Part shown: positions 1-64,000 of the stretch, piece after piece
How positions within the stretch are numbered: position 1 is the stretch's first letter
How the letters are laid out: each line of letters begins with the position of its first letter
Translations under genes and position numbers: made by a program
Notes under the pieces: model-generated
Told to the model about the DNA's origin: nothing
The model's input: only the letters and a program-made list of their open reading frames with translations
Databases searched by the model: none
NCBI RefSeq assembly: GCF_026210795.1
Contig: NC_089450.1
Location: forward strand, 2,356,001 to 2,420,000
Reading direction: 5' to 3'
Source of the DNA: Rhizophagus irregularis
Taxonomy: Eukaryota > Glomeromycota > Glomeromycetes > Glomerales > Glomeraceae
DNA: 64,000 bases

Positions 1-2
1 CA

Positions 3-275
3 AATCCAATCTATGTAAAACCTCGTGGAAGACCACTTCAAAAGAGATATAAAAGTTCTTTGGAACAGCAATGTATTAGTCATACAAATGCTGAACTTCG
101 TACACCTTTAGGAAATGCATGTCAAAATGTTGATTATTCTTTATCTGATAAATTTTCTGAAAGTAGTGGGTCGAATAATTCTAGACAGATGAAAAAATGC
201 GGAAGATGTAAGCAATATGCAATGCACAATAGGCGTACATGTAATGTAGATTTGTCAAATTTACAACAAAATTAA
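3..275 (+). CDS. C-terminal end of a FAR1/SWIM-like transposon-derived zinc-knuckle protein (5' end outside window)
   Basis: The frame is open from the window edge, so the start lies upstream; the first in-window ATG is not the true start. The visible 90 residues begin with a basic GRP motif (PRGRPLQKRYKSS), pass through a Ser/Asn-rich linker and end in a Cys/His cluster, CGRC-KQYAMH-NRRTC, spaced CX2CX5HX4C, which resembles a zinc knuckle. This basic-GRP-plus-knuckle tail is typical of MULE/FAR1/SWIM-domain proteins that are abundant in Rhizophagus genomes; that comparison is from general knowledge. The catalytic core and SWIM motif are not in the window, so whether the gene is intact or a transposon relic cannot be told. 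Confidence 0.55.
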   Translation, partial: NPIYVKPRGRPLQKRYKSSLEQQCISHTNAELRTPLGNACQNVDYSLSDKFSESSGSNNSRQMKKCGRCKQYAMHNRRTCNVDLSNLQQN

Positions 276-1576
276 TTTTATTCTTTATAGACAAATCATA
301 ATGTAAAATATGCTAATTTAATATTTCTTTCAAAAATGTAATAAATGACGCGTAATTTTAATAATACAATATTAAACAAATTTTATATGCATATTTAGTG
401 AGGTTAATATTAACCGGAATTGTTATTTTTATGTATATTTAAATAAGGTTAATATATACCGGATGGGGGTGAGTTTTCACGGGGGGTGAGTTTTAGCAAC
501 GCCCTTAAATAATATAAATATACAAAATTCATATTTTTGAATAATATATTCGACCGATTGTTAGCTGGTGTAACATAAATGACGTAGTGCTTTGAAAATG
601 ATCAAAGCCACGTTTTTCATTGAATCTCTCTCATAAATGAAGTTATTCATGTGTAATTGTTTTTAAGGAATAATAATTAGCTCTGACGGACTTAAACGTT
701 GATTTTTATCCGATATTTTTTGTTTTATATTATTATAATAACTGATTCTAATTCATTATGTTAATATATTATTATATAATTTATAAAAAAAAATCTCTAT
801 ATGTTATCAACACAAATATATATTACACTTTTAAACAGACAAGAATAACTTTATAATTTTAAATTTTTTTTTTTGTTATAACCAAAATTCCTTTTAATAA
901 AACTTTTTTGTCATCATGAAACGAACAATCGAAATTTAAACTAATCAATAGCAACGATCAATATGACTTTCTATGGATGACTCATACAGGATAAAATCTC
1001 AGAAAGTCACGTTATGTCATTACACAATTAAAATCATACGTTTTACTCTGTAAATATCCAATCTCGAGCCATTCTTTTTTTTTCAGATGTTGGAACCTTA
1101 AGACAATTAACCGGTTAAGGCATCATCTTAAAAATCGGTTAACCGGTATAATTTTTTTTTTATTATTACAGTTGGTATTAATTAAATCTTTTAAATCTTC
1201 AAAGAATAACACTATTTAATTTCGGCATTATTAATTTCTTTAGGAGGTGAAACGAGTGAAAAGAATATAGAAAATATGACCCTTTTTTTAAATTAAATGC
1301 GGAATAAAATTACATATCTGTAGAAATTTGAAAAATTATTTGCAATAAAATATTTAATACAAAGTTGGAACCTTTAGGAATAAACCTGAATAAAAACTTA
1401 ATGTCATTTGTTTCATTTGAATTTATTAAATCTGAATCAAAGATCAAATGATTAATAATCTTTAGACCATATTATTCATATATTAATATTTGCGAAAATT
1501 AAAAATTGATAATCAGAATGATAATTATAGATGAGAAATTAAATATAAAAATTTTATTTTTAATTTATATTTAGGC
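276..1576. other. Gene-poor AT-rich stretch
   Basis: No coding frame, tRNA or other gene is supportable here. It holds two imperfect direct copies of a 38-bp block (387-424 and 431-467), a pair of GGTGAGTTTT motifs (470-495) and a 175-bp segment (860-1035) that is repeated in diverged form near 7560-7745. Confidence 0.6.
860..1035 (+). repeat. Diverged dispersed repeat, copy 1
   Basis: The segment resembles 7560-7745 in the same orientation: a T-run plus GTTATA, AATAAAACTTTTT, an ATGAAACGAAC-like stretch, then AATTTAAACTA and a tract around TCTATG. Identity is patchy. No coding capacity is seen in either copy, so the family is unassigned. Confidence 0.4.
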
Positions 1577-1837
1577 AATTTCTATTTGTACACGGGGTGT
1601 TTAAACACGGGTCATATTAGTAGATTAAAAACAGCATTCAAAACCTCCTTTAATGCCTTAAGTAAACTTGCAGAGCAGGTGAAAATACATATATTTATCT
1701 GTAATATAATAAGAATAAAAAGTAAAAGAGTATAATGTCGGTAGCATTCAATTTCAAATTAAAAAACAAAAAATTAGTCTATTAAAAATTATATTTATAT
1801 GACCCGTGTACAAACACCACGTGTAAACTTAGAAATT
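1577..1837. mobile_element. MITE-like inverted-repeat element, about 260 bp
   Basis: Terminal inverted repeats of about 45 bp with a few mismatches face each other: AATTTCTA followed by TACACGGGGTGTTT and CACGGGTCATAT on the left, and the reverse complement on the right (about 1795-1837). The interior is AT-rich and non-coding. A target-site duplication is not clear, so the superfamily is unassigned. Confidence 0.55.
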
Positions 1838-1971
1838 TTCTTATATTTATATATATATTTTTAATAAAAGTGAAAAAAATCGTTACTATTTGTCGCTAAC
1901 TTAGCCAAGTCTTTTAAAAAAACTTGTTGTCCTAACATGATCACCAACGTTGAGGTGCAGCAACATTGATC

Positions 1972-2215
1972 AGAAAGGGAGAGAGTGAAGGGAAAAGAAA
2001 AGGGAGAGGGAGAGGGTAAGGAAAGGGGAAGAATGAGGGAATAAGGGAAAGGGGAAAGGTAAGGAAAAATGGAGAAAGGAAAAGGGAAGAATAAGGGAAA
2101 AGGCGAAGGAAGGGAAAAGGAAAGGGAAAGAGAAAAGGAAAAAGGAAAAGCGAGTGAAAGAGGAGAGAGGGAGAGAGGGAGAGGAAAGGGAAAAGGAAAG
2201 GAGTGAGAAAATACA
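1972..2215 (+). repeat. Purine-rich asymmetric tract (GGGAAAAGG-type)
   Basis: About 240 nt are almost entirely A and G on the plus strand, built from GGGAAAAGG and GGGAGAGG-like words with only scattered pyrimidines. The open frames on the minus strand here (Phe/Ser/Pro/Leu-rich) are low-complexity artefacts. Such tracts can form triplex DNA; that is general knowledge, not shown here. Confidence 0.8.
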
Positions 2216-2483
2216 CAAAAATACACATACTACCCAACTCACACTCCCAACCCACATACCTAAAGGAGGACGAATGTAGGAAAAGGGAACTGAAGAGAAG
2301 ACCTAATAAAGAAGACCTAAAGAAAAGAGAAGACCTATCAAGCGAAGATATTCTAAGATCATCTGATGAGTTACTTATCGAAGAATGCCATAAGAAATAG
2401 TTTATTTGCATGAGTGATTTTTTTCGCATGAGTAACTTTATTCATATGACTGATATGAGTAATTATATTTTAACTTATGACTA

Positions 2484-3088
2484 GGGGATAGAGGGGGACA
2501 ACTTGTGGTTACACAAATATATGGATCACGGATTCCATATATAAATTACCATAAGTTTACTATAGATGTGCGAAAAATCTGAAAATCACAATGATCTTAT
2601 TTAATAAAAAAGTGATAATTACGATATGATACAATCATACCATGACGGCACATTACGAAGCTAAACATGATGTGAATTTTATAGTCTTCGCGTTTCTAGT
2701 TCTTAAGATATTTAGTATCAGCTATTTAAAGTACCTCAGATTTATATAAAATTTTATTATATACTTGAAAATAATACACAATAAAGGAAGTAAACACTAT
2801 TTTTAAATGTTTTAGATAAAAATATTTATAATTTTTTTTTATTGAGATCTTGTAAAAAAAAGTGTAATTATCTAACTTCTATTATCAAGCGGTAAAAATA
2901 TAGAGCTAACACACACAACCTTAACTTTTAACAATTATGTATGTGTGCTGAGAAAAATAAAAAAACTAAAAATTTTGCGAAATTTAATGTATTTTTTTTG
3001 TGTAATCAATTTTATGTGACTTCATTTTGTCTTGTGATCATAAATATGTGTAACCCTGAGTTGTCCCCCCGTTTATTTATCTATCCCC
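2484..3088. mobile_element. MITE-like element with TA target duplication, 605 bp
   Basis: Terminal inverted repeats begin GGGGATAGA and, after a gap on one side, share GGGGGACAACT, GGTTACACA and GATCAC. The left copy runs from 2484 and the right copy is its complement ending at 3088. TA dinucleotides flank both ends (2482-2483, 3089-3090). The interior has no gene. Confidence 0.65.
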
Positions 3089-3780
3089 TAACCTAAATAT
3101 CACATGAGTAATTTTTAGATTTATATTTTTTTTTTTTTTTTTTAATTTTTAGATTTATATTCGCGATAGTATACTTTTAATGTGATAGTTATTGATGATC
3201 ACTTTCCAAATAAATGTACTTTTTCGCTTAATTTGGTATTTGTTGTGTGATCTTCAAGTATTTTTTCAGAAATTTGGAAGTGTGCAACGCGAACTTTAGA
3301 GTTCAAATTTATATATATATAATATGCATATGCATATGCATATTCGCAATTTCAATAGTAATACATTATTTAATGCTAATATTTCAAAAAATATTGCTAT
3401 ATGCAAATATTGCTTCTTTTGACATCATTAGAATAAAATCATAAATTGGGCACTTCTGTGATACTCTTATTGCTTGTTAAGTTTAATTATCAAATAATAA
3501 ACTTTTGTAAAAAAAAATTTTGTTGATCATCTTTTTTCTTTGATCATCGTCAAAGAGATAAATAAAAAAAAATTAAAAAAAAATTAAAAAATGAAAAAAC
3601 AATTAAATTTAATTAACATTTAATTAAATAATGAAGTTTTTACTAAAATTTATTAAATAAAAATAATATATTGTATTGTTTTAATTATTTTATCCATTAC
3701 AATATAATTTTTATATTAAAAATTAAACCAATAATACTAGTGCGTTGATCATTTCAATGATCAAAACATTGAATAATAAA
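3089..3780. other. AT-rich non-coding stretch with poly-T and a perfect 9-bp hairpin
   Basis: It contains a 17-nt T run near 3126-3143, TGCATA repeats near 3326-3345 and a hairpin at 3745-3764 (TTGATCATT, loop TC, AATGATCAA). No gene is supported. Confidence 0.5.
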
Positions 3781-4011
3781 AAAGCTCCGAACAGTTCCAA
3801 TTTTCAATTCTTTTTTAATTGGTCAGAATCGTTTTCACGTAATAACTCACCATCCAGTGATCGTAGAAAGATGATTAAGAGCTCATTAGAATCCTCTTAT
3901 TGAGAGCTTTCAAATGATGCCAAAATCATCATTTTAGCATCGATAGATGGCGAGTTATTTTGACACATTATCAAAAAAAATAAAAATTGAAACCATTTGG
4001 CCAGGAGCTTT
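3781..4011. mobile_element. Foldback MITE-like element, 231 bp
   Basis: The ends are AAAGCTCC and GGAGCTTT, and the two halves are complementary over most of their length, including TTCAATT, AATAACTC and CCATC blocks. The interior carries CATCCAGTGATC and GAGCTCATTAGAATCC, which also occur in the 891-bp mariner-type element at 25978-26868. Target duplication is not clear. Confidence 0.6.
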
Positions 4012-4605
4012 AAACAATACGCAAAATAATATTATGTACTGATTATTGACATTTACTGAACATTATTCACTCAAGAATTGCTCATTGTATTGTTTAATGC
4101 TATATTATTTTTTGTAGAATTATTTTACTTTTTATTCAATACTTATCAATTTTTAAACTTTACAAAAAATTTAATACATATTTAATCAAAGGTCATCTGA
4201 TTTAACTTCAAGAAACTTTCAGTTAGTAAAGTTAACCCAAAATTAAATTTTTCATAAAATTTTATCCATTTAACTTTTATAAACCTAAATTAAATATGTG
4301 TTATATGTTCAGATAATCCAAATTTATCAGAAAATAAAAAAATTTTTTTTATTATATTCAAAAACAAAGGTAATAACCAATTCTTTTTTTCAATCACTTT
4401 TCAATCACTTTTTTGTTTAAAATAACCACTTTATATATTTATTAATTTTTTTTAACAGTAAGTAAAAAAAAAAATTATTATTCATAAGAAAAAATTATTT
4501 TTTATTTGTTTAACTTCAGTTCCCTACTTTTTTTTATATAAAATATTAAAAATATAAGCTATAATATAAGATTTTTTATTTTTTTTAAGTTAATAAGATT
4601 CTAAA

Positions 4606-4707
4606 ATTTTTTTTTTGATAAGAAATGATAACTTTATGTCAGTTTATGCAATTAACATTTTTTTTTTGATAAGAAATGATAACTTTATGTCAGTTTATGC
4701 AATTAAC
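4606..4707 (+). repeat. Perfect 51-bp tandem duplication
   Basis: A T-run followed by GATAAGAAATGATAAC and then TTTATGTCAGTTTATGCAA is present twice head to tail with a period of 51 bp and essentially no divergence, so it is recent. Confidence 0.9.
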
Positions 4708-5160
4708 AAGTTCATTAATATCTTGGCATTCATATATGCTAATCAAATAATTTTAAACTCATTTGAAAGGTAAGAATGTACTTTATTTTAGCATTACTAG
4801 GCATGGTGATATCAACAATCAAAGATAAAAATTAAAAAAAATATATTGAATGCATTTGCTCGGCAACCAGTGAATCAATTCATTTGTTTTTGGATTCATT
4901 AGATAGGTCTTAATTTTCTCTTTTGGATGAATATAAATTCATCCATTTATCTTACATAGACATCAAGTTATTTGCAATTTTGTTCCAAGAATTTTATAAT
5001 GATTATTTAAATTTTAATAATGGTGTATTAAAAAAAATATGATTAACAATTTTATTCATAGATTATTATTTTGTGCAACCAGTAATTTGGTAAAGTTTGT
5101 TTTTTAGAATCAAAAAGTGCTAATTCCAAAAATTGGCATATATGAACAAATGATATGCTT

Positions 5161-5177
5161 GGGGGACGAAGTCCCCC
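5161..5177. other. Mini-hairpin GGGGGAC-GAA-GTCCCCC, copy 1
   Basis: A perfect 7-bp stem closes a GAA trinucleotide loop. The identical 17-mer recurs at 7100-7116, and the same design with other stems occurs at 57014-57040 and 62111-62127. GC-rich 17-mers stand out in this AT-rich context. Confidence 0.8.
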
Positions 5178-5599
5178 TTATTTAAGAAATAAATAAAGTT
5201 AAAAAAATTAAAAACGTATAGATGATCATGCAGATCTTGTGATAATCAATTAAAAAAGTGTTAGACGAAATTTTTTTTCAAAAATTTAAAATTTTTTCTT
5301 TTTTTATAAAAACATCATAAAATTTTTTTTACATTTTTTTCTATTTGTAAGATTAAATATTTGGATATTACATAATTACAAATTAAAATTATAAGTGTAT
5401 TTCTTTTAAAAAATACTGTGATATTTCATAAAAAATATTTTTTTTTACTATTTTTATTTTTAAACTACTTGAATTTATAATTAATGAAAGAATTAATTTA
5501 AAATTCATGTTATTTCAAATTTTTGTCAACTCAGTTCTTAATTTTTATATTACATTTTTTTTTATATAAAATTTTTTTAAATTAAACTTCTTTTTCCAA

Positions 5600-6580
5600 A
5601 CACACTATAATCTCCACTTTGAACAAATGAAATCAACTTCATTTATTAATTGAAAGTTGTTCAGGCGGGTTAAAAGCACTTGAATATTAATTTTCATGAA
5701 TGTAGATGTAGTGCTTAGAGAAGATTGCATTTTTCTTGATGATATTAACTCTCTTTTCTGTTTTTTTTTTAATTTAGAGCGTAATATCTCCACTTTGGAC
5801 AAATGAAATCAACTTCATTTATTAATTGAAAGTTGTTCAGGCGGGTTGATTCTACTTGAATATTAATTTTCATGAATATAGGTGTAGTGCTTAGAGAAGA
5901 TTGCATTTTTCTTGATGATATTAACTCTCTTTTCTGTTTTTTTTAATTTAGAGCGTAATATCTCCACTTTGGACAAATGAAATCAACTTCATTTATTAAT
6001 TGAAAGTTGTTCAGGTGGGTTGATTCTGCTTGAATATTAATTTTCATGAATATAGGTGTAGTACTTAGAGAAGATTGCATTTTTCTTGATGATATCTCTT
6101 TTTTCTGTTTTTTTTTTAATTAGAGCGTAATATCTCCACTTTGGACAAATGAAATCAACTTCATTTATTAATTGAAAGTTGTTCAGGTGGGTTGATTCTG
6201 CTTGAATATTAATTTTCACGAACATAGGTGTAGTGCTTAGAGAAGATTGCATTTTTCTTGATGATATTAACTCTCTTTTCTGTTTTTTTTTAATTTAGAG
6301 CGTAATATCTCCACTTTGGACAAATGAAATCAACTTCATTTATTAATTGAAAGTTGTTCGGGTGGGTTGATTCTACTTGAATATTAATTTTCATGAATAT
6401 AGGTGTAGTGCTTAGAGAAGATTGCATTTTTCTTGATGATTAACTCTTTATCTTTTCTGTTTTTTTAATTTAGAGCGTAATATATCCACTTCGGACAAAT
6501 GAAATCAACTTTATTTATTAATTGAATGTTGTTCAGGTGGGTTGATTCTACTTGAATATTAATTTTTATAAGATTTCATT
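5600..6580 (+). repeat. Minisatellite array, about 5.6 copies of a 172-175-bp unit
   Basis: The landmark ATCTCCACTT (or a close variant) recurs at about 5610, 5785, 5960, 6132, 6307 and 6482, giving periods of 175, 175, 172, 175 and 175 bp. Units share GAAATCAACTTCATTTATT, TTGTTCAGG and AGAGAAGATTGCATTTTTC and differ mainly in T-run length and single substitutions; the last unit is truncated. The Met-Gln-Ser-Ser open frames on the minus strand simply follow the repeat. Confidence 0.92.
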
Positions 6581-8259
6581 TTTTTGTAGCTGTATTAACT
6601 TTAAAACACTTATTACAACTTGCATCATTATTTTAAATCATAAGAATTAATTTATATTATTGGCTAATTATAATCACATTGATACTAAGGATTTTTTTTA
6701 TTTTTAATAATTTAATAAAATATTATTAAAATCAAATTCATATAAATGCAACTAATATTAATAATTGTAATTTAAGTAGTAAATTCATTAACCAAATCAT
6801 GTAAATTCTATGCTTAAAGTATGTAATTTCTGTGATCAAATCAATATAAATTCAGCATAAATTATGGTCAAATCATGCAAATGATGCATTTTGTAATATG
6901 GAATTGTGCATTTTCTGTATTCCTATATAGATTAGAAATATTATTTTTAAGAAAAAATTGTATAAAACCTTATTAAAAACATGATTTTTTATAGGATCTA
7001 ATTATAATAAATTTTATTATTCAGTAATATTTTAGTGATTTTACATACAATTCAATTTATTTATATCAAAGAATTTTTTTAATTATAAATGTTATATTTG
7101 GGGGACGAAGTCCCCCGGCAAATCGCATATTCTAGTTATATATATATATAGTATATATACAGATTTGCCATTTTAATAATAAAAAAATATATTATCATGT
7201 GATAAATATAAAAGAAAATACTTCCCACCTCGGCATATGGATATTTCCACTTCATATTTTCTATTATGATATTAATAAAAAGGATATAGAAATCATAATT
7301 AATTATTTACTTTAATTAGTGGTCAGTTTGGACAGTCCTTTAAAGTTTTGTCATACAATTGTTACAAATTGTCTGGATCATGACTTTTACAATGGCTTAT
7401 AATAATTGATGAAAACGTCTTTTAGCCTTAATCAATTAAAGATAATTTTTTTTTATTGCAAAACTTAATAAAGTTTATTGTCCAGCGTTTTTTCATCGAA
7501 TCTACTATTCAATTACATGTGTTAATAATATTATTTCTTGTATAAAAAAAATCGTTTTTTGTAAAAGATTTCTTTTTTTGTTATAGCTGAAATTTCTTCA
7601 ATAAAAACTTTTTGAAGAGTACTCCTTATCATGGAATAAACAAACGTAATTTAAAACTAGCCAATAACGCCATATGATCTTCTATGAAAGTAAGGTAAAA
7701 ATATAAGTTCGTTGCATTGTAACACAATGAAATTATAATGACTTCATAAGTACCATTGCATATTTCATAAGCTTCCAATCAGTAATATAAAAAATTCCTA
7801 ATGAATCTAAGACAACAAATAGAACAAAGTTATAAGAAAATTACTAGTCAATCCTTTTTTGTGTACAAATCAAATCAAGAAATATACAAGTTTTCCATTT
7901 ACTGTTTAGAGAGCTCTCAATCACTTTTATCTTGAATGGTAAAAGACGAGGCGTAAAACTTTTAATGAACTGAGAAAAATAAGCAAAAGTCTGTAAATGA
8001 AATTATTACTTTAGAACATAATAAGTCGTGTAACTTTCGCTGCACCAAAAATTTTTTTTTATTTGCACCAAAAATTTAATTTATCTTGATAAAATTAAAA
8101 ATGTATTCATGAAAAATAACAATCTAATAATAATTTCGATAAAATTTTTCTCACCTCAGTCATATCATATATACCACGGTTATTTATTAACGAAATAACG
8201 AAGTTATCTCATCTTTTATTCTTGAATATGATTGATAGTAGTATTAATTATAAATTGTT
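6581..8259. other. AT-rich intergenic stretch
   Basis: No gene is supported. It includes the second GAA-loop hairpin (7100-7116), a TA-rich run (7138-7160) and the second diverged copy (about 7560-7745) of the repeat seen at 860-1035. Confidence 0.5.
7100..7116. other. Mini-hairpin GGGGGAC-GAA-GTCCCCC, copy 2
   Basis: This 17-mer is identical to the one at 5161-5177 and in the same orientation. Flanking sequence is not otherwise similar beyond preceding Ts. Confidence 0.8.
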
Positions 8260-8594
8260 TGGTCCTTCTATTGTTCTATTCATTTATTTTACGTAAAGCA
8301 GGAGAATTACAATGAGATCCTTCTATTGTTCCGTCTTATCAGTTCAACCTATTAATTTTTTATCATCAAACCACGTGATGTCGAAAACGTATTTACTATT
8401 TACGAGAATCCAGATGGTGGATTTTATAGTTAATATTTTAAGAAGGGTTTACTATTCTCGAACTTGATACTCGCAGTCCACAGATCGATTAATTATTTAA
8501 CTAGAGAAACGGAAACCATTGTAAGTCTGGAGAGAAAAAAGATAAAACAAAATTTGCGATTTCATTGGATGACGTCACGTGAAGGACCAAATTT
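8260..8594. mobile_element. Possible short-TIR MITE, about 335 bp
   Basis: TTTGGTCCTTC at the left is matched by its complement GAAGGACCAAA at the right. The repeat is only about 11-12 bp and no target duplication was found, so this is a weak call. Confidence 0.3.
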
Positions 8595-10774
8595 TCATTA
8601 GTAGTGCCATACTGTATATAGTCCTTCGCTTCGTTTCAGACAATAATGTTTTGGGCTGAATCAGAAAAGGAAATTCTTAATAAATAATGAAGTACTTATG
8701 ATATAATAAAGTCTAACTTTTTTTTGAGATCAAAAAAATTTTATGAATGAAAGAAAAAAAAAATTATTCCCTTATATAAACTTTCATATCAAATACTCAC
8801 TGAAACACTGAAACAAACTATAAATACTTTAGATATAACGATAAAAAGTAAAAAAAAAGTTTTTAAGATAATTTTAGAAATTCTTTGTATGCGCTTTTAC
8901 TTTATTTTACGTGGACAACACTCATTAATGGACCTCAAAGTTGATCACCTCTTTATTTGGTTAGCTACGGTAACTTCTAGTATAAATTTAACGAACATGC
9001 AAAAAGTACATTTAAAATTTACATTTATATCACGGACGCGTCATAAAGTTTACCCGATCTAATAACAATAGAGCGATGGATTCGATTGTAATAATAAAAT
9101 TTTTTTGCATTGTACAACAACACATGAATTAAAAATTCAGCGATACATTTAAAATATTCCTTAATATATTTAGTTTTCATCTTCAAATATTATTGGATTG
9201 AATATTAACGTCAACGGAACGAACTTATTTCTTCCGTAAAATCTGTATATTTTTTGTTTTTTGCTTTCTACTAATTTAATAAAAAATAGGGGTACAATTT
9301 TATTATAACGGAACGAAAACAATTTCATTAGTCATTTTTAATTTCTTGAATATTTCCTTTTTATAACTTCAGTAAATTATTAAATAAAAAGCTGCGTTTA
9401 TGTAAAAATCTAAAAATAAAGTTCAAATAATGTAAATAGCATGTTTAGATATTTGATGTCATTTCCGGAGCACAAGTGTAACTAAATGAGTCTATCACAC
9501 GTTGACTCAATTTTTGAGCGTGTGAACGGATGGACATTTTTTGTGAACCCTTTATGAAATCTATCTGTAGAATGAATACAGTCCTTCGTTACATTCTGAC
9601 TAATTACTGAATCCATTAAAAACATTTACCATGAACAGGCAATAACTAAAATTCAAACATAAATATTAACTAGTAAATAATGACATTTCGAGATAACGAT
9701 GATGAAAATATTAATATAGGCATTTCTTCAACATAATAACTATCAGCAACTTCCATGTCCAATAGCATCTCAGACAATAATAACATTAATTATCAAAAGT
9801 CAATCTACAATGACACTGACACTTCAAATAATAATGTTAATATTTTTCTTAATCGCAGTTATCAGCATTAACGAGAAAGCATACTATATTATGAGCCTGT
9901 AAAGTACTATATATTTAAACAAAGTAAATTGACAATATTCTAATAGTGTGCACGTTAAATTTTCTGTGATAAAATTTTTCTCCAAAAAAACACGTAAAGT
10001 CACTAAATATAGGAAACTTTTCTTTCAGGAACGTCATTATCAGATTTTAAAAGAATTTAATTTTCGCGAAGTATTAAAATACAAACGGTTAATAATTTTT
10101 TTTTTAAAAAAAAATTAAATTGAAATAATAAAAAATAAATATATTTTGAAACCATCTTTGTTGGACATTAATTCTGATCAGATTTATATTACTATATAAA
10201 CCAATTTTTTTATTTTTAGTATCAATATTAATAAAATATAGTTATATAACCTCTTACAATTAAATATTTAAGTAAAATCAGTACACTTTTCAGCCAAACT
10301 TATTCCGCCTAAACTTGACCCTCAGATCGATTAATTTTTGAAGCACCATACATTTTATATAAAGGATTAATGTATAAAATCATTTATTAATTATTACTAT
10401 GCAATTTATAATTAGAAATAAGTAAATATACACCCTATAATTTATTATTATACAAAGAAAAAATTTATTATTTATTAACGAGAATAAAAAACTGAACTAT
10501 TTCAAATTGTTTATAGTAAATGAAAAGTTTGATCATAACTAATTTTAAACTAAATAAATGGTAATAGCCTATGTATGTTAGTTGGGATAAAAAAAAACGA
10601 ATATTGAATTTTTTTTATGAAATAAGAAAAGGGAATTATTTTTCTCAAATCTAATAACGAATAAATTAATAAATTTAAATTACAGAAGTACGAATCATAT
10701 TTAAAAAATGGAAAACAAAACAAATATAATAGAATAAGAAAAGTTTCTTACCTGTCAATTTGTTTTAGTTATAA
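8595..10774. other. Gene-poor AT-rich stretch
   Basis: I see no supportable coding frame, RNA gene or clear repeat boundary; only homopolymer runs and short direct repeats. Confidence 0.5.
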
Positions 10775-10996
10775 TCAACGGAAAGAAGAACCGTTAAAAA
10801 ATTGATTCATCAACAAATCATTTGTATGTTGTCGAGGAAGGTTCGCGATACGCCTTAATGTGTCTTCATTGTTCTGAATGTTTCTTCTGTATATCACTAT
10901 AGTTTTTTGACTTTTTCGTATTCTTTGAGAAGGCATTATACGGTATTTGTTTTTTGAAGGAGGAATAATTTCAACCGTATTTATATAAAATTTCAA
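10775..10996 (-). pseudogene. Degenerate 3' exon of the 'NLPxQ...FNGxxF' small-protein family
   Basis: The minus-strand frame ends with RRIANLPRQ...NQFFNGSSF, which aligns with the C-termini of the genes at 19043-19796 (INLPRQ...NQFFNGFTF) and 60597-61405 (INLPQQ...NMLFNGIPF). It also keeps YRIMPS, matching YRIMSS at the start of exon 2 of the 60.6-kb gene. The splice acceptor AG of that gene is replaced here by CGT, and no recognisable exon 1 lies upstream on the minus strand (11000-11600). The first codon of the frame is TTG. I read this as a fragment or decayed copy; an alternative is a shortened gene with its own start at the internal Met. Confidence 0.5.
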
Positions 10997-12680
10997 ATAA
11001 AATAATATAAACCATATTTAACCAATTCAAATCACGCGTAAAGACTAGTCGATAGGTAGTTCATAAGAAAGAATTTGGTTTGTACACATATTATGCAATC
11101 ATTTGTTTAGTTACCAATCCAGCCAAGTAATAATAATGAACAAATCTTTTTTTTTCCAATAGTAATCATTTGTTCATTGTTTATATTTTCAGGTACTTTA
11201 TTTACTCGCAAAGAAGCAATCCTATTCGTGGTTGGTTAATCAGTTCCTTTTACATAGTATATTTAAAAGTCCTTTTTGAAAAATAATTAATGACCACATA
11301 TAGTTTCTTTCAATTAGTAATTATTTTTTTTAAATATACGCATTTTATTTCTTAATTATTTAAACAAGTCGTCGAATTAAATGGAACCATTTTGTTACCA
11401 TGTGTGAAAGTTACAAAGCTACACTTTCATTATATGTGGCAAATGGCAATGCCCGCGATCGGTATATAAATAACCGGTAGACCGGTAGATGTTGGTAGTT
11501 TAATTGAGAAGAGTGGCTTATTATAGCGTAATACTTTTTAGAAATCAAATCATACTATATATTTTTCTTTTAACAATATACAGCATAATCGTTTTTAGTT
11601 GACATGACTTTATAACGTTACATTTTTAGTTATTAAGTTATTTATAATAATGTATAGGATAATTAATTACCCATATACTATATTACTAACTATACCCGAA
11701 CTCAGAAAATTCCATAATAATATAATATCCGGTTTTTATTCTTTTTTCAGAATCAATTCATATTCTTTCCGAGAATTTCGGTGATTTCTTATAATAAATG
11801 TACTACTTTATGTTTCAAATATTTATTGAAAAGCAAAGTTAAAATTGACTATTCCTTTTTAAGTTTCCTTATCAGCTTACCCAAAACCTATGATGATTAT
11901 TTTCTGATAGGTGAACTTTAAATTTTCTCCGTTTTTATTCTCCTTATACATAATTACTCACGAGGTGATAGTTTACAAACAATATAAATCTCCGATTGTA
12001 ACGACTACGTTTCACGGAACACAGCCACACAATATAAGGTTCCCAATTCACATAATATATGACAAAGATTTAATTGAATACGCGTGAATGCATGATAATG
12101 TAAACCGATCAATAAAAAAGAATTATTTGTATACTCTAGAATCTTCCATGGAATGATGAGCCCGTCGTTTTATAATAATAATTTATTATTGCATAACAAA
12201 ACTACAACAATTAAGTTTACATCTTTATTGTTCGACACCTTTCTTTCAGAAATATAACTTGTATGAGATTCCAAATTAGTCCATTTCACGGAGTGTTATT
12301 TATCTAACTTCCGTTATATATTTGCCGATCACATTCATAAACAAACGAGCATTGAATTGTGTGACAAATAAATTATATGTAATCAACACCTGACCTTTAT
12401 ATAATATTTCTGGGTCATCAAAGGAAAAAAAAAATAAATATTTATGTTTGCCATCTAGTAATACTAGATTGAGCCTATATCTTATACGCATGTGTAAACG
12501 CAAGATAAAGATGAATATGTAAGATTATCAAACTGAAATTTACAGTATATATCTGAATTAAAAAATTTTTTCCCATGTCATTTGCCCTAAACTTGCAACT
12601 TTAATCCGCATAAAAGCAATTATAATTCTTTTTAATGGATATTAATAATTTTTCGATCGTAATAAACTTTTTCTACTAGT
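10997..12680. other. Gene-poor AT-rich stretch
   Basis: No gene is supported. A TATAAATAA box next to a duplicated CCGGTAGA (11463-11490) resembles a promoter but no credible frame follows. Confidence 0.45.
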
Positions 12681-12830
12681 GTATATACCGTATTTTGCGG
12701 TAAGTGAACACCCCGAAAGTAAGCACCCCTGGTCAGAATTATAGCGATTTTGGCCAAAATTATGAGGATCTTGGCCGGCATCAAGTGCAAAAATGGGGTG
12801 TTTATATACCGCAAAATACGGTATATATAC
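12681..12830. mobile_element. Small MITE, about 145-150 bp
   Basis: Terminal inverted repeats carry TACCGTATTTTGCGGTA at both ends (12686-12702 and 12807-12823), continuing inward to AACACCCC and its complement GGGGTGTT. TA-rich flanks are consistent with a TA target duplication but make it unprovable. The 60-residue minus-strand frame across it is spurious. Confidence 0.75.
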
Positions 12831-13591
12831 TACATTATGAAACTGATACTTAATACCATAAAGTGATCGGCAAATAAAAAAAATATTTCCTGGTTTTTGA
12901 TTGAATGTATCATGTATGGTAATGGGCTTAAGTAAATATTACGGAAAAAAGAAAATAAGATGAATCTCATCTAATAAAATAAATCAAAATATTTGAACAA
13001 ATATTGCAGGATAATTTATGTCGAGATATAACCTTTATGACTTTATCATAATCATATCTAAACTTAACTTTTCGTGTAATTTAAGTCATGCACTTCCAAA
13101 ATATTTATTTATAACAATTTTTGATTTAATTAAAATTTTATTTTTATCATAAAACATCAAAAATTGAATCTAGACTACATTTGATCAAATAAGTTAAACC
13201 TTTTTGGGAATCGCCAAATCTTCATTATCATCGGTCATTAAATTTTGTGTAACCCTTGAAAAATTTTCGTCTGAATAGATCTAACTTTTGGTAATGAAGA
13301 AATTGGATTTTTACCATTTTTACTCAATAAAAAATAAATGGTATAATTTTCGTGCTTTATTTATATGGCTAAAACAAAATATTTTTTTAAAAAATTAATA
13401 TAATATCGCGAACATATTAATTGCGCATCATTTGTGCGACACCATTTTAATCTGTTGATCACTTTGTTCTTTTTTTTTGCGGAGATTGAACACCACAATT
13501 CATTTTAAACCATTGTTTCTAGTTAATAACCATCAGAATCGGTTGTTACATAAATACGACTATATAATTATTTAACATTTATATATACATG
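12831..13591. other. Gene-poor AT-rich stretch
   Basis: No supportable gene or repeat; contains a GATCGGCAA motif (about 12862) that recurs near hAT-like sequence at 63 kb. Confidence 0.4.
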
Positions 13592-13594
13592 TAA

Positions 13595-13901
13595 GGCCAC
13601 ACAAATTCAATTTTTCGGTTCACGTAACATTGAAATTTAAAATCGACCCGGGGACCCGGGGTTTATTGTTTATTAGTAAAAAAAGTTTATATATAAAATT
13701 GTGACATTTGATTGGTTGACTTTTAAAAGGGAGGAATTTATTTTCGCTCTAGAAGTTCTCAGCCGCGTGATAAACTTACCCGCCAATAAAATTACGTTCT
13801 GATCACATGATAAATTTTTTATATATAAACTTTTTTTTATTGAAATTTGAAAAAGTGACCCGGCCGGGTGAAGTGAACCGAAAATTCGAATTTGTGTGGC
13901 C
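13595..13901. mobile_element. PIF/Harbinger-type (Tourist-like) MITE, 307 bp
   Basis: The ends are GGCCACACAAATTC and its complement, extending to about 30 bp with few mismatches and including TTTTCGGTTCAC. A perfect 3-bp duplication TAA flanks the element (13592-13594 and 13902-13904). TAA/TTA duplications with GG-starting repeats are the hallmark of PIF/Harbinger elements. The interior is also largely self-complementary (AGTTTATATATAAA arms and CCCGG blocks). Confidence 0.8.
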
Positions 13902-14313
13902 TAAGTAAAAAAAATAATTTATTTTGCCGGGCGAGAAGACAGAAGCGCTTTTGAAGGAACTAAAAGTCAAATTTTAATTATCCACTATTAACTATATAAG
14001 CATTGTAGTTCTGTATTAAACTAGTTTGCTGAACGTGAATAATTAAGAAATAACATCCAGAACAATCCGTTAGATTTATTAGAAAACCGATTTAACCGGG
14101 ATACTGCAAATCAAGTATAATGAATATATGGTACCAGATATTCATAGTGATCCTTATGATTTACTTGTACTGTATTTTGTGATCTTTAACTAGTAGAAAT
14201 GCGTTTATCATCAGGGACTTCTTCCATGGATCTCTAAAAATCACAAGTGGATTATAAATTATTAGATTATAAATTATTAGATAATTATTAACTTAACGTA
14301 CTTAACGCACGTA

Positions 14314-14412
14314 CAGTGGGGGTGTACAATATTAACGTACATACTGGCCCGAGTTTAGGAGTCATGCACTTACACGTGATAGCGTTGACATTAGTTCGTA
14401 CGTACACCACTG
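14314..14412. mobile_element. Possible 99-bp CAGTG-ended inverted-repeat element
   Basis: The left end reads CAGTGGGGGTGTAC and the right end is the complement of CAGTGGTGTACG. Several ACGTAC palindromes lie inside. A TA precedes the left end but is not repeated on the right, so the call is tentative. Confidence 0.35.
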
Positions 14413-14594
14413 AAGGAACCCCTAGCTTAATAATTGTTAATATTCAGATTTTATTAAATAAAATTATTTATAAATGAGAATCATTATATAAAAAATTAAC
14501 AAGTAAATCAAGAAAAGCTCACATGAGTTTCCATAGACGAACGTTACTTTCAATTTAGGCTTTTAATTAGACTGTATCAAGTTTTGTCAACCCG

Positions 14595-14670
14595 GTGCTG
14601 ATCTTTATCAGAGCCGGACATTTTGTCCATTGTCAGCACTGAGCTGATCTTTTGTCAGACCCGGACATCA
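14595..14670 (+). repeat. Tandem duplication of a 46-bp block
   Basis: GCTGATCTTT, TCAGA and CCGGACAT occur twice in the same order, about 46 bp apart, with small differences. Confidence 0.7.
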
Positions 14671-14890
14671 GAACCTTTTTGACCAGCCATATATATCATG
14701 TTTTCTACAAAAATTCCGTGTGATAGCGTGATTGCGTGAAACTAATGTAATAAATTTGTTAAACACATTTTTCTTTATGTTTTGTTAAAAATTTAAACAC
14801 ACCATAGTGTCCAACACAATATTTTTTATTTTTATTTTAACGTGATGGTAAATGACTGATCACGTGCCATTTGTAGTCATATCTGATATA

Positions 14891-15146
14891 GTGTTACGAT
14901 CCGGATGGATTCGTCATCCGTTTAATCCGGTCCGAATGATCTGGATGACCATCCGAATGAATTTCAATATAAAATCCGGATGACCAATCCGTAAATAACG
15001 GATGATCCGGATATCCATCCGAATGGATCCGTTACTAATCAAACGGATGGATAGCAGATGTGAATCATTCGTTGATCCAATCCGGATGGTTTCGAATCGG
15101 ATAAATTCGCGGATTGGCGGATTGACGGATCAACGGATCGCAACAC
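14891..15146. mobile_element. MITE rich in ATCCG/CGGAT motifs, 256 bp
   Basis: Terminal inverted repeats GTGTTRCGATCCG are flanked on both sides by TA (14889-14890 and 15147-15148). The interior is packed with ATCCG, CCGGAT and GAATGGAT words in both orientations, which gives several alternative foldbacks. Its GC content is visibly higher than the surroundings. The 67-residue plus-strand frame is an artefact of these repeats. Confidence 0.75.
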
Positions 15147-15148
15147 TA

Positions 15149-15200
15149 AATCGAAATTGTATAAATTATTTTGGCCAAAATTATTTATACAATTTCGATT
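15149..15200. repeat. 52-bp near-perfect palindrome
   Basis: Arms beginning AATCGAAATTGTATAAAT and meeting at TTGGCCAA are complementary with one mismatch. The palindrome abuts the right target duplication of the preceding MITE. Confidence 0.85.
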
Positions 15201-15845
15201 CGTGAATAAATCATATCGCGTGATATTATAAATTTGTAATTCTAGCTGGTATCATAAACCTGACCTGAATTAAAATTGTACTCGAACCTGAATATTCAGG
15301 GGCCATCACTGGATCGAAATTACTAATTCACATGCTAACGTAGATTTTATAAATTAATAAATTTTATTTTTCTAAAATATAATATAACCATGAGTTCATA
15401 ACAAAAATAATATTTTGGCAATTAAAGGGATTTTTATTAAATAAATTATTTATTACTTGACTATTAAAAAAATATATATATAAAAAGAATAAAAGTTAAA
15501 AATCGTTTATAAGGAAGGAACGTAACGGCATTAATTTCGAACCCAGTAAATGGATTTTAATACTATGAGCAAAACACCTATATTATTGACAGTTATGAGT
15601 AATAATTTGATTCGATTCAATAATTCAATATGTTTCCGTTAATAAATTACCTTCTATATGCCCTACTTATTATATTTCGTTGTCTTTATTTTCCATTCTC
15701 TCCCACGATCTTTGAAGTCCGCGTTTTCCACGTTATTAAAGAATAGATATACCCGAATCACATCCATTATCTTACGTCGATCTACTTAAACATAATCACT
15801 TGGCATGTCATTTGTGAAATGAATCTCTTACGACATACTACATAC
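15201..15845. other. Intergenic stretch
   Basis: No gene or clear repeat is supported. Confidence 0.4.
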
Positions 15846-16965
15846 CTGATTGTCTTGTGTATCTAACAGATAATCATTAATTGGTACAATAACGCACTTA
15901 TTATTTTCTATGAACATCCGTGTCACATCTCTAAAACGCCTGGAATATGTAAAACGAAATCATTGATTTTAGAGATTTAACAACTTGTTGCATAGTGGGT
16001 TGTTTATTTGGATCATCTTCTCAACACTCGACATTCTACCAAAAAAAAGAAGGAAATTAGATAGCCTAAATGATTAGAATGCACAGTAATTTTTCATGAG
16101 ATCCGAAACTTTGACCGATATTCATCACATCCCTACCCAATAATTAATTATACTTACTGATATTATATTCGATAAGAGTATCTTTGACATCAAATTCCGT
16201 CTCTTCGTCCTTTTTTAATATCCGTAATTAATTTTTGTTATACTCTACATTTAATGTAAAGATTTTCAATGCCATCAACATAATACACAGTGAAATTCGA
16301 TATACCGGAACCTCGATATAACGGATCATAAGTAAAATCTTGATATATTGTAATTGGGTCTGGAACGGATTATCATAACGTATAATTAATTTACCCTTGA
16401 TATAACGGAATTCTTGATATAACGGATTTTTGACAAATTTTACTAATGGAACGGATGGTTCCATTATATCGAATTTCACTGTGTAATTCTGCCTTATATT
16501 ATGACGATGAATAAAGTACATTGCGTGATCGCTAAATAAAATAATAATATTTGTTATTTTAGTAATCGTAGGCGGATTAAAGACAAAAAATACTAATATT
16601 ACCAAGTCACAATAGATAATTACTTCTTTATGCATGTTACAGCATTTACAAGTTAAAAAGCTGATCGATACTTACAGTATTGCTCCACTCGATTTTATCC
16701 GCCATCGATATATTTAAACTTGTCTCTAATCTTAAGATTCCATAAAGTCGAACAATAATATTTCATGATAAAGTTCGAGTTTTAGCCGTAAAACTATTAC
16801 AATTTAAACGAAATTAATTTTGAAGATATTAAAAAAAATTATATTTGATGATAATAATTATATACCTCGTTATCGAACTCTCCAATAGCCGAGTTACAGT
16901 ATGTGAATATTTTAGAAACTTTTCCATTTTACACGATAAACACTTTCAAAAGAACCATGATGACG
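15846..16965 (-). pseudogene. Protein kinase pseudogene (several exons, stops, MITE insertion)
   Basis: Read on the minus strand, kinase landmarks appear in the right order. At 16866-16965 there is a glycine-loop-like HGSFESVYRVKWKSF. At 16676-16800 there is a hinge-like NLKIRDKFKYID followed, in another frame, by ADKIEWSNT and a GTAAGT donor. At 16484-16531 a helix-E-like AMYFIHRHNI follows a TTTATTTAG acceptor. At 16158-16283 there is DIKKGR then ETEFDVKDTLIEY before a GTAAGT donor. At about 15940-16035 there is EC-stop-EDDPNKQPTMQQVVKSL after a TTTTGGTAG acceptor; kinases have Trp at that stop (TGG to TGA, 16021-16023). A further open piece is at 15846-15945. HRD and DFG motifs are not recoverable. 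A pogo-like MITE (16286-16483) sits between the third and fourth pieces. This is a dead copy of the large tyrosine-kinase-like family of these fungi. Confidence 0.65.
16286..16483. mobile_element. Pogo/Tigger-like (Tc1-mariner) MITE, 198 bp
   Basis: Terminal inverted repeats CACAGTGAAATTCGATATA are nearly perfect and flanked by TA on both sides (16284-16285, 16484-16485). Internal copies of CGATATAACGGA and TTGATATAACGGA are typical of pogo-like ends. It lies inside the kinase pseudogene. The 135-residue minus-strand frame across it is composite and not a gene. Confidence 0.85.
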
Positions 16966-17083
16966 ACTAATTATAACTCATAATATTCATAATATTTAGA
17001 GTATTTTTCAGCAGTTGTTTTTTGACTTAATGTGAGGAACGGAATTATTTTTATTTTTTATTTTTTGATAATAGTTTAGAATA

Positions 17084-17314
17084 ATGAATAGCAACAAGTA
17101 CAAAAATAACCTAGAAGGTCAAGGCACTTTTCTTTTACTAAACGTAAGCTATACCAAACATCGACACGAAGCCGATGCGAGGAACGGAACTGGGTATTGG
17201 CTTTATGATAGTAATATGCAGTACGAGGTCACATGCGTGATTATATGTAGAGAATTTCCCACCCTAAAAATTAATGTCACTGCACTTAATAAGCAAATAG
17301 AAAATATTTGTTAA
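17084..17314 (+). CDS. Hypothetical 76-residue protein
   Basis: The frame starts at an ATG after an AT-rich leader and has noticeably less A/T-biased codons than random frames nearby (for example the RHEADARNGTGYWLYDSN segment). There is no signal peptide, membrane segment or motif I recognise. A further open stretch follows in another frame at 17345-17539 (ARNF-like, Cys-rich), so this may be a first exon or a decaying gene. No function can be assigned. Confidence 0.3.
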   Translation: MNSNKYKNNLEGQGTFLLLNVSYTKHRHEADARNGTGYWLYDSNMQYEVTCVIICREFPTLKINVTALNKQIENIC

Positions 17315-17539
17315 AACAACAAATAATATGACAAAGCATTTTTGAAAACGATAAAAAATTCACGTTTGTTTTATGACTCACTAAAAGATGCACAAAAATG
17401 CACGCCTATTATGTGTATACATGTAGGGCGCAACTTTGCATTATGTGAAAATTACGTAAAAGGAATTCTTGTTGTAAACGATTACACGTGTTATCTATTT
17501 GATGTGATTTATTTTATTCCCATTTTAAAATTCCTTTAA

Positions 17540-19042
17540 TGATCGTAGAAAATTTCGTTAAAGTTTCAAATTGTTCAAATCCACATTCCTTAATGTACAG
17601 ATAATCATTTATTTTACTAATTATATATTTAGTATTAAATAATAAAGAATATATTACGTATGTTGTTTATTATAATAAATCAATTAATTTTTTTTTTTAG
17701 ATTCACTAGATCAAGAGTTTAATTAAAAGAAATAAAAATTAATATTAATCTTAATTTTTCTTTTTTTTTTGTTAATTATAATTAAAATGAATATATTAAT
17801 TATAAAAAAAAAACTCGCAAGAAAATTTTACTGAAAGAATCAATTTTTTGCAGTTACAGATTTTATTGTACCACAAACACTAATCTTGCGTTATCACACA
17901 TGAAATACATGTGTATAATGAACAAACTAATTCTTTTTCCATTCAATTCCTTACAGACTAAATAATTTCACATGAAATTTTATTTTAAACATAGATATCA
18001 TGATTGTACTCCTTGAACGCCGGTATCTGATTACACACCTTCTCTTGTACTACCTTTCAGAAATAACTATTGTTACTAGAATATCATGGTGCAGCTTTGA
18101 CAGGTAAGTATTTTGTGAAGAACAAGCCCTCCATCTGTGGAATATCAATAAAAAAACCACGGACGAAGATTATGAACCATGTTATAATTATCGTTACAAA
18201 TATGGGAATAGGATCCCTGTAAAGAAATTTTAACCGTAATTTCTGTAAAAATTCCGTTAATATGATACATTTCGTAATAACACGGAATAAAAAACACGGA
18301 ATAAATTTTTTATAGGGCGTGTAGTAAAGTGATTTTATTTGAGATTTAACTTGATGGTATTTCATGACTTTAAAAAATATATAAAATCTAACACTAGTAA
18401 TTATTAATTAGTTTTGCCGTGTGGGGTAATTAACTTTCCAAATGGAAAATAATTAATGAATGAATTTACATTAGTAAGACCGAAAATAATTTTAATAATA
18501 CGATACTAAAAAAATCACGGAATAATAATTATGAAACATATAAATAATATATTATATTTAAAGTGATTTACTTGTTCATTTATTTGATACTTAGACTTAT
18601 GATATTAAGTTTCATTCATGTATGACTTTAAAAGTAAATAGATAATATGGGGTATTAACAAAATAAGGCTTTCCAAACGGGGTATGACCGTAAATAATGA
18701 AAACTAAATGAATATTTGTTTTAGTATAACCGAAAAATAATTCAATGTGACATATGGACTAACGTTTAATAGACTTTTCCCCATACCATCAGTGAAAAGG
18801 ACGAATGATATGAACCGATTAAACCTATATTACTATACTAGTGATTTTATTATAATTTGTGATTTCCCCGATTGCTGATTCGATACTTTTTAATTGAAAT
18901 CTTAATTCATTCTTACATTTACAATATTGGTCGTGATAATTAATAAAATTAAATCAAAATGCATGTATAAAACTTATATAAAATGCCAGTTTTTCCTTGA
19001 ATTTGGACCTTGTCCCTCAATTAGAATCAAAAAAAAAACAAA
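17540..19042. other. AT-rich intergenic stretch upstream of the 19.0-kb gene
   Basis: The 93-residue minus-strand frame at 18084-18365 spans a small CCCTATAA-ended element and is unlikely to be real. TATAAAAC (18965-18972) followed by TATATAAAAT lies about 75 bp before the ATG at 19043 and is a plausible TATA region. Confidence 0.4.
18215..18317. mobile_element. 103-bp miniature with CCCTRTAA ends
   Basis: The ends are CCCTGTAAAGAAATTT and the complement of CCCTATAAAAAATTT, matching the termini of the 1.5-kb elements at 23132-24691 and 51170-52648. The interior contains ATAACACGGAATA-like words. No target duplication is visible. Confidence 0.5.
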
Positions 19043-19796
19043 ATGCTCAACTTAGCATTAACTCATCGAAGCCGGTCCATTATCGAAAAAAATTCTTATA
19101 CTAAGATTGAATTGCTGCTAGTGTATACGGCGTTGATCAATTCAGGGACCATTCAAAAAGTTCTAAATTCAAGATATTTTAATCAAAATCTCTTGAAGCA
19201 CTTTAGAAGACATGGTCAAGGTTTGATTTGTCAATTCGAAATTGACAGTTCTCAGAAAATTAAACTACTCACTACAGGTGATTTACCTTCAAAAGAGAAT
19301 AATATAGAGTTGCTTTTTTATTTTCACTCTGTTAGTCTTCGCCATGTCCCTAGAAATATTGGATATTCGATAAATAAAATTGACATATCTATGCCTAGAC
19401 AAAAGTTACTTCAATTAAATTTTAGTAGAGAACATCAACTCAAGGTTCGTCACAAAAAAAAATTGTATCAAGGAATTTCCTTAAGGTATGATCAGTTAAC
19501 TTTGATGTTAAACCTTAATGTCATATTATATTATTTCATCCATTCTAATTTTTCTAAAATATGAAAATTTTAATTCTTTTTAAAACAATGCATGCCTGGT
19601 AAATAGACCTTTAATCGTTTTGAATAACTCCATTATTAATGTTGAAACATCACGACGGATTAAACAGAGAAGACGAAATCGATTTACAAGAAAACAATGT
19701 GAACACGCAAGATTTATAAATCGGATAATAAATCTTCCTAGACAAACCTCGAGTAATCCATTAAGGAATCAATTTTTTAACGGATTTACGTTTTAA
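19043..19796 (+). CDS. Two-exon gene of unknown function, 'NLPxQ...FNGxxF' family, member 1
   Basis: Proposed exons are 19043-19485 and 19607-19796 with a 121-bp intron (AAG|GTATGATC to AAATAG), giving 210 residues. The model rests on the homologous gene at 60597-61405: the donor context CTTAAG|GTAT is identical, the split phase (2) is the same and the frames join without a stop. Shared blocks are DLPSKENNIELL, RSKSLQL-like PRQKLLQL and, in exon 2, NVET..RRIKQRRRNRF and INLPRQ...NQFFNGFTF. The protein is basic (RRIKQRRR), has no signal peptide or membrane segment and no known domain. Without splicing the frame would stop at 19564. Confidence 0.6.
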
Positions 19797-20004
19797 ATAT
19801 TTTTCTTTGGCAGCTAATATTAAATAACCAACGAATTCAACGAATTGGCAAAATTCGACAGATCGAAAAATTAATATTATTTTTTAGATGAATCGTATAA
19901 CTAAATTGTAATCGTGGCAATTTAGTTCTTTTCTTAACGTATTTTATTTTATAGTGACATTCGTTATTATATTACAAATTTTTATGATTATGCTAACACA
20001 AAAA

Positions 20005-20540
20005 ACATGTTTTAAAACAATTTTGGCGTTTTAAAACATGTTTTAAACGTGTTTTAAAACATTAAGCATTTTACAAGTCTTTACTACGTAAAACATATTT
20101 GCAATAAAAATTTAAGCACTTTATTATATAATATATATTTACAGTATAGCCGGACTGACCTTGTTTGGAATTTTATTTTGTAATAGCTTAGTGATACTAC
20201 TATTCGTTAAATAAAATGTGCGCTAACTCTTAAAAAAAAAATTATATAATATATCAATTTTAAATCTTCTAAACGATCAATTAAATCAATAACTAATGTC
20301 ATTTCCACATTAATTACACACTTTTGACGAGGTGTTTTTCGTAACTTTTCAAAGGGCTTACGGACGTCTTCTGATGATAGTCTTCCACGAAAATAATTTT
20401 AAAAAAAGGTTGTTTAAAAATACAAAAAAGGTCATTAAAATAATTACGCAATAATCCGATCAATGTTTTAAAACAAAAAAAAAAAAGTTTTAAAACAATA
20501 AGAAACTGATTTAAATTGTTTTAAAACATCTTGTTTTAAA
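20005..20540. repeat. Cluster of six GTTTTAAAAC palindromes
   Basis: Three copies lie within 20005-20065 and three within 20465-20530, with further GTTTTAAA variants; the right group is followed by CACGTGCCATCCCTA. The complement TAGGGATGGCACGTG looks like a hAT-type terminal repeat, so the cluster may be subterminal motifs of one degraded element. Confidence 0.5.
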
Positions 20541-21903
20541 TCACGTGCCATCCCTAATACCATGTTAATGAGTATTAAAATAATTTTGGTTAGACTGTTT
20601 ATTTTTAATTAACTTTACGATATACTATGTATTAAGATTGCAAAATATATTTTACACAGTAATTATATGATTTGTTTATCAAATATTTAATGATCAAATA
20701 TATCATAATGATTGGTGCTTCCTTTCATTTCTTATCAATTTATCTTTATACATTTTATTTCTACAGTAGATAATATAACGATTTGATATCAAACAAATAT
20801 CTAATAATAGCAACTTCAATTTCTAATGTCACTGCTGTTGTCTGATATCCTTGAATAGATAGATATATTGAATTATGACGCGATATTTATAAACTAATAT
20901 GTAATAAATTTTAAAAAGTACTGTTTACTTTATATGTTTCAGGAAATTGTCCATTCAGGATATTACTAATATTTCAAGTTACGCTAATTTTAATTCAATA
21001 AAATTTGGTCCGAGTTAACACAAAAGGTTCCATCGCAAAATACTAGTTATTATTTATATAGAATTTAATACTGAAGAGTGACTTTGAAGAACTAAATTTT
21101 TCTAGCTATCTGAAATTTGCATAACGCTAGAAATAATTGGATTTTTCCTGCATTATAATTCTCTGATAACCTTTATGTAACAATAATTTGATGCAACAAC
21201 ATGTAATTTTGACCATTTGACTATTTCAACCATTTTGACCATTTTAATTTTGATTTCATGTATAGTTCGGTTTTCTGTAACTTGATAAGAGGCTGTCCTG
21301 TTGTTACTGTAAATAAAGTTTATTTAAACTCGTCAGAGATCTACATCACAGTGTTCCATCATTCGCATGTATTGTTTTATTAGAAAAGTAATTCTTTCCA
21401 TAAAATTTTGGTCAATGATCTAATAATTCTTATCATTTTTTATATTTTTTTATGTATCGCTCTCATTGATTTCCGATGAATGTAAAGTTCCTCTTTGTAA
21501 GAAGCGCCCTAAAAGCTTCCTTGCATTTTTAATAAGGCTTTCCCACCAGTAAGGTTTTTTCAATATGTTTATCTGCTTTAATCTGATAGTTCATTGGGTT
21601 GCGTCTAAATTCTCATTCCACTTATCAAACTCAAGAATTTTTTCATGGTAGAATATTCCATGCATAATGATGCCAACTGACTTTCTAAGATGGCGTAACC
21701 ATTAGTGATACTGTAAATATCATCTAGGACTTCTCACTCAATCTAATATATCCGACTATCTTCTGGGATATCATTGAAAAAAAAAATATGCTGATCTTTA
21801 GTGAAATCAGATGCCTGAATCGTCTTAGCCGAGATTAATGATGATAAACATTTTTTGGTTGTTTCAGTTTTAGGTTTTTTTCGTTAGAACATTCTTCCCA
21901 ATG

Positions 21904-21938
21904 AATAAAACAAATAAAACAAATAAAACAAATAAAAT
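21904..21938 (+). repeat. AATAAAACA minisatellite, about four copies
   Basis: The 9-bp word repeats almost perfectly and accounts for the CFICFICFI run in the minus-strand frame there. Confidence 0.85.
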
Positions 21939-22867
21939 GAAAGAAACATTTTAATAAAAAAAGTAAGCGTGTAATAGATGATTGCGATAGAGTATAATTG
22001 TTATCATCCATGAGATGCACCAATCAGGAGCTCTTGTTATACTTATGATATTAAATATATCACGTGGATTACTTGTGTTACATATCAATATAAATTGTTA
22101 TTGGATAAGTATTGTATCGTGACTTAGTTCACGTGGAATCTAAAAATAAAAAAGTAAGCATAAAAAAAATAATACGTGAGAATATAAAATTAACCAACCC
22201 AATCGAATTAATCCGATCGATTGTGTTCTTTATTGTGTTACTAGTGTTACATTTTTATGCATTTCTGCGCCTGCATTTCAATTAATTAAAAATATGATAA
22301 TAAATAAACAAAAAACATTTTAATTTAGAATTAGCCTTTTTAAAAAAATCATAAGAAATTCAATCAATCATAACTGGAATACCAAATTTTAGGACAAAGT
22401 ACATCGTATTGAAAAGCGTAAATCCAGGATTTTATTATTAATATATATATATATATATTTCTTTGAAAAAAAAAAGACATTACTGTTCGTACAGCACATA
22501 AATATAAGTGCTTTGCAACGCATTGAAAAAGAATTGAAATGTGGTATATAATATATTTAATAAAATAAACGAATAACTTTTCAAGAACAAATTTCTACTT
22601 ATAAAGAGCATAAGTTAAAGTAGCATTTTATTTAAATATTTATATAACTTTCAGTAAATTTCTGTCTAAAAAAAAAAATAATAAAAACCAATAAAATATG
22701 CGAAATAAATTAAGAAATTAAAAAAAATTAATTCCCAAATTATTAAATCTTATGTAACAAGAAAAGTCATCTAAATGATTCATTTGAAAAGTGAGTTCGC
22801 AAATATTCTAGGGAGATTTATTCGAATAGGCATGATCTTGTTGAATCAGATTTCGAATATCTGAACT

Positions 22868-23030
22868 AGTGATAATAATAGTTGCACGAGGAGAATTTAT
22901 AGTAATTCCAAGTGAATTAAGTAAAGGAAATGCATTACTAGAATTTTGATCACTAGTGATAATAATAGTTGTATGAGGAGAATTTATAGTAATTCCGAGT
23001 GAATTAAGTGCATTACTAGAATTTTGATCG
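22868..23030 (-). repeat. Intragenic tandem duplication, about 80 bp
   Basis: Two copies of a block encoding SSNA..LNSLGITINSP.(T/A)TIIITS lie head to tail in the interrupted gene; the copies differ by an insertion of about 9 bp and several substitutions. Confidence 0.8.
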
Positions 23031-23131
23031 TTGTATTGCGGATAAAAATGTGGGGAGGAAACGTTATTGGGCGTAGTTTGATGACCAACTTTATCGTTTG
23101 AAGCGTCACAGGAAATTTTTTGCTGATAATG

Positions 23132-24691
23132 CCCTATAAGAAATATGTATACGGAAAGGATACGTTTTGTATACATTTTATGTACGTTTCTATAGATTCC
23201 GTATACAAATTCCGTATATTTAATAAGCAATTCATTTTTGAACATTTTTTAAAAAAACTAATGTATAAGAAATGTATACGGAAAAAATTAATCATACGGA
23301 ATGTATACGGAATTTTTAAACTTAATATTTTTAGAAAATAATTTTACAAAAATCTCGTATCATAACACGAGATCACGTGATTGTTTATTGTTTTGTTATG
23401 ATACGTTTTTTGTTTTTATATAAACCCTTACTTTGATGAGTTTGATCTTCCGATCTTCCTTTCTGTCTTTCCTTTTCTTCTCTTTTCTCTTGTCTTATTT
23501 TTGTTATTTTTTCTAAATTTTTCTTCTTTTTTCGTCACCCCCCCCTTTTAAAAAAAAATTTTTTTTTTCGTACCTCACTTTAAAAATTTTTCTTTTTTTT
23601 CATTACTCTCCTTTAAAAAAAAAATTTTTTTTCGTCACACCCTTAAAAAAAAAAAATTTTTTTGATTTTATTCTTTTATTCCCACTCTTCTAAAAATTTT
23701 TCTTCTTTCTATTTCTATTTCCTATTTATAAAAAATTTTTTATTTTTCTAACTTTGACGTCCTCCCTTTAAAAAAAAAATTTTTCTTAACTCTCCTAACT
23801 TCGTTACCCTCTTTTTAAAAAAATATTTTTTTTTGATTTATTCTTTATTCCCCTTTCTTTTTTTATTTATATTTATCCCTTTTTTTATTTCATAGGCCAG
23901 CAGATTTTTTTTTGTGAGAAGATTCAGTTTTTTTGTAGATCAGTTTGGGAGTCCTTTCCTTTTTGTAGGATTGTTCAGGATTTTTTTCTTTTTTTAGGTC
24001 AGTTCAAATTTTCTTTTTTTTTTTTGTAAGTTGGGTTCAGATTCTTTTCTTTTTGTAGGTTGTTTCAGTTTTGTTGCTTCAGAGTCTTCTTTTTTTGTAG
24101 GTCAGTTTTGGATTTATTTTGTTGTTTTGGTTTCTTTTTCATCAGATGCTTCATAATTCTTTTCATTTATGTAGGTCAGACATTCTGGAGTTCTCTTTCT
24201 TTTTTTGTAGGAATACTGACCTTTGGTGACTTGGACGATTGCAGATACTATATGAAGGGGGGTTTTGTTTCCAATTAAGTTAGACGTTCTTTTTTGTTTT
24301 TTTTAGGTTGTTTGACTCCAAATGAACCTGAACTTATAGATAATTTTGGTTGCAATAGGTGGCCTTAATAAGGAGGGAATTTTCATAATGTATTTGTATT
24401 TTTATTTTTTTATTTAATTTAATAAAGTAAAATTAGATTTATATAAATATAATTATAGTAAACTGTAATACAAATAATAAATTCAGTGACCAAATCGTAT
24501 AAATTTCGTGATAAAATCAGTGATCAAATCATGTAAATTCCATATGAATTCCGTGCAAATTCCGTATCCAAACCATATTTTTAGTGATACGGAATTGTGC
24601 ATTTTTCCGTATCCTATTATGATACGTTATTTCTAAGGAAAAAAAATCGTATAAAAACTTTATAAAAAACGTATCCAATTTTTTTATAGGG
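23132..24691. mobile_element. 1.56-kb non-coding element with CCCTATAA ends, copy 1 (in a gene)
   Basis: The ends are CCCTATAAGAAAT on the left and the complement of CCCTATAAAAAAATTGGATAC on the right; GGATACGTTTT is also shared near both ends. A 3-bp ATG duplication flanks it (23129-23131, 24692-24694), supported by restoration of the host reading frame. A near-identical copy lies at 51170-52648. The interior is extremely T-rich on the plus strand, with blocks of T(n)A(n) at 23540-23830 and then a series of TTTTTGTAG-GTCAG motifs (23930-24215). Phe-rich frames (for example 24060-24278) are conserved between copies only because the DNA is; I see no transposase, so the element is non-autonomous. 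Confidence 0.8.
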
Positions 24692-24976
24692 ATGATTATG
24701 GCCAGTAGAAATAATATCGGTATTTGAAGTGCTATGGGACATAGATTGCTGATAATCATTATGGTCAGTGATTATGTTTGTACGTGTAGGAGAAGTATCA
24801 TTGTTCAACACGGAAATATCATTATTGCAGTTGCAAGAAGGAACATAACGGTTATTATTTGAAAAACGCCCCGCTTGAGTAGCATTTGTTGCAGTCGTTT
24901 GCGGAAAATTAGATCCACCGGTAATATTGAATTCGTGAACATTATTATTATTATGATTATTGTGTAAAGGATTCAT

Positions 24977-25975
24977 GAAAAAAAATATATAATATAATAA
25001 AGTCTTTTAACTTTTTAAATATGACAACGAAATGTTGAGTTTAAATAAAAAAAATTGATGATCTGATTATCTAAATTACTTATTCTGACCCATTTACATT
25101 CATTGATCCGAAGAGGGAAATTTAAAAGTAAAACTAACAGTTAAATGACATCTAAATTTAGATATTTGTATTATCAAATTTGTTCAATTCCGAAGTATAA
25201 CAAAGAAATATTAATTACTATGCAAAATGATAAAAAGTTACATTGTTGATACATTTTTTTATATTTTTTAGTGAAATATCAAAGTAGTTGGATACTATTT
25301 CGAAGCGCATACCGGTAAGCTAGACACGATTGTTTTCTCATACATTTTATAATAAATAATGAACATATAAAGTTTATTGAATGAAGAATTGTTAGAGAAT
25401 TAAACATTATAATTTAGTACTAAGATAATACTAAAATAAATTTATTAGTTGAAAAAGCTTCAAATCATAACTTTATTTAGTCAATTTACTAAGAATGAGC
25501 TATCATGTACTCATTGTTATGTTTCACAATCCTATATGCATAAAAAAAATAGAAATCGATTGATTCAAATAAAAAAAAAAATATTTTTTTCGCTAATAAT
25601 AATGACAACTGCTTGGTGTTATTGAAGCTATGATAATTATATTCATAAATGTTAAAATGCGTTAAATATTTTTTTTTTTTAGTAAATAATAATTAATTCG
25701 TAACTGAAATTCAGGACTCAAATTTGTGAGTACAAACCACAAATACATATGGTATGATAAGGGTCAACCTACTATCGATTACTTCATATTTTAAAACGAC
25801 TGTTGGATCATAGAAAGATGATCGGCAAAATGCAAAATATTCAACGATCTCATGAGAGGCAAGTTGAACGATATGGAAAGCATGTCATATTTTAGTTACC
25901 GTATAAACAGTAATAAAAAAAGAATTTTAATGATTATTGATAATTGTTGTCGGTTAAGTTGCAGTCCTATGCATG
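24977..25975. other. AT-rich stretch upstream of the interrupted gene
   Basis: No additional gene is supported; the short plus-strand frame at 25852-26049 overlaps the start of a mobile element and is not credible. Confidence 0.4.
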
Positions 25976-25977
25976 TA

Positions 25978-26868
25978 CAGTCGCGTCCGAAAGTGACGCC
26001 CGATTTGAAAATGAAGACAAAAGCAAAAATATCTGTATTTTTTCACTAGTGTATACATTAGTAAAATATTCATACCTAGTTTGTTTCTCATACTAAATCA
26101 AATTTTCATAATGCCAGGGTGGCAACCTTCTCAAAAACAGAACTATTTAAATTTTTATTTTTTCTTTAATATAGCTTTAAATTCGCCTACAGCTCTTGGG
26201 AGAGGGACACACTTCTGGATAATATATTGGTTCATTTTTAAATGTTCTCTACTTGGTTTAAACCAAATAAATTTGTTGGAAAATTAGTAGTTGCAATTTT
26301 ATTTAATTTTAGCTTATTTTTGGCCTAAAGATAAAGGATATAATCATCTGGAAACCTGTGATTATCTTGGCATCCAGTGATCAGAATTCGATGAACAAAG
26401 GCTCATTGGATTCGTCTCGTCAAGATGAGTTGAATGGTGAATGTCTCATATCTCTAGGGTTAATAGATACTAAGGTGTACCTTAAAACATTTTTTTGATG
26501 GTTTGGCCTTTATCCTGAGATATAATGATGCTACATGTATGAACTGGCCACCATTCGACGTGTATCAATGAGACAAATCCAATGAGTCTTTGTTTGTCAG
26601 AATAGAATCACTGGATAGTGAGATATTCCCAATTTCGTGAAATTTAGAGTTTCGAAAAATTTTCAGGTAAAGAATGTTTTAAGTTATATCTTGGCATCTA
26701 TTGATCCTAGAGATATAGGCCAACCACCATTCACTTCGTCTTGACGAGATGAATCCAATGAGCCTTTGTTTGTCGAATTCTGATCACTGGATGCCGAGAT
26801 GATCATAGTGACTTAATAATTATGGCCTTCATCTGTAAGTAATCGGGCAACACTTTCGGACGCGACTG
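25978..26868. mobile_element. Non-autonomous Tc1/mariner-type element, 891 bp
   Basis: Terminal inverted repeats start CAGTCGCGTCCGAAAGTG and extend to GCCCGATT with two mismatches; TA flanks both ends (25976-25977 and 26869-26870). CAGT-starting ends and TA duplications are Tc1/mariner hallmarks. No transposase is present. The interior holds three copies of one motif (CATCCAGTGATC ... GCTCATTGGATTC): 26367-26440 in one orientation and 26549-26632 and 26727-26810 in the other, producing a long foldback. Confidence 0.8.
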
Positions 26869-29715
26869 TACAATGTACACAGAATCACAATCATTCCAAA
26901 CACATAAATCGGAATACGTTAGCATTTCTGACGTCACTATAGTAATAAATGATAAGTATTTGCATAAATTTTAACCAAATTCATACTTCATATATACGAT
27001 TCTTTATTATGATCACCATAAACCATGCAATAGAATTTATTTAAATCGCTGATTCTTGTTTCATCTGAGATGTAAATATGCGCCAATAAATAATTGTTTT
27101 TCAGGTGGGAATTTTCATTAATAAAGAAGGTAATTTTTCAACATAAATGAATCGAATTTTATTGAAATTTTGACGCAAATATGGTACATAAATAAGGTTT
27201 AATAAGTGTTTTTTCTGATAATCCCATTTAGATTAACCTCTGTATAAATACGTAACATGGAAACGCAAGATTCTTATTTATTATGGCTAGAATAATTTGG
27301 TTGACTATCAAAGTCGTAACTCCGGCTAATGAAATTTTAATGGACACTTTTTTTGGCTAATAGATAGTGCTAACTAGACTTTTTAATCATATTAATCATA
27401 TTTCATTTTTGGCCACTCCCATCGATGCAATCGGCGCAGCATATCACAATTGCCGCATTTCGGTTGCCTTTTTTTTTATTTTTTTTAAAAAAAATCCTTT
27501 TTTTACCGGTTCTTATAGACTGAAATTTTTTCTGAATTTTTTTTTAATATTTTTTTTTTTTTTTTTTCAGTTTAACCCGATAAAAATTTTTTAATCAATT
27601 TTTTTTTGGTTTTGATTTTAGTTCAATAATTTTTTTTATTATTATACATTTTGTTGAATTTTTGTTTATTAATAATTAATTAACGCCAATAAAAAAAGAC
27701 TTTGCCATTATTTTTTTTATAGTTCGCTTTTTATTGTAATTTTTTTGGTTGTCAACATAAAAAATACTTAATTATATTCCATGATACTATCACGCTGTCA
27801 TACTTCTATTGCAACGCAACATGCTACAGCTAGTATATAAACTAAATTAATACTATGAACGACTGATATTTGAATTATATTAGTTTAAATAAACAATGCA
27901 AATGCTTTCGTATTATTTATATTATATTTTATTTATATTTATTTATGTATATGCATTTTTTTTGAAATATTTAGATTTCAATTATGGGTTCTTGTTTGTA
28001 AGCAAGGATTTATGTCGAATTACATATGTACATTGCTAACACTTTACTAGAAATGAAAGAAATGAAAGTAAAAAAAAAAAATAATTTGTCCATTTACAAG
28101 CATTATTTTATTAAAATATTTCATGAACAATCACATTCAATAATCATTGTTTAAAATAAAATCAAGTATATTCTTTATTCGATTGTCTTTTTTTAGTGAT
28201 AAAATTCCGGAAAAATCCGGAATTTTTGAAAATCTCGGTGTAAAATTTTTAAGACCGTCTCTAGCATTTGTACCACTACCACGAAATATATTAATATGAT
28301 TAATAAATGAAGTCATGCACATGTAAACCAACAGATATAAAGAAAAATTTTAGTTTAACCTTTTTTCTTTCATCTTATTATTATGTTATATGTTGATCAC
28401 GTTGATCTCAATAAGACTATAAAGCTAAAAAAGTGCATTTGTTTCAGTTGAAAGTTTTTTAAGGTAAAACAATACATAAGTATTATGATTCTTAAATTTG
28501 ATTTTACAATAAGTTTTGATTTTAAAACTTTTAATATTGTACATAAAAATATATCAATTTTTTTTTCGTATAAGATTCAATTTTTATCTAACTTGATATT
28601 TTATTAAAATAATCACTTAAATAGATTTTCCTTTCTTCTTTATTGAATTTTTTTATTATGAAAAGCAATTTCATCTTTCTTTTAGTGTGATTTCACTGAT
28701 ATTTTTTTTATTTTTCTGATATATTTTGATATAATCGAGTTTTATCCAATCTAATTTTTCTAAACAAATGATTATCCTTGCTTTAATGATCACTTACCTT
28801 CTCATCATGCATGGGACAAACGATCGAAAACATGTGATTTATTGTCTCATGATTTGAATTAACAATTAAAAAATTTCCGAATACATACAGACCAATTGCG
28901 ATGTTAAGAAAAAGTTATTAAAAATTTTGTAAACTACAATAGTCGATGATCATTGGATTTAAGTTCGGGGTTCTGAGCTGGCTGGCTACATCAAGAGTTG
29001 AGAATATTTATATATTTTGTTTAAAATAACACCCAGAGTTTCATATTCATTCTATACAGATAGTGGCATCGGTATCTAGTTTAATTAAAAGTGGGCACAA
29101 AATAACGACCAAGAACCCAAATTATCAAAATGCAAAATTTAATACTGGTCCATACTAACGACTCTAACAATGGCTCACCTAACATTGATATCATCATATA
29201 CACAGGTTCTTAATGTACTATATCAATAATTTCTCAATAATTATCACCTTTAAACAAATAATAATTAAAATTAATATCCATGCTCATATCAACATTATGA
29301 TCTGAAATTTAATTCAATAAAAAGTTAAAGCCCGCAAGAGAAACTTATACGATGAAACAGCAGACTTTCTCATATATTAGTTGAATCTGGAAGTGCTAAC
29401 ATTACTTTCAACATTAATATACATATAATACGCATGAGACCATAATTCAAGGATACTTGAAATAATTAAGAAAAATAGACAAAACATGATAAATTTCAAT
29501 TTCTGGATCAAAAATTCCCAATCTTCGTCGGCACTTTCGAATTCAGAAATCGACCAGAACTTCACAAAAAATGGGTTCATACCAATCTAACGAATTCTAC
29601 AATAAAATCCTGGAGTTACAAAATGAAAACCATGAATTTTTCATTTCTTAGTAATAACTTATTATTACTTTCATTACTTTCCTTTCCCGCAATATATTCT
29701 AATCCATCGGATGAG
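26869..29715. other. Gene-poor AT-rich stretch
   Basis: No supportable gene. It includes a 15-30-nt T-rich run at 27530-27610 and one of three copies of the motif TTCATGAACAATCA (28120-28133). Short minus-strand frames at 28137-28331 and 29377-29580 have no features that distinguish them from chance. Confidence 0.4.
28120..28133 (+). promoter_or_regulatory. Conserved motif TTCATGAACAATCA, copy 1
   Basis: This 14-mer also occurs at 53527-53540 and 54575-54588. Here it is preceded by GAAATGAAAGTAAAAAAAA (28050-28080), as at 54460-54485, which suggests a shared upstream module. No gene follows closely on the plus strand, so its role here is unclear. Confidence 0.35.
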
Positions 29716-29752
29716 CTACCCTGGTTGTAAAGCCATCTGAGTTACTCCAGAT

Positions 29753-29783
<31 letters not shown>

Positions 29784-31140
29784 AAGGAAATTTCGTACAC
29801 TTTGCCAGCTGGTGAGAAAGCCTATGATCTCTAACCTCAAACTTCTTTTCTACAAGATCCCTAAACATTTGATTCAGAGACCTAGACCATCTAAAAAAGA
29901 GAAAATTGAAATGTTAGTAAAAACATTTCATTGAAATGCATAATTAGAAACAAATCTCACCAAGTTTTCACGCGTTTAAAGAGTCAAAGAACCAACCATC
30001 TGAAAAAAGAAAGATGATGAATATTAGTGATCATTCTTTGTTAAAAGAAAAATTAAAGAAAAAAATTGAACTTACGAAATCCATGTTCAAAAATATCGTT
30101 GGATACCAAAGAGCAAGTCATCTATAAAAGAAAAAAAAGTCAGTAATCATTTTTTAATGTCAAAGAAAAAAAATATCTTACCGAAATCAGCCTCCAAAGA
30201 GCTGAAGACTTATCCAAATAAGAACGAAAATGAAGTTGTTAGGTTAATATTATATTAAAAAAAAAGTTTAAGAATATAAAAAAAAGTACACCATAACCTA
30301 CGTGTCTAAAGATCCAAATGAAGCCGTCTAAAAAACTGAATTCATTAAAAATAATTTAAAAATCACTTTCCCTTTTTTTAAATTAAAAAAAAAAAGAACT
30401 TTAAAAAAAGAATTACCAGAAGTCCATGTGTCAAAAAAATTCACGTTAAAATAAGAGAAAAAACTTAACAAAATTCTGCTTCAAAGATCCAAAGTACCAT
30501 AAGGCTAGAAAATAAAAAAAAGAAAAATTTCATTAATAAAATTCTTTTAAAATAGGTTTCTCAAAGTCAATTCTGAATTCAAATAGCTTACCAAAGTCTG
30601 GAAATACAGAACCTATAAAGATTAAAAAAAGAAGCGTCAGACATTTCTTACAGATAAATGACGAATTCCTCTCAAAAGAAATAACTCACCATCCAAAAGT
30701 CTTCCACAGATAAGTCATTACCTACAAAAAAATAAAAAAAAAGGAAATTTAATATGTTCCTCATAATTAATGGCGAAATTCTTTCCCAAAAATTTTACTT
30801 ACTGTCCAAAAAGTCCCTCCAGAGAACATTACCTACCGAAAAATTGTAAAGTATAATTTTTACTTTTGTTTTCTTCAAGTCCAGCTATCATAGGCTTGGA
30901 AATAATTTTATGAAAAATAAAAAGAAAAAAAAAGAAAATTATAGTAAATAACGATAAAACAAAAAAAAAATCAAAAAATGATAAAAATAAAAAAGAAATC
31001 ACCTAAGAGAGCACTACTTGCAAAAATGTTCAGTTCGTTCTCAGTTGAACCTCAACTTTGAGCCATTGGAGACATTTGTTCATTTCCTTTAATTTTTGTC
31101 AGTTGTTCATACCAATAGCTCATTGATGTCATTGTTGTGA
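29716..31140 (-). CDS. Candidate multi-micro-exon gene (minus strand)
   Basis: On the minus strand a run of very short segments is each bounded by a pyrimidine-rich AG acceptor and a GT donor. Candidates are 30803-30832, 30690-30721, 30592-30612 (21 nt), 30470-30504, 30302-30327, 30182-30208, 30076-30121, 29972-29999 and a terminal piece 29716-29890, with introns of roughly 60-140 nt. Most donors are GTAAG, GTGAG or GTAGG; acceptors are TTTTATAG or TTTTTTAG-like. One consistent reading frame runs through all nine to a stop at 29716, with the terminal piece reading RSLNQMFRDLVEKKFEVRDH. The segments share CTCTTTGGA-like cores, as if derived from one repeated exon. The 5' exon is not resolved; a sequence near 31003-31140 ends in CTCTTAG|GTGATT. 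One junction (29972) uses a GTGAAA donor instead of a nearby GTGAG that would break the frame. Repeat-per-exon layouts are known for SP7-like secreted effectors of Rhizophagus, but I see no signal peptide here. Confidence 0.4.
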
Positions 31141-31605
31141 AAAAAAAATTAATGAAGGAGAAAGAAGGAAAGGAATTATGGGAAAGAACAAACTTTTTTT
31201 TTAAAGAAAGATTATACGTCATTGAACTGCGCCTATCAGTTATTATATCATGTGATACACATGACATTAATTTTTATGTAGATTGTAAAATAGGACTTTA
31301 AGGATTGATATAACACATTAAACTATTTTAACTATTTTAACTATTTTTAATCACAAATAAACTATTTTTTTAATTTTCTTTACATTTTCTTTTATACTCT
31401 TCAAAGTAATAAACTGCAATTATGGTTTTTGATGCTTGGTACATGTTCAACTTAACCATCACAAAATGACACAAATAGCAAATATAATAATATAACATTA
31501 ATTATATTTCTCACAAAAATTCTAGATTTTTTAATATAAATTGACTTGAGATTATTAGAGGTCATAAGCTTTCTCACCAGCTGGCAAAGTGTATGAAATT
31601 TCTTT
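29784..31605. repeat. Inverted repeats of about 50 bp bounding the micro-exon region
   Basis: GAAATTTCRTACACTTTGCC and the following CAGCTGGTGAGAAAGC occur at 29788-29836 and, inverted, at 31555-31601 with only a few mismatches. Target duplications are unclear; an (AT)11 microsatellite (29761-29783) abuts the left end. The pair may be transposon ends or two inverted copies of a short coding block (LSHQLAKC.KF). Confidence 0.65.
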
Positions 31606-32417
31606 TAATTTCACAAAGAAAGCCTTGCTAAAGTCATCTTTAGCAAAGGTCTAGTAATACATTGCCTTAATTGAGCGTGGCTACGAAGTTTATGATTATC
31701 TCTTTGCTTTTTTTTGTAATTTTGTAATGATATAAATTTTGTTTTAGTATAGCAAAATTTCAATAATAGTAAGTAAATGGCTTGTTGCAAATTTAATATC
31801 ATATTTCAAGTAAATTTCAAGCTATTATATGCGTAATAAACATTGATATTAAATTTAATTAAAATTTATTTAGAATTTATACATTATAATTAGCGAATTA
31901 GTTTTAAAATCATAAAATTTACAATAAATTTTACCCGTTTCAATCTATAAATTAAATTTGAAGCGTAATTGAGATCAACAAATGTATAAGCTATTTATGG
32001 GCAATAAACTTCATGCAAATCATCCCACTTCGACCAGTGCTTGATGAACCAAATAGCCCAAATTCTAGCTTCAGTAAATAGGAAAAAGAAATCATTTAAT
32101 TTTTTATTTAAGGAATGTTTAAACTGATATTCATTTTTCTTTTATTTTCAAAATACCCGATTCTATAGGTCCCTATAATTTAATGTTACGAAAATGTTTT
32201 AAAATGATTGTCTAAAATTTAAATAGATTTCGCGGCAATCTTTAAATAAATCAATATTAATTTTATCATTTAGAATAACACATGTAGCCGGAATTAATTG
32301 GTTTAAGTGCATTGTTCAATTAAAATTTATTAATAATTGCTAAAGCTATTAAATTATTACTTTTTAGGGTAAAAATATCGCTTTAAAATTCATATTGTAG
32401 ATATTTTGCGCGATACT
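31606..32417. other. AT-rich intergenic stretch
   Basis: No gene or clear repeat is supported. Confidence 0.4.
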
Positions 32418-32727
32418 AGTGATGCTGACTTAACTGAAACCAAATGTTAAAATTGTTTCAACATTTATTATTTTTGTTTTAGCTAATTGTTGTAATTGTT
32501 AAAGGCTATAATAAAGTTTAAATGATTGTTTGCTAAAATTAACTTTTGTATACAATATGCATTTGATAACAATACTTTCCAGAATTATTTTTATTGTTAA
32601 AATTAAATTTTCTGAGCTCATTTTCCTAGAAAAAAAAATCAGACATGTGATCAAATTTCTAAAAAAATTTTTTTATCAGCAACGTTGGTTTTACTTTAAT
32701 TAAACCACGAATTAAGTCAGAATCACT
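32418..32727. mobile_element. MITE-like element, 310 bp, AGTGATGCTGACTTAA ends
   Basis: The left end AGTGATGCTGACTTAACTG is matched by the complement of AGTGATTCTGACTTAATTC on the right. Part of this element, in inverse orientation relative to the rest of its interior, is found in every unit of the 35-49 kb array (for example 37877-38010), including CCAACGTTGTTGATAAAAAA. The target duplication is not resolved. Confidence 0.55.
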
Positions 32728-32737
32728 ACACAGTACA

Positions 32738-34024
32738 TTGGGGTATCTAATATCAAGCTAACCACAAACATATTAGTAGCTGCATAATGAAAATCACTAT
32801 TCATCATGAAATTTCGAAATTTTTTTTACTAATAAATTACTGCTAAAAATTACTTTTGCGAAAAATTTTATTTCTCATGATCTGACAAGTTTTTATTATT
32901 TTTAACCTTATTGAATATAATTCTTCGAACGTGTCTTTATTTAATTAGAGAAGCAAATTTTAATAATTTAACTTCGTTAACAATCTGGATATATTTTTGT
33001 GTATTATTTAAACTTTAAAGTTTAAGCAAGCTTAAATAAACTTAATAATAAAAGCAATTTAACTTTCTCTTTTAAAAATTTAAAAATGGGTCGAAATAGA
33101 AAACGAAAAATACAATTAAAAATATGCGCCAAAGGAAAAACTTTCTAGGTTATTGTCACAAATCAAATTAACTAAGCAATTGAGTGATAACCTTGATAAC
33201 CTAGACAATAATGACTTTGCTACTATTGCCGAATAAATTGAGGGAATATATGAAGAAAATGAAACAAAACGGAATGAACTTATTACTAAAATTCAAAAAT
33301 TGCCCGCTAATCAAGTCTCCAGTGCATTTCATTTGTTTCAGACAATGATATACTCAAAAGGAGATCGAAAGGTGAAATTCTTTCACCACACCTTCAAATA
33401 AAAGCAGTAGAGTTTCTTAATTCGGGATTATATAAAAAGGAATCTTCAACGCAAGCAAGTGAGGATAAAATTAAAGAACTTGAAAAAGAAAATCTCCAAT
33501 TGAAAAAGAATTTATAAAATATCGAATTTACAGCATTGTAATCCACCAACAACAACTCGAAGGTTTAAATAATTGCTATGATATTAAAATACACCCGAAT
33601 ATGGGTACAGAACTTCAACAAGCACGAATCCAATTTTCTGGTATTAACAATAGAATTGAGAAAGTAACTCAAGACGAACTTCATCATATTCGGAAAGAAA
33701 TGAGAAATTCTAATAGAAGAGATAATTCTTTAGAAAGTTCATTTTCTTAGTTTGACGTAAAAAATAAATTTACAAATATTAAATATAACTAAAATTTGCT
33801 TCTCTAATTAAGTAAAAACACGTTCAAAGAATTATATTCGGTAAGGTTAAAAGTAACAAAAACTTGTCAGATCATGAGAAATAAAATTTTTCGCAAAAGT
33901 AATTTTTAGCAGTAATTTATTAGTAAAAAAAATTTCGAAATTTCATCGCGAAAAATCTTCACTAATAATTTTCATTATGCAACTACTAATATGTTTGTGG
34001 TTAGCTTGATATTAGATACCCCAA
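32738..34024. mobile_element. MULE-like element with about 225-bp terminal inverted repeats
   Basis: Arms at 32738-32962 and about 33790-34024 are highly similar inverted copies that start TTGGGGTATCTAAT. A 7-bp duplication CAGTACA flanks the element (32731-32737 and 34025-34031). Long arms with 7-11-bp duplications suggest the Mutator-like superfamily; the short duplication leaves doubt. The interior carries a broken gene (33086-33750) and no transposase. The element sits immediately beside a 310-bp MITE. Confidence 0.75.
33086..33750 (+). pseudogene. Broken coiled-coil protein gene carried inside the long-TIR element
   Basis: It begins MGRNRKRKIQLK and continues across frameshifts and stops as RLLSQIKLTKQLSDNLDNLD, EENETKRNELITKIQKLP, EILSPHLQIKAVEFLNSG and KIKELEKENLQLKK, ending QDELHHIRKEMRNSNRRDN with a stop at 33748. 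At least three frame changes and internal stops are needed. The composition (Lys/Glu/Leu heptad-like) suggests a coiled coil with a basic N-terminus. It has no transposase motifs, so it is passenger or accessory cargo. I do not recognise the family. Confidence 0.6.
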
Positions 34025-34031
34025 CAGTACA

Positions 34032-34807
34032 TGATTTTAAGCCGGATTGTGTCATACAGAATATTGTATATAATATATTTATCGAGATTTATTTATATTA
34101 TACTTTTTTAAATACTAATAGTTATTAGATGGGGAACAGAGTGGTCGAAGACCGATATTAATGCTAATAATACTGATTTTAGTATTGGATGTTTAATAAA
34201 AATATCAGTCATTAAATTCCTGCATATTGTTACGCAGCAAAATGTCACGCAGCAATCACATGATATAACTGGACCCATGATGCCGATCAATATAGAAGAT
34301 ATCGAATATGTTCGACATGTTCGATATGTTACGTATGTCCGATATGTTCTATATATTGGTATATATAGAACATATAGTATATATAGCATAAATAGTATAT
34401 ATAACATATATAGCATATATAGCATATGTACTAACGTAAATTCAATATATTAGATATTTTTTTATATAGTAAAAATTGTTATAAAAAGGCAGTGTAAATG
34501 CGCATTAGAAAAGTAGTTTTAGAACAGTCCTCATAAATATCATTAATAAAATTAATTAATAAAACTCATATACACTTTATTTTTCGTGTTATTTCTTATA
34601 CACTTTATTTTTTTTATTCATTGTTCATATTTGGTTAGTTTAATCCTTTTACTTGCGTCTGATCGTATAGGCTATTTTGGCTATACCATATTCGCATTTG
34701 ATCGGATTTATGTTAGATTTACATTGAATTAATTAAATTAGTATAAGATTTACGCCGATCCTGTTAATTTCCGACCCTACCAATCCTTCTGCTTACACTA
34801 AATATAC
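34032..34807. other. Low-complexity intergenic stretch
   Basis: Degenerate repeats at 34290-34430 explain the Tyr/Leu/Met-rich minus-strand frame. No gene is supported. Confidence 0.45.
34290..34430. repeat. Degenerate short tandem repeats (GATATGTTC and TATATAGCAT words)
   Basis: About five TTCGATATG-like words are followed by about eight ATATAGCAT/ACATATAGTAT words with a period near 10 bp. Confidence 0.75.
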
Positions 34808-35232
34808 GGGTCTGGTTCACATTACCAACAATCATTTACCGACAAAATAATAATTATTTTTAAGTTACAAAAAAAGCAAATTATATAAACTAAATTAAAA
34901 AAATTATTAAGAACAATTCTAAGTACAATATATTATGAAGCTGAAATAAATTTTTTAAAAAATAAAATTGATAAAATTAAATATTAAATTCAAGTTATTT
35001 TATTAGTATATATAAATATCATAGTATTTTACATTTTGTTTAATTTGTTATATATTAATCAATTTTTTATTTTATATATTATGGTAAATTCTTTTATATT
35101 AAATATGTATTTTAATTTTCATGACTGAAGTGGGTAGTGAAATAGTAATAAATACTGTAAGTGTTGATGGTAATATGAGTGTCGGTAAAATGATTGCCGG
35201 TAATATGATTGTCGGTAATGTGAACGGGTCCC
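34808..35232. mobile_element. hAT-like MITE, 425 bp, with 8-bp target duplication
   Basis: The ends are GGGTCTGGTTCACATTACC and the complement of GGGACCCGTTCACATTACC. A perfect 8-bp duplication AAATATAC flanks it (34800-34807 and 35233-35240), the hAT signature. ATTACCGACAATCAT-like words are repeated near the right end. No gene lies inside. Confidence 0.8.
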
Positions 35233-35420
35233 AAATATACCGCTTATTTTTAAGCACATAAGAACTGACCTATAACAATATTCCTAATCGACTATATAAT
35301 AATTGATAATAATATTCTAACGTTAAAATTTATACCGAGCTATGATACAGATTATATCAAGTATCTACTATGGGACCACATAATAGGACCCTATTACTAA
35401 GATTTTAATACTTTGTAAAT

Positions 35421-35965
35421 GGGATCACCCAAAAATCCTGAATCAAAATCCTGACAGTTACAGAACGCCGATGATCTAAAATCTTGACAGCCAAAATCCT
35501 GGCTGAGATTCGATCAGATTAATCAGATTAGTTAATGCAATTGTTTCTAATTTTAGAAGGTAAGGAATAGTTTAGTAATCTAGTAAGTAATATACAGTAC
35601 CATAATCCTTTTAACCAAGATAGAATTTTTTTCTTTTAATTTTAATTAATTATATTAATTTGCATTTATATTAAACAATTTACATTGGTATTAATAAAAT
35701 TTACAATAAATTAACCTGTTAAAAAAAAACGGATTTTGATTGTCAAGATTTTTAACTGTCGAAATTTGGGACTATCGGGATTTTATTTCAACGGGATTTG
35801 TTATAATAACATAAAAAAATCAATTATAAACTATTAAAAATTAGTACTTATTAATAACAATAATAATGAATTCTTATATATTATCTGGATTTGGGTTTGT
35901 CGGGATCTCGGTGTCGGGATTGTAGACTGTCGATTTTATGGTTGTCAGGATTTTGTGGCAAACCC
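35421..35965. mobile_element. Insertion in array unit 1 with imperfect inverted-repeat ends
   Basis: This block is absent from the other four units and replaces about 200 bp of their sequence. Its ends are imperfect inverted repeats (GGGATCACCCAAAAATCCTG versus the complement of GGGTTTGCCACAAAATCCTG), with several AATCCTGACAG-type words inside. No target duplication or gene is visible. Confidence 0.55.
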
Positions 35966-36747
35966 ATTTTAACAATTTTTAGAATATGTTTATTGTAACT
36001 TTGGTTCTCATATTCTAAACCATGTGTATGTTTTACCATTTTAGCAATTATAAAACAACATTTGTAACAACAAGAAAAGTCGATCAAATCATGGATCTTT
36101 CAACTTTCATGATAATATTCACTTGACACTTGAAACAATGTTCCGTTTTATAAATAGGTAACGAGTACTATTAGCTCTAAACGTCAGAGCCAGAGTTACA
36201 TAATGCCGGCTGGCATTATTATCTAAAAAAGGAAGGATCTACACACTAGTTCAACCTATTTATATCATGGGATCTGCGAAATAACAATTGTAATAAAAAA
36301 AAATAGTTAATGACAAATCATTGTTTTATATATATTACATTATTATTATATATATATACATTTTCTTTGTAAAAGAAAAGTAACACAAAATTTACATTCT
36401 TGACTAACTAAAAAAAAACTATTTATAATTTTTACTATTTTTCATATCATGTATTAAAATTACTACCCACTTAACAAAATCGGTTAAACCCATTCTGATT
36501 GTAATCCTAATTTAATAATAAGAATTGTAGTAATTTGGAACATCCTATTTAGGTAGATTTACGTCTTTGAAAACTTTTCTGAAATGGTAAATAGAAAAAA
36601 AAACATAAAATGGAGTGGAAGGTGGTCTATTTACTTAGTATTACTTTTGATTGGCAGTTAAAACATAATAATTGCAATTGTATCAAATAATAACAATTTA
36701 AACTCGTAAAATTTAGGGATATTCTAAGAAAAGAATATCAAGATATC

Positions 36748-36814
36748 CCGATATAATCGGATTAGATTTTTAGTATTATTCTTGATTTTCGTTTGTTTTG
36801 AATCATTATAAATA
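36748..36814 (+). promoter_or_regulatory. Promoter region of CaaX gene copy 1
   Basis: An inverted repeat CCGAT-ATA-ATCGG (36748-36760) lies about 46 bp upstream of a TATA-like TTATAAATA (36806-36814), which is 126 bp before the ATG. Both are kept in all five units at nearly constant spacing. Confidence 0.5.
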
Positions 36815-36939
36815 TGATTTCGATTTCGCTTTCAAATTTTCTATCAAATAAAAAAATCTCTCAAATAAAAAAAAATTACCTACTTAAACATATAAAAAAC
36901 TTCACAAAGTCAACTAATTTAAAAACAGACCGAATCAAA

Positions 36940-37038
36940 ATGAATCCAATCGCTAGCACTAAAACAGCTGTTATTGTCGTTTCTGCTGAAGTGACTGAAA
37001 AGCCGGCTCAACCTACCAACTCATGCTCTATCATGTAA
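36940..37038 (+). CDS. CaaX-box peptide precursor (pheromone-precursor-like), copy 1
   Basis: The product is 32 residues, MNPIASTKTAVIV followed by VSAEVTEKPAQPTNSCSIM. It ends in Cys-Ser-Ile-Met, a CaaX box; CSIM is the farnesylated terminus of animal prelamin A, so this exact motif is a known farnesyltransferase substrate. Short precursors with a hydrophilic body and a C-terminal CaaX box are the architecture of fungal a-factor-type pheromones. The start at MNP is chosen because all five copies share it; the in-frame upstream extension from 36814 exists only in this copy and is closed by stops in the others. An A-rich leader follows the TATA-like box, and a GNRA hairpin overlaps the stop. 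Function as a pheromone is inference; another small prenylated signalling peptide is possible. Confidence 0.72.
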   Translation: MNPIASTKTAVIVVSAEVTEKPAQPTNSCSIM

Positions 37039-37050
37039 ACGAAAGTTTAC
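37035..37050 (+). other. Stop-spanning GNRA hairpin, copy 1
   Basis: GTAAAC-GAAA-GTTTAC: a 6-bp stem with a GAAA loop beginning at the last base of the Met codon. Confidence 0.6.
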
Positions 37051-39467
37051 TTTGAAAAAGTTTTACTCTACACTTGTTCTTTATAACTTCCGACGGATAA
37101 CTGACGAACGGAATATTCCTCTTTTACTGGCCTGATGCTTATTATCTCTTAACGATCTACAAGAATGAATCAATATATTTTTCTTAATTTTAATTTATCT
37201 TATTATTTATACCAGTCCTAATTTTCTTTTTGAATTAAAGTATTTTCTTTAATATTTATATCACATTTTTCTTATATCTCAATTTTTGTATTTGTAACAC
37301 GTGATTTACTATTACTATATTTACACAGATCGTTTACCTAGTTGTAAATATAATTTATTTTATTTTAATAATAAAAATTTTGAATCGTAATTTGTTAATT
37401 TGTTACAAAATTTAAATATATGTATCGTTTTAAAATGTTTATATTAATGAATTTTCTATGAAATTAAATCTTAGATTTATAATTTACTATATATCATGAA
37501 AGAAAGACTGATTATTGGCTTTGAAAAAAAATGAAATGAAAATTGTAATATAAAATCTACTAATTAACTAATTGTAATAATGACAGACTGGATGCGTAAA
37601 AGAAAATTTTTCGTACAGGTAATATTTTATTCATATAAAAATCAAACATAAAAAAAAAGAAATTTTTAAAGCCTTTTTAGACATTTCTTTAAAAATTGTC
37701 GAAAGAAAATTTATTTTCAAAAACTAATGAGAAAATACTGGATTAAAGAAGAATTTTAAATTATGGTTGATAGATAAAATCTTCAAACAAAATAAAACTT
37801 TTTCACAAAAATTAAATGAACATAAATAATAATGAATTTCATATACCTCTTCATAATACCGCTCTTATTATTATAGTGATGCCGACTTAACTGACAGAAT
37901 TATAATTTTAAAAAGTAAAAAACCAACGTTGTTGATAAAAAATTTTAGAAAATCATGATCATATGTCTGAGTTTTTTTTAGAAAAATGAGCGTTTATCGG
38001 AGTTTTTTCAGAAAAATTTTTATAGGGTTTCATATCATGATAAAATTAATAACAAACAATTTAATTTTATTACAAAGAGACTTTTACTTAAAAATTTCTG
38101 TATTTTGTCATTAGAGGATTCGGATGTGCGGTGACTTTGACACCGTCAATTAATTGAATTGTTTAAATTGAAATGTATAATATATACAGTATATAATAAC
38201 GTATATAATAACGTATATAATTACTTTTATTATAATATTTTTTTAATTTTAATATTAGTATAAACTCGTAAAAGAAATATTTAATTTTATTTCATGAGTC
38301 AATACGCATCATACGCGTCACACGATACAGTAAATAGTGATAAGATTGATTACAAATAGCGGTTATCGTTAATACCGATTCACTTAGAAGGATAAAAAAA
38401 AAAATGGCAAAATTAAATTGTGTTATAATTGGTAATAATATACTAACTACTAAGATTTTAATACTTGTAAATGATCATTTTATTCATTTATTACATGACT
38501 TGTTTAATGATTTTGATAGACTGAATTATTCAGGTAAATTTGACGGTGGCAAAATTTGTTCAATGTGATGAATAGTCCAAAAATTTTTTTAGAAACTAGT
38601 ATTGTAATTCAGTTTGTTAATATTGTTTACAGTATAATTTATAATTACGTTAGACTAATACTCCTTTTTTCTTATTTATGATATTTTTAACAATTTCAGA
38701 ATGGAACATTAGTTCCCAAATTCTAAATTCTAAACCATGTGTACTATAATTTGACCATTTTAGTAATGTTAGAACAACATTTGCAACAACAAGAAAGGAC
38801 GATCTCATCATGAACACTTGATACAATATTCCGTTTTATAAATAGGTATATACAAGAGTACTATTAGCTCGCTTCTTCAGTGCCAGAGTTATATAATGCC
38901 GGCTGGTATTGTCCAAAAAAGGAAGGATCTACACGTTAGTTTAGATTCATGATAATGATAAATGATTACCATGGGATCTGCAAGAAACGATTATAATAAG
39001 TAATAATAGTATTTCACGTTAATTATTCTCATTGTTTTATATGTTTATTACATTATTATACATATATATTTTTTCTTTTTTAAAGAAAGTAACACAAAAT
39101 TTACACTCTTGACTAAAAAAACTTTTTATAACTTTTTTACTATTTTTTCATATCATGTATTAAAATTACCCACGGCGTGATCCTTAACAAAATCGGTTAA
39201 ATCCATTTCTGATTGTAATCCTAATTTAATAATAAGAATTGTTGTAATTTGGAATGATATCCTATTTAGGTAGATTTACATCTTTGAAAACTTTTCTGAA
39301 ATGGTAAATAGAAAAAAAAACCATAAAGTGGAATAGAAAGGGGTCTATTTACTTGGTATTACTTTTGATTGGCAGCTAAAAACATAATAATTGCAATTGC
39401 ATCAAATGATAACAATTTAAACTCGAAATATTTAGGGGATATTCTAAGAAAAGAATATCAAAATATT

Positions 39468-39535
39468 CCGATATAATCGGATTAGAATTTTTAGTATTAT
39501 TCTTGATTTTCGTTTGTTTCGAATCATTATAAATA
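39468..39535 (+). promoter_or_regulatory. Promoter region of CaaX gene copy 2
   Basis: CCGAT-ATA-ATCGG at 39468-39480 and TTATAAATA at 39527-39535, 141 bp before the ATG. Confidence 0.5.
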
Positions 39536-39675
39536 TGACTTCGATTTCGCTTTCAAATTTTCTATCAAATAAAAAATCTCTCAAATAAAAAAAATTACCT
39601 ATAAAAAAAATTACCTACTCAAACAAACAAAAAAAATCCACAAAGTCAAATAATTTAAAAACAGACCGAATCAAA

Positions 39676-39768
39676 ATGAATCCAATCACTAGCACAGCTG
39701 TTATTGTCGTTTCTGCTGAAGTAACTGAAAAACCGGCTCAACCTACCAACTCATGCTCTATCATGTAA
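39676..39768 (+). CDS. CaaX-box peptide precursor, copy 2
   Basis: The product is 30 residues: MNPITSTAVIV followed by the invariant VSAEVTEKPAQPTNSCSIM. Compared with copy 1 it lacks two residues (a 6-nt deletion, in frame), has Ala to Thr at position 5, and shows only silent changes in the last 19 codons (GTA for GTG, AAA for AAG). The upstream frame is closed by a TAA, which supports the MNP start. Subtype B together with copy 4. The role is as for copy 1: a likely farnesylated secreted or membrane-anchored peptide. Confidence 0.72.
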   Translation: MNPITSTAVIVVSAEVTEKPAQPTNSCSIM

Positions 39769-39780
39769 ACGAAAGTTTAC
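39765..39780 (+). other. Stop-spanning GNRA hairpin, copy 2
   Basis: GTAAAC-GAAA-GTTTAC, identical to copy 1. Confidence 0.6.
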
Positions 39781-42207
39781 TTTGAAAAAGTTTTACTCTA
39801 CAATTGTTCTTTTATTACTTCTGACGGATAACTGACGAACGGAATATTCCTCTTTTACTGGCCTGATGCTTATTATCTCTTAACGATCTACAAAAATGAA
39901 TCAGTATATTTTTCTTAATTTTAATTTATCTTATTATTTATATCAGTCCTAATTTTCTTTTTGAATTAAAGTATTTTCTTTAATATTTATATCACATTTT
40001 TCTTATATCCAATTTTTTATATTTGTAACACGTGATTTACAATTACTATATTTACACAGATCGTTTACCTAGTTGTAAATATAATTTATTTTATTTCAAT
40101 AATAAAAATTTTGAATCGTAATTTGTTAATTTGTTACAAAATTTAAATGTGTGTCGTTTTAAAATGTTTACATTAATGAATTTTCTATGAAATTAAATCT
40201 GGGATTTATAATTTACTATATATCATCATAAAAGAAAGATTGATTATTGGCTTTGAAAAAAAATGAATGAAAATTGTAATATAAAGTCTACTAACTAACT
40301 AATTGTAATAATAACAGACTGGATGCGTAAAAGAAAATTTTTCGTACAGGTAATATTTATAAAAAAAAAAAGAAATTTTTAAAGCCTTTTAACATTTCTT
40401 AAAAAATTGTCGAAAGAAAAATTTATTTTCAAAAATAATGAGAAAATACTGGATTAAAGTAGAATTTTAAATTATGGTTGTTAGATAAAATCTTCAAACA
40501 AAATAAAACTTTCACAAAAATCAAATGAACATAAATAATAATGAATTTCATATACCTCTTCATAATGATGCCAACTTAACTGACAGAATTATAATTTTAA
40601 AAAGTAAAAAACAGACGTTGTTGATAAAAAATTTTTTAGAGAAATCATGATCACATGTCTGAGTTTTTTTTAGAAAAAAGAGCGTTTATCGGAGTTTCTC
40701 AGAAAATTTTTTATGGGGTTTCATATGATAAATTTAATAACAAACAATTACAAAGAGATTTTTACTCTGTATTTTGTTATTATTCTATGACTAGTAGATG
40801 ATTCGGATGTGCGGTGACTTTGACACCGTCAGTTACTAATTGATTTGTTTAAATTGAAATGTATAATATATACAGTATATAATAACGTATATAATAGCGT
40901 ATATAATAACTTTTATTATAATATTTTTAATTATAATATTAATATAAACTCGTAAAAAAGAAATATTTGATTTTATTGCATGAATCATACGCATCATATA
41001 TGCGTCATGCGATACAGTAAATAGTGATAAGATTGATTACAAATACTAGCGGTTATCGTCCACTTAAAAAAAAATGGCAAAACTAAATTGTGTTATAATT
41101 GTTAATAACATCATACTAACGTTAAAATTTATACCGAGTTACAGATTATATCGGAATCTTACTACTAAGATTTTAATATTATGTAAATGATCATTTTATT
41201 CATTTTATTACTTGACTCGTTTAATGATTTTGATAGTAGATTGGATTCAGGTAAATTTGACGGTGGCAAAATTTGTTCAATGTGATGAATAATCCAAAAT
41301 TTTTTTTAGTAACTAGTACTGTAATTCAGTTCATTAATATTATTCACAGTAAAATTTATAATTACGTTAGACTAATACTCCTTTTTTCTTATTTACGATA
41401 TTTTTAACAATTTCAGAATATGTTTATTGGAACATACGTTCTCAAATTCTCAAATTCTAAACCATGTGAATAATTTTACCATTTTAGTAGTGTTAGAACA
41501 ACATTTGTAACGACAAAGAAAGGACGATCTCATCATGAACACTTGATACAATATTCCGTTTTATAAATAGGTATATACAAGAGTACTATTAGTTCGCCTC
41601 TTCAGGGCCAGAGTTGCTTGCATTGTTCAAAAAGGAAGGATCCACACACTAGTTTGGGTTCATTCAACCTATTTATGCAAATAACGATAAGTGATATCAT
41701 GGGATCTGCGAAATAACAATTGTAATAAGTAATAATAGTTAATGGCAAATCATTGTTTTATATATATATATTACATTATTATATACTGTATATATATACA
41801 TTTTCTTTGTAAATGAAAAGTAACACAAAATTTATATTCTTGACTAATTAAAAAACTATTTATAATTTTTTACTATTTTTCATATCATGTATTAAAATTA
41901 CCCACGTAGTGATCCTTAACAAAATCGGTTAAACCAATTCTGATTGTAATCCTAATTTAATAATAAGAATTGTTGTAATTTGGAATGACGCCCCATTTAG
42001 GTAGATTTACGTCTTTAAAAACTTTCCTGAAATGGTAAATAGAAAATAAAAACATAAATTGGAGTGGAAGGACTGGAAGGTGGTCTATTTACTTAGTATT
42101 ACTTTTGATTGGAAGCTAAAAACATAATAATCGCAATTGCATCAAATAATAACAATTTAAACTCGTAACATTTAGGGATTTTCTAAGAAAAAGAATATCA
42201 AGATATC

Positions 42208-42275
42208 CCGATATAATCAGATTAGAATTTCTAGTATTATTCTTGATTTTTGTTTGTCTCGAATTATTATAAATA
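42208..42275 (+). promoter_or_regulatory. Promoter region of CaaX gene copy 3
   Basis: CCGATATAATCAG at 42208-42220 (one base off the perfect inverted repeat) and TTATAAATA at 42267-42275, 131 bp before the ATG. Confidence 0.5.
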
Positions 42276-42405
42276 TGACTTCGATTTCTCTTTCAAATTT
42301 TCTATCAAATAAAAAAAAATCTCTCAAATAAAAAAAATTAACTACTCAAACAAACAAAAAAACTTCACAAAGTCAACTAATAATTTAAAAACAGACCGAA
42401 TCAAA

Positions 42406-42504
42406 ATGAATCCAATCGCTAGCACTAAAACAGCTGTTATTATCGTTTCTGCTGAAGTGACTGAAAAGCCGGCTCAACCTACCAACTCATGCTCTATCAT
42501 GTAA
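42406..42504 (+). CDS. CaaX-box peptide precursor, copy 3
   Basis: The product is 32 residues: MNPIASTKTAVII followed by VSAEVTEKPAQPTNSCSIM. It matches copy 1 except for Val to Ile at position 13, and shares its silent positions (GTG, AAG, CCG), which marks both as subtype A. The 62-residue frame that overlaps the stop (42489-42677) is a shadow. Same likely role as copy 1. Confidence 0.72.
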   Translation: MNPIASTKTAVIIVSAEVTEKPAQPTNSCSIM

Positions 42505-42516
42505 ACGCAAGTTTAC
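42501..42516 (+). other. Stop-spanning GNRA hairpin, copy 3
   Basis: GTAAAC-GCAA-GTTTAC: the loop changes from GAAA to GCAA and remains GNRA. Confidence 0.6.
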
Positions 42517-44943
42517 TTTGGAAAAATTTTACTCTACAATTGTTCTTTTATTACTTCCGACGGATAACTGACGGTCCTCTTTTACTGCCTGATGCTTATT
42601 ATCTCTTAACAATCTACAAAAATGAATCAATATATTTTCTTAATTTTAATTTATCTTATTATTTATATCAGTCCTAATTTTCTTTTTGAATTAAAGTATT
42701 TTCTTTAATATTTATATCACATTTTTCTTATATCACAATTTTTATATTTGTAACACGTGATTTACAATTACTATATTTACACAGATCGTTTACCTAGTTG
42801 TAAATATAATTCATTTTATTTTAATAATAAAAATTTTGATTCGTAAATTGTTAATTCGTTACAAAATTTAAATATGTGTATCGTTTTTAAAATGTTTATA
42901 TTAATGAATTTCTATGAAATTAAATGTTGGATTTATAATTTATATCATGAGAAAGACTGATTATTGGCGTTGAAAAAAAATGAAATGAAAATTGTAATAT
43001 TAAGTCTACTAACTAACTAATTGTAATAATAATAACAGACTGGATAGTACGCAAAAGAAAATTTTTCGTACAGGTAATATTTTATTCATACAAAAATCAA
43101 ACTGACAATAATTATCTATAAAAAAAAGAAATTTTTAAAGCCTTTTCGAAAGAAAAATTTATTTCAAAAATAATGAGAAAATACTGGATTAAAGTAGAAT
43201 TTTAAATTATGGTTGTTAGATAAAATCTTCAAACAAAATAAAACTTTTTCACAAAAATTAAATGAACATAAATAATAATGAATTTCATATACCTCTTCAT
43301 AAATACCACTATTGATGCCAACTTAATTGACAGAATTATAATTTTAAAAGTAAAAAACAGACGTTGTTGATAGAAAATTTTTTAGAAAAATCATGATCAT
43401 ATACTAATTATCTGAGTATTTTTTTTAGAAAAATGAGCGTTTTTCTCAGAAAATATTTTATGGGTTCATATGATAAATTTAATAACAAACAATTTAATTT
43501 TATTACATAGAGATTTTTACTTAAAAATTTCTGTATTTTGTTATTATTCTATAGCTAGTAAGAGGAATCGGATGTGCGGTGACTTTGACACCGTCAGTCA
43601 ATTGATTTATTTAAATGGAAATGCATAATATATAGTATATACAGTAAACAGTATAATAACGTACTATATAATAATGTATAATAACTTTTATTATTTAATG
43701 ATAATATTAATATAAACTCGTAAAAAAAGTACTTAATTTTATTGCATGAATCATACGCATCATATGCGTCATATCAAACGATACAGTAAATAGTGATAAG
43801 ATTGATTACAAATAGCGGTTATCGTTAATACCGATCCACTTAGAAGGACAAAAATAAAATGGCAAAATTAAATTGTGTTATAATTGATAATAATATACTA
43901 ACGTTAAAATTTATACCGAGCTACAGATTATATCTGAATCCTACTAAGATTTTAATACTTTGTAAATGATCATTTTATTCATTTTATTACTTGACTCGTC
44001 AGGTAAATTTGACGGTGGAAAATTTGTTCAATGTGATAAATAGTCAAAATATTTTTTTAGAAACTAGTATTGTAATTCAGTTCATTAATATTGTTTACAG
44101 TATAATTTATAATTACGTTAGACTAATACTACTCCTTTTTTCTTATTTATGATATTTTTAACAATTTCAGAATGGAACATTGGTTCTCAAATTCTAAATC
44201 CTAAACCATGTGTATAATTTGACCATTTTAGTAACATTTGTAACAACAAGAAAGGACGATCTCATCATGAACACTTGATACAATATTCCGTTTTATAAAT
44301 AGATATATAAGTATATACAAGTTATATACAAGAGTACTATTAGCTCGCCTCTTCAGGGCCAGAGTTATAATATAATGCCGGCTGGTATTGTCCAAAAAAG
44401 GAAGGATCTACACGTTAGTTTAGTTTCATGATAATGATAAATGATTATCATGGGATCTGCAAGAAACGATTATAATAAGTAATAATAGTATTTCACATTA
44501 ATTATTTTCATTGTTTTGTATGTGTATTACATTATTATACATATATGTTTTTTCTTTTTAAAAGAAAAGTAACACAAAATTTACACCTTTGACTAAAAAA
44601 ACTTTTTATAACTTTTTTACTATTTTTTCATATCATGCATTAACAGTACTAGTACCCACGGCGTGATCCTTAACGAAATCGGTTAAATTAATTTCTGATT
44701 GTAATCCTAATTTAATAATAAGAATTGTTGTAATTTGGAATGACATCCTATTTAGGTAAGTTTACGTCTTTGAAACCTTTCCTGAAATGGTAAATAAAAA
44801 ATAAAATTATAAATTGGGATGGAAGGTGGTGGTATTACTTTTGATTGACAACTAAAAACACAAGAATTGCAATTTCATCAAATAATAACAATTTAAACTC
44901 GAAACATTTAAGGATATTCTAAGAAAAAGAATATCAAGATATT

Positions 44944-45011
44944 CCGATATAATCGGATTAGAATTTCTAATATTATTCTTAATTTTCGTTTGTTTCGAAT
45001 TATTATAAATA
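44944..45011 (+). promoter_or_regulatory. Promoter region of CaaX gene copy 4
   Basis: CCGAT-ATA-ATCGG at 44944-44956 and TTATAAATA at 45003-45011, 126 bp before the ATG. Confidence 0.5.
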
Positions 45012-45136
45012 CGACTTCGATTTCGCTTTCAAATTTTCCATCAAATAAAAAATCTTTCAAATAAAAAAAAATTACCTACTCAAACAAAAAAAGAAACTCC
45101 ACAAAGTCAAATTATTTAAAAACATATCGAATCAAA

Positions 45137-45229
45137 ATGAACCCAATCACTAGCACAACTGTTATTGTCGTTTCTGCTGAAGTAACTGAAAAACCGGCTC
45201 AACCTACCAACTCATGCTCTATCATGTAA
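45137..45229 (+). CDS. CaaX-box peptide precursor, copy 4
   Basis: The product is 30 residues: MNPITSTTVIV followed by VSAEVTEKPAQPTNSCSIM. It has the same 6-nt deletion and silent codons as copy 2 (subtype B), plus Ala to Thr at position 8 and a silent change in the Pro3 region (AACCCA). All differences from other copies in the last 19 codons are synonymous. Confidence 0.72.
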   Translation: MNPITSTTVIVVSAEVTEKPAQPTNSCSIM

Positions 45230-45241
45230 ACGCAAGTTTAT
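45226..45241 (+). other. Stop-spanning GNRA hairpin, copy 4
   Basis: GTAAAC-GCAA-GTTTAT: the terminal C to T change leaves a G-U wobble in RNA, so the stem is kept. Confidence 0.55.
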
Positions 45242-47582
45242 TTTGGAAAAGTTTTACTCTACAATTGTTCTTTTATTACTTTCGACGGATAACTGACGAA
45301 CGGAAAATTCCTCTTTTACTGGCCTGATGCTTATTATCTCTTAACGATCTACAAAAATGAATCAATATATATATTTTTAATTTTAATTTATCTTATTATT
45401 TATATCAGTCCTAATTCTCTTTTTGAATTAAAGTATTTTTTTTAATTTTTGTATTTTCAATTTTTTATTTTTGTAACACGTGATTTGCATTTACTATATT
45501 TACACAAATCGTTTACCTAGTTGTAAATATATTTTGTTTTATTTTAATAATAAAAATTTTGATTCATAATTTAAATATGTGCATCGTTTTTAAAATGTTT
45601 ATATTAATGAATTTTCTATGAAATTAAATCTTGGATTCATGATTTATATCATGAAAGAAAGATTAATTATTGACTTTGAAAAATAAAATTATAAAATTTT
45701 TTTATTCTATTAATTAAGATGTTTCCATTAATAAAATGTTATAATCCATATTGCAATACTTAATGCGAGTGACTTCTTTAATTTAAGCTATAGTTTTCAT
45801 GAAAACACATACGAGCACCAGTGATAAAGCTCCTTGAAAAAAAAAGAAAATTGTAATATAAAGTCTAACTAATTGTAATAATAACAGACTGGATACATAA
45901 AAGAAAAATTTTCGTATGAAAATCAAACAATGATTGTATCTATAAAAAAAAATGAAAATTTTAAATCCTTTTTAAACATTTCTTTAAAATTGTCGAAAGA
46001 AAAATTTATTGTCAAAAAATGAGAAAATACTGGATTAAAGTAGAATTTTAAACTATGGTTGTTAGATAAAATCTTAACATTTTCTTTAAACAAAATAAAA
46101 CTTTTCACAAAAATTAAACGAGCATAATTAATTACACCTCTTATTATTTATAGTGATGGCGACTTAACTGAGAGAATTATAATTTTGAAAAGTAAAAAAA
46201 AAACAAACGTTGTTAAAAAAAATTTTTAGAAAAATGATCACAGCTTTTTTTTAAAAAAATGAGCGTTTATCGGAGTTTGGATTTCATATGATAAATTTAA
46301 TAATAAACAATTTAACTTTCTGTATTTTGTTATTATTCTATAACTAGAGGATTCTGATGTGACACCGTCAGTTACTTGATTTGTTTAAATTGAAATGTAT
46401 AATATATACAGTTTATAATTAACGTATATGATAATTATTTTTTTTTAATTATAATAATATTAATATCATAAAACTCAATAAATGTATTTAATTTGACAAG
46501 ATTGACTACAAATAGCGGTTAAAAATAATGGCAAAACTAAATTGTGTTATAATTGATAATATTATACTAACGTTAAAATTTATACCGAGCTACAGATTAT
46601 ATCAAATATTTTATGGGAATCCTATTACCAAGACTTTAGTACTTTGTAAATGATCATTTTATTCATTTTATTACTTGATGATTTTGATAGATTGAATTCA
46701 GATAAATTTGATGGCGGACATCTGTTCAATACGATGGGGGTGGGTAGTTCAGATTTTTTTTTTTGAGATCTACTGTAATTCGTTAATATTGTCTACGATA
46801 TAATTTATATTACGTCAGACTAATCCTCCTTTTTTCTTATTTAAAATTTTTTATGTTACATTTTAACAATTTTCAAATAAGTTTATTCGAACTTTGGTTC
46901 TCGTATTCTAAACCATGTGTATAATTTTACCATTTTAGAAATTTTAGAATACTTGACACTTGAAACAATATTCCGTTTAATAAATAGGTAACAAGAGTAT
47001 TTACTATTAGCTCTAAACGTCAGAGCCAGAGTTACATAATGCCGGCTGGCATTGTCTAAAAAAGGAAGGATCTACACATTAGTTTGGGGTTCATTCAACC
47101 TATTTATGCAAACAACGATAAATGATACTATCATGGGATCTACAAGACGATTGTAGTGTTTCACATTAATTATTTTGGTGGCAAATCATTGTTTTTAAAG
47201 AAAAGTAACACAAAATTACAATCCTGACTAACTAAAAAAACTTTTTATAACTTTTTTACTATTTTTTCACATCATGTATTAATAGTACCCTCGTGTGATC
47301 CTTAACAAAATCGGTTAAATTAATTACTGATTGTAATCCTAATTTAATAATAAGAATTGTTGTAATTTGGAATGACATCCTATTTGAGTAGGTTTACGAT
47401 TTTAAAAAATGCCTGAAATGGTAAATAAAAAAAATAAAAAACATAAATTGTGATGGAAAGTATGGTATTACTTTTGATTGGCAACTAAAAACACAATAAT
47501 TGCAATTTCATCAAATAATAACAATTTAAACTCGAAACATTTAAGGATATTCTAAGAAAAAGAAAAAGAATATCAAGATATT

Positions 47583-47650
47583 CCGATATAATCGGATTAG
47601 AACTTTTAGTATTATTCTTGATTTTCGTTTGTTTCGAATTATTATAAATA
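47583..47650 (+). promoter_or_regulatory. Promoter region of CaaX gene copy 5
   Basis: CCGAT-ATA-ATCGG at 47583-47595 and TTATAAATA at 47642-47650, 118 bp before the ATG. Confidence 0.5.
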
Positions 47651-47767
47651 TGATTTCGATTTCGCTTTCAAATTTTCTATCAAATAAAAAATCTCAAATA
47701 AAAAAAATTAATCAAATAAACAAAAAAAACTCCACAGTCTAATAATTGAAAAACAGAACAAATCAAA

Positions 47768-47866
47768 ATGAATCCAATCACTAGTACTAAACCAGCTGTT
47801 ATTGTCGTTTCTGCTGAAGTAACTGAAAAACCCGCTCAACCTACCAACTCATGCTCTATCATGTAA
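47768..47866 (+). CDS. CaaX-box peptide precursor, copy 5
   Basis: The product is 32 residues: MNPITSTKPAVIV followed by VSAEVTEKPAQPTNSCSIM. It keeps the two residues lost in copies 2 and 4 but has their silent codons (GTA, AAA), plus a private CCC proline codon and Thr to Pro at position 9. It therefore looks like an intermediate or a recombinant of the two subtypes. It is the last unit of the array. Confidence 0.72.
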   Translation: MNPITSTKPAVIVVSAEVTEKPAQPTNSCSIM

Positions 47867-47878
47867 ACGCAAGTTTAC
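47863..47878 (+). other. Stop-spanning GNRA hairpin, copy 5
   Basis: GTAAAC-GCAA-GTTTAC, as in copy 3. Confidence 0.6.
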
Positions 47879-48738
47879 TTTGAAAAAGTTTTACTCTACA
47901 ATTGTTCTTTTATTACTTCCGACGGATAACTGACGAACGGAATATTCCTCTTTTACTGGCCTGATGCTTATCTCTTAACGATCTACAAAAATGAATCAAT
48001 ATATATATTTTTTAATGTTAATTTATCTTATTTTATTTATATCAGTCCTAATTCTCTTTTTGAATTAAACTATTTTCTTTAATATTTGTATTTTCAATTT
48101 TTTATATTTGTAACACGTGATTTACATTTACTATATTTACACAAATCGTTTACCTAGTAAATATATTTAGTTTTATTTTAATAATAAAAATTTTTGAACC
48201 GTAATTTGTTAATAAAATTTAAATACTATATATATATATCGTTTCTAAAGTTTTTATATTAATGAATTTTCTATGAAATTATGAAATTAAATCTTGGATG
48301 GATTCATGATTTATGTCATGAAGAAAGATTGATTATTTATTGACTTTGAAAAAAAATGAAATGAAAATTGTAATCTAAAGCTTGACTAACTAATTGTAAT
48401 AGTACTGGATACGTAAAAGGAGAAATTTTCGTACAGGTAATATTTTATTCATAAAAAAATCAAACAATGATTGTATCTATCAAAGAAAAAAGATATTTCT
48501 TAAGCCCTTTTAAACATTTCTTTAAATATTCTTGAGAGAAAATTTTATTGTCAAAAAATAATGAGAAAATACTGGTTAGATAGAATTTTAAATTATGGTT
48601 GTTAGATAAGAATCTTACATTTTCTTCAAACAAAATAAAAATTTTCATAAAATTAAACGAACATAAATAATGAATTTCATATACTTCTTCATAAATATTA
48701 CACCTCTTGTTATTTATAGTAGTGATACCAACTTAACT

Positions 48739-49945
48739 AATGCCCATCAATCCGTTTTTTATATTCCATCTTATTTCCGTAAAAGGCTCATAATTTCAGA
48801 ATTAATAACCTTGTATCACGGAACTTATCGAATAATTTAAATTTCCGTGAATGGATATGCGAAAAGCTCATCTTTACGTAATAAAATTTTTTTATAAGGC
48901 GGTCGACTGTTTCGACTGATCATTTTAATGATTACAAATAAATTGTTGTGCCACAATTAAAAAAAATATCTTCTTAAAAAAAATTTTCATTTATAAAAAA
49001 AAAGTATTTTAATTTACTTTTTTTTAATAATTTGGTCTAATCCTTTATAAATTATTTTGTCTTTCTGATCCTGCTTTTATCTTAGCTCAATATGAACCCG
49101 TTAATTAGAGTTAAAATTTATTAGTTAAAAAAAATGCACGCAATTTCTTTTAAAAAATTCATTTCGTAGAATGAATTGATGGCCACAAAATTATCCGTCA
49201 AAAGTACTGTCATTGCTTTACGGATCCAAGTTCGGTGAAACGTTGATATTAATGTAATACTCGAAAATTAAAATCACTTCGAATTATTATATTATATATA
49301 GTACCCATGTATGCAAAATTACCATTACTATAGTAGTAAATTACCTTACTTGATATATTAATTATTCAGTTAGTCAATTACTATTATTTTTACCAAATCA
49401 TAAAAATTTGCCAATCTTTAATTTATTTGACCTTGAATGCGTTCAGAGTTAAAAGATTGAATAATGTTTAAAATGATTAATTATTTTTGCTTCAGAAGTT
49501 TGTTTTATATAGTAAGGAAAATAACAAAAATTAACTAGCAAACTGATAAAATAAATCGATTATATCGATTTCTGGAGTATAAATTAAGCTTTTGGCAGCC
49601 GTACTATAATTCTCTGAATTTGAAGTTTAATGATCACAAAATAATTTGTAAAAAAGATCGGCGTTTTTCTAACATGCTACTAATGTCACTAGGCGTGATT
49701 AGTGACGTTATATCTCGAGTTGCACCATGTTATCATGTTGCGTCGTTGACGTGACTAGACGTAAATTCATACGGTTTGACATATCAAAGTATAAATATTC
49801 TTTAACAAGTTCGAAATTATTGTTATTTTTATATACTATTAATATCCTTATTGCGCTTACTACTCTTTAATTAACAATGCTATTTATCTCCTTTGATTTA
49901 CTTTTCTAATCTATTTAAAAACATTATTAATTGGATCCATATTTA
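48739..49945. other. Intergenic stretch right of the array
   Basis: No gene is supported. There are short repeats around AATGTCACTAGGCGTGATTA (49681-49715) and CATGTTATCATGTTGCGTCG. Confidence 0.4.
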
Positions 49946-50426
49946 TGTTGTGCCTCAGATCGATTCAGCTGACAGCTGACGCACCTCAGATTAAAATCGT
50001 CACCTGACGCACCTCATTTGAATCGTATAAATTTAGTCTACTATAAATAAACTTTTTTTCTATTAATTAAATTGCCTTCATGTTATAAGTAAACCTATTT
50101 GTCACAATAATTTACACATATTCTGAAATTTTTATACAATTTTAATTCCTATTAAATATACAATGCGAATATTATTTGGAAAATTTGCATTATAAACACA
50201 TTTTTAAATGAAGATTTCAAAAGCAAGCATGAATCCAATTGATCTAAAATTTTAGGATTGAATATTTGAAAATACAGCAAATAAGTTTTATTAATAATCA
50301 AATGTACATTAGATTAGAAATTTTAATACTTAATTATAATCAATTTTTTATTGTAAAGTGAGGCGCTTCAGGTGACGATTTTAATCTGGGGTGCGTCAGC
50401 TGTCAGCTGAGGCATGAGGCACAACA
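49946..50426. mobile_element. MITE-like element with GC-richer 65-bp ends, 481 bp
   Basis: Inverted repeats begin TGTTGTGCCTCA and include CAGCTGACAGCTGACGCACC and GATTAAAATCGTCACCTGA. TA lies at both flanks (49944-49945, 50427-50428). The repeat arms are much richer in G and C than the AT-rich interior, which has no gene. Confidence 0.75.
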
Positions 50427-50518
50427 TATACAAATAATAAGTATAAACTATAAATTCTATAAAATATCTAAATTAATTTAATTTATATCCTCCGAAATTT
50501 AACAGATCTCTCTTCATA

Positions 50519-50804
50519 GAAATTATATTAAGAGCAAGTCAAGATCATCTGGTTGAATTCGCTGAATCTAATACAGTATATGACCTCGGTCCGATAATTA
50601 AATTCTTAAATTCTTTAGTTGCCAAAATTGATAAGTACGCCGAAAGTTTATATAAACGAAATAATTTAAGTTTTTCAAAAAAATTACTAATTTTATTTAT
50701 TTTATTTTATTTTTTTTTTAAGTATAAAAAATTTATTCTATAGGCAAGCTGGAAAACCTACTTATATATATTTAAAATATTTGCAACAAATCTCCAACTT
50801 TTAA
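50519..50804 (+). CDS. Orphan 3' exons of an unrecognised gene
   Basis: After a strong acceptor (CTCTCTTCATAG, ending 50518) the sequence is open as KIILRASQDHLVEFAESN, TVYDLGPIIKFLNSLVAKID. A GT at 50635 can be spliced to the AG at 50740-50741 (107-bp intron), joining in frame to KQAGKPTYIYLKYLQQISNF and a stop at 50804. The residues have a clearly protein-like composition, unlike neighbouring frames. No ATG or upstream exon was found; the MITE at 49946-50426 occupies the space just upstream and may have separated or destroyed the 5' part. I do not recognise the family. Confidence 0.35.
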
Positions 50805-51169
50805 ATTCTAAATAAAAATACAAAGTCCTTTAAAAAACTTGTACTTGTTATTTTTGTTGTTACATTATAAATTTCTAGGATTGTATTATTCTTTGACTCA
50901 TTTCCTTTATCATGGAGAATTAATTTCGTGTAAAATATTAATACAAATTTACCCTCGTTTAGAACTTTTTAATGATGTTACTTCAAATATAAATGTAAAC
51001 AAATATTTATAATTTAGTAAAAAACAGAGGAACATATATTTCTTTATGGCTACGTAATGCAGCAAGAACCACTACCAGTAGCGTATGAGCGTGGGTTGAT
51101 CTATTATTATAATTAAAGTAATTCTATTGTCACAAAAATTCAAAATTCTATTATATTATGACATCGCAT

Positions 51170-52648
51170 CCCTATAAGAAATTTGTATATGGAAAGGATA
51201 CGTTTTGTATATATTTTATGTACGTTTTAATAGATTACGTATACAAATTCCGTATATTTAATAAGCAATTCATTTTTTGAACATTTTTTAAAAAAACTAA
51301 TGCATACGAAATGTATACGTTATACGGAATTTTTAAACTTAATATTTTTAGAAGATAATTTTACAAAAATCCCATCATAACACGAGATCACGTGATTGTT
51401 TATTGTTTTGTTATGATACGTTTTTTGTTTTTTATATAAACCCTTACTTTGATGAGTTTGATCTTCCGATCTTCCTTTCTGTCTTTCCTTTCCTTTCTCT
51501 TTTCACTTGTCTTATTTTTGTAAATTTTTCTTCTTTCTTCGTCACCACCCTTTTTAAAAAAAATTTTTTTGATTTTATTCTTTTATTCCCACTCTTCTTT
51601 TTTTTTAAAAAAAAAATTCTTCTTTCTATTTCTATTTCCTCTTTATAAAAAATTTTTTATTTTTCTAACTTTGACGTCCTCCCTTTAAAAAAAAATTTTT
51701 TTAACTTTCCTAACTTCGTTACCCCTCTTTAAAAAATTTTTTTTTTTGATTTATTCTTTATTCCCCTGTCTTTTTTTATTTATATTTATCCCTTTTTTTA
51801 TTTCATAGGCCAGCAGATTTTTTTTTGTGAGAAGATTCAGTTTTCTTTTTTCTTTTTTGTAGATCAGTTTGGGAGTCCTTTCCTTTTTGTAGGATGGTTC
51901 AGGATTTTTTCTTTTTTTAGGTCAGTTCAAATTTTCTTTTTTTTTTTTGTAAGTTGGGTTCAGATTCTTTTCTTTTTGTAGTTTGTTTCAGTTTTGTTGC
52001 TTCAGAGTCTTCTTTTTTTGTAGGTTAGTTTTGGATTTATTTTGTTGTTTTGGTTTCTTTTTCATCAGACGCTTCATAATTCTTTTCTTTTATGTAAGTC
52101 AGACATTCTGGAGTTCTCTTTCTTTTTTTGTAGGAATGCTAACCTTTGGTGACTTGGACGATTGCAGATACTATATGAGTGGGGTTTTGTTTCCAATTAA
52201 GTTAGACGTTCTTATGTTTCTTTTTTTTTGTTTTTTTAGGTTGTTTGACTCCAAATGAACCTGAACTTATAGATAATTTTGGTTGCAATAGGTGGTTTTA
52301 ATAAGGAGGGATTTTTCATAATGTATTTGTATTTTGTTTATTTTTTATTTTTTATTTTTTATTTAATTTAATAAAGTAAATTAGATTTATAAAATACAAT
52401 TATAGTAAACTGTAATACAAATAGTAAATTCAGTAACCAAATCGTATAAATTTCGTGATAAAATCAGTGATCAAATCATGTAAATTCCATATGAATCCCG
52501 TGCAAATTCCGTATCCAAACCATATTTTTAGTAATACGGAATTGTGCATTTTTCCGTATCCTTTCAACGGACTATTATGATACGTTATTTCTAAGGAAGA
52601 AAATCGTAATAAAACTTTATAAAAAACGTATCCAATTTTTTTATAGGG
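51170..52648. mobile_element. Non-coding element with CCCTATAA ends, copy 2, 1479 bp
   Basis: It matches copy 1 (23132-24691) along its whole length, starting CCCTATAAGAAATTTGTATA and ending with the same ATCCAATTTTTTTATAGGG. Differences are indels in the T(n)A(n) blocks and the loss of about 80 bp. The 3-bp flanks are not identical here (CAT and TCA). The Phe-rich frames at 51403-51648 and 51983-52258 are low-complexity translations. Confidence 0.8.
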
Positions 52649-53526
52649 TCAAACCAATTGTTTATTTACCCTTGTTTTGATGGAATAATTGTTTAACATA
52701 ACAATTAAAGTCTTACAGTATTTTAAAGGGTTTTAAAAAAAATACAAATAAAAAATTTGTTCATTAGTTGCATAGCCGCTTTTGGTAAAAATATCAAAGA
52801 TAAGAGATGAGACGCAAATAATTTACCAAAAATATTTGAGCGGTTTTTTTTGCGTCACTAGTTGTATGGCTGCTTTTGATAAAATATCAGAGAGATGAAA
52901 CACAAAAAAATTAAAAAATATTTGAGCGGTTTTTTTTTGTGTCACGAAAGTTTCCGAACAAGTCAGGCAGTGTTACCATGGTGCATAGAAGTTAAATCGC
53001 GTGACTGAGGCTTAACAAAATTTATTCTTTTTTTGTAAATGTGCAGCAAGCTAAGCAAATTCAATATTTTATATTAGTACTATTAACGTTATTTGGGAAA
53101 ATTTCTTTGTTTCCTTGCGCAAACAAATTAGTATTCTTCAGGCGATTATTTATTAAGGGAGGTAATATACGAGTCGAAATTTGGACGAAATACACCAAAA
53201 AGTAAGCTGTCATTTGATCCATCGTCACCGATACACAACATGTTCCTATTCATGTAAAATGTGAAATCCCAATATTTACATTGTTATATAAATTTTTAAT
53301 TTAGCATTTTTACAATTATTTCATTCTGCAGGAACACACATATACCCCTGTATTTATATTAGCTTAAATAAATACTACAGTTCTTCTCGTCTTTTTTTTT
53401 TTTTGAAATAATCAGGAGACTTTATTTACGTGTTTCCGTTTGAAAGTAATTTATGACATACTGCATAGATTCATTATCGCGATTACATTTAAATACGAAA
53501 TATGGTTATTTTAAAAAAAAATAATT

Positions 53527-53540
53527 TTCATGAACAATCA
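53527..53540 (+). promoter_or_regulatory. Conserved motif TTCATGAACAATCA, copy 2
   Basis: The same 14-mer as at 28120 and 54575; part of the duplicated upstream block. Confidence 0.35.
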
Positions 53541-54574
53541 ATTTTTTTTAAGTTATTATGATATGAAAAATCTGTTACTTGTTAACCTTAAAAAGAGTCA
53601 TAAAAAACGCCAACGGATTCTATGATGTTCACGTTGAACATTACCGACATTTTCCAGAAGCATCATCACCATTGCTAATGATGCACAGATAAGTACAACC
53701 TTTCATAATTTATTCAAGGAGATTATCTTTTTTGCTAAGTTTTATTACCACATGTGTAAAGCGACTTTCGGAACTGAACGGGATTTATGCATATAATTCG
53801 AAATAGTAAAGTGACTAAAGTCTTTTACTTTAGTGGTTTCATTCGAAATGTCTTAATATTGTTGTCAAAGGATATAAAGGCGCCATATGTCTGAATGTGA
53901 AATCTCAAGTTACCATAATTGCAACTTAAACTCAAAGAGCTCCTTTTTGGAATCAACATCACTTATAATAACTGAAATTATCCATGATTACTATTTCCGG
54001 AATCTTAATTCCTCGAGGCCATGAGATATTTTGGTTAGAATTTCTTACTAAAAACTACAAGTTCCGGGTTTATGCTCTAATTTGAAAGGACCCGGATCAG
54101 ATACGGATTCGGGCTGTCCAGGTTTCCATTGCAGGACTTTAGTATATGATGTACTTTGAACGAATAGCTTGAAATAATCTTTATATCAAAATCGGTTAAG
54201 TATGTGAACATATTATTTATTCAAATAAATATTCGCCAAGTTTAGCGAGAAACACAAAAAGTTAACGAAACTGGTAAAAGATAATTCGCTGCTTTTACCA
54301 AATACTACTTATGTTTAACTTTCATTATATAGTGATCGTCTATTTACTTTGATGTGCATAGATTAAATCGGATGATGAGGCTTAGCATCATTTGATATAC
54401 ATATATATTCTTTCATCTGGGAATGCAAATATTATCACGCCTACTCTTTCCAGATACGAGAGGAAATGAAAGTAAAAAAAAAATCTATTTACACGGCATT
54501 ACTTTACATCTTAATACTATATATACAATTATAACTATTCCAAATTTTTTTTTTAAAAAAAGAACGTGAAACAC

Positions 54575-54588
54575 TTCATGAACAATCA
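54575..54588 (+). promoter_or_regulatory. Conserved motif TTCATGAACAATCA, copy 3
   Basis: This copy lies 319 bp before the ATG at 54907. TATA-like sequences (TTTATATAC, 54780-54789) lie between it and the gene. Confidence 0.4.
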
Positions 54589-54906
54589 AATTTTTTAATT
54601 ATTGTCGGTGATGTTAAAAAGAATCAACTATAAAAGCATCAATGAAAACGCCAACGGAGAAGTTATTAAGTAAAAAGCTTTTTAATATCAACCTTTTTTA
54701 ACATGATTAAGTACATATAATACAATCATTTCTTTTGTGAATATTTGAAAAAAACCACATTCATTGATTCACAACTTATCTTTATATACAAATTACAAAT
54801 ATATATATAACGTCAAAATTCTTTTTCTCCTTTCTGAAAACAAACCCGATTTTTTTATACTAAATTCTTTATACACGTAAATATTCATTTATATATCTTA
54901 TTAAAT

Positions 54907-55722
54907 ATGAATCCAACACAATCACATATGCAAAAGATTACTGAGCCAACTATTTCGTATGGTGCACAACTTGATAATGCCCTCAACATTTCATCAAATG
55001 TAAATATTGTACAAGGTATTCCGGTTGTTCTTGATAATATGTCTCAAATATCAACTATAAATGTAAATCGACCGTTACAAGAAACATACCCTAATCTCAG
55101 CATGGATCCAAGTCTACAACATGCAACCTACTCAACTCAAAACCCTATTCTAAGTAAATATTCGTTCTTTTATGCACCATTCAATGACTTTCAAATGTAT
55201 TATATCATCTGTGAAGAAATACCGCTAACTTTTGAAAATGTATCACAATTAATAATCAGTGGTGATCATAACAACTCCATCCATAATTATAATAAGTCTA
55301 ACAGTATTTTTATGTTTTATCATGAACAACCTGAAATTAAGAAAATTTATCAAGTAACATGTGAGATGGTTTCACATACATTCATATTTCAGTTCCTAAA
55401 CAAGGCTTTTTTTGGTATTCAATACGTTCAGAACGAATATCAACAACAAGAATTTTCCAAGAGACATCAGGAAAATATTAAGTTTCATTTGAAAAAAGAC
55501 TTGATTCATTATTTGAATCCAAAACAGACGAATGAACAGAATTTTGATTTATTTAAGGGATTTATTCAAGACTATCATTGTATTTTTGAAAGTACAAATA
55601 GTGATATTGATATATTTAATCATTCTCAACAGCATGGCGCAAATGTTCTTCCTATTAACTCTCAACAAGATTATGATTATTATAATCTAGGTTATTATGA
55701 TAATAATTTATATCAATCTTAG
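54907..55722 (+). CDS. Hypothetical 271-residue single-exon protein
   Basis: This is the longest intact frame in the window. It has an Asn/Gln/Ser-rich head (residues 1-85), then two aromatic-rich blocks with a shared pattern: FYAPFNDFQMYYIICEEIPL and, after a spacer, YHEQPEIKKIYQVTCEMVSH, so a degenerate internal repeat is likely. A helical stretch follows (FLNKAFFGIQYVQ ... HLKKDLIHYLNPKQTNEQNF) and a Gln/Tyr/Asn-rich tail. There is no signal peptide or membrane segment. The ATG follows an AT-rich leader with TATA-like boxes. The start MNP and the Asn-rich head resemble the interrupted gene at 22808-24976. I believe similar proteins form a Rhizophagus-specific family but cannot name a function. 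Confidence 0.7.
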   Translation: MNPTQSHMQKITEPTISYGAQLDNALNISSNVNIVQGIPVVLDNMSQISTINVNRPLQETYPNLSMDPSLQHATYSTQNPILSKYSFFYAPFNDFQMYYIICEEIPLTFENVSQLIISGDHNNSIHNYNKSNSIFMFYHEQPEIKKIYQVTCEMVSHTFIFQFLNKAFFGIQYVQNEYQQQEFSKRHQENIKFHLKKDLIHYLNPKQTNEQNFDLFKGFIQDYHCIFESTNSDIDIFNHSQQHGANVLPINSQQDYDYYNLGYYDNNLYQS

Positions 55723-55920
55723 AATTAATTTTACTGTTACATAAATAAGATTGTTTAATTTTATTAATGAGTTTTTAGATTTGTTTTTTCTGTTTATCAT
55801 TTGAATTAATTTTTTTCCTAATAAAACTGGAATTATTTTTTCTTAATTTACCTAATTATGAATTTTTTTTATATCGAGAAACCCGTAGCTACTGTATTAA
55901 TAAGACCAAATATCTAACTA

Positions 55921-56106
55921 CAGTCTAACCTCGATATACCGATATTCGATATACCGATATACTATTAAAAACGATCATATATACAGATAAAATTTTATTT
56001 TCCCACTATATGTGAGGACATATAAATATCGGTATAACTTTGATATAACGATATTTCCTAAAATTTCATATATGTCCCGACATATCGTTATTTAAAGGTT
56101 TGACTG
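55921..56106. mobile_element. Pogo/Tigger-like MITE, 186 bp
   Basis: The left end CAGTCTAACCTCGATATA and the right end (complement of CAGTCAAACCTTTAAATAAC) are typical pogo-type termini; TA flanks both ends (55919-55920, 56107-56108). Internal CGATATACCGATAT words repeat. Confidence 0.8.
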
Positions 56107-56864
56107 TACTGTACATATTACGAATGGAAAGCCATAAAATTAAAATTAATATACGAAATAATAATGTCTTCTAAAAATTATTTTTAGTGAAATAATTTGT
56201 TATTGTTTTTATAAAATGAGTAATTGAAGCATTCACATTCAAACCTATATTATTAATAAATTCGTTTCCCTTTTGGAAATTTGTATGACATCACGTGGTA
56301 TTGAACTCAGGGCACTTCTTATAGCAGGTACATGCCATAGTAAACAATGGGTACCCGAACAGCCAAAGTAAACCATTAATTTTTTTTGAAGTAATTTTGA
56401 CTTATATGGAAAAATTATAATTAATTTAAGCCAAAGCAGACAAATCTGCGCCTATTGTCTACAAAATTTACCTCTAATTTAACATTTATTATGTAACATT
56501 TAGCATTTAATAAACTTATAATTTAGTTCACAAAATATTTACTATTTAAGAAATCTGGACTATTACACAACACAAGAAATAAGTAAATTTCTTGTTTGGT
56601 AATACAGAAAAAGGTAATAAATAATTATATGCTTATTAAATGCTAAAAGTCGCATTCCCTGAAATTGATGACAGATCAGGGGTAAATGATCGGCAATCAT
56701 GTGATACTTGACCAATAAAAATGCATGATTTTTATATATAGAATCAAACACGTTAGGATTTTATTAAAAATTTTGAAAAATTGAACATAGCCCGCATAAA
56801 CAAAGTAAAATTGAATTAAATTCAGTGAACTTTAACTTTAATTATAATTGTTCAAATATATTAG

Positions 56865-56901
56865 CCCTATAAAAATTTTCTGGGGAAAATTCCTTATAGG
56901 G
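56865..56901. repeat. 37-bp foldback with CCCTATAA ends
   Basis: CCCTATAAAAATTTTC and GAAAATTCCTTATAGGG are complementary apart from two extra bases. The ends match those of the 1.5-kb elements, so it may be a minimal derivative. Confidence 0.55.
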
Positions 56902-57013
56902 TAATTAAAAAAAATCCAATAAAATAATTTCTTAACGTTAATTACCAACATAATTTGCTTAACCAATAAATATTTAATAATTTATGTGTAATAATTATTT
57001 CACAAATATCAAT

Positions 57014-57040
57014 GATTTTCACGGCTACGCCGTGAAAATC
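57014..57040. other. Perfect 12-bp hairpin with TAC loop
   Basis: GATTTTCACGGC-TAC-GCCGTGAAAATC. It has the same stem-plus-three-base-loop design as the GAA-loop hairpins at 5161, 7100 and 62111. Confidence 0.8.
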
Positions 57041-57389
57041 AAGATATTCCAGTGACTCCGTGAAATAACTGATTTATCCCACGATATCCGTACCATAATA
57101 ATGATAGACCTTTTACTTATCTTTTTTAAATAAACATCACCCGTGAGAATATTAAGAAAAAAAATCGCGAATTTTAACTAGGAACCGTGGGATAACATAC
57201 GATATCTAACGCTAATAGAAAATGTAATTATTATGCAGACTTCATTAGAGAAAGCATAAATAACAAATAAACAAACTTACAATTATTAACAATTACTTAT
57301 AATTATTTTTCGTCACTATTATTGAAAACACAAAATATTACAATTATTATTTTACATAATATAACTTACTCTAATTTGTTAAATTTTTA

Positions 57390-57456
57390 GAGAAATATGC
57401 AATAAATATTTTCAAATACCCAGAGAAATATGCAATAATACCCAGAGATATGCAAT
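57390..57456 (+). repeat. Three short direct repeats (AGAGAAATATGCAATAA)
   Basis: AGAGAAATATGCAATAA occurs twice and AGAGATATGCAAT once, separated by ACCC spacers. Confidence 0.8.
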
Positions 57457-57466
57457 CAAGCAGCGG

Positions 57467-57505
57467 AAATAAATCATCGGCCACGTGATTGCCGATTATT
57501 TATTT
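57467..57505. repeat. 39-bp near-palindrome upstream of the transposase relic
   Basis: AAATAAATCATCGGC and GCCGATTATTTATTT pair with one mismatch around a CACGTGATT centre. Confidence 0.75.
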
Positions 57506-57561
57506 GTTTACCTTTAAAACCTGTTATGTCGATCATTTTATTATCAATTACCCCTAGTTTT

Positions 57562-58567
57562 TTGCCACGTATTGCCAAGACTCTCCTAGTTGATAAAAAA
57601 AAACTTTCTATTTTTGAACGTGGAGAAGTTGTTGGAGCCTGGAAATGTGGTTTTAGCAAGAGAAGATTTAGACAATCCTCGAACTACTGTTCATGACGTT
57701 ATTTCTGGTTACAGAAAGCACGGGTATGAAGTTCCACCTCCTAGACACCAATTATGACTGAAAGGGACGTTCGGCATTTAACAAACATTCTTAAAAAAGA
57801 TAGAAAAGTAAACCTTAGGGAACCACGCGAAGATTTTGTCAGTTCAATTACAAAAAATGTATGTAAAAAACTTTAAGTATCTTTATGAACAAGGTTTCTA
57901 TAGTCGAGTTGGTATTAGAAAACCGTTTGTAAGTGAGAAAATAGGATAAAAAGGCTTACCTGGGCCAGAGAACGAAAAGAATGGACAAATGAATGGGTAA
58001 TTGTGATTTGGAGTGATGAATCCAAGTTTGGATTGTTCAGAGGAAATAAAAGATTGGCTTGGAGGCGGCCTCATGAAAAGTATGATGTGGATTGTTTAAT
58101 TCCCACTGTAAAGTCAGGTCAACAAGGGGTGATTGTGGGGATCACGAAATATAACCTTGGTCCATTAGTAAAATTAGATGGAAAAGTAGCAGCTGCGGTG
58201 TATGTAAATATATTAAAAAAATTACTTGTTACCATTTCTAGATGACTTGGATGACCGGGAAAACTATTTAATTCAAGAAGACAACGCGCCTATGCACACT
58301 GCAAGAATGGTTAAAAGTTGAAAAGAAGAAAATGAGGTTGATAGCCTGCACAGAGCCCGGATCTGAACGCAATTGAAAATTTATGAGATAAACTAGAGAG
58401 GCGGGTTTGGGCACCTCCCATTACCAAAAAATAGGGAGGATTTATAGGAAATACTTCAAGATGAATGGTTAAATATAGATATTGGTAAATATCAAAATCT
58501 TGTTAATAGTATTCCCCGTCGAGTTGCTGCTGTTATAAAAAAAAATCTATTAAATTTGGTACAGTAA
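57562..58567 (+). pseudogene. Tc1-type (DDE) transposase pseudogene
   Basis: Read across at least five frame changes and several stops, the order of Tc1/mariner transposase landmarks is complete. It begins PRIAKTLLVDKKK then FERGEVVGAWKCGFS (helix-turn-helix start), PRTTVHDVISGYRKHG, ERDVRHLTNILKKDRKVNLR, and the catalytic-core block VIWSDESKFGLFRG (first Asp) followed by WRRPHEKYDVDCLIPTVKSG. Next come LIQEDNAPMHTARMVK (second Asp), a damaged PDLNxIEN stretch and IGKYQNLVNSIPRRVAAVI. The 80-residue open frame at 58003-58245 is the best preserved piece. The first codon is TTG where ATG is expected. No matching terminal repeats were found. Not functional. Confidence 0.88.
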
Positions 58568-60596
58568 TTATCGCGTTATTTAAATTTACAACTTTGCATT
58601 AAAATAGATTGGTAAAGAGTATAATACCGGGATTTTTATTATATAAACTTTAATATTATTTAATAATATATTTAATAAATTTCTATTAGCCTGAATAAAA
58701 GAAAATTGGTAAAAAAGTATTAAAATTAAAGGTTTTATTATAAGAAACGAACGGACAATTATCTTTACCTCAAAAATTCTGTAATAAAAAACTAGCTAAA
58801 TAAAACTTTGTTTAACGTTGCTCAAAGTAAAGTTCACAAAGAGCGATTACCAATTTTACGCGATGAAGATCCATGGAAAGGCCCGATACTTGTAACTTAA
58901 GTATTTGTTTTGCTTACTATGTTGTGGATTAATAATAAAGTTTGACGTCTGATAATCTAGAATCGTCATAGAATTTAAGAATTAAAAGTATTGGACTAAA
59001 ATTTCTAAATTAGATTATCAGTGAAAGGATTCATTCGCAGCATCCAGCATCCACCTGTTTCAGTACCTTCTTTTTGGAAGTAGTTATGAAAATAATTAAA
59101 ACAATAAATAACCATACAGATTTAATTGCTCACGTGTCGCTTTCGGGATTTGATTATATCTTTGCTTTAATTCTTAATACCTATTTATTAGGGTTGTCGT
59201 ACAAATAATGCAAGTATATTATTTGAAAGTAAATAAATATATTTTGATGTAATAAAAAAAAATTTCGACTTATCTTAATAAAATCTGTGCCGATTAATAT
59301 GGATTGACATTGACAAATAATCACCCGTTTTATAAATGGTTATATTTGATTATCAGATAATTATATTAAATTATATAATTTTATTCTATTGTTCATATTA
59401 TTACATAATCAATATAATCATACGTCAATTAATTTTTTTTTGTTTTGTTTAAATATAATATATATAATATATAAATTTATATAAAAATTATTTCGATGAT
59501 TATGCATGATTATCAGATTACTAATACTTTCAAAGAATACTAAAAATGTAACAAAATAAGTGAATATCCATCGGTTTAAAAAGACCCGATATAATTGAAT
59601 GATGGGAAGAAAACTCCGGACACAGTAAAATTAAGTGAGGATCATCCCGTCTATCCATTGATAATAATTATCTACGAAATCATTTAATGAATTAAATTTG
59701 AAATTTATAAATTTGCAAATTGGCCTGAAACTCTGGAGATATTATCATAATCTATCAGAACGTTCATCTTAACATTCAGCATAGTGAGGGGTAAAAAAAT
59801 TTTATTTATTTTATTTTTATTTTTTATTTTTATTATATAGACATCGGATCCGGGACTACAAGCAACTGCTAATAGAACGAAATACAAAGATAACGAAACA
59901 AAACTAAAAAATATTATCTAAAAGGGGTAAATAAAATATTATCTAAAAAAGGATGATCATGTGATTACATAGTCATTAAAAAATACAACTTAAAAGAAAT
60001 TAATTAATCGTAAACACATAATGTCGTACACCCATAAGCAAACAAATATTGAAATAAATTATTAAATCTTTTAGATTAATCTCATGTTATTGGATAATTA
60101 TTATTTTTTTTTTTTGACGATAAAAATAATTTATAGCTAAACCTAAAAAAGTAGAATAAAGATTTTGAGTACTAAACTTTTATAAATTTAATTATTAATA
60201 TCTTAAAATAAAGCTTTTTCAGATGAATTTTGTTTTGACATAAAATTGAGAATAATACTAACATTGTGTGAATTATATAAATTATTTTAAATCTAAATAA
60301 ACAAATCTATTATATTTTAATCTTCATTGAATAAAACGTCCGATTCGTCATTTTTTTTTCCAAAAATGCCTTTCAAATTTATTCATCTAATTGGTTATGC
60401 AAATATTAATGTTAATTATATAATATATTTTAAAATATATTAAACGGACGCACTTTAAGATTGGCCCGGAAATATTGTACTTTAATCAATCATATAAAAG
60501 TTTTGTCCCGCAAAAATTCTCGTCCTAATTGGCTAAATTTCACAATTAATGATGATGCAATAAATTAATTGTCATATCATAATAACTGAATATAAA
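58568..60596. other. AT-rich intergenic stretch upstream of the 60.6-kb gene
   Basis: No gene is supported. A duplicated AAATATTATCTAAAA block lies near 59905-59950. ATATAAAAG (60492-60500) about 100 bp before the ATG at 60597 is a plausible TATA box. Confidence 0.4.
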
Positions 60597-61405
60597 ATGT
60601 CAGTCTCCTCAATTAAAATAATCTCCTTGTTCAACTCGGTAAAATTAATTGATATGGATACATTTCAACTTTTAATTGCAAGAAATGCTCCAGCATCGAA
60701 ATATTTTATCCAACTACTGTTTAAGTGTTTTCTAAAACATAATCAATATTACTTTGACGTTGATAGAAATAATTGTGCTTTTCAAAAAGTTATTTTACTC
60801 CGTACAAGTAATTTACCTATGTTAGTTTATAAATTAATTGAAGGATTAGCTAATGCTAACGAAGATTTATCTTCAAAAGGGAACAATTTGGAGTTATTTC
60901 ATTTCCTTTCTGTTAATCTTCACGTAATAAATCAAGTTCCCAGGATGCTCACAAAGATCGAAAATTCAATATATAATCCTGTCAAATCCCCTCCTAGATC
61001 AAAGTCACTTCAATTAATACCGATTCCTAAATATCTTTCGTTCAAGGGTGACTATAAGAAGCAGTTGCGTCAAAGGAATTCCTTAAGGTATAATGTTATT
61101 CAAAATTAAACATAAAATATTTCATTTGTTTTTAATTTTCTAAAAAAATGAAAATATTTTATATCTTTTCTTTAAAAACAATACTTATATACAGGATAAT
61201 GTCTTCTAACAGACCTTTAAAATTCCTTACTCACTTCACTAATAATGTGGAAACATATGGATCACGAAAGATTAAACAAAGAAGGCGAAATCGATATGTA
61301 AGACAACGAAATACAAGTATCTATAATTTGAGGTTAATAAATCTTCCTCAACAATCTGTAAATGATCCATTTATTAATATGTTATTCAATGGGATTCCGT
61401 TTTAA
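60597..61405 (+). CDS. Two-exon gene of unknown function, 'NLPxQ...FNGxxF' family, member 2
   Basis: Proposed exons are 60597-61087 and 61195-61405 with a 107-bp intron (CTTAAG|GTATAATG to TATACAG), giving 233 residues. The joined frame continues ...RNSLR|IMSSNRPLKF. It shares with the gene at 19043 the blocks DLSSKGNNLEL, PRSKSLQL, the exon junction, NVET...RKIKQRRRNRY and INLPQQ...NPF-like DPFINMLFNGIPF. The N-terminal half is hydrophobic/basic but has no clear signal peptide. A basic RRRNRYVRQR cluster in exon 2 could be a nuclear or nucleic-acid-binding patch; that is inference. Unspliced, the first exon would stop at 61109 and the second would need its own start, so the spliced model is preferred because the paralogue splices identically. 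No known domain. Confidence 0.65.
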
Positions 61406-61494
61406 AAAAAAAATTTCATTAAAAAACGAATTGACAGATCTGGCATATTATATATCGGTAGCTATTCTTTACGTATCAATATTGCGATACGTAA

Positions 61495-61605
61495 ATACAG
61501 TATATGAATTAAATATTTTAAGGATACAATAAAAATTAAGCATATTCAATTTAAGATCTTAATAAGTACAATTTATGAATTAGATATTTTAAGGATACAA
61601 TTTCG
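61495..61605 (+). repeat. Direct duplication with shared TATTTTAAGGATACAAT
   Basis: TATGAATTAAATATTTTAAG and its variant TATGAATTAGATATTTTAAG, each followed by GATACAAT, lie 72 bp apart. Confidence 0.75.
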
Positions 61606-62110
61606 ATTTTTTTTATATAGAAATGCATATTTACATATTATATCGTAATATTAGTACCTTTATGTTCAGTTCTTCTTAAACGAAACAATAAACGATGTTT
61701 ATAGACGTTATCCTATACTCATCATGTATATATAAGTCTGGATCCTGATCTTTTTCTGTTATTGAATCATAATATATGCAACGTTCGAATTATTTGATTG
61801 AAAAATTTTCTTTAATTAGAAATATTTTTTACATCGACATTATATGTATTATCTTTGAAATAATCAATTAAAAAAATCAATTGACTAAATAGCAATGTCA
61901 AATGACCAGATAATTATATTAATTGTACTCAAAAATGGGTTATTTCACTTATTTGTTATTATTCACTCTTGATTCTCGAGTCGACTTCAAAATACACCTC
62001 GTTGTTTTCAATTAATGATTGCTATGATATTTTGTTCTAATTTTATTTTATTTTATTGACCACGTCAGGTGATAAATAATAGTTATTGGGTGGAGGGTTG
62101 AAATATCACC

Positions 62111-62127
62111 GAACTGCGAAGCAGTTC
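62111..62127. other. Mini-hairpin GAACTGC-GAA-GCAGTTC
   Basis: A perfect 7-bp stem with a GAA loop; the core GCGAAGC is the exceptionally stable DNA mini-hairpin known from biophysical work. Confidence 0.8.
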
Positions 62128-62201
62128 AAATGATATACCTAATAACTGTGTTATTATGCAGACGTCCAAGAACATGTTCCATATGAAAAGCATAGTAAAC
62201 A

Positions 62202-63027
62202 TAGCATAGCGGACATCCCTATTTTATCACAATTTTGCTGATCATTTGCCGATCATTTATCGATCATTTATTCAATTATATCACATAATAAATGCCGTTA
62301 TTAAAAATTTTACATAATAATATATGCTCAAAATTTACAAAAAACTTAAGTTTGGTTATAATTTGTTGCATATTAAATTTTATTTGAATTGGATTGTTAT
62401 TGAGTGACTTTTATTAGTAGCAACTTTTTAACTTTTATTATTGTTTTAAATTTTAATAAAAATAATTAGTTAGTAGCATATGTTTTATGGTATTATTTAT
62501 TAAATTTTGTGATTTATTTAGTTTCATGGCATCAATTTACTTAATTTTGTGACATTAATTTATGTAATTTCATGGTATTTACTTAATTTTGTGACACTGA
62601 TTTATTTGATATTTATTTATTCATTTTGCAAAATTATTTGTTAAATACCTTACTAATAAAAAATCTGTTTAATGGATCGTATCACTGTTTTATTTTTACT
62701 ATATATTATATATAAGATAAAGAATATTTGTGCAAAGTTTCAAGTTTCGCCCATGCATATTCACCTTCGTCCATCAATTTTTGTCTGATGATCCGCAAAA
62801 ATGACTGAATTATCACATACGAAAAATGTGTTATTGTAATATAAAAAATTATACTAATAATTACATAATTAAAATTATATAATAATTTAGTACTTATCTT
62901 GGATTTCCATTATTTTTTTGCCATATTATTTTAAAATTATTTATGGCTTTTCAACAAGTTTTTAAAATCCGGAATTATGTGATCGGCAAATGATCGGCAA
63001 GGTGATATAAGCATGTCCGCTATGCTA
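62202..63027. mobile_element. hAT-like non-autonomous element, 826 bp
   Basis: Both ends read TAGCATAGCGGACAT inward, continuing to GCCGATCATTTGCCGATCA on both arms. A perfect duplication GTAAACA (GTAAACAT if the first T is shared) flanks it at 62195-62201 and 63028-63034. A 7-8-bp duplication with TAG-starting ends fits hAT. Subterminal GATCATTTGCCGATCATTT words are repeated. No transposase is present. Confidence 0.78.
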
Positions 63028-63034
63028 GTAAACA

Positions 63035-63492
63035 TGTGACAATTAATCTATATGACGTAATGCGTCAAAAATATCAAAGATATTTAATTTATCTAAAAAA
63101 TATCAGTATGATGTTAAAAACAACATGATCCTATTCGGCTGCATAATAACTATATCATATAAGGTAAACGTATCATCAAGAATCTCTGTTATTTCTGACA
63201 CCATGAATAAATAATACAAACTTTTATTTAAGTCCGTTGAGTAATTTTAACTGGTAGTGCTGGCCGGAATTGCGCATAATTTCAGCCGACACTATTAATC
63301 ATGTGATTAATTTCTTTACAATTTTTGGTATGCAGTGATTTTTGAATATATAAAATTAGAAACTCTTTCTGACGATCGTAAAATACCAAAAATTCACAGA
63401 AGAAATTTTCGTTAAAAAACATATTTCTTTATAGACAAGTACCACTTTTTTCACCAGTTTTGGCCTCTACGTTCTCCTCAGAACATTATCAT
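63035..63492. other. Upstream region of the right-edge gene
   Basis: The sequence GGCTGCATAATAACTATATC (63137-63156) is an inverted match of 62134-62162, so an older inverted repeat may enclose the hAT-like element. AATATATAAAATTAG (63345-63359) is a TATA-like region about 140 bp before the ATG. Confidence 0.4.
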
Positions 63493-64000
63493 ATGAGTTT
63501 TAATATCGGAAAAAAATTTTCAAAAAAATTCCTTAAAAATATAGAAAAATCTTATCGTTCGGTAACTAACGAAGAAGACATATACTTTACATATTCTTCA
63601 CCAAATACAGTTAAAAATATGTCTAACAGTAAACCTAATAATAATACTGTAACCAATATCGATAAAGTATCTACGAACTGTCCTATGGAAGAAGTAATAG
63701 CTACCTCTTCAATTCACGACCTTTCTCACAACGAAATTGAACTCACATCACATGACTCATTAAAAAATGATACTCACACGCAAACACCAATCAACGAAAA
63801 CTTGACTAATGTGGAGGAAGATCCCTCAAAACCTAATCCAGATAAAGGAAAATCATCAGAATCACAAACAGCCACACAAACAAACTTGCCAAATGCGATT
63901 CCAATGACCGTGCTAACTGATATTTTTACACAAACATCACAAGCTTCTAACAAAGCACACAAAGGATTTATTCCCAGAGATAGTTTTAAACCTGCCCTCT
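63493..64000 (+). CDS. 5' part of a Ser/Thr/Asn-rich protein, continuing past the window
   Basis: From the ATG at 63493 the frame is open for 169 codons to the window edge without a stop. It starts MSFNIGKKFSKKFLKNIEKS, then a hydrophilic region rich in Ser, Thr, Asn, Gln and acidic residues, and the last residues read HKGFIPRDSFKPAL. There is no signal peptide. The style (basic start, long polar linker, then a conserved GFIPRDSF-like patch) resembles first open frames of retroelements in these fungi, but that is a guess from memory. The overlapping minus-strand frame at 63774-63962 is a shadow. Confidence 0.6.
   Translation, partial: MSFNIGKKFSKKFLKNIEKSYRSVTNEEDIYFTYSSPNTVKNMSNSKPNNNTVTNIDKVSTNCPMEEVIATSSIHDLSHNEIELTSHDSLKNDTHTQTPINENLTNVEEDPSKPNPDKGKSSESQTATQTNLPNAIPMTVLTDIFTQTSQASNKAHKGFIPRDSFKPAL

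Follow-up and report, generated by a model that had tools for sequence, protein, structure and literature searches.

The 64,000-nucleotide stretch of Rhizophagus irregularis DNA analyzed here (the window) carries a tandem array of genes for a micropeptide ending in a CaaX box, which raises the question of what such a peptide might do in an AM fungus. Mating in AM fungi, a supposedly asexual lineage, is a long-standing open question. We conclude that the genes are probably members of a multicopy family of precursors of the a-factor/M-factor type, which would be expressed, farnesylated, cleaved, exported, and bound by a Ste3-type receptor in a signaling role. That the product is a prenylated signaling peptide, as the first-pass annotation proposed, we infer from sequence.

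The tandem array

The array lies on the + strand at 35944..48738 (outer edges approximate) and comprises five ∼2.7-kb units with one micropeptide gene each. These genes, all on the + strand, are copy 1 at 36940..37038 (MNPIASTKTAVIVVSAEVTEKPAQPTNSCSIM, 32 aa), copy 2 at 39676..39768 (MNPITSTAVIVVSAEVTEKPAQPTNSCSIM, 30 aa), copy 3 at 42406..42504 (MNPIASTKTAVIIVSAEVTEKPAQPTNSCSIM, 32 aa), copy 4 at 45137..45229 (MNPITSTTVIVVSAEVTEKPAQPTNSCSIM, 30 aa), and copy 5 at 47768..47866 (MNPITSTKPAVIVVSAEVTEKPAQPTNSCSIM, 32 aa), with successive copies spaced 2730, 2736, 2725, and 2637 nt apart. The first-pass annotation had given the span as 35300-48738; the array itself stands, but its left boundary of 35300 is imprecise because, left of ∼35.95 kb, the similarity of the first unit to the other four is patchy (one 83-nt match lies at 35271-35353). 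Eight of the 12 stop-to-stop frames of ≥110 aa listed in the window were scanned against Pfam and gave no match; the 4 frames left out were low-complexity or overlapping, within 1864-2441 and 34111-34449.

All five peptides share an identical C-terminal stretch of 19 residues (VSAEVTEKPAQPTNSCSIM, ending in CSIM). In the five-copy alignment, only 3 of the 57 nucleotides in the last 19 codons vary, all synonymously, versus 6 of 33 ungapped columns in the first part of the coding sequence; variable ungapped columns in the flanks number 57/292 (-300..-1), 15/136 (+1..+150), and 35/211 (+151..+400). Gapped columns are absent from the last 19 codons and number 38 in -300..-1. Coordinates and column counts thus bear out the initial description of five units encoding 30- or 32-residue peptides with an identical CSIM-ending tail, three synonymous variable sites in its codons, and variable, indel-bearing flanks. 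Simple arithmetic, given ∼24% synonymous sites, puts the chance of 3 synonymous and 0 nonsynonymous sites at ∼1%; alone, synonymous-only variation in five close copies is weak evidence for constraint, and the whole family makes the case strong.

A family under purifying selection

We found 43 family loci in the R. irregularis genome: 36 intact copies (27 to 34 aa), spread over 12 contigs, and 7 broken ones. The intact copies set a lower bound, and the multicopy gene first noticed as five copies therefore has at least 36. They are apparently single-exon, and all 36 keep the reading frame and end in CSIM, an ending that holds by construction in the C4 pair, which was found only by the CSIM pattern. 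A search for the pattern ATGAA...CSIM-stop gave 42 matches, 36 of them in frame and all of these family members, and the reversed-pattern control gave 0. Loss of the CaaX cysteine or of the frame, which the first-pass annotation had named, for copies from related strains, as a sign against its reading, is therefore absent from the intact members in this genome. A changed last CaaX residue does occur in copies counted as broken, namely L028 (ending in CSII) and L036 (CSKM), neither of which has an intact start.

Very short peptides seldom match curated families. A Pfam scan at E up to 10 of 31 distinct members (of the 33 then known; 36 in all) gave no significant match, and its only two matches, each single, weak, and unrelated, are a point against the pheromone reading. 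A family profile found no meaningful relative in the PDB (best E, 0.36). No relatives were detected in collections of prokaryote and virus contigs; these collections hold no fungi, and the result therefore says nothing about fungi.

Upstream of the start codon, the box TATAAATA occurs in 36/36 intact copies versus 1/7 broken ones (a near-match, TATAAATT, in broken copy L038 was left out of the count) and lies at -113..-173 in 35/36 intact copies. In the array, it is found on the + strand at 36807..36814 (-133), 39528..39535 (-148), 42268..42275 (-138), 45004..45011 (-133), and 47643..47650 (-125) for copies 1 to 5, respectively. We identify TATAAATA as a TATA promoter box that is fixed in the intact family members. 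Recent duplicates are not independent, and the counts therefore make the sample look larger than it is; the point is carried by the deep members (L018, L031, L033, L037, L041, and the L059 pair).

This placement bears on another explanation, in which the frame would be either the final coding exon belonging to a larger gene or open by chance within a conserved noncoding element. In 15/36 copies, the open frame does extend 17 to 46 codons beyond the ATG on the 5' side, but in 21/36 an in-frame stop lies 2 to 9 codons upstream. No intact copy (0/36) has AG directly before the ATG, and all 36 have A at -3. Given these features, the position of TATAAATA, the selection at the codon level described below, and the lack of any Rfam match at gathering thresholds across 34000-50000, we regard both forms of this explanation as extremely improbable. 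The same Rfam result led us to reject a structured RNA.

Under a GY codon model of the 36 copies, with kappa set to the best-fitting of six values, a tree topology fixed from the flanks, and few sites, omega was 0.314, and neutrality was rejected (lnL, -1164.2 versus -1193.7 at omega 1). We rely on this comparison and not on an earlier GY run of 33 copies with a free tree, which gave an omega of 0.27-0.28 with an over-parameterization warning. Constraint is strongest at the C terminus: the C-terminal 9 columns of the alignment (8 codons for most copies) show 25.3 synonymous versus 10.7 nonsynonymous changes (omega, ∼0.13), and the CaaX cysteine codon shows 8 versus 0. The purifying selection claimed from five copies is therefore upheld, and dN/dS did not approach 1 in this genome when more copies were added.

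Selection also weighs on the idea that the peptide gene is a passenger, without a selected host role, copied along with a mobile or segmentally duplicating repeat. Consistent with such copying, 12 of the 15 loci compared (8 dispersed copies plus L009, L013, L014, and L016) have in common a block running from ∼-0.6 to +0.3 kb relative to the gene, several loci share up to ∼-1.45 to +0.6 kb, and 7/43 copies are broken, the last of which is also a point against the pheromone reading. Against it, omega is well below 1, and TATAAATA is confined almost entirely to intact copies. Among the deep members, moreover, likeness persists in the coding sequence (identity, 0.672 versus 0.502 when shuffled), unlike in the four flank stretches sampled, which are at about the shuffled level. 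Inspection of block edges by eye revealed ragged ends and no inverted repeats or target-site duplications. A transposon with clean ends was thus not seen among the dispersed copies; the block may be mobile, and a mere passenger role is very unlikely.

The main rival to the pheromone reading is that these are prenylated micropeptides that never leave the cell, with farnesylated products of 27 to 34 residues acting as membrane-anchored modulators of a GTPase, an enzyme, or the prenylation machinery and involving neither export nor a receptor. The N-terminal half is weakly constrained (parsimony omega, ∼0.63; p, 0.007) and includes a conserved KPxVIVxSE stretch, conservation that might be unnecessary in a simple leader; this favors an intracellular role and counts against a pheromone, for which export and receptor binding are predicted. 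The strongest constraint nonetheless falls where a mature lipopeptide would lie, and in our judgment a pheromone is the better fit for a family of so many near-identical copies in a genome whose Ste3 receptor has no known ligand. We therefore consider an intracellular role rather unlikely, but the most serious competitor.

Receptor and processing enzymes

The genome search proposed in the first-pass annotation was productive. We found one gene for a Ste3-type receptor (PF02076; best E, 1.1e-35), on contig C13, as well as farnesyltransferase beta, a Ste24 match, a weak Rce1-like match (E, 3.1e-4), and ICMT. The first Ste3 exon has no relative in the PDB at E up to 1. A Ste2 search of the genome gave no match, and neither did its control.

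No family members were found on C13, nor on C12, the contig of two Homeobox_KN matches, and C13:4746001-4772000 holds no CaaX-ending open reading frame resembling the family. This differs from basidiomycete pheromone/receptor loci and is a point against the pheromone reading; the absence from the Ste3 contig also fits an intracellular role.

A 2013 survey reported Ste3 and Ste6 in AM fungi, along with the kinase cascade, but found no peptide pheromone gene and argued that new methods were needed (PMC3834313). Eight full ABC-B genes are listed for R. irregularis (PMC4692070). A co-inoculation study did not see mating-pheromone genes upregulated (PMC7490403), which counts against the pheromone reading, although this family may have been absent from its annotation.

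With these components, a lipopeptide pathway can be envisaged. The micropeptide genes would be transcribed from the TATA promoter, the CSIM cysteine would be farnesylated, the last three residues would be cut off by Rce1 or Ste24, and the cysteine would then be methylated by ICMT. N-terminal cleavage, perhaps near the conserved E-K/N-P, might yield a peptide of ∼8 to 12 residues, e.g., KPGNPTNSC(farnesyl)-OMe, for release through a Ste6-type ABC-B exporter. A Ste3-type receptor, on another hypha or the same one, may then detect the peptide and guide mating or hyphal fusion.

Relation to known pheromones and implications

The a-type precursors of ascomycetes (Saccharomyces cerevisiae a-factor and Schizosaccharomyces pombe M-factor) are short single open reading frames with a CaaX box, encoded by multiple genes whose C-terminal cores are nearly identical. 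The R. irregularis family resembles them in these respects and in the presence of a Ste3-type receptor and CaaX enzymes in the genome, but it differs in its CSIM end, its at least 36 intact copies, its occurrence in Glomeromycotina, and its lack of a significant Pfam match. In some species, basidiomycete lipopeptide precursors are encoded by numerous genes per genome; the family is like them in size, CaaX box, gene number, and the ease with which it is overlooked in annotation, and unlike pheromone/receptor loci in being unlinked to the Ste3 gene, as far as its absence from C13 indicates. In Cryptococcus depauperatus, a 37-aa CAAX precursor was annotated by hand (PMC9296135). For Mucoromycotina, the sexual signals are described as trisporic acid pheromones, not peptides, and the lineage is stated to lack the Dikarya mating pheromone recognition genes (PMC5705715). 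The signal proposed here may likewise be a sexual one in a related early-diverging lineage, but a peptide.

The family provides a concrete candidate ligand, which matters given that the 2013 survey had recovered the receptor, exporter, and cascade but no pheromone gene (PMC3834313). Predicted C-terminal forms include KPAQPTNSC, KPGNPTNSC, KPDGNPTNSC, NPVQPKGVC, HPLNVPPSTPC, and INPTNQC, and such peptides can be synthesized and applied to hyphae or to yeast bearing the fungal Ste3. We consider it about evenly balanced whether a functional lipopeptide pheromone system exists beyond Dikarya in AM fungi, with one Ste3 and a large ligand repertoire (at least 36 genes). If it does, lipopeptide pheromones would extend outside Dikarya, farnesylated peptide signaling would predate the origin of that group, and partner recognition, hyphal fusion, or mating would become directly testable in a supposedly asexual lineage.

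A tandem array and its genome-wide family

The window carries five CaaX micropeptide genes in tandem on the plus strand (36940-37038, 39676-39768, 42406-42504, 45137-45229 and 47768-47866), each an ORF ending in CSIM and a stop codon, spaced 2637-2736 nt apart. The C-terminal 19 residues are the same in all five peptides, and only 3 of the 57 nucleotide positions in the last 19 codons vary, every change being synonymous. Flanking DNA is far more variable (57 of 292 ungapped columns at -300 to -1 and 15 of 136 at +1 to +150 in the five-copy alignment), confirming the synonymous-only C-terminal variation described in the first-pass annotation. Elsewhere in the window, at 5610-6566, a 175-nt tandem unit is present in 5.5 copies with 94% matches.

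A tblastn search of the genome (32 contigs, 146,748,485 bases) with one family peptide as query matched 38 loci, none with an internal stop in the matched stretch; both an ATG and a complete CSIM terminus were present in 33, and the other 5 were broken or lacked a start. Two further queries added three loci, one intact on contig C10 and two broken on C20 and C18. The pattern ATGAA-N(61-91)-CSIM-stop gave 42 matches, compared with 0 for the reversed-pattern control. Thirty-six were in-frame family members (the 33 tblastn loci, the C10 copy, and a new C4 pair verified as family by translation) and two were frameshifted members; the remaining four, out of frame or with an early stop, were judged to be chance matches. 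The family thus comprises at least 43 loci, at least 36 intact (27-34 aa) and at least 7 broken (L027, L028, L034, L036, L038, L042, and L043), all lower bounds because only best-scoring candidates were counted and the pattern is blind to other CaaX ends. The proposed multicopy CaaX peptide family was borne out and exceeds the five tandem genes first noted, with intact genes on 12 contigs (C1, C2, C3, C4, C5, C10, C11, C18, C20, C22, C23, and C26), 11 of them clustered at C26:2963-2988 kb. No fitting Pfam family was found for the micropeptides.

The C4 pair (L059), in diverging orientation at C4:5551673-5551756 (-) and C4:5553211-5553294 (+), encodes the shortest members (27 aa, MNPKNADVITKP[IV]VIIPINPTNQCSIM), from which the SExTExP stretch is missing. 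L042 and L043, on C20 and C18, are decayed members in which the frame is disrupted ahead of the CaaX box. Eight dispersed copies (C1, C2, C4, C20, and C23) share DNA past the gene limits; about -0.6 to +0.3 kb is common to 12 of 15 loci compared (these eight plus L009, L013, L014, and L016), and in several the similarity extends as far as about -1.45 and +0.6 kb. The edges of this common DNA are ragged, and inspection by eye revealed no inverted repeats or target-site duplications at block ends. The C3 copy resembles a few other copies, in the gene neighborhood only.

Selection and gene form

In the alignment of 36 intact peptides, the start Met, two prolines, and C-S-I-M are invariant. Parsimony changes, placed on a tree built from flanks only and with site counts that ignore transition bias, gave 25.3 synonymous versus 10.7 nonsynonymous changes (omega, ∼0.13) in the last 9 columns (8 codons in most copies), 51.3 versus 46.7 (∼0.28) in the last 18, 49 versus 96 (∼0.63) ahead of these, and 100.3 versus 142.7 (∼0.45) overall. 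The cysteine codon had 8 synonymous and 0 nonsynonymous changes. A codon model on the flank-tree topology with transition bias estimated (GY+F1X4) yielded an omega of 0.314 (kappa, 3.7; lnL, -1164.18, versus -1193.68 when omega was set to 1, the highest likelihood across six kappa values), upholding the earlier suggestion of purifying selection. Mean CDS identity was 67.2% versus 50.2% for shuffled letters (44 pairs among ten chosen representatives), and four flank stretches in the same pairs were near the shuffled level (observed/shuffled, 55.8/54.6, 62.5/60.8, 53.2/52.7, and 55.0/56.9%). The N-terminal part is constrained too (P = 0.007), which keeps alive the main rival to a pheromone precursor, a prenylated micropeptide with a role inside the cell.

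The TATA-type promoter box TATAAATA occurs within 300 nt upstream of 36/36 intact copies (-113 to -173 in 35, -255 in one), a count that, like those for start context, is inflated by close relatives, yet the deep members (L018, L031, L033, L037, L041, and the L059 pair) agree. Among the seven broken copies, only L042 carries it (Fisher P = 1.1e-6, copies treated as independent); as background, 1.2% of 68-nt plus-strand stretches in the window outside the array contain it. All 36 intact copies have A at -3, none has AG immediately before the ATG, and 21 have an in-frame stop 2-9 codons upstream. Based on the fit of box position and start context, we infer that these genes are probably compact, with a single exon and a 5' leader about 100 nt long.

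Receptor, processing genes, and the pheromone interpretation

A Ste3-type receptor and CaaX-processing homologues, proposed as targets for a search of the same genome, were found. The only STE3-family receptor gene found (C13:4766183-4768039) has two open frames. A Ste24 CaaX protease gene lies at C13:4750317-4751923, ∼14 kb from it (L048-L050), with a FAR1-like frame just under the Pfam cut-off in between. Prenyltransferase beta family matches fall on C5, C30, and C13; against PDB, the C5 fragment scored best with a dual farnesyl/geranylgeranyl enzyme and with farnesyltransferase beta, and the C30 match is nearest geranylgeranyltransferase I. The Rce1-like match on C26 is weak, and ICMT is on C5, with four weaker matches elsewhere. 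The farnesyltransferase beta (C5:5505615-5507083) and ICMT (C5:5535298-5535573) genes (L046 and L047) are ∼28 kb apart. Finding two such neighboring pairs in so small a set of genes seems more than chance. STE2 had no match in this genome, and its control also lacked signal.

In basidiomycete P/R loci pheromone genes lie near the receptor, whereas neither the pattern search nor CaaX-ending ORFs around Ste3 on C13 revealed a family member there. As for possible linkage to the putative MAT locus, PMC11414155 places the HD2 mating-type gene of DAOM197198 on chromosome 11. Contig C11 holds two divergent members, L037 (C11:2479602-2479691, intact) and L028 (C11:2359767-2359856, broken); Homeobox_KN matches are on C12, and contig numbers need not equal the chromosome numbers of that paper.

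According to PMC3834313, STE3 and STE6 orthologues were found in AM fungi, but genes for peptide pheromones akin to a-factor or alpha-factor were not. Mucoromycotina are described in PMC5705715 as without Dikarya mating pheromone recognition genes, and "pheromone" and "mating" do not occur in the main text of PMC10234402. Among the matches listed in our literature search, whose scope excluded most subscription journals and all preprints, none reported CaaX pheromone precursors in AM fungi.

The signalling part of the pheromone interpretation, in which the precursor would be cleaved and the peptide exported and bound by the Ste3 receptor, is unproven; the gene-level part is supported. CSIM is presumably a farnesyltransferase signal, and the family can be likened to yeast a-factor and M-factor. 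Based on the short ORF, conserved farnesyl-type CaaX end, C-terminal peak of constraint, many copies, and a Ste3 receptor with no known ligand, we conclude that these genes most likely encode a-factor-type lipopeptide pheromone precursors.
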